Below are positions 1 through 64,000 of a stretch of 64,000 nt of DNA, piece by piece. The notes beneath the pieces are model-generated. The model was not told where the DNA came from. It saw nothing but the letters and a program-made list of their open reading frames with translations, and did not search any database. Source of the stretch: Clostridia bacterium. Its GTDB lineage: Bacteria; Bacillota; Clostridia; UMGS1810. The stretch is from assembly GCA_017481205.1 (NCBI GenBank), contig JAFUPN010000036.1, positions 1 through 64,000 on the forward strand. The letters run 5' to 3'. The translations under genes were made by a program, and so were the position numbers. Position 1 is the stretch's first letter, and each line of letters begins with the position of its first letter.

Positions 1-223
1 ACCACAGGCAACGACACACAGATGCAATAATGATACTCCCGTCTTGAACGCGTCACTGCATTGGGCGGTTGTGTGAGAACCACACAGAGGGTGAGAGTCC
101 CGTGGAGCCTGCCAAGGTCGTATGAAAAACGTATAAAATTTTAAAAAGTAATCAATATGATTTTTCGGAATATAATTATGAAGAATTGGGAAAATTTATT
201 CTATATGGAAGGAGGCCAACCAT
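1..223. other. Unassigned leader of the recombinase element
   Basis: I recognise no gene here. Positions 60-125 are GC-richer than the surroundings and contain two short stem-loops: TGTGTG/CACACA around position 70-85, then GGG/CCC around 88-101. Together they look like a structured RNA fragment, for example a group II intron domain I remnant, but this is not established. The stretch ends in a strong ribosome site (GGAAGGAGG) for the ORF at 224. It may hold one end of the mobile element carrying the recombinase. Confidence 0.3.
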
Positions 224-361
224 ATGAAGAAAAGTGACGAAAAATTGTTGCTAAAAAAACAAACACTCACGGCTTGGGCGAACATCTTACTTGCCAAAGG
301 AATGATTGACCTCGCCAAGTGTAATCGTATGAAATCCTTAATTGAAAAACTTACTGCATAA
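224..361 (+). CDS. Small helical protein, companion of serine recombinase (45 aa)
   Basis: This 45-residue ORF starts at an ATG eight bases after a GGAGG ribosome site. The product is basic and probably helical: a Lys-rich start, then TAWANILLAKGMID, then CNRMKSLIEKL. No catalytic motif is visible. It lies 133 bp upstream of the serine recombinase on the same strand. Short ORFs in this position accompany large serine recombinases in some clostridial mobile elements, so it is probably part of the same element. Its function is unknown; a DNA-binding or excision-directing accessory role is only a guess. The strong ribosome site and intact frame argue that it is real. Confidence 0.6.
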   Translation: MKKSDEKLLLKKQTLTAWANILLAKGMIDLAKCNRMKSLIEKLTA

Positions 362-372
362 AGTGAGAAAAC

Positions 373-389
373 AGCCGCACAATGCGGCT
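373..389 (+). other. Stem-loop between small ORF and recombinase
   Basis: AGCCGCA and TGCGGCT pair as a perfect 7-bp stem with a 3-nt loop, 11 bp after the stop of the small ORF. No T-tract follows, so it is a weak terminator at best; it may be an mRNA 3' stabiliser. Confidence 0.4.
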
Positions 390-432
390 TGTACATATAT
401 GCTGAAAATTTTTGGTAATTCACCAAAGAGCC

Positions 433-461
433 TTGACACAAATCAAACGGCGCGGTAACAT
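433..461 (+). promoter_or_regulatory. Candidate promoter of the serine recombinase
   Basis: TTGACA at 433-438, a 17-bp spacer, then TAACAT at 456-461 (4 of 6 matches to the -10 consensus). The recombinase start codon at 495 follows a GAGAGG ribosome site. Confidence 0.5.
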
Positions 462-494
462 TATTATAGATACTAAATAAAGAGAGGTAAAAAT

Positions 495-2200
495 ATGGAT
501 ATATATTCAGTTGCAAATCAAATGAAGTTAGAACGAAAAACCATATTTGATTTACCACTGAGAGTTACTTTCTATGGTCGTGTTTCGACTACAAGAGAAG
601 AACAAGAAAACTCTATAGAAAATCAGATAAGTTACTTCACCGATTTGATAAAAAATAACCCTAATTGGACTTATGTTGAAGGTTACGTTGACCGCATCCG
701 TGGTGAACAGGCTGCAAACCGTGAAGAGTTTATGAGAATGATTGAAGATGGTAAAAACGGTGAGTTTGATTTAATCCTCACAAAAGAGGTTTCACGTTTC
801 GCAAGAAACACCATCGACAGTTTGACTTATACAAGAGATTTGCTTAGATGTGGTGTCGGTGTTTTCTTCCAAAATGATAACATCTGCACAATAGACACCG
901 ATAGCGAACTCAGACTTACCATTATGTCAAGTATAGCAGCAGATGAAGTTAGAAAACTTTCTGAAAGAGTTCGTTGGGGACATAAACGTTCTATCGAAAA
1001 AGGTGCTGTTATGGGTAACAGTAGAATTTTCGGTTATGACAAAGATGATTGCAAACTTGTTATCAATGAACCCGAAGCCGAAATGGTTCGGTTTATCTTT
1101 GAAACATATTCAACAGGTGACTACAGTACACGGAAAATTGAAGATATGCTTTTTAATAAAGGTTATCGTGGTAGAAACGGAACTCGCATCCATCACAACA
1201 CAATTTCCGGTATAATCCAAAATCCAAAATACAAAGGTTATTATTGTGGTAATAAAGTCAAAATTGTTGACTATCGTACCAAAGAACAGAGATTTCTTCC
1301 TGAAGAAGAGTGGATAATGTACAAAGACGAAACAGGTGAAGTTGTCCCTGCTATTGTTGATGAAGATTTATGGGAAAGATGCAATCAGATATTTGCTGAA
1401 CGAAGTGCGGCAATAAAAAGTCGTGAAAGGTCTTTTAAAGACAGGAGTATTTTCACAGGAAAAATTTGGTGTGCTTCTCATATGCGACCATATTGGAGAA
1501 CAAGTTATTCTAACAGTAGGTCTAAAGGTCAAAGTATTTACCAATGGATTTGTAGTGAGAAAAAACGGTTCGGTGCAAAAAGTTGTACTTCGATAGCAAT
1601 TATGGAAGACGAACTCTACACGATGATTTCAGAATACTTCAAGGACATCGCAGAGAATGTTGAAGAATATGTAAATGATTTCATTAAAATTTACAACAGA
1701 GTGATAAGACTTCGACTTCTGAAAGAAAAATCAACGATGTCAAGACAAGAATTGACAAAGAGAAAAACAAACGTGATAAACTCTTTGATTTATATGTAGA
1801 TGGTTCTATGGAAAAGAAAGAGTTCACGGAACGAAACGAGGTTATCAATTCTGTTATAAAGGAACTCGAAGAAGAGTTGGTTGCACTTGAAAAGACATCC
1901 GAAGATGATGGTAAGTATTTGGAAAATGTCAAGAAAATTCAGAAATATTTTGAAACGATGTACGAACCCGATGTTGAAATGGATAAGGTTGCAGTTGACG
2001 AAATGGTTAAAGTAATTATTGACAGAATTGATGTTTACCCTGTGACCGAAACCTCAATGAGATTAGAGGTAAAATTGAAGATGGGTGGTGTTGGGGATAT
2101 TACTTATATCCGCAATGGAGAACGTTATGGTCGGCGTTCTGGCATCATCTGTAAAAAGATGATTGAAGATATGGAAAGAAAAATGAGCGGCAGCAACTGA
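495..2200 (+). pseudogene. Large serine recombinase, frameshifted
   Basis: A site-specific DNA recombinase of the large serine family, which integrates or excises mobile elements through a 5'-phosphoserine intermediate. The catalytic domain has YGRVS with Ser31, followed by conserved ENQ and SRFARN motifs. The recombinase domain carries NPKYKGYYCGNK, then a Cys-containing zinc-ribbon-like segment and a C-terminal coiled coil. The reading frame breaks at about 1703-1708: frame 1 stops at 1799, while the coiled coil continues without interruption in the -1 frame (KTSTSERKINDV onwards) to 2200. Restoring one A near 1706 gives about 568 residues, the usual family length. A one-base deletion, real or from sequencing, is the simplest reading. 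If real, the catalytic domain may still be made but the C-terminal DNA-binding and regulatory part is lost. Confidence 0.85.
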
Positions 2201-2264
2201 TTAAGGCTGAAAGCTCCATACGTCCGCTAAGAGGCTTTGTCACTTATCGCGGCTGTCTATACAC

Positions 2265-2310
2265 TCAAAAACACACCAGGCACTCATTTATATGCCCGGT
2301 GTGTTTTTTT
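2265..2310. terminator. Terminator after the recombinase, probably bidirectional
   Basis: ACACACC-A-GGCA (2271-2282) pairs with TGCC-C-GGTGTGT (2293-2304) and is followed by a run of seven T on the plus strand. An A-run at 2266-2270 gives a T-run on the minus strand. The hairpin therefore separates the recombinase from the convergent gene ending at 2329. Confidence 0.85.
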
Positions 2311-2328
2311 CAGGGGTATTAAAAACAA

Positions 2329-5187
2329 TCACTTTATTATTTTATAGTCTGAAAAAGGTAAATTAAGTTTTTCTGCCAACTCAACAATTATTCCCGATAC
2401 CCAGTTTGCGCCTGCTTCAGTCATATGTGTCTTGTCAATTACTTCGTCACCGTTTGTATCCACAGGCTCAACATAATATGCCTTTGACGCTTCGGCTCCA
2501 AGCTCAGCCAGATCAGCAAATGCCTCGGCATATACATCAAGAAGAGGAACCTTCATATAATTTGCAACATTTCTTGCGGCATTATAGTAGTTACCGTGTG
2601 TGCTGGTGGGAGTATCTCCGTCAAATTCCCATCTGGGGATTGAAGTTGCTATGACAGGTATAGCACCTTTAAGACGGATTGCCTTGATATATTCTTCAAG
2701 ATAATATTCGTAGCTTCCGATGTCATAAGCCGGAACTCCGTCGCTGTCTAAAGGTTCTGCATATCGGGGCTGCTCTGCCCACTTCTGGTCATTGTGACAA
2801 AAGCTGATAAGCACATAATCGCCTCTTTGCATAGCATCCAGTGCAGCTGCAAAACGTCCTCCCTGAGCAAATGTCTTCAGGGTGTTGCCGCTCTCAGCAA
2901 GGTTTACAATCTCAAGATTTGACTGATTGTAAGCATTTTTCAATGCACTACCAACACCTACATAATCCATTCCTTCGGGCGGTGTTTCATCATAAATAGA
3001 GTCTGAAAGTATAAACAGCTTTCTTGAAGCCTTCTGTACTGTAAATGGACTGAGCAAGGGCTTGATACTGCCGTCGTTTGACCATACAAAGAACTGAACA
3101 TCAGCTCCTTCGCTTACACCAATATCAAGAGTGATATCTCCGGATGCAAAATTCTTTGCAACATCACAGCCTGTGAGTTGTCCGTTTTCATATACAACCG
3201 CATACAAATCTGCCGCGGTTTCTACATTCTTTTTAACAGAAATACTAACAAGCTTACCGCCGTCTATGGGTCCATAAACTACGGCAGAATTTGCATCTTT
3301 GAATGTTACTGAATTTATCTCATAATCTACAGGTGTAATGTTCTTGCCAAAATCAGGCACTACATACATTTCAAAGCTGTGTGTCAATGAATAATTTGCT
3401 TCACCCTCATAATAAATCTTTGCAGTAAGGGTAACATTACCTCCTCTGCTTCTGTCAACCTCGCCGGTTGCAGTGTTGATTACTGAGCTTGATGATGTCC
3501 AGTCAATCTTGTAGGTGTTACGGTCTGTAAGAGTGTATGCAGCAGGAAGATTTATTGTATCTGATGAAATCACACCGCCTGCATATGCTTCATCCATCTG
3601 CACAGCTAATCTTGAAAGAACCTCTTCCTTTTCATCGGAGTATACTCTGAAATCGTCAAAATATGCCTGACAATTATTGTTTGTTCTCAGCAAAACATTT
3701 CCCAAATCGGTAACTGATGCATCGCCTCCGGTACCGGGGACATATCTGAATGCCAGATTATTTGCTACAAGAGCATTGTCGATATATACATCACATATAC
3801 CTGCAAGAGTACGTTCAAGATTCTCTCTGTCTGTAACGGTTTGTGTAAATGTTCTGTTAAGATCCATTACAACCTTAATCTTGTAGGTTTTGTCTACTTC
3901 AAAGGAGCCTACCTCGCGTGTTGCAGTATAATCAGAAGCAGTAATATCGCCTTTTTTTGCAGATACTACATAGAACTTATTATTTTTAAGCTCCAGATTT
4001 ATACCGTATTGAGCTGCACCATAGTCATAAAAGGACAGAATGCCGACAGTAGCAGTTTTTGGAGTAATGTTAAACTCTGTGACTATGGATTTTTCTTTGA
4101 ATGTACGGTCAAGATTAAATCTCATCTGCATACCGTCATTGCCCGCTGTTCCTGTGCTGTGCATACCGGTACCGCTGATTGCATAGCCGTTTGTATGGTC
4201 TATGGTAAAATTGGACTGTCTGCGTGCGTCAAGTCTCAGGGCAAGTCCTGCAAAGCTGGGATAAATAGTAGAGCCGTTATATACTACATCCTCACTGTAG
4301 TTTGAAAAATCGTCAGCACCGTAAGTAATTACACCGGTAGGCTCCTTGTATACCCTTATATCGTCAAAGCAGATATCAGGAGCATTTTTATCATCCTGAT
4401 AATAGAAAATTCTGTTGAATTTATTGGGAAATTCAATGCCTGCATATTCCATATAGTCCCAATAATACAATCTGTCATCTTCAGAATCGGTTGATTCATT
4501 AAACTGAGCGCCTGTCTGCTTGTTAAAGGCACTTCCGTTGCCCGAGAAGCCTCTGTCAACCGCTTTTAAAGCACCGTCGAGGTAGAAATCAAACTTTTTT
4601 TCCTTGATATTAATATCAAGCTTTACATTATACCAAAAACCGGCTGCAAGAGGAATACTTGTAATTACGGTATCCCCTGCCTTGATATAATATTTGCCGT
4701 TCTGAGCAACTATACCTGCCCATACATAGGGAGAAGATGCAGCCCACTTAATGTCATCAAAGGCAGTGCAGAGCTCTGCTCTGAACAGAGTATCAATGGG
4801 AGTAAGCGCATTCAGCTTAAACTTAAACTCAGTAAAATATCTGTCCTTTGTGAGATCGTATTCCTGCCATTTGTGATCGGCAATGGTGAGTCTGGAACGT
4901 GTTCCTGCTTCCTTAACTCCCATTTCCAGATATTGATTTGCCTGCTCAACCTTATTGCTCCGTTCCGGCAATGAATGAGTAGCAATTATTCCTCTGTCTT
5001 TGTCAAAATAGTAATTTGACGTTATGCCGGTACCGGTGGTGTAGTTAAAGTCAATATTAACCGCATCACCAACCTGAGAAACAAGGGTGCCTGAGCTTGG
5101 ATGAGCACTTGCCGGTATGACAAACAATGCCATAACCATTGAGACAGCAAGTGCCAGAGATAAAAATCTTTTGCATGTTTTTTTCAT
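2329..5187 (-). CDS. Secreted SGNH hydrolase, rhamnogalacturonan acetylesterase-like
   Basis: A secreted modular esterase of 952 residues, probably removing acetyl groups from pectic or other plant polysaccharides (CE12-like). The start is set by AAAGGAG ten bases before the ATG of MKKTCKRF; a signal peptide ends near AHPSS. Two LamG-like beta-sandwich regions (about 40-310 and 320-540) are followed by an atrophied bacterial Ig-like domain (about 545-630) and a C-terminal SGNH domain. In that domain the nucleophile block reads LSDSI (Ser about 730, with Ser replacing the usual Gly of GDS). Block III is CHND (about 798-801) and the Asp-His block is DKTH (918-921). It is the last gene of the minus-strand polysaccharide cluster, with a terminator at 2265-2310. 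The exact substrate cannot be read from the sequence. Confidence 0.75.
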   Translation of the reverse strand: MKKTCKRFLSLALAVSMVMALFVIPASAHPSSGTLVSQVGDAVNIDFNYTTGTGITSNYYFDKDRGIIATHSLPERSNKVEQANQYLEMGVKEAGTRSRLTIADHKWQEYDLTKDRYFTEFKFKLNALTPIDTLFRAELCTAFDDIKWAASSPYVWAGIVAQNGKYYIKAGDTVITSIPLAAGFWYNVKLDINIKEKKFDFYLDGALKAVDRGFSGNGSAFNKQTGAQFNESTDSEDDRLYYWDYMEYAGIEFPNKFNRIFYYQDDKNAPDICFDDIRVYKEPTGVITYGADDFSNYSEDVVYNGSTIYPSFAGLALRLDARRQSNFTIDHTNGYAISGTGMHSTGTAGNDGMQMRFNLDRTFKEKSIVTEFNITPKTATVGILSFYDYGAAQYGINLELKNNKFYVVSAKKGDITASDYTATREVGSFEVDKTYKIKVVMDLNRTFTQTVTDRENLERTLAGICDVYIDNALVANNLAFRYVPGTGGDASVTDLGNVLLRTNNNCQAYFDDFRVYSDEKEEVLSRLAVQMDEAYAGGVISSDTINLPAAYTLTDRNTYKIDWTSSSSVINTATGEVDRSRGGNVTLTAKIYYEGEANYSLTHSFEMYVVPDFGKNITPVDYEINSVTFKDANSAVVYGPIDGGKLVSISVKKNVETAADLYAVVYENGQLTGCDVAKNFASGDITLDIGVSEGADVQFFVWSNDGSIKPLLSPFTVQKASRKLFILSDSIYDETPPEGMDYVGVGSALKNAYNQSNLEIVNLAESGNTLKTFAQGGRFAAALDAMQRGDYVLISFCHNDQKWAEQPRYAEPLDSDGVPAYDIGSYEYYLEEYIKAIRLKGAIPVIATSIPRWEFDGDTPTSTHGNYYNAARNVANYMKVPLLDVYAEAFADLAELGAEASKAYYVEPVDTNGDEVIDKTHMTEAGANWVSGIIVELAEKLNLPFSDYKIIK

Positions 5188-5285
5188 TTTCAACGCTCCT
5201 TTATAAAATTTATTAAATGGAAGATAGCGAGACAAGCTTCAATATTCTTCCATTAAATATCAATTAATCTTACCATCGCCAAAAA

Positions 5286-7958
5286 TTATTCATAATCCTC
5301 AAGCTTTACAAATTCAACCTTTTTGATATACACACCGCCAGGTGACGCAGTACCAAGACCGAAATGTCCGGCAGAGAAGCTGTTTCCTGAGCGAAATTCA
5401 TTCTCAAGCTTAAAGTCAAGTGTCTGCCAACCGTCGGTAGCCGGATATGCTTTTACTGTTTCCGACACCTCGGCAAAGCTTCCGTCCGGCTGCTTGCCGT
5501 TATACATAAACTTAAGCTTGGTCTCAACCGACGACGCATAGGTAAATCTGACTGCGATATTTTTGCTTATATCGGAAAGGTCTGTGGTAAATGCCGCATA
5601 TTTTCCCGAAGGAATAAAGGTACATTCCTCGCCCTCATACACACCGTGCTCTGTATAGGCTGCACGGTCAGGGTCGCTTTTGTAAATAAAATTGATATGA
5701 TTTCCGCCGTTATATGTGCCGTCGGAAGCAAAGGTAACTGTCATATCCATGGAATATGGCATGGTAAGCCTTTTTGCCTGACCTGTTATTGAATCGCTTG
5801 TTTTTTGATTAGAGTCAAAGGCTGTAAGCTCATAGGTATATGCGCTGCTCTCTGATGCCTCATCATCAAAAAATCTCAGCATATTTTCTCCGCTCACCTC
5901 GCCGTCTGTGATAAACACTTTTCCATCACTGCGTTTTAGCTGATAGGTATCAATTGCGTCAAAATCGTCATATGCCTTTTCCCACTCGACAACCGCACCC
6001 TTTACCTTATCATAAAAGCTTGCTTTGTATATGTGCGGAGCATGATTTACTATAGGAACATTGTTTTCATCCCAGAGAAAATATTTTATCTCATCACCCT
6101 TTTTTACAGTAACTTCAAAATCAATGCTCTGATATTGGGATAATACATCCATTTCACACACAGCGCGGTCTGCAATCTCACCGTTTATGTAAGAAACAGC
6201 TACAAATAAAATTTTGCCTGCGCCTGTTGTACCTGCATTATTAAGGGTTGTAGACGCGGTAACGGTTTGTCCGTTATCAGCTTCTGTTATATCAAGCCAT
6301 TCTGCAAACTCACCCTTAAGAGCCTTCAAAGTAACTTCAAAATCAGCACTCACATTAAACATTCCGTCTGAAATTGTAGCTGTAAGAGTAACGGTTATAT
6401 CCTCTTCAACACCGCGGTTTACCAGTGCAGTTGAACCGTCAATTATAATTGCACCCGTATCTGCGCTCTCCCATGAAATATAGCTTCCGTTCATGCTGCC
6501 CACAACCGGCAGTGCAAAATCTTCTCTTACGGTACCAGGAAGCTCAATAGCTTCCATATCCTCTACAAAGCTCTTATATATAGTATTTTCCATAAATGAA
6601 ATACTAATATTGTCAATTCTCGAATATATCGCCTTTGAAGATTGATTTTGCCTTATGCTGTAATACTGAACAAAGGTCTTTGCCGCCTCATCCTTGTTTA
6701 CAATGCCAAAGGGTGCTTCTGTTTGTGCAACAACATTTTCGCCCTCACAAATACTGAACATATTTGCCTCATTTGTCATATCGTAGCTTAATATATATCT
6801 ATACTCTTTACCGACAAGCTCTCCCTGATAAATCTGTTCAAGGGCTGTATTTCCGCTTTCGTCGGTATATGCAAGGCTGACCGTTCCCATATCGCCGTCA
6901 AGGTCATACTGTACCGCAGCTATTTCCGTCATATCCTGATTAAGCAGATTAACCGTCAGCTGATTTTTTTCGGTATTATATATACAATCCGTTACGCAGG
7001 CATCGCCGCATACATCTGTAATACAAGCTTCTCCTGAGGGAAATGTCAGGTCATAGGAAAAATCAACATCGCCGTAAAGAGGATTTTCATTTATCTTGAC
7101 CTGGTACATATTGCTTCCGGCATAGCAATTTATTTCTTCTGTTTCTTTTAAAATCTCTATGCTGTGCAAATATATGTCATATCCTAAATTGGTACTGAGT
7201 CTGATTGTGTATTGCTGAAGATTTGAGCCTGAATCCTGAGAAATCAAAGCTGTCAGGTCAATATTGCTTACGTCAACCTCTTTTGTAATCCATTTGCCGA
7301 CTTCATCCTCAGCAATATTAAGCAGTGTCGTATTCGCTGTTTTTTTATCGTCGGCCTTTACATATGCCATTTTAAGGGGAGTATTTGCCCTTTCCGCATA
7401 AACTCTGAATCTGAATTTTACATTATTATCAGTGCTTGTAACGGCTCCGGAATCAACCACAAACTTTACATCAGGTGTGTTTACCGGCTTATCAGGACGA
7501 TCCTGATTGTTGAAGGTATGAAAACCAATAGCTGTAAGCCCCTCTACCTCATCGAGAAGAAGCGCATTGCTTCCGCCTACAGTCACCTTATAGTTAACAG
7601 TGTAGGTCTTTTTGTCTGTATGTACTATATCCTGGGGAGCATCAAGCTTAAAACCTGTATGCCACCATTTGTTATAATACGTTAAGCCTCTTGAATTTTC
7701 CGGGCTATTGGCTTCATCACTGCTTGAAAAGGCACTGCTTGCGCGAAAAAAACAAAGAGAGTCTGTCTTCATATCAAGAGCGCCGTCACTAACCTCCGCC
7801 GAAAATGAATTGTCATCCTCCGGAGTGATACTTTGAGAAACATCTGTTGTAATACTGAAATCCTGCAGATATATATTTTGCGGTATTCCTGTTTCTGCAT
7901 ACACATTAATCGCTGCAAAAATCAAGGCTAATGCAAATACAAATATTTTTCTTTTCAC
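5286..7958 (-). CDS. Secreted modular protein, no catalytic domain recognised (890 aa)
   Basis: A large exported protein with signal peptide MKRKIFVFALALIFAAINVYA. Translation starts at GTG after an AGAGGTG ribosome site. The N-terminal half looks like jelly-roll carbohydrate-binding modules. Around 460-545 there is an atrophied Ig-like domain (LPGTVREDFALPVVG, then SYISWESAD), and around 640-710 a fibronectin type III-like segment. The last 150 residues resemble another binding-type beta-sandwich (GGNHINFIY, YIKKVEFVK). I see no enzyme motif. The Ig-like module resembles that of the SGNH esterase 98 bp downstream, so both proteins may bind the same polysaccharide. It lies 34 bp after the SLH gene and is very likely co-transcribed with it. 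Confidence 0.6.
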   Translation of the reverse strand: MKRKIFVFALALIFAAINVYAETGIPQNIYLQDFSITTDVSQSITPEDDNSFSAEVSDGALDMKTDSLCFFRASSAFSSSDEANSPENSRGLTYYNKWWHTGFKLDAPQDIVHTDKKTYTVNYKVTVGGSNALLLDEVEGLTAIGFHTFNNQDRPDKPVNTPDVKFVVDSGAVTSTDNNVKFRFRVYAERANTPLKMAYVKADDKKTANTTLLNIAEDEVGKWITKEVDVSNIDLTALISQDSGSNLQQYTIRLSTNLGYDIYLHSIEILKETEEINCYAGSNMYQVKINENPLYGDVDFSYDLTFPSGEACITDVCGDACVTDCIYNTEKNQLTVNLLNQDMTEIAAVQYDLDGDMGTVSLAYTDESGNTALEQIYQGELVGKEYRYILSYDMTNEANMFSICEGENVVAQTEAPFGIVNKDEAAKTFVQYYSIRQNQSSKAIYSRIDNISISFMENTIYKSFVEDMEAIELPGTVREDFALPVVGSMNGSYISWESADTGAIIIDGSTALVNRGVEEDITVTLTATISDGMFNVSADFEVTLKALKGEFAEWLDITEADNGQTVTASTTLNNAGTTGAGKILFVAVSYINGEIADRAVCEMDVLSQYQSIDFEVTVKKGDEIKYFLWDENNVPIVNHAPHIYKASFYDKVKGAVVEWEKAYDDFDAIDTYQLKRSDGKVFITDGEVSGENMLRFFDDEASESSAYTYELTAFDSNQKTSDSITGQAKRLTMPYSMDMTVTFASDGTYNGGNHINFIYKSDPDRAAYTEHGVYEGEECTFIPSGKYAAFTTDLSDISKNIAVRFTYASSVETKLKFMYNGKQPDGSFAEVSETVKAYPATDGWQTLDFKLENEFRSGNSFSAGHFGLGTASPGGVYIKKVEFVKLEDYE

Positions 7959-7992
7959 TTTTTTTCACCTCTTTACTAAATTTTTGTCAGTA

Positions 7993-10641
7993 TTAATAAT
8001 ATACAGCAACAAGGTCTGTTATATATCCGTATCTTCTGTTGATAAATATTTTTGTTGAATATTCGTTTACATTCAAGGTACCGTCTGCCTGAGGACTGCA
8101 GTTCTGATACAGCTGATTTGCTGTGCCCACATATATTCTGTCAGTTCTGGCATCATAAACCGATATCAGCATATTCTGATTGCTTCTTGTGGGCGATACC
8201 AGCACGGTATTGCCATTATTCCAACCATCGGGATTATAAAGATTTATATTCACTCCGTCATTTGAATACAGATAACCGCAAGCTACACTGTATCCGGAAG
8301 CCGATCCTGCTGCTTCGGTTGTATCAAGAGGTGCTAGATTGGGGTCGCTGAGACTGTATACCTTGACCACCCTATGAACTTTATTATTAATCAGTGCAAA
8401 CTGTACAAGGTCTCCGCGCTTTAGTCCCTCGGGCAAAATCGCTTTGTTTTCAACAAGAATTTCTCTTTCCTTGCCCTGCATAATTCCTATCAATTTTACG
8501 CACTCGTCACCGTTTTCGTTGATACAGTTTCTTACCTCATCTAAAAGAAGATTAGTCTGATTGTTTACGTAATGTCCCAGCTGCAGAGTGATTGTAAGAA
8601 CATTGGCATGCATATACTCATCTGCATCATAAAGTCTGACCATACTATAGGTCTTCTCGTCAAAAATACTGCCGCTTCCCAATACCTCATAGGTTCTCTC
8701 ACCGTCATCACTAATCATTGTTGCAAATATAAGAGTCCTGCCGTCAATGGTATAGCTTCCGTTAAAAACCTTATTTCTGTAATACGCTCTGGTAGGAGCA
8801 TAATCCATGGTGAATTCATTTTTGTTAAAGCCATATGTATATACCGAACTGTCAAGGGGTGCTGCGAATTTCATTTCCTTTAAGCATCCCTCTCCGTCAA
8901 AGGAAACCATTACCGCCTGAGCTTCTTTTTCATCAAGGGGGATTCCGTCATCATATCCGGTTTTTTTAAATTTATCTGAAGTAGTAACAACTGTTGTTAT
9001 ACCGTCAGGAAGAAGCATTTTTACTTTGTAGCTGTCTTCTCTTGCAAATGATTCATCATTTGGCATTGCCGCTATAAAGAAGGCATATCGCTCAGTTTCG
9101 CTACCAAGCTTTACAGCCGCGATATTTCCCTCAATATCAAGAAAATATGTATAAGTCTGACCCGCAGTAAGCTGAGGAATATAATACATGCCAGACGATA
9201 TTGCATCGCTGAGGCTTTTTGCAAGCTTCAATTCTTCATCCTTAAAGGTATAGATGCTCTCACTATCATTTTCGCTTACAGCCTCAAGCATTGCGGTCTT
9301 TCCGGGATCGTTTACATAAATGTATATATATTCTGTACTATCCGGGTTTGCAAGGTAGGAAATTACTCTGTTTGATGAAATTTCATTCATTCCTACAGCT
9401 CTGCCGTCTTCATTGAATATTTTTATATTACTGTATACCGAAAGGTCCAAGGTATCACCGTACTGATTGGAAATAAATTCCTTTTCAGATGAAACCGCAT
9501 TGACAAAGATATTTCTGTAATCCTTTACGATAACAATATCAAAATCGCCGTCGCTGTCGTTATCAATAAGCTTCAGCCCGCCTGCCTGAGGCTTGAGATA
9601 TTCGGCAGATACATTATTGCTCAAAGCGTTGTTATATACAATATCTGCAAATTCATCAATATCAACTGTTTTTCTGCGTTCGTTCTTCCAGTAAACGATT
9701 TTTGAAATTCCGTATGCCGGGTCGTCTGTTATCAGGTCTTTACTATTGATATCAAGAATTTCATTATAGCTGTTTGCACATGCCCACAATACAGTATCTG
9801 TCTCATCTCCGGATTTATAGAAAAACTGCAGCTCCATTCCCAGATAGTCCGTAAGGTCAAGGTCTCCGGATTTATACTTTTTGCCTCCTATAACCACTGT
9901 ATCCGCTGATGAAGCCTCGCCTGACAGAGACACAATTCCGTTATCCTGCAAAACCGCCTCATCATAAAGGATGTTGTTATATGCTGTAAGAGGGGTTCTG
10001 TCCTTACTTGCAGAATACGAGGTAACCTCGCCCTTGTCATTATAGGTTACCGCCTCAACAATAGGAGTGTTTGCGGCATTATATATAAGTCTGACTGCCG
10101 CCTCGGCAGAAATCGGTGCGTTATTGTCTGCAAGGGTTATCCCATGGCTCAAATCCAGCTTTATGGACATTGTAAGATATCCTGCAGGATATTCTCCAAG
10201 GCATTGCTGCACATATGTTTTATAGCCCAAGAAATCCGCAATAATCTTTACTGCCTGTATGTATGTGATTTCGCCATCCGGCTCAAAGGTACTGCTGCCG
10301 GCACCGTTGACAGCCCCTATGGTGTGGAAATATGCAATAGCGTCTCTGTGGGGAGTATTGCTGTTTACATCACTAAAGGGAAGGCTTATATCAGCTTCTC
10401 CCTGTGTAAGCCCTGTCAGTCTGTAAAGAGCTCCCAAAAACTGAGCGCGTGTAACTGCCGAACCGGCGTCAATATTCAAAAAGTCGTCTGTAAGAAGCCC
10501 CATGCCCTTGAGTGCTTCAAAGGCTTCGTTATCTATTGGTTCAAATGAGCCTGCATCTGCTGTGTCAGGCGTTTCTGCTGCAGCTGGCATGCATGAGCAA
10601 AAAACAGCCAATGCCAATATAAACGATAATAATCTTCTCAT
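7993..10641 (-). CDS. SLH-domain cell-surface protein, N-terminal SLH (882 aa)
   Basis: An exported protein held on the cell wall by three N-terminal SLH domains (about 40-220; for example AVTRAQFLGALYRLTGL, PFSDV, and ITYIQAVKIIADFLG). SLH domains bind secondary cell wall polymer. The signal peptide is MRRLLSFILALAVFCSCMPAAA. The remaining 650 residues are beta-rich and unrecognised. The layout (SLH first, long beta region after) matches the product of 29420-32023, suggesting paralogues. A GAGGAGGG ribosome site precedes the ATG. The gene starts 20 bp after the stop of the next SLH gene, so the two form one transcript. It may be a surface layer subunit or a polysaccharide-capture protein of the locus. 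Confidence 0.7.
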   Translation of the reverse strand: MRRLLSFILALAVFCSCMPAAAETPDTADAGSFEPIDNEAFEALKGMGLLTDDFLNIDAGSAVTRAQFLGALYRLTGLTQGEADISLPFSDVNSNTPHRDAIAYFHTIGAVNGAGSSTFEPDGEITYIQAVKIIADFLGYKTYVQQCLGEYPAGYLTMSIKLDLSHGITLADNNAPISAEAAVRLIYNAANTPIVEAVTYNDKGEVTSYSASKDRTPLTAYNNILYDEAVLQDNGIVSLSGEASSADTVVIGGKKYKSGDLDLTDYLGMELQFFYKSGDETDTVLWACANSYNEILDINSKDLITDDPAYGISKIVYWKNERRKTVDIDEFADIVYNNALSNNVSAEYLKPQAGGLKLIDNDSDGDFDIVIVKDYRNIFVNAVSSEKEFISNQYGDTLDLSVYSNIKIFNEDGRAVGMNEISSNRVISYLANPDSTEYIYIYVNDPGKTAMLEAVSENDSESIYTFKDEELKLAKSLSDAISSGMYYIPQLTAGQTYTYFLDIEGNIAAVKLGSETERYAFFIAAMPNDESFAREDSYKVKMLLPDGITTVVTTSDKFKKTGYDDGIPLDEKEAQAVMVSFDGEGCLKEMKFAAPLDSSVYTYGFNKNEFTMDYAPTRAYYRNKVFNGSYTIDGRTLIFATMISDDGERTYEVLGSGSIFDEKTYSMVRLYDADEYMHANVLTITLQLGHYVNNQTNLLLDEVRNCINENGDECVKLIGIMQGKEREILVENKAILPEGLKRGDLVQFALINNKVHRVVKVYSLSDPNLAPLDTTEAAGSASGYSVACGYLYSNDGVNINLYNPDGWNNGNTVLVSPTRSNQNMLISVYDARTDRIYVGTANQLYQNCSPQADGTLNVNEYSTKIFINRRYGYITDLVAVYY

Positions 10642-10661
10642 GTGTTTTCCCTCCTCTCGGC

Positions 10662-12434
10662 TTATTGCTTGATATAAGACTTAACAAGACTGAGGATTTT
10701 TGCCGCCTCGGCTCTCGTTAAGCTTGCCTCCGGTCTGAATGAGCCATCCTCAAAGCCGTTTATAACCGTCATTTTTGTAAGTATACCGACACTTTCTGCC
10801 GCATAATCCGCTATTTTATCAGCATCGGTAAATACCTTGTTTTCTCCCTCAGCACCCGCTTCAATACCGAGCTTATCAAGCAATCTGCAAGCTATAACTG
10901 CAACATCCTGTCTTGAAATATCGGCACCTATGCCAAAGCTTTCTTCACTGAGTCCGGTTACAATACTTTCTTTATAAGCAGAGGACACATAAGCATAGTA
11001 CCACTCATCCTTAAGCACATCTATGAAATTACATTCACTGCCTTCATCATAAAGTCCGCACATCAAAACTGCCATTTTAACAAATTCTTCTCTTTTAACC
11101 GTTCTGTCCGGATAGAAGCTTCCGTCTGAGTAGCCTGAAATAATTCCGCTTTCCTTTAATGCTTCAATGTAGCTGTGTGCCCAGTGCTCTGCAGTGCAGT
11201 CGCCAAATGATGCTGCAGGAGTCTGTGAGGCTGCCGGTGAAGTAACAGCCGCGTCAACCGCCGCGGATATTCCCTTAATTGCGGTGCGTCCACCTACACC
11301 GCCTCCTCCGCCACCGCTGTTTCCGGAGCCGGAGTCACTGTCAGAATCATCGTCGTCTTCTTTTATATATTTATCAACTGCATTGTCAAAGGTCTCTTTT
11401 ATTGCATCTGTTGTTAAAAAATCTTTATTTAAAAACATTCTTTCTATTTTTATCTTCACTTGCTTGTCAGAGCAGTCGGCAAGCTTGTTATAGCTATCGG
11501 TGCTTATGCCCGCTTCGTCATAGTATTCAGCAAGCTTTTGCGCTATGGTTTTGCCGGTTGCTGAGTTGATTGTGGCAATTGCAACAGCTTCATCAAAAAG
11601 CTCCTTGATTTCGCTGATAGAATCAGCCGCCGACAAATCGTTGTTATACACAATATTGTTATATATTGCAGCGGTATTGTCCTTATAATCGTCCCTTGCG
11701 GTGTCAATGCCGATGCTTTCAGCATAGATCTCAAACAGGTTCTGAAGTTTTGCTTTATCAGAAGAAGCATTAGCCAAGCAATCAATAATTTCAGATATTT
11801 TCCATGCTCTTTCAACATCATGAAGAGTTGCAAAGCTGTTTGAATAATCCTTTTCTCTTATGCTTAAAAACGCATTAAGCCTGTCTGTTGATTCCCTCTC
11901 TCCTACCTCAAGCTGCAGAGGTTTTTCAACCTCGTTAATATATCCCTTCAGGTTTGAAACGGTTGCATTGTTAAAGCTGCTGATTAATCCGGATATTCCC
12001 GACGGGTTAATCACCCACACAGGAATCTGAACTCTGCTCTCTCCCGCTCTGCCGCCGCTTCCCTGTATCAGGAGCTTATAGGCTCCGTCAGCCAGGGGTG
12101 TGCCGATTTCTGTTATTTTAAATTTCACTGTGCCGGTTTCGCCCTTTTTGACAACAACCTCATCCATTCTGTAGTAATCGGTAATTGCAGGCTTGTTATC
12201 CTCGCTCTCTGCGTCAAAGTCATCGTCATACATTACTACTGCAACTGTCTGGATATATCCGGCTGATGACTCCACATCTATTTTAAGCTCAGGAGCAGAT
12301 GAATTCAGATAATTTCCTGACCAGCTTACCTGCAAAAGGCTTTGTGCCGATTCTCCGTCAGTTGCAAAACACTGACCGCTCAGCAGCATTGCAAAAGCCA
12401 CTGATATACAGATAAATCTTAAATATTTTTTCAT
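10662..12434 (-). CDS. SLH-anchored surface protein with Gly/Asp-rich linker (590 aa)
   Basis: An exported protein with three C-terminal SLH domains (about 410-590; GYSDGSFYPDRTVKREEF, GIGADISRQDVAVIA, GFEDGSFRPEASLTRAEA). An acidic then Gly-rich linker (EDDDDSDSDSGSG, then GGGGGG) separates these from an N-terminal beta-domain with no recognised function and a middle helical region. The start was taken at ATG 12434 (MKKYLRF), with GGAG seven bases upstream, rather than at the TTG two codons earlier. The signal peptide ends near CFA. It lies between the propeller gene and the second SLH gene, so it is probably a wall anchor for the same locus. Confidence 0.75.
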   Translation of the reverse strand: MKKYLRFICISVAFAMLLSGQCFATDGESAQSLLQVSWSGNYLNSSAPELKIDVESSAGYIQTVAVVMYDDDFDAESEDNKPAITDYYRMDEVVVKKGETGTVKFKITEIGTPLADGAYKLLIQGSGGRAGESRVQIPVWVINPSGISGLISSFNNATVSNLKGYINEVEKPLQLEVGERESTDRLNAFLSIREKDYSNSFATLHDVERAWKISEIIDCLANASSDKAKLQNLFEIYAESIGIDTARDDYKDNTAAIYNNIVYNNDLSAADSISEIKELFDEAVAIATINSATGKTIAQKLAEYYDEAGISTDSYNKLADCSDKQVKIKIERMFLNKDFLTTDAIKETFDNAVDKYIKEDDDDSDSDSGSGNSGGGGGGVGGRTAIKGISAAVDAAVTSPAASQTPAASFGDCTAEHWAHSYIEALKESGIISGYSDGSFYPDRTVKREEFVKMAVLMCGLYDEGSECNFIDVLKDEWYYAYVSSAYKESIVTGLSEESFGIGADISRQDVAVIACRLLDKLGIEAGAEGENKVFTDADKIADYAAESVGILTKMTVINGFEDGSFRPEASLTRAEAAKILSLVKSYIKQ

Positions 12435-12481
12435 AAGCAATCTCCATTCCTTCTATATGTGTAAAAAATGCGTTAATAAGA

Positions 12482-15139
12482 TTATTCCGGTATCGACACC
12501 TTCAGATCAGAAATATACAAATTGGCAGGTGAGCCTGTAATTTTAATATCGCTGAAATGCTTGCCTATATTTTCAAAGTTGCCGCTGTCGATAAGGATTT
12601 CACAGTGCTTCCATTTGTTTGAATTAGTTCTCTTGACTGTCTTGGCATTATCATATACTCTCCAGCGGTCATTGTCCGATTTCACCCCGGATGTATATGA
12701 AAGCTTTATTGGCATGGTTCCGTTATCAAAGTAATCGAAGCTTATTCTTACCTTTCCGTCTACAGTATCTATAAGCTCCTCAGATATGTCCAGATATACT
12801 GATTTTCCTTTTTTTGCCAAAAGAGCCTTTTTACCCTTGTAGGTGATTTCGCTGCTTTCGGAATCAAGTCCTTTATAGCTTATTCTGTCGAGGTTTTCGC
12901 CGACTTCATATCTGCCGCCCTCAGCCTGCTTTTTTGCAAGCTCGGTAAAATCAAACCACTTTATGCCAAGCATGCCCTTATTATCCATTGCCCCCCAGTT
13001 TACAACATATTTATTTCTCGCTACAACCGGATGTGCGTGATAAGGATGGTTCATCTGTCCGTTCCACTCCACCATGGATATGACAAACCGCTCGTGTGTT
13101 TCCTGGCATATCAGGGTTATGGCATTACCGTCTGCCACAATAAATCTGTCGTCACCGCTGGGGAAAAGATGCTTGTCCTGGTGGTCGCTTGCCGTAAAAT
13201 CATAGAAATACTGTCTGTGTGTGCCATCCTTGTTGTATCTTACTGATGACGGACTCAAACCCACATTATCTCCGGCTCCCATTTCAATATTTATATAATA
13301 TACATATTCACCAGTGTTTGACCAGAGCTCATGGGAAGCTCCCTGCATTACCCGACCGTCATACCGCTCACCCTGTCTATATACATTTTCCGCTTCCTTG
13401 CCGTCTGCCAGATTCACCTGCCACATTCTGTCAAGCATATGAGACGCGTCAACACCGGAAAGCTCGTGAGAAAAGCAAAATAAATCAGGATACCCCGGAT
13501 TAATCAAAACGTGTGTCAGCGAGTCGGAATAAGAGAATTCCTTGTGATAATCAATCCATTCATCCTCCTCAACGCTGTATCTCGAAACACAGGTTCCGAG
13601 CCCCGGTACATCCAGGTCTACGGAAAGATACTTGCAGTCGTTTGAAATATGAGGTGTATAAAACGTATTTTTATCCTTTCGTCTGCCCACAAGCTGAGGC
13701 TTGGCAGGTGCAACTCTGGAATCTACCTTGTATATACCGCAATATCCCTCATCATCAATCTTGGGATAATATATAAAATCATCCGTACCCATTATGGCAT
13801 TCAGGCGGTCTGTCATATTGTAGCATTTGTCGATATAATGAAGCATCTGAGTTTTTGTATTGTAGAAGAAAAGCTCTCCCGTATCAAATCCGCATATAAA
13901 GCCCGTACCGTCTGAATTCCAGCTCTGCGCCGTAACATAGGTTCTTAAGGTGGGTATATTCATTATATTCATGTAGTGGTAAGTCTGCCCGGTTGCATTT
14001 TCGGTAATAGTGCGGTAAGGAAGATACTTGGGATATTTATGGCTGACTGCCACAAGAGTTTTGTTGCTTTTTACAAAATCATCATTCCAATAGCCTGAAA
14101 TCAGCATTTCCTCCATCCTGGTAATGCCATTATCGTTTTTGAAATGAAAAACATTGCTCACAAGAGATACCAGGCTGTAATATGAGGCTGGCACATTCTC
14201 GGAATATATAAACTCCTCACCTTCTATAAGTCCGATTTTCTTTGCATAGTCCAGAGGCGGAACAGCTCCGCTGCTCAAATCGAGCACATCCAGCGCCATA
14301 AGCGTCATATCTTTTTGCGTTATAACATCCTCAGCCTTATAGGCGGAGGGATTTTTTATGGTGCGCCCGTTGCTTATTTTGTCAAACAACTCATATGCAT
14401 CACCGTATGTACAGTCATTCTTGAGGTTTGAATTCTGAAATTCCTCTGATTTTTCATCAATAAGCTCAAATTCAATCAAGGTTTCTCTTTTTGCCGACGC
14501 AGGAATCTGTGCAAGCTCCTTGAGAGTCCTGTTATCTCTTTTGAATTTAGAAGCATTGACAATCTCAATCTTCTTGAACAGATTATATGCACCCGTTCTT
14601 ATACGTATATTTCCCCCGCTCTTATCCAGAGTTTTGGAAAAGTCTATATCCTTTATATATACACATTCCGTATTAAAACGCTGAACGGTACCGGGCTTTA
14701 TAATCCTGACAGACTGCTGTATGCCTTCTTTATCTGTATATTCAAGATAAAATGAGCCTCGCGAAGGACCGTAGTCGTAATAAGTGATATAAACCCAGAA
14801 TTCATTATCGCTGTCTGCAAACTTACTTTGGTCAACATCAAGCGTCATATAGTTTGCCACATAGAATTTTCTTCCGTCAAGTCCCTGTTCCATAGAAATC
14901 TCGTTATATAAGGGATGGGAAGGATCTTCAATTCCAAGCTTTCTTCCGTCAAGAAATTTGCAGTTGTTTTCGACAACCTCATTGCCAAGCAATACATAAG
15001 CATTATCGTCGCTGACATTAAAGATATCGGCATACCTGTCTTCTGCCTCCTCGGCATGAGACACCACAATATTCAATGTAACCGCAGAAAAGACTATCTG
15101 CAAAGCCAATAGCATGCTTATAAAACTTTTTACCTTCAT
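12482..15139 (-). CDS. Secreted oligogalacturonate lyase-like beta-propeller protein (PL22-like)
   Basis: An exported 885-residue protein, signal peptide ending near SHA. Residues about 395-735 read as a seven-bladed propeller related to oligogalacturonate lyases (PL22), which cleave short pectin oligomers with a metal held by His residues. Candidate active-site His are CFSHE (558), ASHELWS (603), HQDKH (653 and 657) and HPYHAHP (698, 701, 703). In characterised PL22 enzymes a Gln precedes the HxH pair; here that position appears to be His698, so activity is not assured. Flanks: an N-terminal beta-sandwich (30-200), a degenerate SLH-like helical region (205-350) and a C-terminal binding module (750-885). 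Known PL22 enzymes are mostly cytoplasmic, so a secreted modular form is unusual. First structural gene after the AraC regulator. Confidence 0.6.
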   Translation of the reverse strand: MKVKSFISMLLALQIVFSAVTLNIVVSHAEEAEDRYADIFNVSDDNAYVLLGNEVVENNCKFLDGRKLGIEDPSHPLYNEISMEQGLDGRKFYVANYMTLDVDQSKFADSDNEFWVYITYYDYGPSRGSFYLEYTDKEGIQQSVRIIKPGTVQRFNTECVYIKDIDFSKTLDKSGGNIRIRTGAYNLFKKIEIVNASKFKRDNRTLKELAQIPASAKRETLIEFELIDEKSEEFQNSNLKNDCTYGDAYELFDKISNGRTIKNPSAYKAEDVITQKDMTLMALDVLDLSSGAVPPLDYAKKIGLIEGEEFIYSENVPASYYSLVSLVSNVFHFKNDNGITRMEEMLISGYWNDDFVKSNKTLVAVSHKYPKYLPYRTITENATGQTYHYMNIMNIPTLRTYVTAQSWNSDGTGFICGFDTGELFFYNTKTQMLHYIDKCYNMTDRLNAIMGTDDFIYYPKIDDEGYCGIYKVDSRVAPAKPQLVGRRKDKNTFYTPHISNDCKYLSVDLDVPGLGTCVSRYSVEEDEWIDYHKEFSYSDSLTHVLINPGYPDLFCFSHELSGVDASHMLDRMWQVNLADGKEAENVYRQGERYDGRVMQGASHELWSNTGEYVYYINIEMGAGDNVGLSPSSVRYNKDGTHRQYFYDFTASDHQDKHLFPSGDDRFIVADGNAITLICQETHERFVISMVEWNGQMNHPYHAHPVVARNKYVVNWGAMDNKGMLGIKWFDFTELAKKQAEGGRYEVGENLDRISYKGLDSESSEITYKGKKALLAKKGKSVYLDISEELIDTVDGKVRISFDYFDNGTMPIKLSYTSGVKSDNDRWRVYDNAKTVKRTNSNKWKHCEILIDSGNFENIGKHFSDIKITGSPANLYISDLKVSIPE

Positions 15140-15236
15140 AATTCCACATCCTTTTTGCTGTCTGTTATATAAAAATCATATGCACAGTAAGAATTTTACG
15201 ATTTCCACTTGCGATATACTCCTATTCTTTGTATAT

Positions 15237-15298
15237 ATTATATAATACATTATCAGAAAATTCCTTAGAAATAATAATCGTACACAATCATTTCTTAG
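15237..15298 (-). promoter_or_regulatory. Candidate activator-dependent promoter with AraC-type half-sites
   Basis: On the minus strand TATAAT lies at 15237-15242, while the -35 position (15260-15265) reads AGGAAT, a poor match. The proximal copy of a direct repeat (CTAAGGAA on the minus strand) overlaps that -35 and the second copy (CTAAGAAA) lies 30 bp upstream. This is the arrangement expected for a class II AraC-family activator. The regulator gene is adjacent. Binding itself is inferred. Confidence 0.45.
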
Positions 15299-15370
15299 TT
15301 TTTTTGTCCTTGAAAATTTTTTTCGAATTAATCATCAAAAAGTTCTTGCCAAATTAATCATCATAACAAA

Positions 15371-15415
15371 AAAACACTTATCATCCTTAGACCTCGCTCA
15401 GGATGGCAAGTGTTT
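15371..15415 (-). terminator. Palindromic terminator repeat, copy A
   Basis: AAACACTTATCATCCT pairs with AGGATGGCAAGTGTTT (14 of 16 positions) just after the stop of the AraC gene. On the minus strand a T-run follows. It belongs to a family with copies at 16512-16564 and 34354-34420 sharing the word AAACACTTGTCATTCT. Confidence 0.75.
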
Positions 15416-15441
15416 ATTTTTATGAATGTTTTAAAACAGGT

Positions 15442-16287
15442 TTAAGTCTGGGAATATGCCTTTCGGTATCTGAGAGGCGATATGTTTTCCTCCTGCTTAA
15501 AAATATAAGAAAAATAATTGCTGTCGGTAAATCCGCATTTTTCTGAAATCTGAGATATACTGTCGTTTGTTTCTAAAAGCAAAATTTTTGCTTGCTTTAT
15601 GCGCACCTTCCTTATGTATTCACTTATATTTACACCGGTATCACTCTTAAACTTTCGCGACATATAGCCGGGACTTACATCATTCAGGTCAGCAAGCTTC
15701 TCAAGAGTAATATTTTCTGCATAATTCACATTGATATAATCAATTGCATGCTCTGTTATTAAATCGGTAATTTTAATTATATCACCATCCGAAGACTTCC
15801 GGATAAAATACACCAGCAATTCAAAGAGAAGATTTTTGTATATTTCATCTGAATACTCATCGGAATTTTTATATTCGGACAATATTCTAAACATAATATT
15901 ATCAATATTTTCCCTGGTATTATCATTGGCAACATACATTGGATTAAGATTAAATAAATACATTTTATCAAGCAGAGAATATGGTATATAATTTCTGGTG
16001 AATCTAAACAAAATGCGTTCATGTGGACTCGTATTATAATATACCCTATGTTCAGCATCGCAGGGAATTAATATCCAATCTCCGGGCTTGAGAATATATT
16101 TATTTTTACCTATCAGATGAACACAGCTTCCCTCCAAAAGATAATATAGCTCATAATATGGATGGTAATGGAACGGCATATCAAAGTCGTTGATATAATC
16201 AGCTCTTATTTTTTCGGCATAAAAAAAGCTTTTTGGGATATTCTTCCAATCATTCATCCTGATGTCTTTAAACGTTTCTCTTGCCAT
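15442..16287 (-). CDS. AraC-family transcriptional regulator with cupin sensor
   Basis: A cytoplasmic regulator of 281 residues. The N-terminal cupin-like domain (HYHPYYELYYLLEG, LKPGDWILIP) probably binds a sugar or sugar acid. The C-terminal part has the two AraC helix-turn-helix motifs (ITLEKLADLNDVSPGYMSR and ISQISEKCGFTDSNYFSY). The start was taken at ATG 16287 because GGGAGG lies seven bases upstream; earlier in-frame codons lack this. It is transcribed toward the polysaccharide genes with its own terminator between, so it most likely activates the promoter at 15237-15298 when pectic or related sugars are present. The inducer is unknown. Confidence 0.9.
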   Translation of the reverse strand: MARETFKDIRMNDWKNIPKSFFYAEKIRADYINDFDMPFHYHPYYELYYLLEGSCVHLIGKNKYILKPGDWILIPCDAEHRVYYNTSPHERILFRFTRNYIPYSLLDKMYLFNLNPMYVANDNTRENIDNIMFRILSEYKNSDEYSDEIYKNLLFELLVYFIRKSSDGDIIKITDLITEHAIDYINVNYAENITLEKLADLNDVSPGYMSRKFKSDTGVNISEYIRKVRIKQAKILLLETNDSISQISEKCGFTDSNYFSYIFKQEENISPLRYRKAYSQT

Positions 16288-16511
16288 ATTGTTACCTCCC
16301 GTAACCAATCTGCAGCCATGACCCTTGTCAAAAAATAGTATCATTAAAATATATTATATTCTAAACAGACAAGCAGTGTCAATACCAATATTCCCCGGTG
16401 CAGTGATATTTTTTTATTATATTTCCGAGTATTTTAACGAAGTATGAGATAAGATTTATATTTCAAAACCGTCTTTAGTATTGGTTGCTAAGGCTATTTA
16501 TTGCAAACTAA

Positions 16512-16564
16512 AAACACTTGTCATTCTGAGCAATGGACAAAAAGCCAATGAATGACAAGTGTTT
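16512..16564. repeat. Palindromic terminator repeat, copy B
   Basis: AAACACTTGTCATT (16512-16525) and AATGACAAGTGTTT (16551-16564) form a perfect 14-bp stem around a 25-nt loop. Same family as 15371-15415 and 34354-34420. It probably ends transcripts from the large SLH gene at 16840 that read through the hairpin array. Confidence 0.8.
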
Positions 16565-16614
16565 AGTTAATATTGATATTTATGATTTTGTCAAGTTATG
16601 GACAAAAAATTTTG

Positions 16615-16803
16615 TCGATATGCAAACTTCGTTTGCTCGATATTTTTACTATCGTAAAATCGATATGTTTTCCCTTCGGTCAAACTCGATATGATATGAA
16701 TTCTCGTTGCGTTAGCAACATATCGAGCCGTAAGGCATATCGAGTGCGAAGCACATATCGAGAATTCGTAAGAATTCATATCGATGCATTGCTATTGCAA
16801 TGC
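16615..16803. repeat. TCGATATG/CATATCGAG hairpin array, copy 1
   Basis: The constant word runs forward on the left side (TCGATATG at 16615 and 16660, CTCGATAT at 16636, CTCGATATG at 16685) and inverted on the right (CATATCGAG at 16719, 16736 and 16754, CATATCGA at 16777). Between words lie self-complementary spacers: GCAAAC-TTCG-TTTGC, TTGC-GTTA-GCAA, CC-GTAA-GG, TGC-GAA-GCA, AATTC-GTAA-GAATT, and a closing GCATTGC-TATT-GCAATGC. GAATTCTCG (16698-16706) can also pair with CGAGAATTC (16759-16767) around the three inverted words. It lies 36 bp past the stop of the 16840 gene. See copy 2 at 39359-39573. Confidence 0.9.
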
Positions 16804-16839
16804 TATACAGGATTTATGCTTTATACAGCATCTGCACTA

Positions 16840-19800
16840 TTACTTGATATCCTCCCACTTGATTTCAAGTGTTTCCTTATCATTGAGATAGTAGTTGTGC
16901 GTGATGGTTGCTTCGAGCACGATTACATAATACCATTTTTCCGTTTTAAGGTCATTAAACGGATTTACCTCAAGAGTCTTTACATACTCATCATAAGGAC
17001 ATCTACCAAGAATCTTGTTTACAACAGTCATAACCTCTGCACGGGTGATATTTTTTTCAGCACGGAAGCTTCCGTCCTCATAGCCCTGCATAAGTCCTGA
17101 CTCGTGGAGGGAAACAATGTAGTCATGTGCCCAGTGGTCCTCAGCCACATCAGGATAAGGATTGTCACCTTCCGGCTCATCAAGCTTTACAAATCTTGTG
17201 ATAAGCGCTGCAAACTCAGCTCTTGTAAGAGCACCTGCAGGCTTAAACTCACCGTCGGGATAACCCTCAACAACATCCTTGTCTGTCATATACTCAATTT
17301 CAAGTACAGACCAGCGGTATTTTCCAACATCAGGGAACACATCGCCGGTAATAACAAAGGGTGATTCATACGCATGATTTGTAATTCTGTAAAGAATTAC
17401 CGTCATTTCCTCACGGGTAATATTGCCGTCCGGCTGAACACTGCCGTCGGGATAGCCCTTGATATAACCAATGTGTGTGGGATGCTCGTTTCCGAATATA
17501 TCCTTGGTATACTTTCTTGTGTTATCTACGGTTGTGGTACGGCTTCCGCCACCGCCTCCTCCGCCGCCACCGCCGGTATATTTAACGGTAGGCACGGTAT
17601 ATTTGTATGTAGATACAGGACCGTAAACTTCATTCCAGCAGTCCTCGGGATTGTCATCTTTACATTCAACACATTTTCCGCAGGTGCTGTGGTAAACTGT
17701 CTTAACAGTGGTTGCCTCATCGAGGCTGAGCTGTTCGCCGTTATATTTCTTGCGGTTTTCATTGTCCTCGTCGGAGGGGTCGCTTCCGTCAAGAGTATAG
17801 TACAGGTCGATAGTATCATCATCGGGATAATCGTCGATTATGGTATACTTTGTGCCCTTCTCAAACTCCACCTCATCTCTCGCTTCAAGAGAAGTTATTG
17901 CATTCTTAAGGTGAATAAAATCTATATCAAAGGTACTTTCACTGTCGTCTATTCTCGCGCCGTCCTTATCCACAAGCCATGCAGTAATGCTGATATCGTC
18001 CATAAGTGTGTTTACAAATATGGGAGCTGCAATATCATATACAAGATTGTTGGTTGTGGCAGACTTTCCGTCTGTGGTCTTGTAGGTGTAGAAATAATGG
18101 ATTTCCACATCATCCTCTCTGGTAAAGAGCTTTATACCCTCAGAGTATGGCTTTTCTGTGAGGACATGTGCACTTATGCGCTCAACATCATAGGGAGTAG
18201 CGATATACACCTTTCCTCCGGCACTTGCGCCTGATTCAATTATATAATAATGAATAGTATTTGCGCTGACACTGCCGGTCACATCATTTTTAACATAAGC
18301 CTTAAAGGACATTGTGTGCTCAATATCACGCTCTGTGCCGAGTCTGTAATAGTTATCGCCTTTATCACCGTTTACACGGTACCAGATTGAATATTTGAAT
18401 TTGGATGTATCGGTAGGAGCTCTTTCGTCAAGCTCAATATAGGTTGACGGAAGGGGATCTGCATCATATCTTCCTGATGCAAGGGTTATAATAGGAGCCA
18501 GGGGAACAAAGTTGTACACATAGCTTGAAGCGTCGCTGTATGCTCCGTCCTTAACCGCACGTGCCTGCAGCACTGTATTTTCGCTGAGCTTTATTATCTC
18601 GCCGTCGGTATAATCACGCCATACCGAATCGTTATTGAGCATATACTGAATATCTGCACCTGTATTGAGTGAATAAAGCTTCACATGGAGCAGATTATTC
18701 TCTCCGTCAATATCTATTTCCTCGTATGTACCTGTCTTCTTATCGGCATATGGAGGAGCCAGATGTGTGGGCTCGCTGCTCAGGTCATAAATATATCTGT
18801 TGGGCTGGCTTGTTATATCATCCAGTGTGCCGGTTATCTCCAGCACTGCAGGAGCATTTATTTCTGTATCATTCACATTACCCAGAGGATTGCTGAGGGT
18901 TTCGCCGTCGTAATCATCGTAGGCATTGCCTGTTGCAGTGTCAATATAAAACTCGCCGTCATCGGTAACGAATTCATTTTCAACACCGTTTATATCATAG
19001 TTTACTGTGCTGCCCTTAACTGCCTCTACAGGAACAACAGGGAGTGTATCACCGCTGATTACAGCGCCCGGAGCAGCCACAGGAGCCTCGGGAGTGATGG
19101 TATAGTCAAAAATACCTATATCACTTGTAGTATTGAAAACAACACTCTTTGCAACAGCCTTTATTACAGTGTGCCCCTTTACCTCTATGGGATTGCCGTC
19201 ATAAAGTATTGTACCCTCCGCACCGGGAACCGGGTCGGGACAGAACTTGCCGTCATAGCAGATTGTATAGTAAATCTCCGTGCCCTGAGGAACAGGCATA
19301 AACTGTGTCGAAAAGCCTTCTTCATTGTCTATCTCGTGGGTATAATTACCGGGGAGAAGTGTGGTTATAGGCTTAACAGGCTTTTTGGTTACTATATCGT
19401 AGGAATGGGTAACAACATCGGAATAGGTTGTACCATCCTTTTTTACAACTGCTGATATAACTGTGTAATCAGAAATCTTGATTGTAACAGAGTCGGATTC
19501 TTCATCAGCCATTTTTGCAGTTTTGCTTGTTACAGGGTCTGTGCCGTCGGTGGTGTACCAGAGTTCAAATCTGTCTGTATTTGATATAGTGCTTTCCGGG
19601 CAATAGATGGTAACATTATCCGCATTGGTAAACTGTGTGCTCTCGGGTGCAAATTCAGGAGGAATAGGCTCGATTTTGTATGTAAACACATATTCCCCGC
19701 CCTCAGTGCCGTCCGGGTCGATTGCTTTTGCTATAATGGTTGTATCCTTGTCTATCACAAGTACATCGTCATAATCTCTCCATTCCCCTTCCGGGTCATC

Positions 19801-21453
19801 GTCATAACGATACTTGATAGTATTCTGAGGATTGTTTGGTGTAAGAGTTACATTAACACTGCCCTCATATACACCGGAGGGATAGAATGCATCCACTCCG
19901 TAATCATCATAAGCGGTAAACACATACCAGAATGAGGATATACCGCTGTATTCTCCGTCATACATAGCAACCGCACGAACAGTGGTATCCTTTGCCAGAG
20001 TCAGAGGGACAGAATATTCAAGTCCGTTGGTAATCGGGTCTGTACCGTCTGTGGTATAATAAATTGTTGCTCCCTCAGTCTCGGTGCTGAGCTCAACATC
20101 AATCTTTGAGTCGTACTCACCGGAAATAGGGTCGGCTGTAACAACCTTCGGCTTGATACCGAGATAGTACCATGCTACCTCACTGAGCTCTCCGGTAACA
20201 ACATTCTTTGTAACAAGTCTTACAGTACATTTTTTGTCAATATCAATTGTCTGCAGAGCTTTTTCAATCTTAACCCATTCATTATCAGGGTCGGAGCCGT
20301 CTGCAACACTGCTTACAGCAGCGTCTGAAAATGTATAATAAATCTCGTGTTCATCGGCAATATTGTCAAACACACTGCTGTCGTCCACATATACGGTAAA
20401 CGCACTGTATTCACTGTGGATATTTGGCAGCAGACTCTTGCTTTCGTCAAAAAGGAAGGGAGCCGGAGGGATAATGTCATAGCTGTAGGTCACCACATTA
20501 CTCTCTCTGCCGTCGGAATCACGCACTGCATAGCAGGTGATATCCGTATTCATGCTTACATCAATAGGCTCTTCAAATTTAACATAGGTTTTGCCGCCGT
20601 CCACAGACCAGTATATAGTACTGCCGGGCTCCGCGGTAAGAGTAACCTTCTGAGCGGTGGTATACACGCCGGAAGCAGGATTTGCCACAGGTGCAGTAGG
20701 TTTATTTTTGTCCTTGATTATAATATTATGAAATCCGCCGTTTACCGCGCTGAAATCAAAGGTCTGTTCCTCAAGATTGCCGGTAACATTTTTTGCAAAG
20801 AGCTCCAGAGTATATGGGTCGGAGCCGTCTATGTCGATAAATACATCGGTACTGCCGGTACGCAGCGGAGTCAAAGGAAGCTTACACAGGTTGTACCAGA
20901 GGTCGCCCTTTGTCATATTGGGCAGATATGTACCGCTGAAGAATATTGTAGCATAAGCCGTCTTATAGGTCTTGCCGTTAATATACTTGCTGTCACTGCC
21001 GTGTCTGTATTCATAATATCCTACAGACTGAGGTACATCATCCTCAACCTTGCCGTCTCCTACCTCCTCGTTGTCCTTGTCACTGGTTTTTATCTTGCTG
21101 TCTGGCACAGTGTAATCGATAGGTCTGGCGGTATCTGATGCAACATATGCAAAATACAACGGGTCAAAATAAATCTTTACGGTATATCCGTTAAGATCAA
21201 AATGAGGTTCAAGATGGAGGTCACCGTCCATAGCTCCTTTATTAGGATTGTCGATTGCGAAATAAAGGTCAGCGGTTTCTCCCATATACACCGTACTGGA
21301 ATTCTTGGTCTCAGTGGGATTTGGCCCCTGAGCGTGAAGATACACGGTACGCTGAGTCCTTTCATCCACCTCGGCTGATACAAAGCCGGAGGGAATCAAT
21401 GTTATGAGCATCGCCAATGTCAATAAAACTGCCAATATTCTTTTGTAAGCCAT
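16840..21453 (-). CDS. Giant SLH-anchored protein with chitobiase C-terminal-type repeats (1537 aa)
   Basis: An exported surface protein. After the signal peptide (ends near VSA), residues about 30-240 form a beta-sandwich that resembles a cohesin (GYTVKIYFDPLYFAYV early, a DFSAVNGGFH-type end late). Then come about a dozen repeats of the chitobiase/beta-hexosaminidase C-terminal type (PVANPASGVY, ATIYYTTDGTDPIT, TTVRAVAMYDGEYS). A poly-Gly linker precedes three C-terminal SLH domains (GYPDGSVQPDGNITREEM, GYPDGEFKPAGALTRAEF, GYEDGSFRAEKNITRAEV). It probably projects a binding head from the wall on a long repeat stalk. No catalytic site is seen. The promoter and hairpin leader lie at 21513-21625. 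Confidence 0.75.
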   Translation of the reverse strand: MAYKRILAVLLTLAMLITLIPSGFVSAEVDERTQRTVYLHAQGPNPTETKNSSTVYMGETADLYFAIDNPNKGAMDGDLHLEPHFDLNGYTVKIYFDPLYFAYVASDTARPIDYTVPDSKIKTSDKDNEEVGDGKVEDDVPQSVGYYEYRHGSDSKYINGKTYKTAYATIFFSGTYLPNMTKGDLWYNLCKLPLTPLRTGSTDVFIDIDGSDPYTLELFAKNVTGNLEEQTFDFSAVNGGFHNIIIKDKNKPTAPVANPASGVYTTAQKVTLTAEPGSTIYWSVDGGKTYVKFEEPIDVSMNTDITCYAVRDSDGRESNVVTYSYDIIPPAPFLFDESKSLLPNIHSEYSAFTVYVDDSSVFDNIADEHEIYYTFSDAAVSSVADGSDPDNEWVKIEKALQTIDIDKKCTVRLVTKNVVTGELSEVAWYYLGIKPKVVTADPISGEYDSKIDVELSTETEGATIYYTTDGTDPITNGLEYSVPLTLAKDTTVRAVAMYDGEYSGISSFWYVFTAYDDYGVDAFYPSGVYEGSVNVTLTPNNPQNTIKYRYDDDPEGEWRDYDDVLVIDKDTTIIAKAIDPDGTEGGEYVFTYKIEPIPPEFAPESTQFTNADNVTIYCPESTISNTDRFELWYTTDGTDPVTSKTAKMADEESDSVTIKISDYTVISAVVKKDGTTYSDVVTHSYDIVTKKPVKPITTLLPGNYTHEIDNEEGFSTQFMPVPQGTEIYYTICYDGKFCPDPVPGAEGTILYDGNPIEVKGHTVIKAVAKSVVFNTTSDIGIFDYTITPEAPVAAPGAVISGDTLPVVPVEAVKGSTVNYDINGVENEFVTDDGEFYIDTATGNAYDDYDGETLSNPLGNVNDTEINAPAVLEITGTLDDITSQPNRYIYDLSSEPTHLAPPYADKKTGTYEEIDIDGENNLLHVKLYSLNTGADIQYMLNNDSVWRDYTDGEIIKLSENTVLQARAVKDGAYSDASSYVYNFVPLAPIITLASGRYDADPLPSTYIELDERAPTDTSKFKYSIWYRVNGDKGDNYYRLGTERDIEHTMSFKAYVKNDVTGSVSANTIHYYIIESGASAGGKVYIATPYDVERISAHVLTEKPYSEGIKLFTREDDVEIHYFYTYKTTDGKSATTNNLVYDIAAPIFVNTLMDDISITAWLVDKDGARIDDSESTFDIDFIHLKNAITSLEARDEVEFEKGTKYTIIDDYPDDDTIDLYYTLDGSDPSDEDNENRKKYNGEQLSLDEATTVKTVYHSTCGKCVECKDDNPEDCWNEVYGPVSTYKYTVPTVKYTGGGGGGGGGGSRTTTVDNTRKYTKDIFGNEHPTHIGYIKGYPDGSVQPDGNITREEMTVILYRITNHAYESPFVITGDVFPDVGKYRWSVLEIEYMTDKDVVEGYPDGEFKPAGALTRAEFAALITRFVKLDEPEGDNPYPDVAEDHWAHDYIVSLHESGLMQGYEDGSFRAEKNITRAEVMTVVNKILGRCPYDEYVKTLEVNPFNDLKTEKWYYVIVLEATITHNYYLNDKETLEIKWEDIK

Positions 21454-21512
21454 TAGTCTGATATCTCCTTTTCTTGAATATTTTGTATGTCTGTTGGAAA
21501 AAGCAAAAGATA

Positions 21513-21566
21513 TTATTTTCCTTTAAAAGCGCACAAGCTTTATTATGTGCTTTTAAAGGAAAATAA
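21513..21566 (-). promoter_or_regulatory. Long 5' leader hairpin of the giant SLH gene
   Basis: TTATTTTCCTTTAAAAGC (21513-21530) and its exact reverse complement (21549-21566) form an 18-bp stem. It lies downstream of the promoter at 21597-21625 and about 60 bp before the start codon, so it would fold in the mRNA leader. It may stabilise the transcript or respond to a signal. Confidence 0.6.
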
Positions 21567-21596
21567 GACCGAAAATAAAACTAGCTTTACTATTTT

Positions 21597-21625
21597 ATTT
21601 TATTACTGCATCCCCATAATGTCAA
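21597..21625 (-). promoter_or_regulatory. Sigma-A-type promoter of the giant SLH gene
   Basis: On the minus strand TTGACA (21620-21625), a 17-bp spacer, and TAAAAT (21597-21602). This predicts a leader of roughly 130 nt. Confidence 0.75.
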
Positions 21626-21757
21626 GTTTTTTTTGAATATGTCATATTATTGTCACACTGATGAAAACAGCCAATGCCTTCATTCATCATTTCCGGACGG
21701 CAAAAGCCGCCCGGAAATAATAAACATATTCAAATGCGAATTGATGTCAATTCAGCC

Positions 21758-24700
21758 TTAGTTGCCCCAGGATACGAGCACGTATGCAACGTCCTTGGAG
21801 TCAATTTTTCCGTCACGGTTGAGATCATACTTAGCATAATCAGCCTTGTTTGATGCAGAAAGGTTGATTTCACCGAAATATGATACAACTGCTGACAGGT
21901 CGTATACATTGATGTTGTTATCCTTAACAATATCGCCTGCAAGGAAGGTTACCTTCTGTGCATTTTTATTACCGGAAGCACTTTCTTCAACATATGTATC
22001 GTTATCCATTACGTTGTTCCAGAAGTTAAGAGTCTTATCCTCTGTCATAGAAACTGTATATTTAGCTGTTCTGTAGCCTGCACCTTCTACTGTTACAGTG
22101 TAAGGTGTATTGAGTACAAGGTCAAGACCTTCAACCTCAGGAGAGTTTGCATTATCTGTGCTGTAGTATACAACACCGTTTTCATCTGTCTGGAGGTTGT
22201 AGCTATCCGCGCCGTCCTTACCATTTGAAAGATAAAGTACCTTATTATAATCAGGACCTGTTACTGTTACAGTCATTTGCTGATATGCCTTTTCGTTTGC
22301 AGATACAGCATTGGGGAATGCAACGTTAATAACAAGGTTGCGTGTGGGGATTTCGATCGTGCCCTTTGCTGTGCTGTCAATATTGAGCTCACCGTCATTG
22401 TTAGCGGAACCGCCCACATAGAAATGCTCAACAACATTGTTAGCTGTCTTTGCAGTGTTAACAATGTTTTCACCTGCATTCTTGTCTACAGAAAGCTCAT
22501 ATTCGCCATAGCCGCTGATTTTAACCTGAGCTATTTTGATTCTGTTTGCAGTCTCATCAGGCTGTGTAACACCATCAAAATTGAACAGGTAACGGTCTTT
22601 GTTTTCACCGTGAAGTGTAATGCTTACGGGCTCAACAGGAATGATTTCATAAGTCATAGCTGCATTCTTTGCTGCAGTTGATTCAAGAAGGAATGTAAGG
22701 TCAGCAGAGTTGAGTCTGTTGATAAACTGTGCATTGCCTTCTACATAAATGTCATAAAGGTCAGCAACCTCTTCTTCAGCTGCATCATTAATTGCAGCAG
22801 TCTCAAATACGATTGACAGATTTGCAGAAATAATATCTTCATTAATATCTCCTACGAATCTGATATCTTCACCTTCGGGAACCTGAATTTTTACATCTGA
22901 GAGAGGTATGCTGTCAGGCATAATCTTAATTACACCGGAAGCAGTAACAACTGTTTCGCGTGTAACTTCGTCACCGTCATCTTCAAATCCACCGGAAATA
23001 AGATATGCATTTGCATAGCTGCTCTTAGGTGCATTGAGTGTTACATTTTTAAGATTGAGCTCAACCTCATCTGTAGCAACAATAGCAGACAAACCGATTG
23101 TATATTCTGAATCCAGTTCACCTGATGATACATAAGAATCATTAACTGTTACAGAAGATTTACCTGTTGCAACGATACCTTCGCCAGCTGATTTTGTAAA
23201 GGCTGCGGTAGAAGCACCGCCTATGATGCTTGAATTGTTAATAGTAACAGTTGCATCCTTAACCTTAAGACCTGCACCGGCAATACCGTAGGATACGCCG
23301 GGCTGATATGTCTCGCTGTTTGCAAGAGAACCGCCCTGCAGAGTGATATTGTTGATTACAACATTTGCACCGCTTGTAACAGAAAGAGGTGTTACTGCAG
23401 TAGTATTATATTCTTCTGCATTTGCTACAGCTGCACCTGTAACGGTATGACCGTTACCATCGATTGTAACATTTGTGTTAACAACAGCAGTAGTTTCTTC
23501 AACACTGTCACGTGTAAGAATAATTGTATCTCCTGCCTGTGCTGCAGCTGCAGCTTCAGCAAGACTGCCATAATAGTTATCATTGATTCTTGCAACAGTG
23601 ATAAATGTTTCCTCTTCAACGAGTTCACCAACTGCTTCGTCAGAGCCCTCAGCATAGTAAGGAGCTCCTACGGCTACAGGAGTTTCGTCTGCAACATATT
23701 CGCCGTCTTTGTTGATACGGTATATATTGCCTGCAAAACGGCAATTGATGAATTTAACACCCTCATCTTTGCTGCCATTGTGCCATACACCTGCGATACC
23801 GCCGATTTCGCCTTCGGATTCATCAGAATATTCGGTAAGATAAACATCTCCGGTAACAAGGCAGTTTTCAAAGGTATTGCCATAGTGAGCTATACCTGTA
23901 ACACCGCCGATATCACATGTTGAACCGTAAACATCAATGTTTGTGGTAATATTGGAAACTGTATGACCGTTTTCGCCCATAAAGCCTACAACACCGCCAA
24001 CATATGTACGGTAGTTTTCGCCATTTTCAATAGAATATGCTTTAACATAGCTTGTATCATCAACATTAATTACGAGATTGCTTGCATCATTATATAAGTT
24101 ACGTCCAAGAAGACCGCCAACATATGACATACCATTGATTTCAACATGACCTGTAAGATTAATGTTGTTTACAGCAGATGTATAGGGGCTGCCTGCCAGA
24201 GCACCTACTCCAAGACGACCTGATACGGAAGCATTGTGAATATTAATGTTGCGAAGCTCACCATCTGATGCATAACCAAACAGACCAAAATAGCTGTTAG
24301 AGCCGGTTACCTTAAGGTTTGAAATTGTGTGACCGGTACCGTCAAATGTACCGAGGAATTTGTTTGTGCTGTTACCGATAGGTGTCCATTCCATGTTGTT
24401 AAGGTTAATATCATCAGCAAGCTTAACAGTCTTTCCAGCATATGTATTTCCTGCATTTACTTCATAAGCAAAAGCAATAAGCTCATCAAGTGTGCTGATA
24501 ACCTTGTTGTATACAGCCACTTCGCCTTCAATAACATTAGCATTGCCGTTAGCATCCTTTGTTTCTACAGCAGGCTTACCACCGTTTGTATATGCTTCAA
24601 CTTCAACAGTTTCTGCAATAGCAACAGATGCTCCTACAAATGTACCGCTTCCGTTCGCACCGGAACCGATTGCACTTGCACATCTGTATGAATCAGATTT

Positions 24701-25822
24701 TTCTTCATTGTAATGGAGACCTGCAATTGCTGTGATTACAGATTCTCCTACAATGTCAATATCAAGGTTGTTGCTCTTGTAGCCACCGCCGATACCTGCA
24801 CCTGCAGCACCGCCGACTGCTGTTACTGTACTGTCGGAAATATTAATAGTTGTGGTTGACATTTCAGAAGCAGGACAGGAATCAGTGTTATATCCGTTAC
24901 CAATTCCGGCACCAAAATATCCGCCCTTTGCGTCAATTGTAGAACTTTTGATATTAATTCCCGCGTAAAGATTTGCATGTTCCTTGCCGTAACGACCCAT
25001 ACCGATAGCTGCAGCAGATGCACCGCCTGTTGCTGTTACCTTGCTGTTATCAATTGTAATTTTTTCAATACCGCACCAGTAACCTGTACCGATACCGGCT
25101 GCCTTCTGACCGCCGTTAGCAGTAACTGTACTGCCTGTAATGGTAATATTTCCGGTAAAATCACCATTACCATAACCGCCGCCGATTCCGGCGCCGCCTT
25201 CGGGATCAGTCTTTGCATAATCCAAATCAAGGCTAATGCCGCCTTCAACATAGCAGCCGCCTTTTGCGTTTACTACAGAGTCGGTAATAACAATTTCTTT
25301 ACTGAGGCTGCCTTTAGCCGAGCCGATACCTGACGCATGTTTACCATATCCGATAGCATTTACAGTAGCATCGATAATGGTGATTTTACCGCTTGCACCG
25401 TTTTCTGCTGTACCGCCGATACCTGCACCGCCGAATGCGGTAGTATCTTCAACACCGCCATTACCGATAGCAGTAAGCACGCCTGTACCTGTAATTGTAA
25501 CAGAAGCACCCTCTGCTACATAGATACCTGCGCCGCCATTGGCACCGGTAAGTGTTGTGTCAGCATCAACTTTGATTGTAACATCGCCGCTGAGAATACT
25601 GATTGCAGACTCACCGTCTGCTGATGCTTTAATTTCTCCGCCGTTCAGTGTAACAGTATTACCCTCTACTGTTGCAACGCCGGAATCATCTGCAATTACA
25701 ACTTCTGCTACGGCATCAAGCAGCTCTGCGGCTGCATCGTCCTCAGCAAATGCTGTAAAGCTCATGGTACTGAGTACCATCGCCATTGCAAGTACAATGG
25801 CAAGAACCTTTTTTGCCTTCAT
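21758..25822 (-). CDS. Secreted GLUG/beta-helix protein with C-terminal type I dockerin (1354 aa)
   Basis: An exported protein with signal peptide MKAKKVLAIVLAMAMVLSTMSFTAFA and an AAAGGAG ribosome site. Residues about 50-420 are Gly-rich strand repeats (GGAGIGGG, ASGIGSAKG, SAIGSGANG) typical of a right-handed beta-helix. About 480-740 carry GLUG-type repeats (YFGLFGYASDGEL, YVGGLLGRNLY, DIGGVTGIAHYG). Further helix-like repeats reach about 1000, then Ig-like strands. The last 60 residues read as a type I dockerin: FLAGDIVKDNNINVYDLSAV, then YDLNRDGKIDSKDVAYVL, with Ca-binding Asp/Asn spacing. No catalytic residues are recognised, so it may be an adhesin or binding subunit docked to a cohesin-bearing partner. 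The cohesin-like domains nearby (16840 and 26380 genes) are candidate partners. Confidence 0.75.
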   Translation of the reverse strand: MKAKKVLAIVLAMAMVLSTMSFTAFAEDDAAAELLDAVAEVVIADDSGVATVEGNTVTLNGGEIKASADGESAISILSGDVTIKVDADTTLTGANGGAGIYVAEGASVTITGTGVLTAIGNGGVEDTTAFGGAGIGGTAENGASGKITIIDATVNAIGYGKHASGIGSAKGSLSKEIVITDSVVNAKGGCYVEGGISLDLDYAKTDPEGGAGIGGGYGNGDFTGNITITGSTVTANGGQKAAGIGTGYWCGIEKITIDNSKVTATGGASAAAIGMGRYGKEHANLYAGINIKSSTIDAKGGYFGAGIGNGYNTDSCPASEMSTTTINISDSTVTAVGGAAGAGIGGGYKSNNLDIDIVGESVITAIAGLHYNEEKSDSYRCASAIGSGANGSGTFVGASVAIAETVEVEAYTNGGKPAVETKDANGNANVIEGEVAVYNKVISTLDELIAFAYEVNAGNTYAGKTVKLADDINLNNMEWTPIGNSTNKFLGTFDGTGHTISNLKVTGSNSYFGLFGYASDGELRNINIHNASVSGRLGVGALAGSPYTSAVNNINLTGHVEINGMSYVGGLLGRNLYNDASNLVINVDDTSYVKAYSIENGENYRTYVGGVVGFMGENGHTVSNITTNIDVYGSTCDIGGVTGIAHYGNTFENCLVTGDVYLTEYSDESEGEIGGIAGVWHNGSKDEGVKFINCRFAGNIYRINKDGEYVADETPVAVGAPYYAEGSDEAVGELVEEETFITVARINDNYYGSLAEAAAAAQAGDTIILTRDSVEETTAVVNTNVTIDGNGHTVTGAAVANAEEYNTTAVTPLSVTSGANVVINNITLQGGSLANSETYQPGVSYGIAGAGLKVKDATVTINNSSIIGGASTAAFTKSAGEGIVATGKSSVTVNDSYVSSGELDSEYTIGLSAIVATDEVELNLKNVTLNAPKSSYANAYLISGGFEDDGDEVTRETVVTASGVIKIMPDSIPLSDVKIQVPEGEDIRFVGDINEDIISANLSIVFETAAINDAAEEEVADLYDIYVEGNAQFINRLNSADLTFLLESTAAKNAAMTYEIIPVEPVSITLHGENKDRYLFNFDGVTQPDETANRIKIAQVKISGYGEYELSVDKNAGENIVNTAKTANNVVEHFYVGGSANNDGELNIDSTAKGTIEIPTRNLVINVAFPNAVSANEKAYQQMTVTVTGPDYNKVLYLSNGKDGADSYNLQTDENGVVYYSTDNANSPEVEGLDLVLNTPYTVTVEGAGYRTAKYTVSMTEDKTLNFWNNVMDNDTYVEESASGNKNAQKVTFLAGDIVKDNNINVYDLSAVVSYFGEINLSASNKADYAKYDLNRDGKIDSKDVAYVLVSWGN

Positions 25823-25888
25823 CTTGTTCTCTCCTTTGTTAAAATAAAATGTTTTTAGAGAATTGGATTTTACAAAAAATTCAATCTC

Positions 25889-26094
25889 TTTATAAGCCTT
25901 TAAGCACCGTTAGACTGTCGAATTATTACCGGTTTTGCTTGCCATTCTGTAGGGACGGGGCGCTTTTTGCACAGAAAATCAGGATTTTCCATGCAAAAAG
26001 GATGCAAAGCATCTGACAGCCACCATCCCTGAATAGCTCTTTTGTGCGACAATTGAATTATTCGACAGTCTGCAGTTGATTAAAAGCTTATAAA
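25889..26094. mobile_element. MITE-like element with 35-bp terminal inverted repeats
   Basis: The left end (25889-25923) and the reverse complement of the right end (26060-26094) align without gaps over 35 positions. TTTATAAGC, TTTAA and AGACTGTCGAAT are identical; an 8-bp central block differs. The interior is non-coding, with a secondary stem CTTTTTGCA/TGCAAAAAG. No target duplication is evident. It is either a miniature inverted-repeat transposable element or a large structured intergenic repeat. Confidence 0.6.
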
Positions 26095-26307
26095 GGGGCT
26101 GAATATCATCAGCATATAATCACCCCAAGCGAAGCCAAATTTTATCATAATTCAGCTTCGCCGAGAATGATAGCTTATATCGTATTAATGATATCACAAA
26201 TCTCATATAGATTCAATTGTGATATTTTCCGAAAACACACGCATATTAAGCATTTGATATCGCCAAAGAAGTCAATTTCAAATCAAAATATCAGATAACA
26301 TGTGTTA

Positions 26308-26364
26308 CAAAAAAATCCCATATAAACGGCTCAGTGATAAAATAAATATCAAGGAGCCGTTTAT
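26308..26364 (-). terminator. Terminator of the cohesin-like/SLH gene
   Basis: ATAAACGGCTC (26322-26332) and GAGCCGTTTAT (26354-26364) form a perfect 11-bp stem. On the minus strand a run of seven T (26309-26315) follows, 16 bp after the gene stop. Confidence 0.85.
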
Positions 26365-26379
26365 CGGTGAATAATTAAA

Positions 26380-28497
26380 TCAGTTCATAAGAGCTGCAAG
26401 TCTGTTACACATTACTGCAACCTCTGCTCTTGTGGCATTGCCAAGGGGATTTACTCCGCCGCCGGAGCCCTGAATAATGCCTGCGCCTACCATTGCTGCC
26501 ATAGGAGCAGCTGCGTAGTCGGATATACTTGCTTTATCATTGAATGAATCAAGATTTGACAAATCTGTTGCCTCTGCAATATAACCCTTTGCCTGGAATG
26601 CACGATATGCAAGAGTGATGAGGTCCTGTCTGGTGATAGAGTCCTCAGGACGGAACATGTTGTTATCGCCCTTTGCTATGCCGGCTGCCTTCGCCTTAGC
26701 GATAGCATCATAGTAGTAGCTTCCGGCAGGAACATCGGCAAAGTTATCGCTTGCTGCCACATCATCCAGCTTGAGCATTCTGGTGAGAATGAGGATAAAG
26801 TCACCGCGCTTGATATTGAGCGAGGGTGAATAGGTGGTTGCACTTGTACCGCTGATGATACCTGCATCCTTAAGAGCATAGATTGCTTCCTGAGCCCATT
26901 CATAGCCGCCAAGGTCTGTAAACAGACCGGATGCTGCATCAGTTGTTCCGGTTGTGGTGCCTGGAGTGGTTACGGGAGTGGAAACAGCGCCACCTACGGA
27001 GCCGCCTCCGCCACCGCCGCCTCCGCCGCCACCGCCACCGCCTCCGCTACCGGAGTCGGAGCTTGAGCCGGAATCAGTCTTGGCGTTTGCAGTGTCAGAG
27101 AATTCGCCGGTACCTATTGCATTTACAGCCGCAATGGATACATAATATCTTTCGTCTTCATCAAGGTCTTCTATAGTTGTTTTTGTCTTGCTTGCATCTT
27201 TAATCTCAACAGTCTTGTTAAGAGAGTCAGAGGATGTGCCGTACTTAATCACATATCCTGTGATAGCAGAGCCTCCGTCTGCAGGCTTTGTCCATTCAAC
27301 CTCAAGCTCTTCGCTACCGCCAGAAAGCTTGGGAGCAGACATCTTTGCAGGAACAGTTGCTGTATCCGTTGTATTATCACCGGTGCTGCCAGAATTGCCG
27401 GAGTTGCCGTTGTCTCCGGAACCGTCTTCGGGAAGCTCAATGCCCGCATATACTATATCGGTGCTTCCGTCCTTGGAAATATCGTACATGTCTATAACTC
27501 CGCTGCGGTCAAAATCGGCTGCTTCGTTACAATCAGCATTGTTTGCTTCATAGGCTTCGAGTGCCTCGTACCAGGCTTTTTTATCGTAGCCGTCAACATC
27601 GCCGTCGGCATCAATATCGCCAGGGATAAAATCAGCATTGGTGATTTCCAGAGCTTCATCAAAGGTGACACCCTCTGCTTTGTATGTAACATAGCCTATA
27701 CCGCTGACTTCTACAGTATATGTATCATTGGCAAGAACAGTATTTTCAACAGTAAATGAAGCTACGGATGTGTTCTCACGGTGACCGCCCTTGGAAACAA
27801 GAGTGTTGTTAAGCACTGTATAAATGGTATAGCCTTCTGTATTCTCGCTGGTAATCTTGATTTCCACACCACTGCTGGAATATCCGTCCTGAGTATTGGA
27901 ACCGGCAGTAAAACCGGCAATACCATCCATTACAAGCTTAACCGTAGCGGTTATACCCTCGTTATCAGACTCACTGCTCTTGAATGTTTTAGTAATCTTT
28001 TTGTTTGCCTTAAGGTCCTTATTATCACCTACAGTGCAGAATGCATTTTCCGGGTCATTGAGAGAAAGCTCAACCTTGTCTCCAGCCTCACCTGCAAATG
28101 TCAGGATAAAAAGATCTGTCTCATCTTCAAATGTAATGGGTTCACGAGGGCAAACTATGCTGGGCATAAGCTTTTTCTGGTTGTTTGCCAGAGCCGCATT
28201 GGGAGAATGTAGATAACAACTTGGCGGGTTATTTTCTCCCTTAAGGAACTGTATGGACTTATACTTCAGGTCACCGTCAAATTCCAAAGGAATCTGAGCG
28301 ATAGTAGCCTCGCCGGCAGCCCCTTTGACACTTACCATAACTTTTGCCTCTCCGCTGAGTGTTGTCGGGTCAGAGGAGGTTACGTCGGTAAAAATTACTT
28401 CAATTGTGTCGGAAGCCGCAAACACTGGTACAGATACTGCAACCATAACAGCCGCAAGAAATGCCGCACCGAGTTTTTTGAAAAAATGTGATTTCAT
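26380..28497 (-). CDS. SLH-anchored cohesin-like/dockerin-like/FN3 protein (705 aa)
   Basis: An exported wall protein. The start is ATG 28497 (MKSHFFKKLG) with AAAGGAAG upstream; the signal peptide ends near FAA. Domains in order: a cohesin-like beta-sandwich (about 30-170), a CnaB-like or linker region, and a dockerin-like EF-hand pair (about 285-345; FIPGDIDADGDVDGYD and ADFDRSGVIDMYDIS). Then a fibronectin type III domain (about 385-475), a run of 15 Gly, and three SLH domains (about 525-705; TYSPSLNIKRGDF, MFRPEDSITRQDL, NPLGNATRAEV). Having both a cohesin-like and a dockerin-like module on one SLH-anchored chain suggests an assembly scaffold on the wall. It lies 56 bp after the TetR gene, probably in one transcript. 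Confidence 0.7.
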   Translation of the reverse strand: MKSHFFKKLGAAFLAAVMVAVSVPVFAASDTIEVIFTDVTSSDPTTLSGEAKVMVSVKGAAGEATIAQIPLEFDGDLKYKSIQFLKGENNPPSCYLHSPNAALANNQKKLMPSIVCPREPITFEDETDLFILTFAGEAGDKVELSLNDPENAFCTVGDNKDLKANKKITKTFKSSESDNEGITATVKLVMDGIAGFTAGSNTQDGYSSSGVEIKITSENTEGYTIYTVLNNTLVSKGGHRENTSVASFTVENTVLANDTYTVEVSGIGYVTYKAEGVTFDEALEITNADFIPGDIDADGDVDGYDKKAWYEALEAYEANNADCNEAADFDRSGVIDMYDISKDGSTDIVYAGIELPEDGSGDNGNSGNSGSTGDNTTDTATVPAKMSAPKLSGGSEELEVEWTKPADGGSAITGYVIKYGTSSDSLNKTVEIKDASKTKTTIEDLDEDERYYVSIAAVNAIGTGEFSDTANAKTDSGSSSDSGSGGGGGGGGGGGGGGGSVGGAVSTPVTTPGTTTGTTDAASGLFTDLGGYEWAQEAIYALKDAGIISGTSATTYSPSLNIKRGDFILILTRMLKLDDVAASDNFADVPAGSYYYDAIAKAKAAGIAKGDNNMFRPEDSITRQDLITLAYRAFQAKGYIAEATDLSNLDSFNDKASISDYAAAPMAAMVGAGIIQGSGGGVNPLGNATRAEVAVMCNRLAALMN

Positions 28498-28553
28498 TGG
28501 TAATCTTCCTTTCTTTAATTTATTTTGATTAAAACAAATCACTTAGGTCATAG

Positions 28554-29108
28554 TCAGGCTTTACCTTCAACAAAACGCCTGTATATGTAGTCCAGCTGAT
28601 CTCGGGTCTTTTCGCGGTCTCCCCATATGGCATAATCCATAACGGCAGATACAAAAAGATATACCAAAGGCAGCGTAATGTCAACGGACAGGTCAAGAGC
28701 CTTTGAAATACTTATGGCATATTCGTGATACACCGGTTCTAAATCATCGCAGCGTTTTCTGATTATATCGCCGTATACAGGGCTGCAGGCAAGCTGATAT
28801 ATAAATCTCAGAGCCTCCCTGTGCTCTTCCATTTTTTCCAGGCATATTTCAAAAGAGCTGTGCAAATCACATATATTTTTAAATGCATGGGCAAAAATGT
28901 CGTCGGATACGGTAATCAGACCGTACTCAGCAGTATCTGCAATCAGCTGCTCTTTGTTTTCAAACCAATAGTACACACTGCCGATTGATATATCTATACC
29001 CTTGCAGAGCTCACGCATAGATATATTTTCAAGACCGTTTTTTGAGAGAAATTCAAAGGATGCCTGCAGAATGTCATTTCTGTTTTCGCGGTTTTTGGGT
29101 TTTCTCAA
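28554..29108 (-). CDS. TetR/AcrR-family regulator
   Basis: A one-component regulator of 184 residues. The N-terminal helix-turn-helix is clear (RNDILQASFEFLSKNGLENIS, then MRELCKGIDISIGSVYYWFENKEQL, written here in two parts). The C-terminal ligand domain is all helical and unassigned. The start was placed at TTG 29108 because GGAGG lies eight bases upstream; the ATG 14 codons earlier has no ribosome site. A promoter is at 29215-29244. It precedes the cohesin-like/SLH gene by 56 bp and probably controls it and itself. The ligand is unknown. Confidence 0.85.
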   Translation of the reverse strand: MRKPKNRENRNDILQASFEFLSKNGLENISMRELCKGIDISIGSVYYWFENKEQLIADTAEYGLITVSDDIFAHAFKNICDLHSSFEICLEKMEEHREALRFIYQLACSPVYGDIIRKRCDDLEPVYHEYAISISKALDLSVDITLPLVYLFVSAVMDYAIWGDREKTRDQLDYIYRRFVEGKA

Positions 29109-29214
29109 GTTGTCCACCTCCGGAGCATTAAAGCTGATACATATGAACAATTGTCACAAAATTTGGCAAAAAAATATACCGGAGTCAAAAGACATATATT
29201 CAGCAATCAAGGTA

Positions 29215-29244
29215 ATTATATCATCAACAAGACCGTGATGTCAA
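29215..29244 (-). promoter_or_regulatory. Sigma-A-type promoter of the TetR gene
   Basis: Minus-strand TTGACA (29239-29244), an 18-bp spacer and a perfect TATAAT (29215-29220). Confidence 0.75.
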
Positions 29245-29368
29245 TATTTCAAATCTAATTTTTATTGATTTTTGTTGATATTGGCTGATTATCAGTGGAT
29301 TTATACGAAAATTAAGCCCGGTTATATTATATCTAAACAAAATTCATAAAAAAATCCGGTTTAAAAAC

Positions 29369-29405
29369 AAAAAAAGAGATATGCCCTGAAGACATATCCC
29401 CTTTT
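29369..29405 (-). terminator. Terminator of the S-layer-type gene
   Basis: GATATG (29378-29383) pairs with CATATC (29393-29398), extended by outer A/T pairs, with a minus-strand T-run over 29370-29376. It follows the stop at 29420. Confidence 0.7.
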
Positions 29406-29419
29406 GATTTTACTGCTTA

Positions 29420-32023
29420 TTATTTTATTACAACAATTTCCTGAACAACATCCTTATAAACTCTTACAAACACTCTTTCAGGAGCTGCATCGTCATACTT
29501 CTGGATATCTCCGGCATCGCCTACTCTTACCTGCTTTGCGGATTTGGTTGTATCAACAACATAAATTGCCGCATCACCTATTGAGAAGTTTTCTACCGCG
29601 CCGTCATTCACCTGAAGATTGAAGCTTGAAGAGAACTTCTTGGTAACCTTGCCGTAGAAGGTGCTCATGTTGTCGGAGTGAACAACTGTCTTTTCGGTAT
29701 CCTTAAGACTTATATCAAAGAGAACTGTTATACCGTCAATCTCGCCTGCGGCATTAGTCTTGTACTGGATGATATCACCCTGCTGGAGAGCTACCTTCTC
29801 AGCCTCTTTGTCTTTAACAAGGATATCGTCCTCGCTTGTCATAAGAGTGATTGCTTCACCGTTCTGATATGCATAAAGCTTTTCAACATTTATGCCGTCC
29901 TCATTCTTGGTGGTTGTGATTTTGTCTACAACCGCTATTGCATCCTCTTCGTTTGCCTGGCCTGTGGAGTTGGTTACAATCACAGCTTTTGCATTGTAGT
30001 CCTCGGTTACATTGAACACAAGAACATCATATTCATCATCATTTACAAAGAAGGATTTGTTTCTGATAGAATAATCATCTGTATCTGTGCTTGATGCGGG
30101 AATATCAAATATTACTGTTTCGTCTGTGATATTAACGCTCATGGTCTTACCTACAAGCTTGGAGGATACTGATTTGTATACTACTCCCTCCTCCTGCATA
30201 TTGAGGGTAAATTTATCCTCATCAATTGCAGACTGAGCAGTGTAGGTGTTTACTCTGTATATCTTGCCGTCTGAGTTCTTTTCAAAGGTGATAAGCTGAC
30301 CTTTGGCGCTGTCTCTGCTACCCTTGATTGCTTCGAGAGCCTGCTCGGGTGTAAGGTTGTTTGTATCATTAACCTTTATTTTTGCGCCTGAGCTGATTAC
30401 CAAAGTTTCGCCGTCCTTGGTAAAGAGCTTGAAGTCAAGAACCTTGTCAAGGCCGCTTGAAATACCTATATCTGCAACATACGCATAGTTTGAGCTTACG
30501 GTTGACTCGCCGTCTACCGCAGCAATTTTCTTTTCTGCGTCAAGGTAGAAGGTACCCTCATCCTCAAGCTTGATTGTGCCGGGATAGTTTGCAGCTACCT
30601 TATAGCCCTCGCCGTTGATAAACACTTTTTCATCATCTGTTTCTGTTACGGTACCTGTTACGGAATCTGTAGAAACCTCACCGTATATAAACTCCTCGTC
30701 CTTACTTACGGTTACTGTGATTACATCCCATTCCTCAAGGTCGCCAATCTCTATTTCCTGACTGCCGTGAATGAGAGTAAAGGTAAGGTCATCATCCTCG
30801 GGGTCGAGGATAAGTGTTTTGAGTCCGTATTTATCCACAATTTTATATGTGGATTCAATTACCTCTTCTACTACATAATTCTGTGTTTCGTTTACAAAAA
30901 CAATGTCATACACACCGTTTCCGTCGGTATCAAGAAGCGCAATATTACCGGAATCAATCACTTTGAAGTCCTCAAATGTGCCGGATTTTCCGTTATACAT
31001 AACCTTAGCTTCTGTTGAGATATTCGCTTTTGAGGTCTTTTTGTCCTCTTCTTTATCCTTCCAGTAGTTAAGAATCTTTGAGGATTCTGTATTTTCTACT
31101 GAATCAATATTATCGCTTGTAACCTTGAGAACATTGTTTTTGCCATCAACAGGTCTTGCAAGAAGCAAGGTTTCATTGCCTGTTCTGTCGTCCTCAAAGA
31201 TATATGCGTCAACATAGAAGCCGAGTACGGTTCTTACATCGGCATCGCCAATCTTGTAGTTTTTGTCACCTATGCGGATTTCGTCCTTTTCGAGACTTGA
31301 CTCACCGTCTATGGAAGAAGAGCCTACTGCAGTAACCACTCCTTCAACCAGTGTAACATCAAGGTAATCCTTGAGGAGAGTCTTGTCTACAACCTCATAG
31401 TTGATATCCGAGCCGAAGCCTGTCTGCTCCATAAGATTGATTGTAAGAGCATTAAAGGTCATCTGAGCAACTGCGCCTCTTGAGATAAGCTGATCTGCTG
31501 TTGCAGAAACGCCCTTTGTAAGACCGATATTGGATGCTGTTACAAGATAACCGCTGGGGTATCCGCCTTTTGCCTCAGCCTGGGGCTCATATCCCAGCGC
31601 TCTGACAAGAATTGCAACAGCTTCGGAATATTTTATCTGCTGGTCAGGTCTGAAGGTACCTACATCGTCACCCTCAACCATACCCTGGTCTGTTGCTACG
31701 TTTATAAATCCGTTTGCCCAGTGGTTGGAAACAACATCGGGATATTTTGTGGCATGGGCAGAATTTTCAGCAACGCTGAGAAGTCCCATAACGGCAACGC
31801 CAACCTTAGTAACCTCTGAACGGATTATGGCGTCATCGGGTCTGAAATTGCCTGTTTCTGCGTCGCCGACCATGATTTCGAGAGCACCGAGAACCTCGGC
31901 AGCTTCTTCGTACTTTGTTCCTGCCACATCAGAAGGTATCGCTGCAGATGCCACACCCGCAAACAATACAGCTGTCATAGATAATGCTACAACGGATGAG
32001 ATAAGTCGTCTGAAGTTAAACAT
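29420..32023 (-). CDS. S-layer-type protein with N-terminal SLH domains (867 aa)
   Basis: An exported protein. Signal peptide MFNFRRLISSVVALSMTAVLFAGVASA; AAGGAGG ribosome site. Three N-terminal SLH domains occupy about 30-215 (NFRPDDAIIRSEV, TFRPDQQIKYSEAVAILVR, SRGAVAQMTFNAL). The remaining 650 residues are beta-rich, acidic and low in Cys, with repeated short motifs (DTDGNGVYDIVFVNE). This matches self-assembling surface layer proteins and the layout of the 7993 gene product. A leader stem lies at 32075-32112 and the gene stands alone with its own terminator, as expected for a highly expressed structural protein. Which of the SLH proteins forms the S-layer lattice cannot be decided here. 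Confidence 0.7.
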   Translation of the reverse strand: MFNFRRLISSVVALSMTAVLFAGVASAAIPSDVAGTKYEEAAEVLGALEIMVGDAETGNFRPDDAIIRSEVTKVGVAVMGLLSVAENSAHATKYPDVVSNHWANGFINVATDQGMVEGDDVGTFRPDQQIKYSEAVAILVRALGYEPQAEAKGGYPSGYLVTASNIGLTKGVSATADQLISRGAVAQMTFNALTINLMEQTGFGSDINYEVVDKTLLKDYLDVTLVEGVVTAVGSSSIDGESSLEKDEIRIGDKNYKIGDADVRTVLGFYVDAYIFEDDRTGNETLLLARPVDGKNNVLKVTSDNIDSVENTESSKILNYWKDKEEDKKTSKANISTEAKVMYNGKSGTFEDFKVIDSGNIALLDTDGNGVYDIVFVNETQNYVVEEVIESTYKIVDKYGLKTLILDPEDDDLTFTLIHGSQEIEIGDLEEWDVITVTVSKDEEFIYGEVSTDSVTGTVTETDDEKVFINGEGYKVAANYPGTIKLEDEGTFYLDAEKKIAAVDGESTVSSNYAYVADIGISSGLDKVLDFKLFTKDGETLVISSGAKIKVNDTNNLTPEQALEAIKGSRDSAKGQLITFEKNSDGKIYRVNTYTAQSAIDEDKFTLNMQEEGVVYKSVSSKLVGKTMSVNITDETVIFDIPASSTDTDDYSIRNKSFFVNDDEYDVLVFNVTEDYNAKAVIVTNSTGQANEEDAIAVVDKITTTKNEDGINVEKLYAYQNGEAITLMTSEDDILVKDKEAEKVALQQGDIIQYKTNAAGEIDGITVLFDISLKDTEKTVVHSDNMSTFYGKVTKKFSSSFNLQVNDGAVENFSIGDAAIYVVDTTKSAKQVRVGDAGDIQKYDDAAPERVFVRVYKDVVQEIVVIK

Positions 32024-32074
32024 GAAAAAGCCTCCTTGTTTTTTTCAGATACGAGGTATCTGTCATTTGTATTT

Positions 32075-32112
32075 GGTTTACATAATCCATTTGCACAAGC
32101 AATGTGTAAACC
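32075..32112 (-). promoter_or_regulatory. Inverted repeat upstream of the S-layer-type gene
   Basis: GGTTTACA and TGTAAACC are the outer arms, with an inner CATTTGC-ACAA-GCAATG stem (one bulge). On the minus strand it lies 52-89 bp before the start codon, either as an mRNA leader stem or an operator. Confidence 0.5.
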
Positions 32113-32324
32113 CCACAAACTTTAATGTTTTATAACACATCACTCATTGCAATCAGCAATTATGTCAACCAACAAATATATAATAACTTATATCTGATAA
32201 TATATCAAGTATCAAATTATGGAAATTGAATACCGCAAGACAAATATTACTTTGAAAAAAGCTTAGAATAATTCCGGCGGTAAGAGCGGTATTTCCGTAA
32301 AACTTTACAATATGGTTACATTCA

Positions 32325-32354
32325 TTGACGTAAATACCGACAGCATGATAAAAT
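32325..32354 (+). promoter_or_regulatory. Promoter of the M23 peptidase gene
   Basis: TTGACG (32325-32330), an 18-bp spacer and TAAAAT (32349-32354), 32 bp before the chosen start codon. Confidence 0.6.
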
Positions 32355-32386
32355 TATATAAATATAAATTTACAAAGGATAAGTCT

Positions 32387-33886
32387 ATGAAAATCAAATA
32401 CATACTTTTTATAATAATTGCCTTATTACTTACCGGCACAACAGCATATGCCGATACAGTGCCGAATGCAATCACATTTCCCACGGTCATTGATGATATG
32501 ACTGTTGTAAATCTGCGCGAGGGACCATCCACCGGTACCGAAAAGCTCGGCTCGGTAGAAATGTACAGTAATATATATGTAAACGGCGAAGCAGAAGCAT
32601 TTTACAGCGCCGCGGCGAAGTGTACCGACAACGGAACACGAGGCGGTTTTATTTCAAAAGACTATGTAAAGCTCTTTGAGAACCTGGGCACTGCTTATGT
32701 GGCAAGCACTACCGATGATAAATACAATATGTCATATATATCCGTTCACAGATACCCCTTTGCATCAAGCGAAAAGACAGACAAGCTCACCCCGGGGACA
32801 AATCTAAATCTCTTGCTGCATACAGAAGGATGGTACTACTGCGAATATAATGGCAAATACGGCTTTGTGCAGACTACTTATGTGCAGGCGGGATGGATGC
32901 CTGCCGTCAGCCTTACAGAAGCTGAGGCTTTATCCGCAGACAAAAGCGGTGCAAATGCTGTTCTCTTTGCAGCAAATGACCGTACAGTGATAATAAACGG
33001 AGAAGCAACAGAGGTGGAACAGCCTGTTATATCCTACTATAATACGACAATGATGCCTGTTAAAAACATAAGCATTTTCTGGAATGGAAATGTTAACTGG
33101 AACGACAGCGAAAAATGTGCAACTGCCATAGTACGAGGCAAAACTCTTAAAATAAAAAACGATTCTGATATTATATCTGTTGACGGAGCTGACATAAAAA
33201 TGACTGCAAAAGCCTTTATCAGGGACAGCCGTCTGTATGTGCCTATCAGAGCCGTGACAGACGCCCTCGGAATCAAAATTTATTATTTTGGACAAGGTGT
33301 GCCGTTTATTGCAAGCTCCGATGAACTGGATTATCCGAAAGCAAAATACATTCTTGATAAATTTTCAAAGAAATTCGACCACAGCAGTGCACTTCTGGCA
33401 TGGCCGGTACCCTCATCAAGCGGACTTAGCAGCAGCTTTGGCGACGGAAGAGGTCACAAAGCAATAGATATCACCGCCGAAAAAGGCGCACCGGTTGTCG
33501 CAAGCGGTTCAGGTGTGATAACGGAGGTTTTCACCGGATGCACTCACGATTACCCCAAGAGCGAATCCTGCTGCGGAGGCGGCTACGGTAACTATGTGGT
33601 AATAACCCACGGTCATACAATAGAAGGACACCAGGTCAAAACAAGATACAGCCACCTGAGCCGTACAGATGCGGCAGTAGGTCAGCTGGTATCCACAGGA
33701 GATGTTGTGGGATACATAGGATGTACCGGACATTCAACAGGAGATCATCTTGATTTTGAGCTCAGCCTTGACGATGTAAAAACCGATCCGGCACCGTACA
33801 TAAGCGTGCCCGAAAATTTATATGATTCGGGAAACAATCCCCTTTATACACAGCCGTATATAGACAAACTTCTTAATATAAATTGA
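32387..33886 (+). CDS. Secreted M23 family peptidase with SH3 and stalk domains
   Basis: An exported cell-wall peptidase of 499 residues. Start ATG 32387 (AAAGGAT upstream); signal peptide ends near AYA. Two SH3-like regions (about 38-95, with VNLREGPSTG, and about 105-170), a copper amine oxidase N-terminal-type stalk domain (about 195-300, LYVPIRAVTDALG) and a C-terminal M23 domain (about 338-475). Metal motif: His357 and Asp361 in GHKAIDI; also His423 in YSHLS and HLD (454-456) where most relatives have HxH. The Asp at the third ligand position occurs in some clostridial members but makes activity less certain. It probably cleaves peptide cross-links in peptidoglycan. It is transcribed alone, divergently from the S-layer-type gene. 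Confidence 0.85.
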   Translation: MKIKYILFIIIALLLTGTTAYADTVPNAITFPTVIDDMTVVNLREGPSTGTEKLGSVEMYSNIYVNGEAEAFYSAAAKCTDNGTRGGFISKDYVKLFENLGTAYVASTTDDKYNMSYISVHRYPFASSEKTDKLTPGTNLNLLLHTEGWYYCEYNGKYGFVQTTYVQAGWMPAVSLTEAEALSADKSGANAVLFAANDRTVIINGEATEVEQPVISYYNTTMMPVKNISIFWNGNVNWNDSEKCATAIVRGKTLKIKNDSDIISVDGADIKMTAKAFIRDSRLYVPIRAVTDALGIKIYYFGQGVPFIASSDELDYPKAKYILDKFSKKFDHSSALLAWPVPSSSGLSSSFGDGRGHKAIDITAEKGAPVVASGSGVITEVFTGCTHDYPKSESCCGGGYGNYVVITHGHTIEGHQVKTRYSHLSRTDAAVGQLVSTGDVVGYIGCTGHSTGDHLDFELSLDDVKTDPAPYISVPENLYDSGNNPLYTQPYIDKLLNIN

Positions 33887-33988
33887 AATGTAATGATTAG
33901 TAGGTGTAGAAAAATGCACACACCACACAAGGCAAAAGAATGAATTAGCAAAGCCCTTCAGTAATCGCTGATTAAATCAATAATTGTA

Positions 33989-34316
33989 GGGCACAGCCTT
34001 CAGGATGTGCCGCAGTTACAGCATTTTCGGTTCGTCGGACGAATCCCTCCACCAAGCGTTGCTTGGTCCCCCTCCCTTTAGACAAGCAATACTGTCAATT
34101 TAAGAAAACCAAGCCTTCTCCTTGAGGAGAAGGTGTCATCGACCGATGACGGATGAGGTGTAGGAACGTCAGTTCCGTTACTAATCACACAGCTATTTTA
34201 ATAACGCCATCAAAGATGGCTACACCTCACCACCGCCTGCGGCGGAGCCTCTCCTCTAGGAGAAGCCTTAGCCGAAAGATAGTATTGCTTTAGACAAAGG
34301 AGGCTGCCGAACCCTA
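33989..34316. repeat. Composite intergenic hairpin cluster
   Basis: At least seven stems follow one another: GGCACA/TGTGCC, TTCGTC/GACGAA, CCAAGC-GTT-GCTTGG, CCTTCTCC-TTGA-GGAGAAGG, GGAAC-GTCA-GTTCC, GCCATC-AAA-GATGGC and CCGCC-TGC-GGCGG. Longer arms enclose them: the stretch from 34070 (CCTCCC, then AAGCAATACTGTC) is roughly complementary to GATAGTATTGCTT up to GGAGG at 34303, and GAGGTGTAG pairs with CTACACCTC. The word GCCGAACCCTACA near its end also appears inside hairpin array copy 2. This is a dispersed non-coding repeat, not a gene. Confidence 0.75.
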
Positions 34317-34353
34317 CATATGAATTAATCATTATTTACTTAAGCCATATTAA

Positions 34354-34420
34354 AAATAAACACTTGTCATTCTTTGAGTGAGGATTTATGTCCTTCGCTC
34401 AGAATGACAAGTGTTTATTT
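34354..34420. terminator. Palindromic terminator repeat, copy C
   Basis: Perfect 20-bp arms (34354-34373 and 34401-34420), with core AAACACTTGTCATTCT, lie 22 bp after the stop of the minus-strand SLH gene. Same family as copies A and B. It probably works in both directions between convergent genes. Confidence 0.85.
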
Positions 34421-34442
34421 GTATATAATGCAGCGCTTGATT

Positions 34443-36848
34443 TTATTTCTCATCAAAAACTTTTTCATAAAGCCGCAGTACCGTAGCAGCAGACTGCTCA
34501 TAGCTGTATGTGCCAAGAGGGTCAAACCTACCTTCTCCCACACCGTAGATTATACCCAAGGCATACATCGCCTGCACCCCATCCTTTGCCCAGTCGGAAA
34601 TATCATTCTCATCCTTTATTTCTGCATTTTCGTCCAAAATCTCAAGTGATAAATCTCCGGTTTCGCCGGTGTAACAGCTGAATAATCTCCAAAGAATTAC
34701 CGCCGCCTGCTCACGGGTGAGCTTATCCGAAGGACGGAAGCTCCCGTCCTCAAAACCCTTTATAACACCGATTGAAGCCAGCCTGTATACCTCAGGATTT
34801 AAAGTGTCATTAAATATTATTTCATCTGTCATTTCCGGAAGATTTCTTCCCTTATCAAGAAAACACGCCGCCAGCTCGCAAAAATCCTCCCTGGTTATTC
34901 CGCTGTGATAGTCATATGAAGCTTTCCACGGAAAACGCAGTCCCTCCTCCCAGCTCTTTTTCAGCTCAGGTATTGCCCATTCCGAGGCATTATCCATATC
35001 ATAATAACCTATATGCTCCGGCATAGCTTCATCGGTTTTTGTCCAGGATTTTCCCTCTGTACATTTATAAATACCGTCTCTTGCAGTTCTTACATAGAAG
35101 CATCCGTTGCTGTAGGCGGCTTCACAGGGAAGTGATGGAAAGGTATACATCCCTGTCACATTATGCCCGCTGTCAAGAATATATACAGTGTTCACATGCT
35201 CCCACAGGTTGAAATACCAATCCGCTCTGCCATCCCATGCGCACCAGCGCACAAGAGAGCTGTCTTTGCCCTGCAGATATTCATATCCTCCACGGCTTAT
35301 AAGCTCCGCAGTTTCCTCGGGCAGACTTTCGTAAATATGCGACAGATATCTGCCGTTGATTTCCTCCACACGGTCATAACCGGTCAGCTCCCACTCTTTT
35401 TCAAGCTGCAGCTTTTTTTCTTCAAAATTAACACTTTGAATATTCTCACTTGTAATTACAAGCTCATTTTTTATACCACCGTTAAAATTAACAGGCAGAA
35501 TAAGCGAAAACTCAAATTTTTCCGTACTTCCGGGCGGTATTTCATGAGTCAGTATGGCATCGGTTACCTTTTGACCTGTATTATCCTTTACATATGCATA
35601 TGTACGGCTTCCGTCCTCTGCCGTTTCATAGGCAATAGCCTCCCCTGCTGCCGTAAGCACAAGGCTGCAGTATTCAGACTTATTTGTACTGTTGGAAACA
35701 GTCATTCTGTAGGTAGTAGCAACACCGTAGTTACCGATATTGCTGGCGAAGGTATGATTTTCTGTATCTGTTCCGAGAATGAAATTCGGCACAAAATATT
35801 CCGCCTCTCCGGTGTTAAACCTCGGCTCATATGCTTTTGCCGCACTGTGGATTGTGTCAAACTGCCATACATTGTTTTTGTCAGATTCATCAACAGCAGA
35901 GCCGTAAAAGCTAAGCTTACTGTCATCTTTATAATAAAGAGGCAAAATGTCCGACTCTGCCGCAGCGGTCTTTGACCACACATCATTCTGAGGATTAAGC
36001 TGGGTATACCATTCTGTTATAGTATGTCCCTCGGGAACATACTGATTTTTAAGAAATACAGGGATTTTTTCACCATCGGCAGTATCATCCGTAATCACAT
36101 ATTCTATATCCGTCTCCACCTCAGGAAGAGTGTCTGCAATTCCTTTAAGGGTATAATCCCATCGATACACTCCGAATCCTATATCCTCGGGCAAATGGTC
36201 CCTCTCCCTGAGAATATCAGATTTCAAAGCACCCACATTAAAATCCATAACCCCGCTTACCAGCTCAATATACGCTTGTATATGTACACATTTGCCAAAT
36301 TCCACAGCAGTGTAATCGGCAATATATTCCGACAGCCAGATGCTCTCTCCTTTTGCAATTTCTATAGTAACAGGCTCATATTCTTCAGGATAGTAAAAAT
36401 TATCTCCGCGTATTTCGCACATAGGGAGCCCCAGCATATCAGCACAAACCTGAAGATGTCCCCAATCCGTTTCGGAATATATTTTCTTACCGTTGCTGTA
36501 ATATGCATAGGTTTCTGGAGTCTCAAAAAATGCCTTGTGTATAACAAGCTTTGAATTTTCCTTTGCCATCATTTTCATATCAAGCTCTATGCTGTATCCC
36601 CTACCTCCATTGCCTGTATAATTGCGGTGAGAAAGGTAGATATAATAATTATCCGGCTCAAGATTTTCGTTATTCATAATCCATACCGGCACATCACCGT
36701 TAAGCAATACATCATCCTCTATGCCCTCGGGATTGTTGCAATAGATAAACTTCCCTCCGCCTGCAGGCTCAAACTTTAATTCATTTGCATAAGTAGCACT
36801 GCATGGCAACAGAATAAAGCACATTACAAACAGAATAAAACGCTTCAT
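34443..36848 (-). CDS. SLH-anchored surface protein (801 aa)
   Basis: An exported protein, signal peptide MKRFILFVMCFILLPCSATYA, AGAGGCGG ribosome site. Residues 25-620 are beta-rich and unrecognised. The C-terminal 190 residues hold three SLH domains, one clear (GFEDGSFRPSDKLTREQAAV) and two divergent (SGITREDFCELAACFL and GEGRFDPLGTYSYEQSAA). The SLH set is less regular than in the other wall proteins of the window. No catalytic motif is visible. It ends at the palindromic terminator copy C. Probably a surface binding protein; substrate unknown. Confidence 0.7.
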   Translation of the reverse strand: MKRFILFVMCFILLPCSATYANELKFEPAGGGKFIYCNNPEGIEDDVLLNGDVPVWIMNNENLEPDNYYIYLSHRNYTGNGGRGYSIELDMKMMAKENSKLVIHKAFFETPETYAYYSNGKKIYSETDWGHLQVCADMLGLPMCEIRGDNFYYPEEYEPVTIEIAKGESIWLSEYIADYTAVEFGKCVHIQAYIELVSGVMDFNVGALKSDILRERDHLPEDIGFGVYRWDYTLKGIADTLPEVETDIEYVITDDTADGEKIPVFLKNQYVPEGHTITEWYTQLNPQNDVWSKTAAAESDILPLYYKDDSKLSFYGSAVDESDKNNVWQFDTIHSAAKAYEPRFNTGEAEYFVPNFILGTDTENHTFASNIGNYGVATTYRMTVSNSTNKSEYCSLVLTAAGEAIAYETAEDGSRTYAYVKDNTGQKVTDAILTHEIPPGSTEKFEFSLILPVNFNGGIKNELVITSENIQSVNFEEKKLQLEKEWELTGYDRVEEINGRYLSHIYESLPEETAELISRGGYEYLQGKDSSLVRWCAWDGRADWYFNLWEHVNTVYILDSGHNVTGMYTFPSLPCEAAYSNGCFYVRTARDGIYKCTEGKSWTKTDEAMPEHIGYYDMDNASEWAIPELKKSWEEGLRFPWKASYDYHSGITREDFCELAACFLDKGRNLPEMTDEIIFNDTLNPEVYRLASIGVIKGFEDGSFRPSDKLTREQAAVILWRLFSCYTGETGDLSLEILDENAEIKDENDISDWAKDGVQAMYALGIIYGVGEGRFDPLGTYSYEQSAATVLRLYEKVFDEK

Positions 36849-36966
36849 AAAACCGCCTCTTTTCAGACAAATTTTTGTTACAGATAAATTTTAACTCATT
36901 GTTCCCGTGCACTTCAATTGTTTTATTACATATTTAACACAAACGCAAATAAAATGACATATTATT

Positions 36967-38352
36967 TTAATCAGAATTCAATCTGCAGTACGCTATCTCT
37001 GTTCCGTCATCAGACATATATATATTCACATCGGAGTCTTCATCAAGCTTTATCAGGGGCAAATACGGATTTTTCAGTCTTGCTCTGAGAGCCCCGGTTA
37101 TTGCCCAATCTGAGGAGGTAATGGCAGCAATGTGCTCGGCATGATTTGACGGCTTGTCCTCGTAATATGCCTTTGCACCGTGAATAGCTATTGCCTTCTC
37201 CTGGTTTTCGGACACAATATCCGAAACAGCAGAAACAATCCGGGCATCATTTGCACAGGAGCTATCCAGCCGGTAAAACTCATTAAAGGATGCAGATAAA
37301 AAAACAGCGGTAAGGATAACAGACAGTATCCTTGAGAGCCCAGGACTATTAATTGAGTCAATTATCAATGCCGCACCCATAAGCGAAACCGTAAGACATC
37401 TGAAGGGTATGTTGTATTCTCCCAATAATGTAACAGGTACAAATGAGCACAAAACCACACCGATTCCAAAAAGGATTTTTTTTGACGAAAAAACACCTCT
37501 GTAAAAACTCTTTGCTGAAATCAGGCTTACGATAATCCCGGCAATAAATGTCATACCCGACGGCATCAGTGTAAAAAAACAGCTTCTGAGACATTCTGTG
37601 AGACGGTTCAGGAAATAGACAGCATCCGCAACTCCAAGGGACGACATACGGTGAGAGAAAACCCCGTAATTTCTGAAAGCAAAATAAAATGCCGCAACTC
37701 CTATTCCGTTAATCAAAGCCGCAAAAAAAGCAGACCAATACCTTCTGCAATATGATATCAGAAAAATCAGCAAAAAGTTAAATACCGCCGCCTGCTCATA
37801 AAACAAATACGACACCAGATTTGTCAGCCAGAATAAAATCAATCTGCCCGGAGACATTTTATTTTCTATCAGCAATGCACTTACCGTGCCGAGAAATAAT
37901 CCGACCGTTATCCTCGAAGCCGCACTGACCCATACAGTCCCCTCGATATTAAGAGGACACAGCAATGCAATAATCATAAAATTGCGTCCTGTATCTATGC
38001 TGATTTCTGAAAGTACTCTCCTGAGCAAAAGTACAAAAGCAAGATACAACAGCACAAGAAAAGCATATGGAATATAAAGAATATCTCCAAAGCTCGAATA
38101 AAGGACTATATCAAGAAAATTTGCAGCCGGTCTGGTGGTAAATGTTCCTGCATTGATAAATACATTTTTTATCGGCTCCGGATGAAGAGAATATACATTG
38201 TATTGAATATAATCATCAAGAAAAGGTCTGTACGGATACAGGAGCCTCAGTAAATATATTGCAATAATAAAAAAATCTTTCAAAAAAATCACCGCAATTA
38301 GTTTCTGCAAGCTGCCGACAAAAATACAGCGACAAACAAAAAAGATTTCCAA
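36967..38352 (-). CDS. Multi-pass membrane protein, possible GT-C glycosyltransferase
   Basis: A polytopic membrane protein of up to 461 residues with about ten hydrophobic segments. A DD motif (RPFLDDYIQ) lies just after the first segment, as in GT-C lipid-linked glycosyltransferases. A soluble C-terminal tail of about 100 residues follows. The longest frame starts at TTG 38352, but that codon lies inside the dispersed 115-bp repeat (38337-38455). The native start may be downstream, for example a GTG or TTG before KDFFIIAIYLL near 38290. If so, the repeat arrived upstream of or inside the original 5' end. The family is not identified with certainty. Confidence 0.55.
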   Translation of the reverse strand: MEIFFVCRCIFVGSLQKLIAVIFLKDFFIIAIYLLRLLYPYRPFLDDYIQYNVYSLHPEPIKNVFINAGTFTTRPAANFLDIVLYSSFGDILYIPYAFLVLLYLAFVLLLRRVLSEISIDTGRNFMIIALLCPLNIEGTVWVSAASRITVGLFLGTVSALLIENKMSPGRLILFWLTNLVSYLFYEQAAVFNFLLIFLISYCRRYWSAFFAALINGIGVAAFYFAFRNYGVFSHRMSSLGVADAVYFLNRLTECLRSCFFTLMPSGMTFIAGIIVSLISAKSFYRGVFSSKKILFGIGVVLCSFVPVTLLGEYNIPFRCLTVSLMGAALIIDSINSPGLSRILSVILTAVFLSASFNEFYRLDSSCANDARIVSAVSDIVSENQEKAIAIHGAKAYYEDKPSNHAEHIAAITSSDWAITGALRARLKNPYLPLIKLDEDSDVNIYMSDDGTEIAYCRLNSD

Positions 38353-38455
38353 TCATCAACCCTCTAACCCCCAATCTTGGAGGGCAGAAAGGTAATCTTT
38401 TTTGAAACAAGCAAAATTACTCACAATGCGAATAATTTCCTATGTTATAAAAATA
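38337..38455 (-). repeat. 115-bp dispersed terminator-like repeat, copy 1 (minus orientation)
   Basis: Almost identical to 53952-54066 in the opposite orientation. It has a small stem ATTACTCACA/TGTGAGTAAT (imperfect in this copy), then AAAAAAGATT and AATCTTTTTT as complementary ends around a stretch with CTTTCTGCCC and GGGTTGATGATTGG. It lies between two minus-strand genes and overlaps the 5' end of the membrane protein gene. Confidence 0.85.
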
Positions 38456-38501
38456 AAGACAGCCGGAACAACCAACATCTTTGCCGTCGGTTGTTCCGGC
38501 T
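38450..38501 (-). terminator. Terminator of the sugar isomerase gene
   Basis: AGCCGGAACAACC (38461-38473) and GGTTGTTCCGGCT (38489-38501) form a perfect 13-bp stem, with a T-rich stretch on the minus strand after it, seven bases past the gene stop. Confidence 0.85.
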
Positions 38502-38507
38502 GAGTTT

Positions 38508-39287
38508 TTACTTCAAAAGTCCGGAATTTTTAAGATTATCATAAGACATCTTAAGTGATTCAAAGGGATCGCCGGGGCAGAAATCCTGCTCCACAACATA
38601 ATGCTTCACGCCGATTTTTTCAGCAGTGTCAATTACATCGGCAAAATTAATATTGCCGTTTCCTACTTCGGTATAAATCTGCTCCTGCTTAAATCTTACC
38701 TTGTAATCTTTAAGGTGGAGAATATCCACTCTGCCTGCACACTTGTTCATATATTCCAGTATGCTTACACCGCCGCACTGAAGCCAGTATGTATCAAGCA
38801 CAAAGGATATTGCATCCTTATCAAACTCATCAATAAGATAATCCATAATAAACTTGCCGTCAAGCTTTAAAAATTCAAAATGGTGGTTGTGATAGGTAAG
38901 CTTCATGCCGTGCTCTTTAATCTTTTCAGCGCAGCTGTTAAAGCGACTGATAAAATCCTTTACATAAGAAAGAGAAACCTCCTCGCTAAAAAGTCCGGGC
39001 ATACTGCCGATACCCATATTTGAAGTACCGTAGGTTTTGTGCATGGCTATCATTGCGTCAATATCAGCTTCAATCTTTGGCATTGGCACATGAGTACCAA
39101 CAATTGTAAGACCGTTGTCCTTTGCCGCCTGTGCAAAAAATTCAGGAGTAGTAAAATCATACATCCCCGCAGTCTGAATTTCTCTGTAGCCGATTTGGCT
39201 GAGCTTCTCAAAGCTGCGCTTTATATCGTCCTCTGTCTGAAGAAATTCTCTTACAGTAAATATCTGTACACCAAGTTTTTCTATCAT
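38508..39287 (-). CDS. Sugar phosphate isomerase/epimerase family protein
   Basis: A cytoplasmic TIM-barrel protein of 259 residues from the xylose isomerase-like/AP endonuclease 2 superfamily. It probably interconverts sugars using a divalent metal. Conserved elements: VQIFTVREFL at the start, GTHVP, YHNHHFEF (metal and substrate His), VLDTYWLQCGG (metal Asp), LHLKDYK, and VVEQDFCPGD (metal Glu). AAGGAGAG precedes the ATG. It lies downstream of the HAD phosphatase gene with hairpin array copy 2 between, and both are divergent from a DeoR regulator, so a small sugar-catabolic unit is likely. The substrate is not determined. Confidence 0.8.
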   Translation of the reverse strand: MIEKLGVQIFTVREFLQTEDDIKRSFEKLSQIGYREIQTAGMYDFTTPEFFAQAAKDNGLTIVGTHVPMPKIEADIDAMIAMHKTYGTSNMGIGSMPGLFSEEVSLSYVKDFISRFNSCAEKIKEHGMKLTYHNHHFEFLKLDGKFIMDYLIDEFDKDAISFVLDTYWLQCGGVSILEYMNKCAGRVDILHLKDYKVRFKQEQIYTEVGNGNINFADVIDTAEKIGVKHYVVEQDFCPGDPFESLKMSYDNLKNSGLLK

Positions 39288-39598
39288 GATTCAAATCTCT
39301 CCTTAAAATATGTTATATAATTAATATAAAATCACTGACCATTTAGATGCCGATTTTGTCGATATGCAAACTTCGTTTGCTCGATATTTTTGTTTCACAA
39401 AATCGATATGTTTTGCGGTTCAAACCGCCGAACCCTACAGCAAAACTCGATATGATATGAATTCTCGTTGCCGTAAGGCAACATATCGAGTGCTTTAGCA
39501 CATATCGAGTCATTTATGACATATCGAGAATTCTGCAAGAATTCATATCGACGATTTCATCTCAGATGAAATCATTATACCATATTCTCAGGATTTTG
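39288..39598. other. Gap filled by hairpin array copy 2
   Basis: No gene. Apart from the array at 39359-39573 there is only an AT-rich stretch (39300-39340) that may hold the isomerase gene promoter. Confidence 0.65.
39359..39573. repeat. TCGATATG/CATATCGAG hairpin array, copy 2
   Basis: Same orientation and plan as 16615-16803. Forward words are at 39359, 39380-39388, about 39402 and 39445-39454; inverted CATATCGAG at 39482, 39501 and 39520, and CATATCGA at 39544. Spacers differ from copy 1 but still pair: TTGCC-GTAA-GGCAA, TGC-TTTA-GCA, TCA-TTTA-TGA, and a closing GATTTCATCT/AGATGAAATC stem. The third left-hand hairpin is enlarged (GTTTTGC to GCAAAAC) and holds a nested GCGGTT-CAA-ACCGC stem followed by CGAACCCTACA. 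It ends 25 bp past the stop of the HAD gene. Confidence 0.9.
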
Positions 39599-40324
39599 TC
39601 AATCAAGAAGTTCTCTCACTGCCTCGGGAAAATCAAGATAATTGTCTATAGTAATAAATTTAAAGTCAGATTTGTACACAGACTCATCATTGCCTCCCAT
39701 GCCGTAATCATCGCCGATAAATACCACATTGCTGTGGCTGAGACCCTTTTCTCTGCAGTACAGGTCAAGTGCATAATATTTATTGTAGGGAGCGGGCGCC
39801 ATATCAAAGGATGAAGAGCCGCCCACAAAAACAATATAATCCTTAAAGGTGCTTACCACATCGTCATATATTTTTCTTCTTTTGGAGCGGTCAGGGTCAA
39901 AAGCAAGCTTATCCTCCTGTACAGCCTTTGTGCCGAGTATAGGGAAGGTAACACAGCCCGAGGGATGATATTCCACACTGTCGCCGGCATATGCTTCAAA
40001 GCCGTATTTTTTGCGCATAGTATCAACTCTCTGTGCCACAGACTCTCTGTCACATTCAAAAACAAGGTCACGGATAATATCCATCTCGCCTGTCATGCTG
40101 TTGTATTCGCCATACTGGAGTCCGTAGTTTCCTATAATATCCACAGGGAATTTTTCAAGCTGATTGAAAATTCTCATAACCTGACCTGCGCCCACCATAA
40201 GCAGCTTATACTTTTTTGCAAGACTCTCAAGCGTTCTTCTGTTTGCCTCGTTAAGGGGCTGCTTGTGCTGGGTAAGGGTTCCATCAAGATCCATGGCGAT
40301 TACTTTTATGTCTTTTGTATTCAT
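39599..40324 (-). CDS. HAD-superfamily (type IIB) phosphatase, phosphomannomutase-like
   Basis: A cytoplasmic enzyme of 241 residues. Motif I is MDLDGTLT, with both catalytic Asp. Motif II is probably LLMVGAGQ, and motif IV is FIGDDYGMGGNDESV near the C terminus. A cap with SVEYHPSGCVTFPILG resembles the phosphomannomutase/Cof type. Start ATG 40324 has AAGGA eight bases upstream. It probably dephosphorylates or isomerises a sugar phosphate. It lies upstream of the sugar isomerase gene and divergent from the DeoR regulator gene at 40489, which probably represses both. Confidence 0.8.
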   Translation of the reverse strand: MNTKDIKVIAMDLDGTLTQHKQPLNEANRRTLESLAKKYKLLMVGAGQVMRIFNQLEKFPVDIIGNYGLQYGEYNSMTGEMDIIRDLVFECDRESVAQRVDTMRKKYGFEAYAGDSVEYHPSGCVTFPILGTKAVQEDKLAFDPDRSKRRKIYDDVVSTFKDYIVFVGGSSSFDMAPAPYNKYYALDLYCREKGLSHSNVVFIGDDYGMGGNDESVYKSDFKFITIDNYLDFPEAVRELLD

Positions 40325-40488
40325 ATCGGTATTCCTTTCATTTTTATTCAAAACATATTTACTTTTTATTATATTTGTATTATAATACTTTCAGACAAAA
40401 CAATCAACATTTATACAAATAATGAGCAAAAACAGGCAATTTTACATATAAATATATTAATTTGAGCAACAACACGCAGAGGTGCATT
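40325..40488. promoter_or_regulatory. Divergent promoter region of sugar unit and DeoR gene
   Basis: A perfect 12-bp palindrome GTATTATAATAC (40377-40388) sits midway and includes TATAAT on both strands. It could be an overlapping pair of -10 elements or an operator for the DeoR protein. The remainder is AT-rich. Confidence 0.45.
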
Positions 40489-41241
40489 ATGTTAAAAAAC
40501 GAAAGAGAAAACGAAATTTTCCAGATACTTTCAGAAAGAAAGTTTATAACCGTAAAAGAGCTCAGCAGAATGCTCTATGCCAGTGAATCAAGCATACGCC
40601 GCGACCTGACAAGCCTTGAAAAAAAGGGCATGGCAAAACGAAGCTACGGCGGTGCGGAAATTGTGCTTAACACCGGCAATGTGGCACCATTTTCCCAAAG
40701 GGCACTGCATAATATTGACGAAAAAAAACATATTGCAAGAAAAGTAGCAGCACTTGTATCCGACAATGACATCATATTTTTTGACCAATCCTCAAGCGCT
40801 CTTTTTGCAGCAAACGAAATACGAAATCTCAAAAAGAATATCACAGTGGTGACAAACAATCTGGAAATTGCCGCTCTGTTTACAAGCACGGATTTTGAAG
40901 TACATATAGCCGGCGGATATCTCAGCCCCAATAACAGAAACTGCATTCTTGGGAGCGATGCGGCAGCGTCCTTTAAAAATTTTTATGCAGACATACTGTT
41001 TTTCTCTTCAAGAGCCATATCTCATGATGGAATTATCTATGACTGCAACAGAGAGGAAATCTGCATAAGAAATACCATGCTTGAGTACAGTAAAAAGAAA
41101 ATATTTTTATGCGATACAGAAAAAATCGGCAAAAATGCAGGATTCCGTCAATGCTCTCTCAGTGATACAGATATGCTTGTAACAGAAAAGCATCCTGAGG
41201 ATATACCGGATTCTTTCAAAAATATGATAACAGTAATCTGA
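40489..41241 (+). CDS. DeoR-family transcriptional regulator
   Basis: A cytoplasmic repressor-type protein of 250 residues. The N-terminal helix-turn-helix is typical (FITVKELSRMLYASESSIRR, then DLTSLEKKGMAKRSYGGA). The C-terminal sensor domain resembles ribose phosphate isomerase folds (VTNNLEIAALF, FEVHIAGGYL, FLCDTEKIGKNA) and usually binds a phosphorylated sugar. Start ATG 40489 follows AGAGGTG; an earlier in-frame codon lacks a ribosome site. It is divergent from the HAD/isomerase genes, its likely targets. A strong terminator follows at 41247. Confidence 0.9.
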   Translation: MLKNERENEIFQILSERKFITVKELSRMLYASESSIRRDLTSLEKKGMAKRSYGGAEIVLNTGNVAPFSQRALHNIDEKKHIARKVAALVSDNDIIFFDQSSSALFAANEIRNLKKNITVVTNNLEIAALFTSTDFEVHIAGGYLSPNNRNCILGSDAAASFKNFYADILFFSSRAISHDGIIYDCNREEICIRNTMLEYSKKKIFLCDTEKIGKNAGFRQCSLSDTDMLVTEKHPEDIPDSFKNMITVI

Positions 41242-41246
41242 GCCAA

Positions 41247-41285
41247 ACACAAAAGCCCGCACCACAAAGTGCAGGCTTTTGTGTT
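41247..41285 (+). terminator. Terminator of the DeoR gene
   Basis: ACACAAAAGCC and GGCTTTTGTGT are perfect outer arms with an inner GCAC/GTGC stem. It also lies at the 3' end of the minus-strand microprotein gene (stop at 41290), so it is probably bidirectional. Confidence 0.85.
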
Positions 41286-41289
41286 TACA

Positions 41290-41448
41290 TCAGCAGCAGT
41301 CGTTGTTATTTGAACCAAATATCCAGAATATCACGATTATCGCAATAATAATCCATATTCCGCTGCCTCCGAAACAACTTGAGTTGTTGCCGTTACAGCA
41401 ACAGCAGCAGGGGTTGCAAGGTGTACATGAATTACAGTTATCTCCCAT
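41290..41448 (-). CDS. Cys-rich single-span microprotein 1 (52 aa)
   Basis: An ORF of 52 residues with AAAGGAAAG six bases before ATG 41448. It has eight Cys before the membrane span, including a CCCCC run, then a Gly/Ser stretch, one hydrophobic segment (IWIIIAIIVIFWIFG), and a CC pair at the C terminus. It is the last of three similar tiny genes on this strand (41467 and 41703). The pattern recalls small YjcZ-like membrane or spore-associated proteins of Firmicutes, but no function is known. The ribosome site and shared plan make a real gene likely. Confidence 0.7.
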   Translation of the reverse strand: MGDNCNSCTPCNPCCCCCNGNNSSCFGGSGIWIIIAIIVIFWIFGSNNNDCC

Positions 41449-41466
41449 TATTATCTTTCCTTTCTG

Positions 41467-41604
41467 TCAGCAGCAATGATTGTCACAATCGCAGCAGTTA
41501 CCGTTGTCATTATTCATAAAAAGAAGAATAACAAGGATAATGAACCAGAGTATAGAGCTATTACCCTCACCGTTACGGCAATTATTTCCAAACAGATTAA
41601 ACAT
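41467..41604 (-). CDS. Cys-rich single-span microprotein 2 (45 aa)
   Basis: An ORF of 45 residues with AAAGGATGA before ATG 41604. It starts MFNLFGNNC, then one hydrophobic span (SILWFIILVILLF), then a Cys-rich tail with CCDCD and a terminal CC. It ends 18 bp before the start of microprotein 1, so the two are probably on one transcript. Similar to microproteins 1 and 3; function unknown. Confidence 0.7.
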   Translation of the reverse strand: MFNLFGNNCRNGEGNSSILWFIILVILLFMNNDNGNCCDCDNHCC

Positions 41605-41702
41605 AACAGAATCATCCTTTCATAGTTTAATAGATTACTTTTTTAATTTTTGTTCCTGTGTGATATGCCCGCTATATACCGGGCTGTCTTTCAATTATTC
41701 AG

Positions 41703-41825
41703 TCAGTCGCAGCATTTTTCAGAATCGTGATTGTCACAGCATCCGAAAAGAAGAAGGAACACCAGTATAAAAAACAAAATTCCGTCATTAGAGCCGAACA
41801 AACCGCAGCAATTATTTGAAAACAT
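41703..41825 (-). CDS. Cys-rich single-span microprotein 3 (40 aa)
   Basis: An ORF of 40 residues starting at ATG 41825, with GGAGG nine bases upstream; a longer in-frame extension upstream has no such signal. It begins MFSNNCCGLFG, has one hydrophobic span (GILFFILVFLLLFG), then CC, an acidic stretch and a terminal CC. It is 98 bp upstream of microprotein 2. Cys pairs on both sides of the membrane suggest metal or disulfide chemistry, or packing in spore layers. This is a guess. Confidence 0.7.
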   Translation of the reverse strand: MFSNNCCGLFGSNDGILFFILVFLLLFGCCDNHDSEKCCD

Positions 41826-41931
41826 AACCTTACACCTCCGAAACATTATCATCAGATTCAAATTGCATATCAAAAAATCTGATGTATTGTATATTATGAA
41901 ATGAACAGAAATAATGTTACCAAATATTTCC

Positions 41932-41960
41932 TTGACACAAAAAGGAATAAATATTATAAT
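41932..41960 (+). promoter_or_regulatory. Consensus promoter of the XRE/S24-like regulator
   Basis: A perfect TTGACA (41932-41937), a 17-bp spacer and a perfect TATAAT (41955-41960), 38 bp before the start codon. Confidence 0.9.
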
Positions 41961-41998
41961 TATTCGTATCAAAAAAAATCAACAAGAGGTGTATCGAA

Positions 41999-42658
41999 AT
42001 GATAAAAAATCATAACGAACAAAACTTATTAGGCAAAAAAATTGCAGACTGCCGAATCCGAAAAAATCTGACACAGGCAGAGCTAGGCAAGCTGACCGGC
42101 ATGAATTCAACCACAATTTCCAACTACGAGATAGGTTACAGTTTTCCGCGGGTTGATAAGCTGCAAATAATAGCAGATGTACTTGGAGAAGATATAGCAT
42201 ATTTTCTGAGCAACGACATTTCCAGCAATTTCAGGTCAAAAAACTCACAGATACCTTTTCAGAACACAATAGCATTCTACAAAAACAGTAATATTAACGG
42301 AATGCTCTGCTCACCGAAGCTTCATCCGGATTCGTACATGGTATTGCCATCCATAAAAAAATATGATACAAGATACCTTTTCGGCACCGAGGTTGAGGAT
42401 AACTCTGTTATAAACGAAGGAATACCCGCAGGATCTTATGTAATAATAAATCCAAACGCAATAGCTAATTCGGGAGATACTGTTGCGGTCATAGACAAAA
42501 TAAAAAAATCATTAATTATCAGAGTATTAAACAGAGAAGGTCCCGTTATTCATCTTACAGCAAATGGATACGGCAACCACACGCCTATAATAACCCGTGA
42601 CACCGATACAGATTACACTATTTTGGGACCGGTTGTCGGAAAAATATTAAAAAACTAA
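41999..42658 (+). CDS. XRE-family regulator with S24/LexA-like C-terminal domain
   Basis: A cytoplasmic regulator of 219 residues. The N-terminal XRE helix-turn-helix (IADCRIRKNLTQAELGKLTG, then STTISNYEIGYSFP) is followed by a linker and a LexA-like S24 fold (about 130-215; EDNSVINEGIPAGSYVIINP, GDTVAVID). The usual serine position is kept (DNS), but the catalytic Lys is not clear: the equivalent strand reads SLIIRVLN with Arg. Self-cleavage is therefore doubtful. AGAGGTG precedes the ATG and a consensus promoter drives it. No prophage genes surround it, so it is more likely a stress or developmental regulator. The target is unknown; the divergent microprotein genes are the nearest candidates. 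Confidence 0.8.
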   Translation: MIKNHNEQNLLGKKIADCRIRKNLTQAELGKLTGMNSTTISNYEIGYSFPRVDKLQIIADVLGEDIAYFLSNDISSNFRSKNSQIPFQNTIAFYKNSNINGMLCSPKLHPDSYMVLPSIKKYDTRYLFGTEVEDNSVINEGIPAGSYVIINPNAIANSGDTVAVIDKIKKSLIIRVLNREGPVIHLTANGYGNHTPIITRDTDTDYTILGPVVGKILKN

Positions 42659-42819
42659 ATTTTAAAACATGTAATATTTTGAAATTTTTACAAAATCATT
42701 CAAAGTGAGCAATGTCATAAAACGCTGTATTTTCAAGAGTTTTGCAGAATTTTTTAAAATATTTTTTCATAATTGAAAACAAAAACCCTCGTAATTTGTT
42801 AAGAAAATGTTAAAAATAT

Positions 42820-42848
42820 TTGACAAATTGATATTTATGTGTTACAAT
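42820..42848 (+). promoter_or_regulatory. Sigma-A-type promoter of the NlpC/P60 gene
   Basis: TTGACA (42820-42825), a 17-bp spacer and TACAAT (42843-42848), about 55 bp before the start codon. Confidence 0.8.
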
Positions 42849-42903
42849 AAACCTCGTAGTAATGATAAACGCATCATATCTTACGAAAGGAATGTTTTAT
42901 TTA

Positions 42904-43557
42904 ATGAAAAAAATTATTGCAATGACATTGATAACAGCATTTGTATTTACAGCTATGGCAATGCCTGCATATGCAACACCCGGCACAGCTACAGTCACCG
43001 CAAGCGCTTTGAATGTGCGGACAGCACCTTCAACAGATGCTCCCAGCCTTGGTCTTCTTCCCTACGGAACAAGTATTGAGTTTGTTAAAAGAGTTGGGGA
43101 ATGGTACAAAATTGATTTTCAAAACCAAGCCGGTTACATATTCGGTACTTATGTAACAGTAAATTCCGATGCTCAGATTGATTATGCACAGAACAAAAGA
43201 GAGCAGCTTCTTGAAATAGCAAAAACTTATATAGGAACACCTTATGTATACGGAGGTTCCACCCCATCAGGATTTGATTGCTCCGGTTTTGTACAGTATG
43301 TATACAACAAAATGGGCATATCACTTCCCCGCACTTCATACACTCAGGCAGCAGTAGGTACACAGGTCAGCTACAGTGAGCTCCAGCCCGGAGATATTGT
43401 ATGCTTTGGATATGGCTCAATAAACCATGTAGGTATCTATGTCGGAGACGGACAGTATATACACTCTCCCAGAAGCGGCTACACTGTTTGCATAGCGCCT
43501 ATGGCAGAAAGAATAAACAACGGAAATTTCCAATACGGACGCAGAATAATTAATTAA
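42904..43557 (+). CDS. Secreted SH3 / NlpC-P60 peptidoglycan hydrolase
   Basis: An exported 217-residue enzyme that probably cleaves within the peptidoglycan stem peptide. The signal peptide ends near AYA. A bacterial SH3 domain (about 30-85; ALNVRTAPSTDAP, GYIFGTYV) is followed by the NlpC/P60 domain (about 100-215) with Cys126 in FDCSGF, His175 in NHVGIYVGDG and His187 in YIHSP, the expected triad. The start was set at ATG 42904 before KKIIAMT; its AAAGGA lies 12 bases upstream, slightly far. It is monocistronic, with a consensus promoter and a strong terminator. Confidence 0.92.
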   Translation: MKKIIAMTLITAFVFTAMAMPAYATPGTATVTASALNVRTAPSTDAPSLGLLPYGTSIEFVKRVGEWYKIDFQNQAGYIFGTYVTVNSDAQIDYAQNKREQLLEIAKTYIGTPYVYGGSTPSGFDCSGFVQYVYNKMGISLPRTSYTQAAVGTQVSYSELQPGDIVCFGYGSINHVGIYVGDGQYIHSPRSGYTVCIAPMAERINNGNFQYGRRIIN

Positions 43558-43559
43558 TA

Positions 43560-43602
43560 AAAAATGCCACATACACGTAAAAAGTGTTAGTGGCATTTTT
43601 TA
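43560..43602 (+). terminator. Terminator of the NlpC/P60 gene
   Basis: AAAAAATGCCAC (43560-43571) and GTGGCATTTTTT (43591-43602) form a 12-bp stem ending in a T-run. Confidence 0.9.
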
Positions 43603-43615
43603 AATAGCTTTATAT

Positions 43616-43644
43616 TGTATTTTATAAAATACTTTGCTATAATA
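43616..43644 (+). promoter_or_regulatory. Promoter of the EamA transporter gene
   Basis: TTGTAT (43616-43621), a 17-bp spacer and a perfect TATAAT (43639-43644). Transcription would begin inside or at the left arm of the following hairpin. Confidence 0.75.
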
Positions 43645-43691
43645 TTAGCCGAAGCAATCAATACTTTTTTGTTGGTTGCTTCGGCTAATAT
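43644..43691 (+). promoter_or_regulatory. 5' leader hairpin of the EamA transporter gene
   Basis: TATTAGCCGAAGCAA (43644-43658) and TTGCTTCGGCTAATA (43677-43691) are exact complements, and further G-U and A-U pairs extend the stem toward 20 bp. It begins at the predicted transcript start and ends 24 bp before the ATG, with AAAGGA between. No T-run follows, so it is not a simple terminator. It may protect the 5' end or bind a regulator. Confidence 0.6.
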
Positions 43692-43715
43692 ACAACCCGG
43701 AAAGGAATTTTTCAA

Positions 43716-44600
43716 ATGAGCTATTTACTTATTCTGCTACTGATACTGCTGCATACAATGCAGTCATTTTTATGCAAAAAATACACCTCAGAATATCCCG
43801 GTGAAGCATCCATGGCATCCCCGGTATTTACGGTTGTGAGCGGACTTATTATCGCTGTTATATCCATGGCCTTTTCATCGTTTAAGCTAAGTGTACAGCC
43901 TCTTACAGTTGTTTTTGCCATGGTCAATGCCCTTGCGCTGTATATATACAACTACTCCATTGTAAAAGCCGCACAAAATGGTGTTTACTCAATACAAATG
44001 GTGTTTTCTCTCGGAGGCAGCATCATCATCCCCGCAGTGATTGCCTGCGGAGTTTTCGGCGACGAGCTTAACTGGCTGAAGGTGGTATCCATAATAATAA
44101 TACTTATTGCCATATATATGACAAGTATTAAAAAAGAAGACTCCGGACAGAAGGTAACCAAAATATTTCTCATAGCATGTCTTTTGCTATTTTTAAGCAA
44201 TGGTACATACGGGGCTCTCTTTGATGCTCAGCAACGCATAACAGGAGCTTCAGAAAAGGAAGAAATGATTATCATCACATACCTGTGCTCCACAGCATTT
44301 TCGCTTATAACCATGCTTATAAAAAATCCGAAAAAAATAAAATCTGCCGTGAAACAGACAAAAAAATCACTCGTATACCTGCTGAGCTGTTCAATAATAA
44401 CCGGACTGGCAGTAAATACATTGACTATCATCCTGCCGCTGGTAGACCTAACCATGTTTTACACCATGGACAATGCAGGTGTACTTTTACTTAGTGTTCT
44501 GTGCTCATACATATTCTTCAAAGAAAAGCTATCCCCGGTAAATATTACCGGCTGCATTGTAATGGCAGTCGGACTTATAGGTATCTCACTCCCGATTTAA
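43716..44600 (+). CDS. EamA/DMT-family transporter
   Basis: An integral membrane protein of 294 residues with ten hydrophobic segments in two repeats of five, the drug/metabolite transporter plan. It begins MSYLLILLLILLHTMQSFLC after AAAGGAA. The second repeat ends with SYIFFKEKLSPVNITGCIVM, a typical EamA C-terminal signature. It probably exports or imports a small metabolite; the substrate cannot be inferred. It is monocistronic, with a leader hairpin and a terminator at 44617. Confidence 0.85.
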   Translation: MSYLLILLLILLHTMQSFLCKKYTSEYPGEASMASPVFTVVSGLIIAVISMAFSSFKLSVQPLTVVFAMVNALALYIYNYSIVKAAQNGVYSIQMVFSLGGSIIIPAVIACGVFGDELNWLKVVSIIIILIAIYMTSIKKEDSGQKVTKIFLIACLLLFLSNGTYGALFDAQQRITGASEKEEMIIITYLCSTAFSLITMLIKNPKKIKSAVKQTKKSLVYLLSCSIITGLAVNTLTIILPLVDLTMFYTMDNAGVLLLSVLCSYIFFKEKLSPVNITGCIVMAVGLIGISLPI

Positions 44601-44616
44601 AGAATACAAATCAGCA

Positions 44617-44656
44617 AAAACTCCGCCCTATATTAAATGAGCGGAGTTCTGTTTTA
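44617..44656. terminator. Terminator between EamA and XRE genes
   Basis: AACTCCGC (44619-44626) and GCGGAGTT (44641-44648), followed by CTGTTTT on the plus strand, with an A-run on the left serving the minus-strand gene. It lies between convergent genes. Confidence 0.7.
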
Positions 44657-44714
44657 TTATACAAATATACAAAATTTCAGCCGGCTAAGCCTCATTTTCG
44701 GGTATGGAGCTGTA

Positions 44715-44945
44715 TTATTTCGGTTTAAATTCCGAATTAGCAAGCAGATAATCACAGCTGACATTAAATACCTTTGCCAGGGCAAAAAGCTCAATATCTG
44801 TCACGAAACGCTTGCCGCACTCGATTCTCTGAATCGCATTTTTGTCTACATCTATCCCCAGCAGCTGCAGCTTCTCCGCAAGGATACGCTGAGACATTCT
44901 CGGTATTGCAGCTTTTCTGAGACAATGTATTCTGTTACCGCACAT
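44715..44945 (-). CDS. Small XRE-family helix-turn-helix regulator
   Basis: A DNA-binding protein of 76 residues if it starts at ATG 44945 (MCGNRIHCLRK), or 95 if at ATG 45002. The shorter form matches the usual family beginning, but neither start has a good ribosome site. The helix-turn-helix runs through SQRILAEKLQLLGIDVDKNA, then IQRIECGKRFVTDIELFALA. A perfect palindrome lies upstream at 45044-45066, consistent with autoregulation. It is convergent with the EamA transporter gene. No toxin-like partner is present, so a stand-alone regulator is likely. Confidence 0.75.
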   Translation of the reverse strand: MCGNRIHCLRKAAIPRMSQRILAEKLQLLGIDVDKNAIQRIECGKRFVTDIELFALAKVFNVSCDYLLANSEFKPK

Positions 44946-45043
44946 ATTGTTGCCATGCTCAGTTTTATTTTTAAAAATAATAACACCCCCACACTTTGAC
45001 ATTCAGTGCTTGACAAAATTATTATATACTGTCTATGGGTGTT

Positions 45044-45066
45044 TATGACATTCACCAAATGTCATA
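45044..45066 (-). promoter_or_regulatory. Palindromic operator upstream of the XRE gene
   Basis: TATGACATT-CACCA-AATGTCATA: 9-bp perfect arms around a 5-bp centre. A further ATGTCA half-site lies at the 45002 start and another GTCAT near 45080. On the minus strand a TATAAT-like -10 lies just downstream (about 45020-45030), so binding here would affect initiation. Confidence 0.6.
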
Positions 45067-45081
45067 TTATGTCGATTTTTG

Positions 45082-46632
45082 TCATTTGCTTCTCTTTGGA
45101 ATTAAAAGCTGCTGACCCGCCGCAAGCGGAGTATTTTCATCCAAATTATTTACGGCGGTTATCTCTGCTGAGGTTGTATGATATCTCTTGGCAATATTCC
45201 ACATATCATCACCTGACTGTACAAAATATACCGTTATGCCGGACTGAGCAGATTTATCTGTCTTATTGTTTTCGTCAATAACAATATCAGTAACTGCATT
45301 TACCGAAAAACGGCGCTTCACTGAAGAATTGACCCTGACTATCAGACGAAGCTTTATGCTACTTCCGCCCTCAATACTGTAGCTCTCATGCTCAACAAAA
45401 GAGGTGGCTTCCGCAAAGGCGCTGTTTACCTCATAGCTTCGTGCCACAGGCAGACTGCAGCTGAAAGGCAGCTGACCGTTCATGCTGTACACAGCCTCAC
45501 CTTCTCCGGATGATTTGCACAGCAAAACCACATTGACAAAACCGTTTACAGTTACCGAATTGCTGTTGAGAAGCACCTCATCGACAAAAGCCTCCGACGT
45601 TACACAATATATTCTTTCCACATCGCGCTCCGATGCAAAATTTTCTGTTACAGTACACTGCGCCGTACCTGCATCCACCATTTCTGTAACTGCTATTTCC
45701 CTGCGTTCCACATTAATATTGTAATCCGGACTGTATATATCGCTTATATATTCAACTGTTTTTTCATCATAAGCTCTGAGTGTAAGACATATATCCGCTT
45801 TAATGTCCATAAGGGACATTGTGCCGTCATCATCAGTATTGCGCAGGCAGGATATGTTCCTTATATCGTAATCGGCAGTGGTGTACATATCCGGCGAAAT
45901 CCCATCCACATCTGCAATATGTGTAAAGGGAATTTCATTCTGAACAGAGTACATTTCTCCTTCGTTTATATACAGAGCCGAAAGCATGATACTTCCCTTG
46001 GCAACCACCTTATTGAGAACAACCTTCAACTCGGAATCTGATATTTTTATATCATATTTTAATATAGCATCTATATCCGGACCGCTTGGAGGGAGCTTTA
46101 CACTTTCTTCAAGGTTGAAATCGTGCTCAGAGCAGATTGCCAGATTAAAATTGTTGACAGAACTTGTCTTTGCCGGCAAAGATATATCTCCAGACACAGA
46201 CTCAATAAGCGAAACCTCATTTTTGCTGTATGCCTTTGCCTGAACATTCATTACAGATTTTACATTCAGCTTGCGGCTGTTTATCACCGAATATTCCACA
46301 TGAGATACTGAGCATTTTACAAAGCCCGTCATGGTATCGTCGCAGCCTGCTGCATCTATTTGCTTGGAAAACGGCGCGTTGTAATCAATAGTTTCCACAG
46401 TACCGTCTTCCCCCAGATAAATTATACTGTAGCAAAGATTTCCGCTCAGAGTTATGTAATCCTTGGAAATGTGTTTTTCACTGAGCTGAGGCAATGCGTC
46501 AACCTCAAGTATACGGAGGCAATCTGCTTTTGAATCAGGAACTATAATATCCGATTCCGTTATTGATTTAACCGAGGCACTGCATTTATCTTCCGTTATG
46601 CTGATTTCCTGCTTGTTTAACTCTATGGACAT
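45082..46632 (-). CDS. DUF3794 (SPOCS) and LysM domain protein
   Basis: A 516-residue protein without a signal peptide. Repeated DUF3794/SPOCS-type domains fill residues about 10-460, and a C-terminal LysM domain (about 465-512; VYFVQSGDDMWNIAKRYHTT, then LLIPKRS) binds peptidoglycan-like polymers. GGGAGG precedes the ATG. SPOCS-LysM proteins are known in spore-forming Firmicutes as spore coat or cortex-associated proteins, so this one hints at sporulation capacity. The role here is inferred from family knowledge only. Confidence 0.85.
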   Translation of the reverse strand: MSIELNKQEISITEDKCSASVKSITESDIIVPDSKADCLRILEVDALPQLSEKHISKDYITLSGNLCYSIIYLGEDGTVETIDYNAPFSKQIDAAGCDDTMTGFVKCSVSHVEYSVINSRKLNVKSVMNVQAKAYSKNEVSLIESVSGDISLPAKTSSVNNFNLAICSEHDFNLEESVKLPPSGPDIDAILKYDIKISDSELKVVLNKVVAKGSIMLSALYINEGEMYSVQNEIPFTHIADVDGISPDMYTTADYDIRNISCLRNTDDDGTMSLMDIKADICLTLRAYDEKTVEYISDIYSPDYNINVERREIAVTEMVDAGTAQCTVTENFASERDVERIYCVTSEAFVDEVLLNSNSVTVNGFVNVVLLCKSSGEGEAVYSMNGQLPFSCSLPVARSYEVNSAFAEATSFVEHESYSIEGGSSIKLRLIVRVNSSVKRRFSVNAVTDIVIDENNKTDKSAQSGITVYFVQSGDDMWNIAKRYHTTSAEITAVNNLDENTPLAAGQQLLIPKRSK

Positions 46633-46754
46633 GTTAATCCTCCCTGTGTTTTTTGTTTTTTATAAATATATATGTGGACAAAAGAATAATATTCATACAA
46701 AGAAAAGAGAGAAATGCAAAAAACTCAAGTTTTTTACATATCCTTGAAATTATC

Positions 46755-46787
46755 GAAAAAGCCCGCACCTCAAAAGTGCCGGGCTTT
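46755..46787 (-). terminator. Terminator of the serine acetyltransferase gene
   Basis: AAAGCCCG-CAC and GTG-C-CGGGCTTT pair with one bulge; on the minus strand a T-run (46755-46760) follows. It is about 80 bp after the gene stop. Confidence 0.75.
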
Positions 46788-46868
46788 CATTAGATATAAA
46801 AATATATTAATTTACAATTTTACAGTTGCTGTAAAGACTGTTAAAAAAGTCAATTTGGGATGTAAAAA

Positions 46869-47783
46869 TTATATTTCCCAATTATCTTCAGCAGGCTTTT
46901 GAGACCCCTTGAATATCAGCTCAGGCTCCTTAAGGCTTACTTTTGTATCAGGCGGCACTGAGCCGGTGATAAAACAGTTACCTCCGATTATGCTTCTTGC
47001 ACCGATAATGGTTTCTCCTCCAAGAATGGTTGAGCCAGAGTATATAGTAACATTATCCTCAATAGTAGGATGACGCTTCACTCCCGACAGCTGCTGACCC
47101 TTTCGTGTAGAAAGTGCACCAAGGGTAACACCCTGATAAAGCTTTACATGGTTCCCTATGATGCAGGTTTCACCTATTACAATTCCTGTGCCATGGTCTA
47201 TAAAGAAATATTCGCCGATTACGGCACCGGAGTTTATGTCAATACCGGTTCTGCTGTGGGCATGTTCAGTCATTATACGCGGTATAAAAGGCACCTGCGC
47301 ATTGTACAGCACATGGGCAATACGGTATACAAATATTGCATACAAACCCGGATAAGAGAATATAATATCCTCCTTACTCTTAGCAGCAGGGTCACCGTCA
47401 AAGCCTGCCTGCACATCCTTTAACAGCAGATTTTGTATATCCGGCAGCCCTGATATAAAGTCCGCACTGATTTCTTCTGCTCTTTTTTCACACTCTGCTT
47501 CGTCAAGCCCGCCCTGATATATAAGAGCTGCATTTATCTGCGCTTTAAGTCTGTCGTACACATGAGCTATTTTTGCCGACACATAGTAGTCGCTCAAGTC
47601 TCCGGAAATATTTTCTTTATTAAAATACCCAGGGAATATAATATCCCTCACCTCGTCAATAATAGTGATTATATCGTTACTGCCGGGCATATGTCTGCCG
47701 CATTTAACACATAGCAGACCTTCGTTTGAATAATTATCAAGGATTCTCTGTATTGTGTTGTTTATAGCATCAATATTGTTCAT
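46869..47783 (-). CDS. Serine O-acetyltransferase
   Basis: A cytoplasmic enzyme of 304 residues making O-acetylserine from serine and acetyl-CoA, the first step of cysteine synthesis. An N-terminal helical region is followed by the catalytic left-handed beta-helix: MTEHAHSRTGIDINSGAVIG, HGTGIVIGETCIIGNHVKLY (catalytic His in HGTG), QGVTLGA, and KRHPTIEDNVTIYSGSTILG. The length is greater than in the short form (EpsC) because of the N-terminal extension. AAAGGAAA lies before the ATG. cysS lies 1.6 kb away, divergent. It has its own terminator. Confidence 0.92.
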   Translation of the reverse strand: MNNIDAINNTIQRILDNYSNEGLLCVKCGRHMPGSNDIITIIDEVRDIIFPGYFNKENISGDLSDYYVSAKIAHVYDRLKAQINAALIYQGGLDEAECEKRAEEISADFISGLPDIQNLLLKDVQAGFDGDPAAKSKEDIIFSYPGLYAIFVYRIAHVLYNAQVPFIPRIMTEHAHSRTGIDINSGAVIGEYFFIDHGTGIVIGETCIIGNHVKLYQGVTLGALSTRKGQQLSGVKRHPTIEDNVTIYSGSTILGGETIIGARSIIGGNCFITGSVPPDTKVSLKEPELIFKGSQKPAEDNWEI

Positions 47784-47807
47784 GATAGTTTTCCTTTTTT
47801 GAAAATT

Positions 47808-47850
47808 TAAGCATCAGATAATCAGATGATATCAGACTTTCTGATGCTTA
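47808..47850 (-). terminator. Terminator of the stalk-SGNH gene
   Basis: TAAGCATCAGA (47808-47818) and TCTGATGCTTA (47840-47850) are perfect 11-bp arms, 14 bp after the stop on the minus strand. An AT-rich tail follows. Confidence 0.7.
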
Positions 47851-47864
47851 TAAATAATATATGA

Positions 47865-48956
47865 TTACTTAGCGGGAATTGCCCTTACAATACCCTCAAG
47901 CTGTGTCCAGATAGCATCTGCAATGGCCTGCATACCTGCATCACCCGGGTGATTTGCAACACCTGAGTGAGAGAAAAGTCCCTTTGCTTTATACATATCG
48001 TCGTCTCCGAGATGACCGATTTCGATTGCTTCAACACCCTTTGCCTGTGCAGCAGCTCTTGTTGCGTTGTCAACAGCTTCGTCCTTCCAGAAGTTTGTGG
48101 TAAACACATACTTCACATCCTCGCTCTTTGAGGTGAGGAATCTGAGATAACTGTTGATTGCAGGCAGAAGGTCGTTCTGTGCAAGATACTCGTCTTTTAC
48201 ATTTTCACCCAGTCTGTAAATAACAACATCGGGTCTGAAATCGGGAGCTGTTGCATAGTTGTTATAAATACCCTCATCGTTATAGCCTCTCTCCCACTGA
48301 GCAGCCTGAACTATACAGAACACTGCATTGGGGTGGATTTCTCTTACCTTTTTGATAAGGATATGTACAAAGTCGTTGCTCTCGCTGCTTGCCGCCATAC
48401 CGTAGTTGCCATTCCAGCCGAGAGATGTGCTGGGAGCATGTCTTGTAATGGAGTTACCTGTGATAAGAATTCTGGGATAACCGTTTGCAGAGCCATCGTA
48501 AGTAACATTTCCTGTGGGGATAAGCTTTTTGAATATTGAAACAGTCTGGGTATCCTCGTCCCAGTGTACCTCGCAGTCAAGTGACTCGGAAATGGCACGT
48601 ACGGGAACCAGTGTTCTGTCCTTGGTCTGATAGGGAGCCGCATCCAACACCACATTGGCACCGTTTACCTTCATAATGCTTGAACCGATGGTAAGCTCAA
48701 CAGTCTTTTTGGACTCTGAGGTTACACCCTTGGCAGTAAGGGATGCTTCATCCCAGCTGACTGTACAGCCCAGAGCTTCAAAAATAGCACGCATGGGCAC
48801 CATTGTGCGAAAGCTCGGTGTTGTTTCCGGAGCCACATCAAACTCAAGCCGGCTGTTTTCAACAAAAACCTTGATTTCGTCCTCAGCATAAGCGGTAAAC
48901 ACCATCACAGACAGCATCAAAACTACCACCATAAATAAAGTAACAATTTTTTTCAT
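47865..48956 (-). CDS. Secreted SGNH hydrolase with copper amine oxidase-type stalk domain
   Basis: An exported 363-residue esterase-like protein; signal peptide ends near AYA, AAGGAGG ribosome site. The stalk domain (28-142; TMVPMRAIFEALGCTVSWDE, RTLVPVRAISESL) is common on clostridial wall proteins. The SGNH domain (160-360) has GNS (Ser169), RLGEN (250-252) and ANHPGDAGM (His336). The order matches SGNH esterases, though the Asp of the usual DxxH is replaced, since the sequence reads VANH. The likely role is deacetylation of a wall or plant polysaccharide. It is a second SGNH protein, distinct from the one at 2329. It stands alone with its own terminator. Confidence 0.8.
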   Translation of the reverse strand: MKKIVTLFMVVVLMLSVMVFTAYAEDEIKVFVENSRLEFDVAPETTPSFRTMVPMRAIFEALGCTVSWDEASLTAKGVTSESKKTVELTIGSSIMKVNGANVVLDAAPYQTKDRTLVPVRAISESLDCEVHWDEDTQTVSIFKKLIPTGNVTYDGSANGYPRILITGNSITRHAPSTSLGWNGNYGMAASSESNDFVHILIKKVREIHPNAVFCIVQAAQWERGYNDEGIYNNYATAPDFRPDVVIYRLGENVKDEYLAQNDLLPAINSYLRFLTSKSEDVKYVFTTNFWKDEAVDNATRAAAQAKGVEAIEIGHLGDDDMYKAKGLFSHSGVANHPGDAGMQAIADAIWTQLEGIVRAIPAK

Positions 48957-49026
48957 AAGAAAAATCCTCCTTAATATTAAATGCCGTCAGCCACCGGAGT
49001 CTTATCCGAATGGCTAAGCATTAAAA

Positions 49027-49239
49027 TTACAATTCAAAATCCTTTGGTGAGAATTTTTTTAAACCGATTTTTTTAGGCTTCGGTTTTATCTCACGCTTAA
49101 AAATGTCGTATTTAAACCGCTTGCAAAGATAGTCTGCGGGCACAGTGCCTTTGAATGAGCAGTTTACATTACCGCTGCATGGCATATCACTGTGAGTGCA
49201 CAGTCTGCAGGCGGGATTTTCGACTTTTCTGTAAATCAT
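49027..49239 (-). CDS. Small Cys-rich protein of unknown function (70 aa)
   Basis: A 70-residue ORF with AGGTGATAAG before its ATG. Cys occur as CRLC (11 and 14), then at 21, 27 and 39, which could form a zinc site. The C-terminal half is basic (KREIKPKPKKIGLKK). No signal peptide or membrane segment. It lies between the SGNH gene and the divergent cysS. The function is unrecognised, but the ribosome site and Cys pattern support a real gene. Confidence 0.6.
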   Translation of the reverse strand: MIYRKVENPACRLCTHSDMPCSGNVNCSFKGTVPADYLCKRFKYDIFKREIKPKPKKIGLKKFSPKDFEL

Positions 49240-49327
49240 CTTATCACCTGTTCATGTTAATTATATACTATTTTATCATGTTTACGGAGTAAAATCAATC
49301 TAAATATGATAAATAATTAAAAAATAG

Positions 49328-49356
49328 TTGTATTTTTCAAAAAAAAATTATATAAT
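49328..49356 (+). promoter_or_regulatory. Promoter of the cysS operon
   Basis: TTGTAT (49328-49333), a 17-bp spacer and a perfect TATAAT (49351-49356), 41 bp before the start codon. The short leader leaves no room for a T-box. Confidence 0.75.
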
Positions 49357-49397
49357 ATAGTTTGTATTGAAATCTAAAATTGACAGGAGTTGATACA

Positions 49398-50789
49398 ATG
49401 CTTAAGCTGTACAACAGCATGACAAGAAAAAAAGAAGAATTTGTACCCATTGAGCCCGGTAAGGTGAGAATGTATTCCTGCGGTCCTACCGTGTACAATT
49501 ATTTTCATATAGGCAATGCGCGCCCGTTTATCATCTTTGATACATTGCGCAGATATCTGGAATACTGCGGTTATGACGTGAATTTTGTTCAGAACTTCAC
49601 CGATATTGACGACAAGATGATAAACCGCGCAAATGACGAAGGCATAACCGTTGCTGAGCTTGCCGACAGATTTATTGCCGAATATTTTACCGACGCTCAG
49701 GGTCTGGGCATCGAAAAGGCAACAGTCCACCCCAAGGCTACAGAGAATATCGATGCTATTATCGCCATTATCAAGGAGCTTGAGGACAAGGGCTATACAT
49801 ATACGGTTGACGGTGACGTGTATTTCAGAGTAAAAAATTTCAAGGAATACGGCAAGCTGTCACACCAGCCTCTTGAAAATCTTGAAGCAGGTGCAAGAAT
49901 CGAGGTTGGCGACAAAAAAGAAAATCCCATGGACTTTGCAGTATGGAAGGCACAGAAACCCGGCGAGCCCGCATGGGAAAGCCCCTGGGGCATGGGACGT
50001 CCCGGATGGCATATTGAATGCTCTGCCATGGCAACCAAATACCTTGGCAACACAATAGATATTCACAGCGGCGGAAAAGACCTTATCTTCCCCCACCACG
50101 AAAACGAAATCGCCCAGAGCGAATGTGCTCACGGCTGCACCTTTGCAAACTACTGGCTCCATAACGGATATATAAATGTTGATAATGTAAAAATGAGCAA
50201 ATCGCTGGGTAACTTCTTTACGGTCCGCGATGTGGTTAAGGAATTTGATTATATCGTTATCAGATTCTTTATGCTTTCCGCTCATTACAGAAATCCCATA
50301 AACTTCAGCCATGACCTTTTGGTACAGGCTCAGTCTGCTCTGGGCAGAATAAATACCTGTCTGGACAACCTTGATTTTATGGCAGGCAATTCCGTCGAAG
50401 GAGAGCTCAGCGAGGCTTGTGCAAAGGCTCTGGAAAACTTTAAAAAGCAGTTTACCGACGCTATGGACGACGATATCAATACAGCAGATGCCATTTCCGC
50501 TATATTTGACATGGTAAAGTATGCCAATGTTGAATTCGGCGAAGATACAGTGAAGGCAGATATTGAAGCAGCCTCCGCTCTTATCAGGGAGCTCGGCGGG
50601 GTGCTGGGTATCATTGCAGAGAAAAAAACAGATATCCTCGACGCAGAGATTGAAGCCCTTATTGAGGAGCGTAATAATGCCCGCAAGGAAAAGAACTTTG
50701 CCCGTGCAGACGAAATCAGAGACATGCTTAAAAACAGCGGTATAGAGCTGGAGGATACCCGTCAGGGAGTTAAGTGGAAAAGAGTGTAA
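49398..50789 (+). CDS. Cysteinyl-tRNA synthetase
   Basis: A class I synthetase of 463 residues that charges tRNA-Cys. The HIGH motif is HIGN (37-40), the KMSKS motif KMSKSLGN is near residue 265, and zinc ligands include Cys28 (MYSCGPT), the Cys of WHIECSAMA and [11 protein letters not shown]. The C-terminal helical anticodon-binding region ends [13 protein letters not shown]. The start at ATG 49398 has AGGAG eight bases upstream. It is the first gene of an operon with Mini-RNase III (2 bp gap) and YitT. Confidence 0.97.
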
Positions 50790-50791
50790 TA

Positions 50792-51190
50792 ATGGATATA
50801 AACATTAATCCCAGGGATATCTCTCCCCTGTCTCTTGCATACATAGGAGACGCAGTTTACGAGGTATATGTGCGCACTCATATAATGAAGGACGTGAACT
50901 TGCCGGTAAACAAGCTTCACAAGACGGCAACAGGCTATGTAAAAGCAAAGGCACAGAGTGATATTATACTGGCAATTGCCGGAAGCCTCACAGAGGAGGA
51001 AACAGCCGTGTTCAAGCGGGGCAGAAATGCCCATTCCTACACCTCTGCAAAAAATGCAGACATTGTAGATTACCGCAGAGCCACAGGCTTTGAGGCACTT
51101 ATCGGTTATCTGTATCTCAGCGGCAATACCGCAAGACTTGAGGAAATAATAAAGCTGAGTATTGATTATATAGATAATAAAATATTATAA
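50792..51190 (+). CDS. Mini-ribonuclease III
   Basis: A 132-residue RNase III-fold nuclease without a dsRNA-binding domain, maturing 23S rRNA in Firmicutes. The signature is PLSLAYIGDAVYEVYVR with the catalytic acidic residues; the second acidic cluster is in YRRATGFEALIGYLYL. The ATG at 50792 was chosen, 2 bp after the cysS stop, with a GAGTG-type site; a GTG at 50774 would overlap cysS. cysS-mrnC is the usual Firmicutes arrangement. Confidence 0.93.
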   Translation: MDININPRDISPLSLAYIGDAVYEVYVRTHIMKDVNLPVNKLHKTATGYVKAKAQSDIILAIAGSLTEEETAVFKRGRNAHSYTSAKNADIVDYRRATGFEALIGYLYLSGNTARLEEIIKLSIDYIDNKIL

Positions 51191-51217
51191 TCTGCACATA
51201 ATATCCACGGTGATATT

Positions 51218-52069
51218 ATGTGGAATAATAAAATAATGTCGGCAAAGGAATATCTGCTGATAACCGCCGGCTCACTGCTGACAGCACTGGGGCTTAATCT
51301 TTTTCTTGTGCCGAACTCTGTTGCAGCTGGAGGCGCAAGCGGCCTCGGCACAGTACTGTATCTGGGCTTCGGCATACCTGTTTCTGCAGTGGTGCTGGCT
51401 GTCAATATTATACTGTTCGCCTTTGGCTACAGATATCTTCCAAAAAGCGCTCTTGTAAGAACTCTGTTTGCTACCTTTGCACTGTCAGCTTTTATAGAGA
51501 TATTTTCATTTCTCAAGCCTTTGACAGACAATCTTATTTTAGCATCTGTATACGGCGGTCTGTGCCTGGGTGCAGGAACCGGAATGACTGTGGCGAACGG
51601 CGGCTCCACAGGCGGCTCGGATATGGCGGCAGTTATCATATACAAGCAGCTTCATATCTTTTCTGTGGCAAGATTAATACTTTTTATAGATTTATTTATC
51701 ATTGTGCTTTCGGGATTGGTATTTTCCGATTTTGAAATAATGCTCTATGCGGCACTGGCATTGTATGTTGCATCAGTTATTGCAGATGCCATTATAGAAG
51801 GTGTCAATTTTGCAAAGCTCGTATTTGTAGTCAGCGACAAGGCTGAGGACATTGCCTCAGAGGTTATGTCAAAGCTGGACAGAGGCATAACCGCCCTTTA
51901 CGGAAAAGGAATGTACAGCAAAAAAGATATTCCCGTACTCATGTGCGCTGTAAGGCGAAATCAGTTTGTAGCTTTACGCCGCATAATAAGAACAATAGAC
52001 AAAAATGCATTTATAATTCTTTCCGATGCCCGCGAGGTTATAGGAAACGGATTTAACATAAATGAGTGA
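51218..52069 (+). CDS. YitT family membrane protein
   Basis: A 283-residue integral membrane protein with about five hydrophobic segments (DUF161) and a C-terminal soluble DUF2179 domain (VFVVSDKAEDIASEVMSKLD, RGITALYGKGMYSKKD). A GGTGAT site precedes the ATG. The family is widespread in Firmicutes; a transport role is suggested but unproven. It follows mrnC by 27 bp, probably in the same transcript. Confidence 0.9.
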   Translation: MWNNKIMSAKEYLLITAGSLLTALGLNLFLVPNSVAAGGASGLGTVLYLGFGIPVSAVVLAVNIILFAFGYRYLPKSALVRTLFATFALSAFIEIFSFLKPLTDNLILASVYGGLCLGAGTGMTVANGGSTGGSDMAAVIIYKQLHIFSVARLILFIDLFIIVLSGLVFSDFEIMLYAALALYVASVIADAIIEGVNFAKLVFVVSDKAEDIASEVMSKLDRGITALYGKGMYSKKDIPVLMCAVRRNQFVALRRIIRTIDKNAFIILSDAREVIGNGFNINE

Positions 52070-52094
52070 CAAATGAAAATGGAGGAAATGTGTT

Positions 52095-52937
52095 ATGAAG
52101 AGTAATACAGCATTACAACTGATTGCGTACAAAATCAGACATCATGCAGTCACTGCGGTATACAGCGCCGCTTCCGGTCATCCCGGTGGCTCCCTGTCTA
52201 TTGCAGATATCCTGTCTGTATTGTACTTTGACGAGATGAATGTAGATCCGTCAAACCAAAAAAATCCTGACAGAGACAGATTTGTACTGTCAAAGGGTCA
52301 CTGTGCTCCCGCACTTTACGGAGCACTGGCAGAAAAAGGCTTCTTCCCCGTGGAGGACATAAAGACCTTCAGAAAGGCGAACAGCTATCTCCAGGGTCAT
52401 CCCGACATGAAGGGAGTTCCCGGTGTTGATATGTCCACAGGCTCTCTGGGTCAGGGCATCTGCACCGCAAACGGTATGGCACTGGCTGCAAAGCTTGACA
52501 ATAAGGATTACCGCGTATATACCATTCTCGGAGACGGTGAGCTGGAGGAAGGTCAGGTATGGGAGGCAGCTATGTTTGCCGCTCACTACAAGCTTGACAA
52601 CCTGGTTGCATTTGTAGATTTCAACGGTCTGCAGATTGACGGCGATATTACACAGGTTATGAACCCCACACCGATTGACAAAAAATTTGAAGCATTCGGC
52701 TGGAATGTTATTACAATTGATGCACACAACTATGATGAGATAAAATCAGCTCTTGCCGCTGCAAAAACTGTTAAGGGCAAGCCCACAGTTGTTATTGCAA
52801 AGAGTGTAAAGGGCAAGGGAGTTTCCTACATGGAAAATCAGGCTGCATGGCACGGCAGTGCCCCCAACGAGGAGCAGTATAATCAGGCTGCAAGCGAGCT
52901 TGAAGCAAAAATCAAAGAATTGGAGGCGACACTGTAA
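52095..52937 (+). CDS. Transketolase, N-terminal subunit
   Basis: The thiamine-diphosphate-binding half of a split transketolase, 280 residues. The TPP motif runs from ILGDGELEEGQVWE to VAFVDFNGLQIDG (GDG, then N). Other conserved parts are GHPGGSLSIADIL, SKGHCAPALYGALA and MSTGSLGQG. GGAGG lies before the ATG. Its stop overlaps the start of the C-terminal subunit (TAATG), so the two are translationally coupled. The enzyme moves two-carbon units in the non-oxidative pentose phosphate pathway. Confidence 0.95.
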   Translation: MKSNTALQLIAYKIRHHAVTAVYSAASGHPGGSLSIADILSVLYFDEMNVDPSNQKNPDRDRFVLSKGHCAPALYGALAEKGFFPVEDIKTFRKANSYLQGHPDMKGVPGVDMSTGSLGQGICTANGMALAAKLDNKDYRVYTILGDGELEEGQVWEAAMFAAHYKLDNLVAFVDFNGLQIDGDITQVMNPTPIDKKFEAFGWNVITIDAHNYDEIKSALAAAKTVKGKPTVVIAKSVKGKGVSYMENQAAWHGSAPNEEQYNQAASELEAKIKELEATL

Positions 52938-53881
52938 TGGCTGATGTTAAAAAAATAGCTACCCGACAGTCCTACGGCGATGCACTGGCTGCTCTGGGCG
53001 ACGAATTTCCTATTATAGTTCTTGACGCGGACCTTTCAAAGTCCACCAAGACAGAGGTTTTTAAGAAAAAATTTCCCGATAGATTTATCAATATGGGTAT
53101 TGCTGAGGCAAATATGATGAGCACAGCTGCAGGTCTTGCTTCCTGCGGAAAGACAGTTTTTGCAAGCTCATTTGCAATGTTTGCTGCAGGCAGAGCCTTT
53201 GAGCAGGTGCGTAATTCCATATGCTATCCCAATCTCAATGTAAAAATCGGCGCTACCCATGCAGGTATATCTGTAGGCGAGGACGGTGCTACACACCAGT
53301 GTCTTGAGGATATGGGTATTATGCGTACTCTGCCAAACATGGTTATCATAAACCCTGCAGACGATGTTGAAGCAAAGGCTGCAATGAGAGCTGCATGTGA
53401 GCACAACGGACCCGTATATCTCCGTTTCGGCAGACTTGGTGTACCCGTAATCTTTGACGAGGCTACATACAAGTTTGAAATCGGCAAAGGAGTAGTCCTC
53501 TCAGAGGGTACAGATGTTACCATAGTTGCAACAGGTCTTATGGTTGAAATGGCACTCAAGGCAAAAGAGCTTCTTGCAAATCAGGGTATCAGCGCAGAAA
53601 TCATCAATATAGCTACCATCAAGCCTATAGACGCAGAGCTTATCTCAAAATCTGCTACCAAGACAGGCGCAGTTGTAACCTGTGAGGAGCACAATATCAT
53701 CGGCGGTCTCGGCAGTGCTGTTGCAGAGGTGCTGGTTGAAAACGCTCCCGTTCCTATGGACAGAATCGGTACAAGAGATGTATTCGGAAAGTCAGGCACA
53801 CCGGCAGAGCTCTTCAAGGACTATGGTCTCACTCCCGAAGCAATTGTTGAATCTGCAAAAAAGGTTATTGCAAAAAAATAA
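52937..53881 (+). CDS. Transketolase, C-terminal subunit
   Basis: The pyrimidine-binding and C-terminal half of the split transketolase, 314 residues. It has the catalytic Glu region MGIAEANMMSTAAGLAS, the loop THAGISVGEDGATHQ, and a C-terminal domain from VTIVATGLMVEMA to GTRDVFGKSGTPAELF. Expected to assemble with the upstream subunit as a heterotetramer. A terminator follows at 53904. Confidence 0.95.
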   Translation: MADVKKIATRQSYGDALAALGDEFPIIVLDADLSKSTKTEVFKKKFPDRFINMGIAEANMMSTAAGLASCGKTVFASSFAMFAAGRAFEQVRNSICYPNLNVKIGATHAGISVGEDGATHQCLEDMGIMRTLPNMVIINPADDVEAKAAMRAACEHNGPVYLRFGRLGVPVIFDEATYKFEIGKGVVLSEGTDVTIVATGLMVEMALKAKELLANQGISAEIINIATIKPIDAELISKSATKTGAVVTCEEHNIIGGLGSAVAEVLVENAPVPMDRIGTRDVFGKSGTPAELFKDYGLTPEAIVESAKKVIAKK

Positions 53882-53903
53882 GTTTTTAATTATTATAAAA
53901 AAT

Positions 53904-53956
53904 CAACCGTTTCAGCGGACTGTCATACTTTGATAATCCTGAAACGGTTGTTTTTT
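53904..53956 (+). terminator. Terminator of the transketolase genes
   Basis: CAACCGTTTCAG (53904-53915) and CTGAAACGGTTG (53939-53950), followed by six T. Confidence 0.9.
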
Positions 53957-54066
53957 ATAACATAGGAAATTACTCACATTGTGAGTAATTTTTGCTTGTT
54001 TCAAAAAAGATTACCTTTCTGCCCCAAGATTGGGCGTTAGGGGGTTGATGATTGGAAATCTTTTTT
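53952..54066 (+). repeat. 115-bp dispersed terminator-like repeat, copy 2
   Basis: Almost identical to the reverse complement of 38337-38455. Stem ATTACTCACA/TGTGAGTAAT (perfect here), then AAAAAAGATT and AATCTTTTTT as complementary ends. It fills the gap between the convergent transketolase and GerMN genes and ends six bases before the latter's stop, so it probably acts as that gene's terminator. Confidence 0.85.
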
Positions 54067-54071
54067 ATAAA

Positions 54072-55007
54072 TTAATCTATAAGAGAGTCGTCTCTTTCAA
54101 AGGGCTCAGAGAAGAAATAATCTCCGAAAGTATCTGTCTTGGCACTGTCTATAAGGAACTGTACCTTATCAATATCCGGAAGCTCGGTAAGTGAATTTAC
54201 CACAGAATAAATTGCCATGGTTGCAGCTGAAGAGCCGCCGTCAAACTTGCTGATAAACTCTCCGGAGAAGTTTACAAAACAAATCCCCTCTTTTGTTTCA
54301 ACTGACAAAACCTTTGTACCGCTTGGAATGGTACTGTACACACCGTCATCACTTGAAGGTCCTGCCACAAGCTCGGTTACAATTGTCTTTTCAATACTGT
54401 TATCCACAATAGGTACTCTGCGTCTGCGCGCTACAAGCTTCTCGCCCATTTCGTCAGCAAAATACAGAGTAACATATTTTTCGGTAACATTTTCCTGCTG
54501 AGTCTGGCTAAATACTATATCGCTTTCACCTATAGGACCAAGCGGATTGCCGGAAGCATTGAGCAGCTCACTGCCTTCAACGGAAATCAGCACTTTATCG
54601 ATACCGTCAAGAGCACACATTGTCTTTACAATGGAGTATCTGGCAAGAAGCTCGGCACTCTTACTGTTATCACCTTCAAAATTAAAATATTCTCTTGAAA
54701 AATCCAGCTTGGCAATTGCACCGTCATGCCTTATATCCAGCAGCTGTGTTCCTTCGGGTATTACAGCCTTGATGCCAACCTCAGTAGGACCCTTAACCAA
54801 CTCGTTTACAACCGCCCTAGGAAATTGTTTTTCATCCTCATATGTAATAACCCTTTTTTCTGCCTGTATGTCGTTATAATCCGTATTGGAAAAATACAGA
54901 GTTACCTCCTTAGTCAGTTTACTGTCGGTAATCACGGCATTCTTGTCGCAAGAACACATGGAAAAAGCAATAATTATTGCCAAAACAAAATGTATCAGTT
55001 TTTTCAT
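54072..55007 (-). CDS. GerMN-domain lipoprotein
   Basis: A 311-residue exported protein starting MKKLIHFVLAIIIAFSMCSC; the Cys pair at the end of the hydrophobic stretch suggests lipid attachment. Two GerMN domains follow (about 30-160 and 175-300; each with PRAVVNELVKGP- or TIVTELVAGP-type beginnings). GGGAGG lies 11 bases before the chosen ATG. GerMN proteins occur in spore germination (GerM) and in envelope lipoproteins next to two-component systems. Its place 81 bp behind the WalRK-like pair suggests an envelope role under the same operon. Confidence 0.85.
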   Translation of the reverse strand: MKKLIHFVLAIIIAFSMCSCDKNAVITDSKLTKEVTLYFSNTDYNDIQAEKRVITYEDEKQFPRAVVNELVKGPTEVGIKAVIPEGTQLLDIRHDGAIAKLDFSREYFNFEGDNSKSAELLARYSIVKTMCALDGIDKVLISVEGSELLNASGNPLGPIGESDIVFSQTQQENVTEKYVTLYFADEMGEKLVARRRRVPIVDNSIEKTIVTELVAGPSSDDGVYSTIPSGTKVLSVETKEGICFVNFSGEFISKFDGGSSAATMAIYSVVNSLTELPDIDKVQFLIDSAKTDTFGDYFFSEPFERDDSLID

Positions 55008-55088
55008 GCTTCTTATTACCTCCCTTTCTGAACCGATATTATAATTATACACCATGCCGAATAATTTTTTGTTAACAAACCATTAAAT

Positions 55089-56594
55089 TTATACACACGG
55101 TATGGTTATTGTAAAGGTTGAACCGATATCCAGCTCACTGTCAACATCTATGGTACCGCCATGAAATTCCACAGCCGCAAGTGCTATTGAAAGACCCAGA
55201 CCGGTACCGCCGGTCTCTCGTGAGCGTGCTTTGTCAACCCTGTAAAATCTTTCAAAAATTTTTCCCTTATCCTCTTGAGAGATACCCACACCATTGTCCT
55301 TTATGGTGATAACAACATTTCCACCCAACCTTGATGCATTAACCTCAACCTTGCCGAATTCTTTGGAATACTTGATGGCATTGTCAACCACATTATATAT
55401 TCCCTGCCACAGCATATCCTTATTTGCCATGACATACAGATTCTCGTCGCTGTTGAAATCAAGGGTAATCTCGTCACGGTTAGCAATGGGCATAAGATTT
55501 TTTTCTATTCCCGAAAGTATCTCAGATACAGATGTTATATCCATACCTGCCTCCATTTTTTCGGAATCGGTATCTATTTTTGTTATATACAAAAGCTTAT
55601 TTACAATCCTGTTGAGCCTGTCAACCTCATTGTTCATATCAAGGAGAAATTCTCTTACATACTCCATGTCAATATCATGGGTCTGTATGATAGAATCTGC
55701 CATAAGCTTAATGGAGCTGAGAGGGGTTTTGAGCTCATGGGATGCATTGGATACAAACTCAACTCTCTTGTGCTCCAGATTGAGCACCTTTTCACTCATA
55801 TCATTAAATGCCACTGCAAGCTTGGATATCTCATCACTTCCGCGGATATCAAGCTTTTCATCCAATATACCGTCGCTGGACATAGAGGTGATTTTGTCTG
55901 TAAAATCGACAATTCGCTTGGTTATAAGATTTACAACAACAAATATAACCAGTCCCACAAGAAAGGATACTATAATTGTTATTATCCAGATATCCTTCTC
56001 GGTTGCATTTTTGAATGCAGATATATCGTCTGTGGTATAAATTATGTTTACCACACCAGTCACATTGCCACTTTGAAGTATTGGAGCCGCAGCATCGAGA
56101 GTGAGAATACGGTCGTCATTATAATACTGATCATAGCCGCTCTTGCCCCCTATGGCTGTCAATACAGATGGTTTTATCTGTGCCTTCCTGAGCACATTGT
56201 GATTATTCTGTGAGTCAAATATCACAACAGAATCCCTGTTAAGAATAAGCACTCTCATGCGGGCATCGCCCAAAATACTCTTGACAAAAGTACCAAATTC
56301 ACCGTCTACGAAATCACCGTCGGAGCTCATATATTCCGGTGCAAAGCTGGATACCACATTTGCCATGGCAGTAACATTCAGCTTTTGATCATTGTACATA
56401 TAGCCACTCATGGAATTGAGCAGATAATGACTTACCAGAATCAGTGTAAGCAGCATTACCGCAAAATATGTAATTACAAGCCTTGATGTAATACCGTTGA
56501 ATTTTATATAATTGGATTTAATGAACGTCCTTAAAATAATAACCAGCTCCCCACTTAGTAAGCAGATATACAGGTTCTGCACTGTTCGGCTCAA
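55089..56594 (-). CDS. Sensor histidine kinase, WalK/PhoR-like
   Basis: A membrane sensor kinase. With the longest frame (501 residues): transmembrane segments at about 37-60 and 201-222 flanking an extracellular sensor, HAMP (223-276), HisKA with phospho-acceptor His286 (FVSNASHELKTPLSSIKLMA), and a HATPase with NVVDNAIKYSKE, IKDNGVGIS and GTGLGLSI. The start is uncertain. TTG 56594 overlaps the response regulator by about 77 bases and has a weak site. A start close to the regulator's stop (before KSNYIKFNGI) would need a rare codon after AAGGA. It pairs with the upstream regulator. Likely role: cell-envelope homeostasis. Confidence 0.9.
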   Translation of the reverse strand: MSRTVQNLYICLLSGELVIILRTFIKSNYIKFNGITSRLVITYFAVMLLTLILVSHYLLNSMSGYMYNDQKLNVTAMANVVSSFAPEYMSSDGDFVDGEFGTFVKSILGDARMRVLILNRDSVVIFDSQNNHNVLRKAQIKPSVLTAIGGKSGYDQYYNDDRILTLDAAAPILQSGNVTGVVNIIYTTDDISAFKNATEKDIWIITIIVSFLVGLVIFVVVNLITKRIVDFTDKITSMSSDGILDEKLDIRGSDEISKLAVAFNDMSEKVLNLEHKRVEFVSNASHELKTPLSSIKLMADSIIQTHDIDMEYVREFLLDMNNEVDRLNRIVNKLLYITKIDTDSEKMEAGMDITSVSEILSGIEKNLMPIANRDEITLDFNSDENLYVMANKDMLWQGIYNVVDNAIKYSKEFGKVEVNASRLGGNVVITIKDNGVGISQEDKGKIFERFYRVDKARSRETGGTGLGLSIALAAVEFHGGTIDVDSELDIGSTFTITIPCV

Positions 56595-57207
56595 TCTTTT
56601 CTCTGAGTCTTCTCACATGCACATCAACAGTGCGTATGTCACCCGGATATTCATAGCCCCACACAAGGTCAAGAAGGCTCTCACGCGAATAAACCTTACC
56701 TGCATTTGAAACCAGCAAATCCATAAGGTCAAATTCCTTGCCTGTCAAGTCAACTGTCTTTCCGCCAATGGTTACCGTGCGCCTGTTGTAATCCAGTTCC
56801 ACAGAGCCGGTATTAATCCTGAGGTTTTCACCTCCGTTGGGCGCAATTGGCGTCACACGTCGGAGTATTGCCTTCACTCTTGCTTTAAGCTCAAGAATAT
56901 TAAAAGGCTTTGTGACATAATCATCTGCACCATACTCAAGACCCATGATTTTGTCCATATCCTCAGTTTTTGCCGTAACCATTATTATGGGGACATTGGA
57001 AAATTCTCTGATTTTCTGACAAACGGTAAGTCCGTCAATTTTAGGCAGCATCAGATCAAGTATAACAAGGGAAATCGTCTTGTCCCTGGCAATCTTAAGT
57101 GCTTCCTCGCCGTCATATGCAACCTCAACGGTATATCCATCCCGCTCAAGGTTAAACTTAATGGCTTTTACAATTACTTTTTCATCGTCAACAACTAATA
57201 TTTTCAT
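56518..57207 (-). CDS. OmpR/PhoB-family response regulator, WalR-like
   Basis: A 229-residue transcription factor. Receiver domain: DDE (7-9), phospho-acceptor Asp51 in ILDLMLPKIDG, and Lys100 in VTKPFN. The winged helix effector (about 130-225) includes LTGKEFDLMDLLVSNAG, then TVDVHVRRLREKIE. A GGGGTG site precedes the ATG. It is 19 bp after rpoD and overlaps the kinase gene, so it is part of one block. WalR in other Firmicutes controls wall hydrolases; several such enzymes occur in this window, but control is not shown. Confidence 0.93.
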   Translation of the reverse strand: MKILVVDDEKVIVKAIKFNLERDGYTVEVAYDGEEALKIARDKTISLVILDLMLPKIDGLTVCQKIREFSNVPIIMVTAKTEDMDKIMGLEYGADDYVTKPFNILELKARVKAILRRVTPIAPNGGENLRINTGSVELDYNRRTVTIGGKTVDLTGKEFDLMDLLVSNAGKVYSRESLLDLVWGYEYPGDIRTVDVHVRRLREKIEPNSAEPVYLLTKWGAGYYFKDVH

Positions 57208-57226
57208 TTATACACCCCGATTTCAA

Positions 57227-58360
57227 TTAATCAAGAAAATCTCTGAGCTTTCTGCTTCTGCTGGGATGACGCAGCTTTCTGAGAGCCTTTGCCTCTATCT
57301 GACGTATACGCTCTCTCGTTACTTTAAATTCACATCCCACCTCTTCAAGTGTACGTGCTCTTCCGTCCTCAAGACCGAATCTGAGTTTAAGAACCTTTGC
57401 TTCTCTCGGAGTAAGAGTATCAAGCACCTCCATTAGCTGCTCCTTAAGCAGCTTGAAAGCTGCCATATCTGCCGGTGCGGGAGCATCGCTGTCGGGTATA
57501 AAATCGCCGAGGATGCTGTCCTCCTCCTCACCTATGGGAGTTTCCAGAGATACAGGCTCCTGAGCAATCTTCATGATTTCTCTGACCTTTTCTTCTGAGG
57601 TATTCATAGCCGCAGCAATTTCATCAACATGAGGCTCTCTGCCCTTTTCCTGCAGCAGCTGACGTGATACTCTGATAAGCTTGTTGATAGTTTCAACCAT
57701 ATGCACAGGAATACGGATAGTTCTTGCCTGGTCGGCTATAGAGCGGGTTATTGCCTGTCTTATCCACCAGGTTGCATAGGTACTGAACTTATACCCCTTG
57801 GTATAATCAAATTTTTCTACTGCCTTTATCAGACCGAGATTACCCTCCTGAATAAGGTCGAGGAAGAGCATTCCTCTGCCCACATAACGCTTTGCTATGC
57901 TTACAACCAGACGGAGGTTTGCCTCGGAGAGACGTTTTTTTGCCGCTTCATCTCCGTTGTGCATACGCTCTGCCAGAGCGATTTCCTCGTCGGCAGAAAG
58001 CAAGGGCACTTTTCCAATCTCCTTAAGGTACATTCTCACCGGGTCGTCAATACCGATACCATCGGGGATGGTAAGGTCTATTTCCTCTTCATTGGACTGT
58101 ATTTCGTCCAGCTCCTGTTCAAGATTTTCCACAACCTCAATGCCGGTTTTTTCGAGTATCTCATATACTTTTTCTATCTGAGCCGGCTCCAGATGGATAT
58201 CAGAAAGCTTGTCCATAATGTCCTTATAGGACAGCACGCCGCTTTTTTTACCCATCTCAATGAGCTCAGATACCATTTTGGTCTTTCTTTCGGCACTCAT
58301 ATCCTTCTTATTCTCAATTGCTTCGATATTTTCATTAGCGGTAATTTTATTATCACTCAT
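57227..58360 (-). CDS. RNA polymerase primary sigma factor
   Basis: The housekeeping sigma factor, 377 residues. Region 1.1 at the N terminus, region 1.2 [17 protein letters not shown], region 2 from [19 protein letters not shown] to [16 protein letters not shown] (-10 recognition), region 3, and region 4 with [17 protein letters not shown] (-35 recognition). It matches the consensus TTGACA/TATAAT promoters seen in this window. It lies 23 bp after dnaG; the dnaG-rpoD pairing is the classical macromolecular synthesis operon. Confidence 0.97.
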
Positions 58361-58383
58361 TTATAATACCTCTCCCTTAAAAT

Positions 58384-60141
58384 TTATCCTTCGTTTTTGA
58401 GCAAATTGTTTATTCGTGACAAATCATCAGTTTCTGAAGAATTTATCAGACGATGTATGCTCTGTTTTTTAATTTCTGATTTAATAATTTTTATATAATC
58501 CTCATATGCCTTTGCGCTGTCGTCAGACATATTGTCAAGACTTAAAATCCGTGCGGCACGTGGATTGTCCTCCTCACTGTCAAAATGAGCAGTTATCTGA
58601 GCCGGAGTCACAGAACCGGCCTCTTCATAGCACACCTTTACAAACCTGAGAAGCCTGATATGAAATTCATCCTCAAAAAGTGACTCGGTTATACAATCTT
58701 TGTTCTTATTATACACAGCCTTGCTGAATATGATAAGCGACAGTAGATGCTCTCTGGTCTTGTCCAGTATATCATGCTTTTTACCGGCGGTAGACTTAAG
58801 CTGTAGCACCAGCGGGTCAGTGCCCTTGACATCGGCAGCGGGCTTTGGCTGCTTTGCCTTGGATATACCCAGCTGAGAATATATGGCATTTGCCGAAACA
58901 CCCGTGCGTGAAGACAACATATTCACATACACATCCTGCTCTATCGACGAACGGATAAGCTTAAGATACTCAATGACATCATCAGTATATGAGACAACAC
59001 TCTGGGGATTTTTCAAATCATAGTCTTTCCCGAAATAATCCAAAACATACTCCATGTCATTTTTCCGTTTTGCCGCAACAGCCTTAAACCTGTCTACGCC
59101 GTTTGTTTTGATAAACTCATCAGGGTCCTTGCTGGCACCCATGTCTATAACACTGATTTTTATATCATGCTCACGGAGAACGGTTATAGCCCGGAGTCTT
59201 GCCATACAGCCGGCATTATCTCCGTCATAGCATATAATTATCTCCTTGAATATCTTTGACAGCATTTTTGCCTGCTGCTCGGTCAGTGCTGTTCCGAGAG
59301 TCGCCACAGTGTTGGTAAAACCGCTTTTTATCAAGGCAATCGTATCCATATAGCCCTCTGTAAGAAACACTTCATTCTTTTTTGAATTTCTGGCTACGTT
59401 TATGCCGTACAGATTGCGGCTTTTGCTGAACACTGCCGACTCGGGGGAATTAAGATATTTTGGCTTGCTGTCGTCAAAAACTCTTCCTCCGAAAGCAATA
59501 ATATTGTTGCTTGCATCAAATATAGGAAACATCAGGCGGTTTCTGAACATATCGTAATATCTGCCCGATTCATGCTTTTTTATAAGACCTGCATTGTAAA
59601 TGTCCGATTCGGTATATCCCTTGGATTTGAGATAATCAAAAAGCGAATTCCAGCTGTCGGGAGCATATCCCAGCCAGAAGCTCTTTACCACAGCTCCGCT
59701 GAGCTGACGTTTTTTGAGATAGTCAATACTCTGCCTACTGGTCTTGAGCTGCTCGTAAAAAAACAGTGCAGCTTCTTTATTTATCGCATATATACCTTCC
59801 CGCCGTTCCTGAGCCCTGCGTGCATCCTCCCTGTCATGACCGGATATTTCCGGAAGAGTGATGTTAGCCATATCCGCAAGTTTTTTTACCGCTTCATAAA
59901 AAGATATATTCTCAACCTTCATCAAAAATGAGATAACATCTCCGCCTTCACCGCAGCCGAAGCAGTGACACACACCTCTGGAGGGTGAAACCGAAAAGGA
60001 CGGGGTTTTTTCGTTATGAAAAGGACACAGACCAATGTACGAATTTCCTGATTTTTTCAGCCGGACATATTTTGAAACAACGTCATATATATCATTTTTT
60101 TCCGAAACTTCCCTTATTATATATTCGGGAAACAACGCCAC
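58384..60141 (-). CDS. DNA primase
   Basis: It makes RNA primers for replication; 585 residues. CHC2 zinc finger with Cys39, His42, Cys60 and Cys63 (CPFHNEKTPSF, CHCFGCGEGGD). Then the RNA polymerase domain with Toprim motifs (LTEGYMD, ICYDGDNAG, DPDEFI) and a C-terminal helicase-binding region. Translation starts at GTG 60141 with AGGAG nine bases upstream. It is preceded by dgt and followed by rpoD on the same strand. Confidence 0.97.
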   Translation of the reverse strand: MALFPEYIIREVSEKNDIYDVVSKYVRLKKSGNSYIGLCPFHNEKTPSFSVSPSRGVCHCFGCGEGGDVISFLMKVENISFYEAVKKLADMANITLPEISGHDREDARRAQERREGIYAINKEAALFFYEQLKTSRQSIDYLKKRQLSGAVVKSFWLGYAPDSWNSLFDYLKSKGYTESDIYNAGLIKKHESGRYYDMFRNRLMFPIFDASNNIIAFGGRVFDDSKPKYLNSPESAVFSKSRNLYGINVARNSKKNEVFLTEGYMDTIALIKSGFTNTVATLGTALTEQQAKMLSKIFKEIIICYDGDNAGCMARLRAITVLREHDIKISVIDMGASKDPDEFIKTNGVDRFKAVAAKRKNDMEYVLDYFGKDYDLKNPQSVVSYTDDVIEYLKLIRSSIEQDVYVNMLSSRTGVSANAIYSQLGISKAKQPKPAADVKGTDPLVLQLKSTAGKKHDILDKTREHLLSLIIFSKAVYNKNKDCITESLFEDEFHIRLLRFVKVCYEEAGSVTPAQITAHFDSEEDNPRAARILSLDNMSDDSAKAYEDYIKIIKSEIKKQSIHRLINSSETDDLSRINNLLKNEG

Positions 60142-60214
60142 ATCAGGTCACTCCTTTCAAGATTTTATACGAATTCCACTAAAGTATTATTCGACACTTT
60201 CACAAAAAAATCCT

Positions 60215-61198
60215 TTAAATAGGCAAAAATATTTTTTTAAAATAATTTACACAATATATATCTGTCATGCCTGCTATATAGTCGCACACAGCAGTGCTTC
60301 TATCTGTGGTTTCCAGCTTAACAGTGTATTCATCAGGCATTTTTTCCGGATATTTCATAAAATAATCATATAGCTTTTCCACAATAAAATATGCCTGAAA
60401 ATCTCTGTCCCCCAGTCTGTTGTACACATTTTCAAACATATATTTTCGCAGAGACATCATTGCAGCCTCCACATCGGGTGTCATAGCAATTTTCCCTTGA
60501 TTAATACTCTCTGCAACAATATCTCCAATAAGTGTATTTATTCTCAGAGAATGGGTTTTGCCCAGAACCTCAAGATATTCCTTCGGTACATCAGAAACAG
60601 ATATTATACCGGCTCTTATAGCATCGTCAATATCATGATTTATGTATGCAAATCTGTCCGCATACTTGACTATAATCCCCTCGTCAGTTTCAGCAAGGGT
60701 ATCGCCGGTATGGCTGACAATGCCGTTGCGCACTTCATATGTAAGATTAAGCCCCGCCCCGTCCTTTTCCAGGCAGTCAACCACCCTGAGGCTCTGTTCA
60801 TAATGCTTGAAGCCGGCAGGATTAATGTCATTCAGGGCTTTTTCGCCGGAATGTCCGAAGGGAGTATGTCCCAGATCATGACCCAGACAGATTGCCTCCA
60901 CAAGATCCTCATTGAGTCTGAGAGCTCTGGCAATGGTGCGCGCAATCTGAGAAACCTCAAGTGTATGAGTCAGCCGGGTGCGGTAATGGTCGTTATCCAG
61001 AGTGATAAATACCTGAGTCTTGTGCTTGAGCCTTCTGAAGGACTTGCAGTGAATAATCCTGTCCCTGTCACGGGCAAAATCAGTTCTGAGACTGCATTTT
61101 TCCTCAGGTATCAGTCTTCCTCTTGAGTTTTCACTCAAAAAAGCTGTTGAAGACAAGGTCTGTCTTTCCATCAGCTCTGTCTGCTCACGAATATTCAT
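60215..61198 (-). CDS. Deoxyguanosinetriphosphate triphosphohydrolase-like protein
   Basis: An HD-domain enzyme of 327 residues that removes triphosphate from dGTP or other dNTPs. The HD motif is in LGHDLGHTPFGHSGE, with upstream HKTQVFITLDNDHYRTRLTH (written up to 20) and a metal Asp in VKYADRFAYINHDIDDA. AGAGGTG lies before the ATG. The dgt-dnaG-rpoD order is common in Clostridia. It is 73 bp upstream of dnaG. Confidence 0.92.
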   Translation of the reverse strand: MNIREQTELMERQTLSSTAFLSENSRGRLIPEEKCSLRTDFARDRDRIIHCKSFRRLKHKTQVFITLDNDHYRTRLTHTLEVSQIARTIARALRLNEDLVEAICLGHDLGHTPFGHSGEKALNDINPAGFKHYEQSLRVVDCLEKDGAGLNLTYEVRNGIVSHTGDTLAETDEGIIVKYADRFAYINHDIDDAIRAGIISVSDVPKEYLEVLGKTHSLRINTLIGDIVAESINQGKIAMTPDVEAAMMSLRKYMFENVYNRLGDRDFQAYFIVEKLYDYFMKYPEKMPDEYTVKLETTDRSTAVCDYIAGMTDIYCVNYFKKIFLPI

Positions 61199-61272
61199 GG
61201 TACATCACCTCTTAAAATTCCTTTATAATAGTTATATACTCCAAAAAAAAATAAATTCCTTTAATTAAACCA

Positions 61273-61317
61273 CAAAAAATCCGCTTTATCGCTTTTAATG
61301 TGCGATAAAACGGATTT
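61273..61317 (-). terminator. Terminator of the DUF1858 gene
   Basis: AAATCCGCTTTATCGC (61277-61292) and GCGATAAAACGGATTT (61302-61317) pair along 16 positions with one mismatch; a minus-strand T-run follows. Confidence 0.85.
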
Positions 61318-61349
61318 GTTTGTATCAAATTCCGGCTATTCAGCCAATA

Positions 61350-61553
61350 TTACTTAGAAGCAAGAAAATTGTTGATTTTTTCAACAAGCTCATCACAGTC
61401 AACGCCGTGAACCATACAAGCCTGCTCAACAGATTCTCCGCTTGCGGAAGGGCATCCAAGACAATGCATACCGATTTCAAGGAAGAAAGGGGCTGTCTCG
61501 GGGTCAATTCTGAGAACCTCAGCGATAATAGTGTCTTTGGTAATCTGTGCCAT
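61350..61553 (-). CDS. DUF1858 domain-containing protein
   Basis: A 67-residue protein starting [14 protein letters not shown]. The family signature [19 protein letters not shown] has a CxxC pair, and members often bind redox cofactors or act as hybrid-cluster-type partners; the role is not established. ATG 61553 has GAGGTG eight bases upstream. It stands alone between HtrA and dgt, with its own terminator. Confidence 0.92.
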
Positions 61554-61673
61554 AATACATTCACCTCGCATAAATTTATAGTTAATTAATGAAAATACAT
61601 CAATTAAATCTATTATAGTATATCCAGTCGAAAAATGCAATATTAATTTTTGACTCTTTTGTCAATTTGCAGT

Positions 61674-61705
61674 GAACAGGCGGCACATAAATGTGCCGCC
61701 TGTTC
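61674..61705. other. Perfect 14-bp hairpin after htrA
   Basis: GAACAGGCGGCACA, loop TAAA, TGTGCCGCCTGTTC. It is 35 bp after the htrA stop. GC-rich but without a T-tract on either strand, so it is either a stabilising 3' stem or a Rho-type end. Confidence 0.65.
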
Positions 61706-61739
61706 GGGGGGATTTATCAAAAAATGAGAGAAAGTCTTA

Positions 61740-63020
61740 TCAGCCCTGACTTGTGGGAGCCTCCTCGCCGAGGATAAGCTTGATGTCAATGGTCTTGCCC
61801 TGTCTGTACACCTTAAGGTTGAGAGTATCGCCAACCTTGTGCTTATTCTTAATTTCGTTGAGGTCGTCAACAGTCTCAATCTTGGAGCCCTGACATTCGG
61901 TGATGATATCACCAATCTTGATGCCTGCCATATATGCAGGAGAATCTGCAGTCATGCTTACCACATACACACCAACCTTCATATCATAAGCCTGTGCATC
62001 ACGCTCGGTTACTGCTCTGCCGCCGATACCGATTACAGGGCGTCCCTTTACATAGCCGTTTGCAATAAGGTCTTCGACAATGGGCTTTGCATCGTCAATA
62101 GGGATTGCAAAACCAAGACCCTCATACTGAGAGGAAGAAATCTTGGCAGTGTTGATGCCGATAACCTGACCTTTATTGTTAACCAGAGCTCCGCCGGAAT
62201 TACCGGGGTTGATGGCAGCATCTGTCTGGATAAGATTAAGTGTTTTATTATCTATGGTAACAGATCTGTTAAGACCGCTGATGATACCCTGTGTTGTGGT
62301 GCCGGCAAACTCCTGTCCGAGAGGGTTACCTATAGCAATCGCTGTATCACCCACTCTGAGCTCAGAGCTGGTACCCAGCTTAGCATAGGTAAGGTCGCTT
62401 GCTTCAATCTTTACCACAGCAAGGTCTGTTCTGGAGTCCGTACCTACAAGCTTTGCATTGTACTGCTCGCCGTTGCTGAGGATAATGCCTATTTCCGTAG
62501 CACCCTCAATAACATGGTTGTTGGTAACAATATATCCGTCTGCACTGATAATAACTCCGGAGCCGCTGCCCTGCTCAACCTCGCCGCTTGAATTAGGCAT
62601 CTGACCGAACATACCACCGTAGGGATTTGTATAAGTGGTTTTGTTTACCACTCCTACAACAGCGGGACCTACCATATCAACAATTTCAGGAGTGGAATAC
62701 ACCTTTCCGTCGGTGGTAGTCACAAGCTGCTGAACCGTAGAGCCGGATGCTTCTTCCGAATTTGACGAAAGGTTATCCTGCAGCTCCCGGGAAATCTGTA
62801 CCAATTCATCATTTGGTACTGCAAGGAAATATCCAGATACACCTATCACTCCCACCAATATAATTGATAGTACAATTGCGGGGATGTTTTTCGGTTTTTT
62901 TGATTTTTTCTTTCTATGTGGCCCTTCATGGGGCTCTTGTGTAAAGCTCTGCTTGGCATAGCTGTCTGATGTATTTGTGTTGTTCTGAAAATCGTCGTTA
63001 TACCATTTGAATTCGTCCAT
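61740..63020 (-). CDS. HtrA/DegP-family serine protease
   Basis: A membrane-anchored protease of 426 residues that degrades misfolded envelope proteins. A Lys-rich cytoplasmic stretch, one transmembrane segment (about 47-68), a trypsin-like domain with His169 (TNNHVIEG), Asp199 (RTDLAVVK) and Ser275 (NPGNSGGAL), then a PDZ domain (about 330-420). Start ATG 63020 (MDEFKWYNDDF) has AAAGGATGG upstream. It lies 131 bp after a histidine kinase gene, a frequent pairing in Firmicutes envelope stress systems. Confidence 0.95.
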   Translation of the reverse strand: MDEFKWYNDDFQNNTNTSDSYAKQSFTQEPHEGPHRKKKSKKPKNIPAIVLSIILVGVIGVSGYFLAVPNDELVQISRELQDNLSSNSEEASGSTVQQLVTTTDGKVYSTPEIVDMVGPAVVGVVNKTTYTNPYGGMFGQMPNSSGEVEQGSGSGVIISADGYIVTNNHVIEGATEIGIILSNGEQYNAKLVGTDSRTDLAVVKIEASDLTYAKLGTSSELRVGDTAIAIGNPLGQEFAGTTTQGIISGLNRSVTIDNKTLNLIQTDAAINPGNSGGALVNNKGQVIGINTAKISSSQYEGLGFAIPIDDAKPIVEDLIANGYVKGRPVIGIGGRAVTERDAQAYDMKVGVYVVSMTADSPAYMAGIKIGDIITECQGSKIETVDDLNEIKNKHKVGDTLNLKVYRQGKTIDIKLILGEEAPTSQG

Positions 63021-63105
63021 AAGTATTACCATCCTTTCTATGCTTCTATCATAGCACACGAATTTGAATAAGTTGTTAATAAAATGTAAAGCTTTGAGGA
63101 ATTTA

Positions 63106-63156
63106 GCCGAATCAACCAACTCTAAAGTTGCCTCAAAGGTTGACTTTTCGGCTACT
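63106..63156 (-). terminator. Imperfect hairpin after the histidine kinase gene
   Basis: AGCCGAATCAACC pairs with GGTTGACTTTTCGGCT with a small internal gap, overlapping the kinase stop codon. A weak terminator or attenuator ahead of htrA. No strong T-run. Confidence 0.45.
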
Positions 63157-64000
63157 GTTTATCAAGAGTCAGAGAGAAGGTAAAGGAGGTAAATTCACCT
63201 TCCTTACTGTCCACCCATATTTTTTCATCATGCTTGGCAATAATGCTTTTTACAATATACAGACCCAGTCCGAAGCCGGATTTATCTGCACTGCGTGAGC
63301 TGTCAAGCTTATAAAATCTGTCCCATATATACTTGAGCTTGTCCGGTGGAATACCGTCGCCTGTGTTTTTAATTTCAACATAGCATCTTGTCTGATGACA
63401 CCATATCCTTACAGAGACAGTACCGCCGTCAGGGGTAAACTTAACCGCATTGTTAAGCAGATTTATAAGCACCTGAGTGATAGCATCCTTATCCGCGCCG
63501 ACAATTATTTTCTCATCAGGGATGTTCATCTCAACCTCAATGTTTTTTTCGTCTATAAACTTTTCAAACTTGATAAGTGCCTGACAGGTCAGGTCGTTTA
63601 TATCAAACTGAGAGTAGTTTACCTGCACATCGCTGTTCTCCATACGGGTAAGGCTCAGCAGGTCGGTAACCAATCTTGACAGACGCTTGCTCTCAGACAG
63701 AACAATCTCTAAATAGCGGTCTTTCTCAGACTCCTCTATGGTGCCATCAAGAATACCCTCCACAAAACCGGAAATAGAGGTCATGGGAGTGCGCAGCTCG
63801 TGTGATACATCAGAAATAAAGCTTGAGCGCATATTTTCCAGATTGGCAAGGCTGGTCGCCATATTGTTTATATTGGCGCTGAGCTCGCCCAGCTCATCTG
63901 TCCCTTCATACTCCACCCTGCGGGAAAAATCGCCCTTGGAAAACTCCGTAACCGCAGAGTTTATCTGATGAATAGGTGTGGTTATAGTCTTGGAAATCAG
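63152..64000 (-). CDS. Sensor histidine kinase (5' end outside the window)
   Basis: The C-terminal 282 residues of a kinase that continues beyond 64000. The visible part begins with a HAMP domain (TTPIHQINSAVTEFSKGDFS, then GELSANINNMA). HisKA follows (FISDVSHELRTPMTSISGFV), then a HATPase with INLLNNAVKFTPDGG, IKNTGDGIP and GFGLGLYIVKSI. The frame stays open to the window edge, so the transmembrane sensor lies outside. A response regulator is expected upstream. htrA follows 131 bp downstream. Confidence 0.93.
   Translation of the reverse strand: MISKTITTPIHQINSAVTEFSKGDFSRRVEYEGTDELGELSANINNMATSLANLENMRSSFISDVSHELRTPMTSISGFVEGILDGTIEESEKDRYLEIVLSESKRLSRLVTDLLSLTRMENSDVQVNYSQFDINDLTCQALIKFEKFIDEKNIEVEMNIPDEKIIVGADKDAITQVLINLLNNAVKFTPDGGTVSVRIWCHQTRCYVEIKNTGDGIPPDKLKYIWDRFYKLDSSRSADKSGFGLGLYIVKSIIAKHDEKIWVDSKEGEFTSFTFSLTLDKQ

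Follow-up and report, generated by a model that had tools for sequence, protein, structure and literature searches.

Dispersed arrays of inverted seven-nucleotide words in gut Clostridia and their linkage to genes for 23S rRNA intervening-sequence proteins

REP sequences and RAYT transposases combine dispersed palindromic units with one partner gene, and solo copies far outnumber the gene. STRR sequences are counted among the heptanucleotide tandem repeats of cyanobacteria and other bacteria. Such repeats have been described with the units TAACTGA (PMC4679880) and GGGGATT/GGGAATC (PMC4692102); the accessible text of both papers makes no mention of four-helix bundle proteins or of IVP (23S rRNA intervening-sequence protein, PF05635, a four-helix bundle). 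According to the accessible text on the Coxiella intervening sequence (IVS), 23S rRNA IVS are selfish, sporadic, horizontally moving and seated at hairpin tips, and the S23/IVP proteins, which are known from them, have solved structures and an unknown function (PMC4990558); no word array is described for an IVS in the accessible literature. IVP proteins are homologous to Avd, a reverse-transcription accessory protein of diversity-generating retroelements (PMC10053308). The original description of Gut-1 (Weinberg et al. 2010, PMC2864571) treats it as a noncoding RNA confined to human-gut DNA, and it has been without known function since then. Literature searches for Gut-1 function, or for IVP together with repeats, returned nothing beyond the source papers.

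The analysed stretch of 64,000 nucleotides (the window) belongs to a 2.2 Mb MAG of the class Clostridia that is 71% complete. Two array copies were located in it, both with the minus strand as sense strand and both following the plan H0-W1-H1-W2-H2-W3-H3-W4-H4-J-W5'-H5-W6'-H6-W7'-H7-W8', where W is TCGATAT (four times forward), W' is ATATCGA (four times inverted) and the spacers are self-complementary (Table 1). Eight occurrences of the 9-mer CATATCGAG were counted in the window, always within the two elements (expected 0.39; maximum of 2 in 100 shuffles). Both copies lie where the original prediction of a nine-base word shared at like positions had placed them. The spacer changes quoted there were likewise correct: CC-GTAA-GG against TGC-TTTA-GCA, TGC-GAA-GCA against TCA-TTTA-TGA, TTGC/GCAA becoming TTGCC/GGCAA, and a different closing stem. 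A CRISPR-like array was ruled out by the self-complementary spacers and by the inversion of the words halfway.

Both copies are intergenic with protein genes on either side, and neither is inserted in a 23S rRNA helix; rRNA was absent from the Rfam matches in the window, as was an IVP (PF05635) gene from the window itself, so that both copies are solo (gene-less). In these respects (intergenic, not in rRNA, no gene) they differ from IVS, with which relatives of the element share one protein family, S23/IVP (PF05635, TIGR02436). With heptanucleotide repeats they have in common 7-nt words, intergenic position, scatter and horizontal distribution, whereas the units of those repeats stand head to tail without spacers and the words of the window are separated by hairpin spacers of approximately 10–37 nt. 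The tail GGCATCTAAAYCR, approximately 12 nt past the last word, is common to solo arrays of different words (e.g. L021, L503, L512 and L516) and was not seen 3' of IVP genes among the copies read; in the own genome the tail GGCATCTAAAYC is rare (5 places). Elsewhere in the window, a pemK RNA motif (RF02913, 57 bits) was detected at the very start (27–105, plus strand), and an AraC-type regulator is encoded at 15442–16344 (minus strand), with 72 paralogous matches in the own small genome and more than 100 in two relatives.

Table 1. Coordinates of the two array copies in the window (sequences given for the sense strand).
Feature	Position	Strand	Basis
Copy 1, whole array, 8 words and H0-H7	16610..16803	-	fold z = -7.0, 0/200 shuffles equal it
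Copy 1 H0, flush with word 1, GCATTGC-AATA-GCAATGC	16786..16803	-	sequence and spacer-arm analysis
Copy 1 word 1, TCGATAT	16778..16784	-	sequence
Copy 1 hairpin H1	16762..16777	-	sequence and RNAalifold
Copy 1 word 2	16755..16761	-	sequence
Copy 1 hairpin H2, GTGC-TTC-GCAC	16744..16754	-	sequence and RNAalifold
Copy 1 word 3	16737..16743	-	sequence
Copy 1 hairpin H3, GCC-TTAC-GGC	16727..16736	-	sequence
Copy 1 word 4	16720..16726	-	sequence
Copy 1 hairpin H4	16706..16719	-	sequence and RNAalifold
Copy 1 J segment, GAGAATTCATAT, complements word 1 and H1 5' arm (alternative helix)	16694..16705	-	
Copy 1 word 5', inverted, ATATCGA	16686..16692	-	sequence
Copy 1 hairpin H5, tandem GA/GA, GTTTGACCGAAGGGAAAAC	16667..16685	-	tandem-GA scan
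Copy 1 word 6'	16660..16666	-	sequence
Copy 1 hairpin H6	16644..16659	-	sequence and RNAalifold
Copy 1 word 7'	16637..16643	-	sequence
Copy 1 hairpin H7	16622..16636	-	sequence and RNAalifold
Copy 1 word 8', partner of word 1	16615..16621	-	sequence and RNAalifold
Copy 2, whole array, solo	39354..39573	-	fold z = -7.6
Copy 2 -35 box TTGACA, overlaps stop codon of upstream HAD hydrolase gene	39597..39602	-	
Copy 2 -10 box TATAAT	39574..39579	-	
Copy 2 H0 hairpin, GATTTCATC-TGA-GATGAAATC	39553..39573	-	sequence and spacer-arm analysis
Copy 2 word 1	39545..39551	-	sequence
Copy 2 word 2	39521..39527	-	sequence
Copy 2 word 3	39502..39508	-	sequence
Copy 2 word 4	39483..39489	-	sequence
Copy 2 J segment	39454..39466	-	sequence and J:H1 complementarity
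Copy 2 word 5'	39447..39453	-	sequence
Copy 2 word 6'	39403..39409	-	sequence
Copy 2 word 7'	39381..39387	-	sequence
Copy 2 word 8'	39359..39365	-	sequence
Copy 2 tail 3' of word 8', about CAAAATCGGCATCTAAATGGTCAGTGATTTTATAT	39322..39354	-	common to solo copies elsewhere; absent 3' of IVP genes among the copies read

The original prediction knew of no named family with this plan, but the Rfam Gut-1 RNA (RF01706) proved to be the left half-array of a like element with the word GUGAAAU. Its model spans 77 nt, one half and one word, whereas the full element has eight words and an IVP partner. It scored 73.9 bits (gathering threshold 50) at L408, on the left half of an array with the word GUGAAAU that immediately precedes an IVP gene, and it generally matched the left half of GTGAAAT- and TGAAATA-word arrays beside IVP genes; because of these matches, Gut-1 is taken as half of one word family of the element. 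Of 147 relatives, 36 had matches, and a single genome had as many as 28. In the window, whose copies have a different word, the model gave no match at gathering (50 bits) or permissive thresholds, and Rfam yielded no other family of relevance at either setting. The window copies resemble Gut-1 in that repeated single-stranded words alternate with three hairpins, and arrays of both types are dispersed in many copies in gut Clostridia. The window array is a variant of the Gut-1 kind with a different word.

The search for further copies that had been proposed with the original prediction yielded 12 full or near-full arrays plus fragments in the own genome. The pattern CATATCGA-N6..24-CATATCGA matched 35 times there, as against 0 for the reversed control pattern. 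Among relatives it was found in 22 of 147, in many families, with a few matches due to chance and the reversed pattern almost absent. A stricter three-word pattern gave no match in approximately 190 genomes from the remaining classes of this phylum, and in pattern scans of viral and genome contigs the matches outside Clostridia were mostly chance. Between copies, hairpins were exchanged, gained or lost, and in one copy (L025) the interior is deleted between ATATGAATTC and GAATTCATATC. MAGs of gut Clostridia and one viral contig also carry arrays that follow this plan with different hairpins. Taken together, the matches show the array to be dispersed in its own genome and across families of Clostridia. 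A third word, AGTTATA/GTGATAT, was observed in the same plan in the own genome (L033, G000:C4 ~55834-55996; L035/L489, G000:C38 ~63877-64001), and one of these arrays stands back to back with a TCGATAT array, with a shared terminator between them.

For structure prediction, 14 sense-strand copies were folded with RNAalifold with no structure supplied. The result was a ladder of W1:W8', W2:W7', W3:W6' and W4:W5' with the hairpins H1, H2, H4, H6 and H7 on both sides of it; 12 of the 61 consensus pairs had changed on both sides with pairing kept. On either strand, the fold of each copy surpassed those of dinucleotide shuffles by approximately 7 standard deviations. Spacer arms were compared in a set of 271 different spacers from 76 arrays. 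Stems of at least 4 bp were formed by 74% of same-copy arms, by 19% of 5' arms combined with the 3' arm of another copy and by 16% of shuffled spacers; for stems of at least 6 bp the values were 30%, 2% and 2%, respectively. These data show that a single strand can adopt a predicted ladder in which four word pairs form the rungs and hairpins flank them on either side, the spacers compensating copy by copy. Selection for structure had been proposed from two loci, with the proviso that further copies exist and compensate; both hold.

A competing 12-nt helix, which excludes the word ladder, is predicted to form when the central J segment pairs with word 1 and with the 5' arm of hairpin H1. A J:H1 helix of at least 9 nt can form in 20 of 38 arrays compared with 2 of 190 shuffles, and examples come from different families (GATATGAATTCT, GATATAAATCTC, AAATTTGCCC), in keeping with the alternative folds anticipated earlier. 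Tandem GA/GA mismatch hairpins (short stem, loop of 3–5 nt) were counted 21 times on the sense strand and 0 times on the antisense strand. Because these hairpins are sense-only, a single-stranded sense molecule (RNA or ssDNA) is favoured over a symmetric DNA cruciform.

For linkage analysis, a word-array detector without preset word was applied to the 450 nt upstream of 118 Clostridial IVP genes. A score of at least 5 was obtained for 58 of the genes and of at least 7 for 42. By comparison, 944 dinucleotide shuffles never scored above 4 (0 at 5 or more), and background windows of the same genomes reached at least 5 in 2 of 309 cases and at least 7 in 0 of 309. About half of the 118 genes, including one deep clade, had no detectable array. 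An ordinary degenerate repeat or chance palindromes without biology, for which only the high A+T content could be cited, are refuted by the 9-mer, pattern, detector, spacer, covariation and background-window counts, which leaves that explanation a vanishingly small probability.

Words beside IVP genes include TCGATAT, GCGATAT, GCTAAAT, TGAAATA, GTGAAAT, ATGAAAT, ATGAATT, ATGATAT and ATGATGT. In Clostridia the halves are ordered >>>><<<< before the gene in 47 loci and >>>> gene <<<< in 7, and the array keeps a constant spacing of about -215 to -20 from the gene start. Hairpins of the window copies were found directly upstream of an IVP gene in a sister genus (L059), and the same array together with an IVP gene occurs in the relatives L059, L056, L071, L170, L180 and L190. 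The own genome has only one IVP gene; the array upstream of it shares the plan but has the word GATGAAAT. The IVP partner of the window copies was not seen, because this gene belongs to another word clade; the missing match may reflect the incompleteness of the MAG (71% complete). Apart from the host target rlmD and, in an array-less clade, pyrG, no other gene recurred as a neighbour of IVP genes or arrays. No autonomous transposase, recombinase, reverse transcriptase or template/variable repeat recurred near them either, which sets the arrays apart from diversity-generating retroelements with Avd.

On a tree of 114 IVP proteins with 11 word states, the word required 11 changes (shuffled mean 32.3, minimum 28), and the host family required 29 (shuffled 31.3). 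Because the word tracks the IVP tree and host family does not, word and protein travel together, and between hosts. Part of this match is simple co-inheritance of an array adjacent to its gene; the hairpins between the words, which are just as adjacent, vary. The tree and detector data thus show that same-plan arrays with other words are strongly linked to IVP genes, that the word follows the IVP lineage and that spread has been horizontal. Two unannotated human gut phage scaffolds (L540 and L541; MT835815 and MT835590) carry an IVP gene and a word array, ATATCAC and TATTTCA, respectively. Such scaffolds are a possible vehicle for spread.

Insertion sites were compared next to hairpins and promoters. 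Gut-1-type copies lie directly behind the T-run of intrinsic terminators, mostly those of tRNA genes (by visual inspection), and window-type copies mostly behind a hairpin that follows a sigma-A promoter with 17-nt spacing. A direct flush hairpin is common 5' of W1 and rarer on the 3' side; counts of flush hairpins that allow a second upstream window are inflated, and only direct H0 cases are trustworthy. Many arrays are immediately preceded by a hairpin, which in many cases is a transcription terminator or follows closely on a sigma-A promoter. Duplicated flanks were seen by eye only at L499 and L500, and no rule of target-site duplication emerged from the copies. The comparisons revealed no clean empty site: the gene preceding copy 2 has four orthologues without the array, but gene order differs there as well. 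The 3' end of rlmD holds three ATATCGA units. Comparison of empty sites at rlmD was uninformative, as other genomes have a different, near-identical insertion there, apparently ICE-like. In four genomes of the family (L457, L458, L461 and L465) the DNA after rlmD is near-identical and probably represents the terminus of an integrative element with rlmD as its site.

Insertion flush with hairpins resembles structure-guided targeting. Together with the perfect inverted-word symmetry and the good folding of both strands, it would suit an array that acts at the DNA level, as a cruciform or an attC-like folded single strand, and is moved by an integrase or transposase whose gene lies elsewhere, with IVP as a passenger. 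We regard this as improbable: the tandem G.A hairpins are confined to one strand (21 versus 0), no recombinase recurs beside the arrays, a Y1 HUH transposase (PF01797) gave no match in the own genome (71% complete), and a passenger IVP leaves the tight word-IVP match unexplained.

The promoters bear on a different possibility, namely that the array is a cis-acting 5' untranslated leader RNA in which the ladder and the J:H1 helix form a switch for IVP autoregulation, solo copies being leaders that other genes captured and that spread by ordinary recombination. Arrays of the ATATCGA and ATTTAGC families have a sigma-A promoter on their 5' side and the ribosome-binding site on their 3' side. The promoter of copy 2 is a perfect TTGACA-17-TATAAT (12/12 match with 17-nt spacing; 0/20 shuffles) and reads into the next gene, and the alternative helix in 20 of 38 arrays would also fit a switch. 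However, the IVP promoter was located by eye 3' of the array in the TATTTCA, ATTTCAC and ATATCAT families, and therefore the array is not always part of the IVP mRNA. Most of the up to 28 Gut-1-type half-array matches per genome do not adjoin IVP, the gene stands between the halves in seven loci, and carriage on phages and plasmids as well as spread across families point to mobility. A leader RNA is thus considered unlikely.

In other phyla, plasmid genes for four-helix bundle proteins (Bernardetia, Treponema, Nostoc, Planktothrix, Dolichospermum and others) have bare tandem heptamers upstream. Lag-7 heptamer runs of at least 17 within 300 nt upstream were found for 10 of 20 IVP genes and for 1 of 105 other genes of three such plasmids (Fisher p = 1e-8), the 20 loci not being independent (11 of the matched records are Nostoc). 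At six loci (L538, L542, L546, L547, L554 and L555) the heptamer upstream of the gene recurs downstream as its reverse complement, giving forward array, gene and inverted array. Repeats like the described heptanucleotide repeats thus flank IVP on plasmids, and the window copies represent the Clostridial form, with both halves together and without the gene. Some plasmid IVP genes lie between defence-operon genes (cas2-IVP-cas1 in L550 and L555, IVP-cas1 in L549, hsdS-IVP-hsdR in L544, and DUF1156-IVP-Swt1 in L552 and L556), and heptamer repeats adjoin them in several cases.

That plasmid IVP genes of other phyla sit intergenically between inverted heptamer arrays would also be expected if causality were reversed, with IVP homing, as into safe sites, into word repeats that had arisen and spread by some other route such as replication slippage or fold-back synthesis. 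Heptamer repeats that lack IVP abound in certain bacteria, judging by the accessible text of the two repeat papers (PMC4679880, PMC4692102), in line with this order of events. Yet the 4+4 plan, the constant gene spacing and the conserved long-range pairings need selection, and the array word follows the IVP lineage across host families; reversed causality is accordingly rated as quite improbable, little above a slight chance.

Probably, with appreciable room for doubt, the window copies are solo forms derived from a mobile element that is linked to IVP and carries words recognised by this protein. As the only gene recurring beside the arrays, IVP would supply the trans-acting function for the spread of arrays, full or solo, by recognising their word repeats, the folded sense strand being its most likely target. 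The two arrays in the window and other solo copies would be non-autonomous, comparable to MITEs or to REP with RAYT. The logic is that of REP/RAYT, with the difference that a four-helix bundle protein takes the place of the Y1 HUH enzyme as partner. We know of no catalytic activity of IVP, which counts against this reading; the DNA-joining enzyme may be a host enzyme. Binding, transposition, and action as RNA or as DNA are all inferred here. The original prediction missed the IVP link, the horizontal transfer and the preference for sites behind a hairpin, because these lie outside the window.

On a wider scale, IVP/S23 proteins could be the word-recognising partners of an unrecognised class of mobile elements, namely inverted 7-nt word arrays that spread, full and solo, behind hairpins; this is put forward tentatively, at somewhat less than even confidence, as a joint account of Gut-1, of IVP-flanking heptamers and possibly of the 23S IVS. 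The proposed class comprises bare heptamers in Cyanobacteria, Bacteroidota, Spirochaetota and Chloroflexota and hairpin-spaced words in gut Clostridia, and no description of the wider system of inverted 7-nt word arrays plus IVP was found in the searchable literature. The unification is based on arrays that adjoin IVP, on words that follow the IVP lineage and on a forward/inverted plan kept across phyla. The linkage would tie together three loose ends: the function of IVP, the Gut-1 RNA and the heptamer repeats, whose origin is not agreed. It predicts that each IVP binds its own 7-nt word, which would provide a testable lead on the function of the IVP family.

Follow-up and report, generated by a model that had tools for sequence, protein, structure and literature searches.

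Most work on cohesin-dockerin pairs has dealt with them as cellulosome joints. In C. thermocellum, SdbA-like anchors have a type II cohesin-SLH architecture, and the type II dockerin ends an enzyme-loaded scaffoldin. Cohesin modules are also found outside cellulosomes, in C. perfringens glycosidases and in Archaeoglobus fulgidus, where they sit on enzymes or lone proteins. Type II cohesin-dockerin pairs are described as serving cell-surface attachment (PMC12484212). For R. flavefaciens, it has already been published that an adhesin can reach the wall by way of a dockerin: CttA, a non-enzymatic binder, is reported to be held there by its dockerin in the cohesin of ScaE and to be encoded in a cluster with scaffoldins (PMC4081043, PMC2930009); its X-module is named in PMC7456326. 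For the same species, PMC2930009 counts dockerin proteins with leucine-rich repeats (28) and with unknown domains (155), and a role in structuring the surface is proposed there for some of the group 4 dockerins. Judging by titles and the beginnings of abstracts, literature searches returned no description of a dockerin system in Monoglobus, Monoglobales or Ructibacterium.

The locus analysed here lies in a stretch of 64,000 nucleotides (the window) from the MAG, 71% complete, of an uncultured gut bacterium. A first, sequence-only reading had proposed that three neighbouring surface genes form a wall-anchored assembly for binding rather than a cellulosome. The three open frames, P1, P2 and P3, are present on the minus strand where that reading placed them, and only the start of P3 differs, the GTG start giving 28542 instead of the in-frame ATG at 28497. 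Their features are as follows.

16840..21453, minus strand: P1 gene, 1537 aa; SLH anchor, predicted N-terminal cohesin and long repeat stalk
17032..17469, minus strand: three SLH stretches of P1, wall anchor (Pfam SLH)
17554..20673 (approximate), minus strand: P1 stalk of CHB_HEX_C_1 / Fn3_assoc repeats (Pfam PF13290 and PF13287, 5 stretches each)
20674..21375, minus strand: P1 divergent, Pfam-invisible cohesin domain, residues 27-260 (predicted fold and profile score)
21758..25822, minus strand: P2 gene, 1354 aa; beta-helix protein with C-terminal dockerin
21779..21940, minus strand: P2 dockerin, type II-like (PF00404; solved relatives)
21950..22750 (approximate), minus strand: P2 constant beta-domain and X-module (CarboxypepD_reg/PEGA-like), N-terminal to the dockerin (paralogue identity)
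22751..25732 (approximate), minus strand: P2 passenger, a repetitive beta-helix-like region that varies among paralogues (Pfam Beta_helix_3)
26380..28542, minus strand: P3 gene, 720 aa from GTG; predicted cohesin-X-dockerin-fn3-SLH
26416..26922, minus strand: three SLH domains of P3, wall anchor (Pfam; VIA 3pyw, Z 20.9 over 175 residues)
27088..27321, minus strand: P3 fn3 domain (PF00041, 49.4 bits; VIA Z about 15)
27475..27624, minus strand: P3 dockerin, nearer type I / ruminococcal, residues 307-356 (family profile)
27643..27960, minus strand: P3 X-module, residues 195-300 (profile match to the P2 X-module)
27973..28413, minus strand: P3 divergent, Pfam-invisible cohesin domain, residues 44-190 (fold and profile)

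Structures were predicted with AF2 as single chains and compared with Foldseek and VIA-align; dockerins and cohesins were scanned with Pfam PF00404 (cut-off 22.9 bits) and PF00963, respectively. An NCBIfam scan returned no informative name.

The suggestion that P1 begins with a cohesin-like domain is borne out by the predicted fold. The AF2 model of residues 27-260 has a pLDDT of 84.1 and a pTM of 0.82, and all 17 best Foldseek matches are cohesins, 13 of them titled type II. With VIA-align, each of the 50 rows is a cohesin or cohesin-like module (Z 9.3-12.7), including C. perfringens 2vo8, 2jh2 and 2w1n and A. fulgidus 2xdh; type II cohesins and the non-cellulosomal ones of C. perfringens score within Z 1 of one another, which does not fix the type of the P1 cohesin. 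PF00963 matches 0 of the 13 P1 family members, and PDB profile searches with the N-terminal domain gave zero matches. Since Pfam detects the fold but does not define it, the domain is still classified as a divergent cohesin by its predicted structure.

The informative sequence test was a merged profile of 27 cohesin sequences, compared with the trimmed domains and with shuffled, reversed and other-domain controls. A signal was obtained for P1 and for P3 but for no control. P1 scores 30.9 (shuffled 11.5 ± 2.1) and P3 scores 24.8 with 110 columns in register (shuffled 11.4 ± 2.3), with 0 of 100 shuffles as good in either case. In absolute terms, the profile-profile matches to cohesins are weak for both P1 (prob 41) and P3 (prob 17). 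Comparing profiles of first, small alignments with the Pfam cohesins of the same genome gave no match, nor did comparisons of P1 with P3 or with P2; those made with larger alignments were weak also (best prob 17.7, all under 18).

The cohesin region of P3 is modelled with pLDDT values mostly of 82-95, falling to 62-77 around residues 101-120. The best Foldseek match of P3 is 3kcp_A, a CipA cohesin-X-dockerin fragment (E 9.7e-11, 337 columns), and 4fl4 chains appear at ranks 2, 5 and 7. VIA-align did not resolve the N-domain because the SLH and fn3 domains filled its list, and PF00963 matches 0 of the 12 P3 family members. The N-terminal domain is very probably a divergent cohesin, an assignment less secure than that of P1 as it was modelled only within a longer chain. 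The X-module that follows matches that of P2 (prob 90.6, E 1.3e-6), and the P3 family profile (A8) aligns to the X-dockerins 4wi0_B, 4u3s_B and 2b59_B, starting inside the X-module. Taken alone, the dockerin reaches 17.4 bits with PF00404 in the Pfam scan, under the cut-off, and 20.2 bits in the genome search, while PF00404 matches all 12 family members (best 2.8e-9). The module contains two F-hands. Among solved dockerins, the family profile is closest to 5lxv_B (1.1e-7), followed by enzyme dockerins, placing the P3 dockerin nearer to type I or ruminococcal dockerins at the sequence level. The combination of cohesin-like, dockerin-like and SLH modules first read in P3 is thereby upheld. Both P1 and P3 carry three Pfam SLH stretches. 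As for the chitobiase-C-repeat stalks that had been attributed to the anchors, Pfam finds such repeats in P1, whereas P3 has one fn3 domain instead.

P2 had been described as a beta-helix/GLUG protein ending in a type I dockerin. The dockerin is confirmed by PF00404, with 27.5 bits in the Pfam scan and 34.3 bits in the genome search. It has two calcium-loop F-hands and an X-module upstream, and its best solved relatives are the CipA X-dockerins 2b59_B (1.3e-7 and 1.6e-6 in two profile searches), 3kcp_A and 5g5d_B, then 5k39_B. The alignment shows a shared first loop, GDIVKDN.IN, in which the Val at position 3 is identical. By these comparisons the CipA type II X-dockerin appears to be the nearest relative of the P2 dockerin, and the type I assignment was rejected. 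The beta-helix also stands, but Pfam gives Beta_helix_3 for the P2 of the window, and GLUG was rejected as its principal fold; GLUG is present in 4 of 46 family members. That the dockerins are stray modules was likewise rejected, as PF00404 is kept in all 52 P2 and all 12 P3 family members.

Paralogues of P2 are encoded on contigs C21 and C37 of the same genome. Across 13 P2 paralogue pairs, identity is 78-100% in the dockerin and 42-82% in the beta-domain and X-module, but only 24-33% in the passenger, so that a variable passenger precedes a near-constant tag. The dockerins are near-invariant across families. Among the 52 family members, PEGA is found in 31 and CarboxypepD_reg in 26. The beta-domain preceding the X-module was considered as a third cohesin and rejected: its score of 14.6 equals that of the reversed control, with 3 of 100 shuffles as good, and since the cohesin profile test gave no support, the domain was left unnamed.

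The right-handed beta-helix is the fold of many polysaccharide lyases, so a divergent enzyme could be among the passengers. The whole system might then be a minimal enzyme complex in which pectin or other polysaccharide lyases are brought to the wall in a cellulosome-like manner, and an ORF adjoining the C37 paralogue does resemble, by eye, a GH28 polygalacturonase. We nevertheless consider this explanation very unlikely. The passenger scan covered 46 of 54 complete proteins (seven and one 237-aa ORF were left out), and a catalytic GH, PL or CE family was found in 0 of these 46 full-length P2-like proteins; the single match to 'Pectate_lyase_5', in one of them, is to a domain described as adhesive. 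The divergence of the passengers within one genome is also more like that of adhesins or polymorphic repeat proteins.

In a sample of 391 Clostridia genomes, with P3 counted from full-length rows, the three genes show a nested co-occurrence: P1 is found in 10 genomes, all within the 13 with a P2 tag, which are all within the 14 with P3. The genes span seven families, including the cultured Ructibacterium gallinarum. P3 and P2 occur together at 13 of 52 named loci, the next P2 lying 62-833 bp downstream in 12 of the 13, and P2 and P1 at 12 of 52, with P1 61-387 bp downstream in 10 of the 12. All three are present at 8 of the 52 loci, many of which stop at contig ends. P1, P2 and P3 form a conserved cassette. 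P1 is absent from three of the 13 P2-tag genomes (G057, G243 and G362), all of which have Pfam cohesins, and therefore cannot be a universal partner.

Other dockerin proteins, on which the first reading partly hinged, do occur in the window's own genome, with four places over the Pfam cut-off in addition to P3. Contig C8 of this genome has four Pfam cohesin matches, three of them over the cut-off, in SLH proteins (a 1520-aa five-repeat SLH scaffoldin with repeated cohesins and an SLH-cohesin protein) that are unlinked to the cassette and could serve as sockets here. The P2 and P3 dockerins would in that case dock on these Pfam-visible cohesins, leaving those of P1 and P3 to other partners, and Pfam cohesins are indeed present in 10 of the 13 P2-tag genomes. 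However, G115, G148 and G190 carry the P2 tag and have no Pfam cohesin. In G115 and G190, all three dockerins of each genome belong to P2 or P3 and there is one P1, so the visible sockets there are P1 and P3. Moreover, P2 adjoins P3 and P1 and not C8-type genes, and docking on the genome's other cohesins seems unlikely.

The 14 cassette genomes contain 1-10 dockerins each. Their 68 dockerin matches were split by hand from the match places into 42 cassette and 26 other matches, with G263:C48:129 assigned by sequence. Among the 19 non-cassette proteins scanned (seven open frames of 156-291 aa were left out and three of the 19 proteins are incomplete), no cellulase or xylanase family was found; one GH25, two subtilases and single matches to lyase accessory domains were. 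Together with the P2-like proteins, these results lend partial support to the proposed binding assembly as opposed to a cellulosome. Pfam Cohesin was also matched in eight of the 19, recalling P3, whose cohesin and dockerin are both retained in all relatives aligned. The two P3 modules might accordingly pair with each other in-chain or head to tail, cross-linking or stiffening the surface layer, with the P2 dockerin acting as a structural cap. This seems distinctly unlikely, as the near-invariance of P2 dockerins suggests a shared recognition surface and not a mere cap, and the P3 homologue of G031 has no SLH, with a separate cohesin-SLH protein coming after it, an arrangement that fits an inter-protein plug-and-socket.

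We consider it reasonably probable that P1-P2-P3 is a stand-alone, non-cellulosomal cohesin-dockerin system pinning diversifying beta-helix proteins to the wall. P1 and P3 would be fixed to the wall by their SLH domains, each exposing a divergent cohesin, that of P1 being displayed at the tip of its long repeat stalk. P2 and its C21 and C37 paralogues would be exported, each joining its passenger to a tag of beta-domain, X-module and type II-like dockerin. With calcium, this dockerin would plug into a wall-anchored cohesin, most likely that of P1, because type II-like would thus be paired with type II-like; the P3 cohesin may be an alternative or additional socket. With a dockerin of its own, P3 would be an adaptor that could engage another cohesin. 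For the passengers, the most likely role is binding to a surface, such as a plant polymer, mucus or another cell. Since the plugs are on non-enzyme beta-helix proteins, the system probably displays binding proteins and is not a cellulase assembly.

As in the published account of CttA-ScaE, the genes are clustered and a non-enzymatic protein would be held by its dockerin on a wall cohesin. As described, CttA-ScaE belongs to a complete cellulosome in which the modules are of type III, anchoring is by sortase and the cargo is a CBM, whereas the cassette has type II-like or divergent modules, SLH anchors and several diversified beta-helix cargoes, and enzyme dockerins for plant walls were not recognised among the scanned proteins. 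As CttA-ScaE is the nearest precedent, the cassette is a variant rather than a new kind of system. The CipA-like dockerin of P2, the fold of P1 near cohesins of which many are type II, and the SLH anchoring are shared with C. thermocellum, but here the dockerin ends each cargo protein directly. The cassette also resembles the C. perfringens and A. fulgidus cases, except that its cohesins are carried by dedicated SLH anchors whose genes adjoin dockerin genes. Dockerins on non-enzymatic repeat proteins are shared with R. flavefaciens, an organism with a cellulosome and about 220 dockerins in all, against the 1-10 per genome seen here.

More broadly, we see about an even chance that, in one branch of the gut Clostridia, the type II X-dockerin has come to serve at the C-terminus as an all-purpose sorting tag of a diversifying repertoire of beta-helix surface proteins. 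On this reading, the tag would be recognised by two dedicated cohesins, both SLH-anchored and invisible to Pfam; the system would be the sole cohesin-dockerin system in some species, and its purpose would be interchangeable binder display. The branch in question takes in Ructibacterium, relatives of Monoglobus, Roslinia and ruminant-gut MAGs. If so, Pfam undercounts cohesins, as three of the 13 cassette genomes appear cohesin-free. The system is amenable to test in the cultured strain Ructibacterium gallinarum DSM 107454. It would provide a natural means of display by tag and socket in which the cargo can be exchanged, and the mounting of variable non-enzyme proteins would represent a second, adhesive use of the cohesin-dockerin joint in common gut bacteria.

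Three neighbouring genes make up the cassette, with intergenic gaps of 557 bp (P3-P2) and 304 bp (P2-P1); the architectures include signal peptides judged by eye.

28542-26380, - strand: P3, first in reading order; signal–cohesin–X–dockerin–fn3–3xSLH
25822-21758, - strand: P2, second in reading order; signal–beta-helix passenger–beta-domain–X–dockerin
21453-16840, - strand: P1, third in reading order; signal–cohesin–five CHB_HEX/Fn3_assoc repeats–3xSLH

The metagenome-assembled genome (G000) comprises 2.22 Mb in 43 contigs and is 71% complete, the window being contig C19. A TetR-type regulator (28554-29150, -) lies 11 bp upstream of the GTG start of P3, beside a promoter-like site (12/12) at 29244-29215; among the ORFs of at least 300 aa at loci L023 and L024, no regulator of this type precedes P3. 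The window also carries a pemK RNA motif at 27-105 (+; 57 bits against a cut-off of 34.8), with a serine recombinase downstream at 495-1799 (+). The incomplete 2.2-Mb genome gives 127 SLH matches (E up to 0.001), which makes for a very SLH-rich surface.

The Pfam cohesin model PF00963 matches none of the 13 P1-family and none of the 12 P3-family members. The predicted fold of the P1 N-terminal domain (13 sequences; pLDDT 84.1, pTM 0.82) nevertheless retrieves cohesins exclusively in the top 17 Foldseek matches against the PDB, 13 of them titled type II (1g1k_A, E 5.3e-5), before a p53 domain at rank 18 (8.2e-4). With VIA-align, every one of the 50 rows is a cohesin or a cohesin-like module (Z 9.3-12.7). 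For P3, folded as a whole protein from 12 sequences, the N-domain block has pLDDT values mostly of 82-95, falling to 62-77 near residues 101-120. Its best PDB match is 3kcp_A, the cohesin–X–dockerin of CipA (E 9.7e-11, 337 columns, chain of 303 residues). Three 4fl4 chains rank 2nd, 5th and 7th, and 2w1n, a cohesin–fn3 pair from C. perfringens, comes at rank 38; fn3 proteins make up most of the other rows. The VIA-align rows listed for the P3 model are taken up by its SLH and fn3 domains, leaving the N-domain without a match of its own among them.

Both domains were also compared with a profile merged from 27 cohesins that Pfam recognises, using 100 column shuffles, reversed alignments and other domains as controls. 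The P1 domain scores 30.9 (shuffles 11.5 ± 2.1) and the P3 domain 24.8 (shuffles 11.4 ± 2.3) over 110 columns in end-to-end register, and no shuffle out of 100 scores as high in either case, with low absolute probabilities (41 for P1, 17 for P3). Control domains stay within noise (P3 X 12.7, P2 X 11.7, P2 beta-domain 14.6, P3 fn3 16.0), as do all reversed alignments (13-18). The beta-domain of P2 covers roughly residues 1025-1160, the N-domain of P3 residues 44-190. The cohesin-like character that the sequence-only reading had ascribed to these N-terminal domains is thus upheld by predicted fold and profile score for both: we regard the assignment as a cohesin as secure for P1 and very probable for P3, with the low absolute probabilities and the VIA-align list of P3 weighing against it.

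The same reading had assigned a type I dockerin to P2, which does not hold. The profile of the P2 tag, the near-constant C-terminal beta-domain, X-module and dockerin, first retrieves the CipA X-dockerin among solved structures (2b59_B at 1.6e-6, 3kcp_A, 5g5d_B), then 5k39_B; a smaller P2 profile reaches 1.3e-7 against 2b59_B. The tag and the CipA X-dockerin share the first loop GDIVKDN.IN, including the unusual Val at loop position 3. Since the P3 dockerin profile first matches 5lxv_B (R. flavefaciens) and enzyme dockerins, two dockerin classes are present at the locus. P2 and P3 have related X-modules (profile comparison, probability 90.6), and their stretches of X-end plus dockerin align with a probability of 96. 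The two loops of the P2 dockerin differ at positions 10-11 (V/I-Y versus S-K), which suggests a single binding mode. In one case only, the P1-lacking genome G057 (L061/L026), both P2 dockerins read DLDRNG.IDARD where the others have DLNRDG.IDSKD; the second loop is thereby altered at the positions that usually serve recognition. In Zagget12, a P2-like protein (L093:6200-11128) ends abruptly within the second dockerin loop, in a frameshift-like manner.

In 13 paralogue pairs from six sets, including the three paralogues of G000 (one pair with only 25 aligned passenger residues), identity rises from 24-33% in the passenger, the variable beta-helix part, to 42-82% in beta-domain plus X and 78-100% in the dockerin. 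All 46 full-length P2-like proteins scanned, out of 54, carry the dockerin, and none matches a catalytic GH, PL or CE family. Their passengers match Beta_helix (4), Glug (4), Beta_helix_3 (2) and, once each, LRR_5, DUF1565, a Chlamydia PMP repeat and a pectate-lyase-like adhesive domain. A few matches, such as Adeno_E1B_55K in 3/46, were regarded as spurious. A divergent lyase may possibly be hidden within the beta-helix passenger.

Scanning named genomes for the P2 tag yielded 52 loci in gut Clostridia. Among their sources are MAGs from goat, buffalo, deer and chicken, Candidatus Roslinia, a Monoglobus not in culture and one cultured strain, Ructibacterium gallinarum DSM 107454. Many of these loci stop at contig ends; 13 of the 52 hold P3 and P2 (next P2 62-833 bp downstream in 12/13), 12 hold P2 and P1 (P1 61-387 bp downstream in 10/12), and eight hold all three. 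L063 and L068 share one contig, with P3 and four tandem P2 genes, the second locus breaking off just after P1 begins. Within a single sample of 391 Clostridia genomes, full-length P3 occurs in 14, and nine more match through the X/dockerin region only. The P2 tag is found in 13 of the 14 P3 genomes, and 10 of these 13 also have P1; neither occurs elsewhere in the sample. Relatedness makes these counts non-independent. Cassette genomes come from seven families, in which most of the other members sampled have none of the three genes.

As for possible partners, Pfam cohesins occur in 163/391 genomes and in 10/13 P2-tag genomes, being absent from G115 (94% complete), G148 (93%) and G190 (88%). The 14 P3 genomes encode 68 dockerins (1-10 per genome), of which a hand count by place assigns 42 to P2 or P3 and 26 to others. 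G115 and G190 have three dockerins each, all P2 or P3, and the only cohesins visible there appear to be those of P1 and P3. P1 is missing from G057, G243 and G362, which have Pfam cohesins, so either these or the P3 cohesin would have to serve there. The partner of the P2 tag may therefore be P1, favoured by type, or P3, favoured by constant company.

Of the 26 non-cassette dockerin proteins, 19 were scanned (L157-L175), and cellulase and xylanase families are absent from all of these; there is one match each to GH25, RGI_lyase beta-sheet and HL_N-beta, and two proteins are subtilases. Eight of the 19 also match Pfam Cohesin, directly before the dockerin in L157, so chains that combine the two modules seem common in this lineage. 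In G000, the end of contig C25 (L029) and the start of C8 (L027) share an exact overlap of 141 bases, which places a second cohesin-dockerin locus across both contigs. It encodes a 288-aa dockerin protein, a protein whose repeated modules are cohesin-like and whose end is dockerin-like, and an SLH-cohesin protein; about 14 kb beyond lies an SLH protein of 1520 aa with repeated cohesins.

In the assembly that we propose, SLH domains would hold P1 and P3 to the wall, and the P2 tag would dock, presumably there and with calcium, into the cohesin of either. Docking in a wall-held cohesin would therefore display interchangeable passengers towards a putative ligand, with the P1 stalk supplying reach and the second-class dockerin of P3 allowing it to join a further cohesin. 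In an uncultured Monoglobus (G031, L025:5329-7696), the P3 homologue is split: a cohesin-X-dockerin protein without SLH comes first, and a cohesin–SLH protein follows as a gene of its own, an arrangement that fits modules acting between proteins.

Our literature searches for a Monoglobus, Monoglobales or Ructibacterium dockerin system brought up no description. In R. flavefaciens, CttA–ScaE is already an example of a cellulose binder that its dockerin brings to a cohesin on the wall (PMC4081043, PMC2930009). X-dockerin:cohesin pairs of gut ruminococci withstand high force (PMC7456326). Type II pairs normally attach scaffoldins to the surface (PMC12484212), whereas the type II-like tag here is set directly on many diversified beta-helix proteins. 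We file the system as a variant of known cohesin-dockerin use, not a cellulosome. What is new is this placement of the tag, two SLH-anchored cohesins invisible to Pfam, and a cassette that stands alone, no dockerins on plant-wall enzymes having been recognised.
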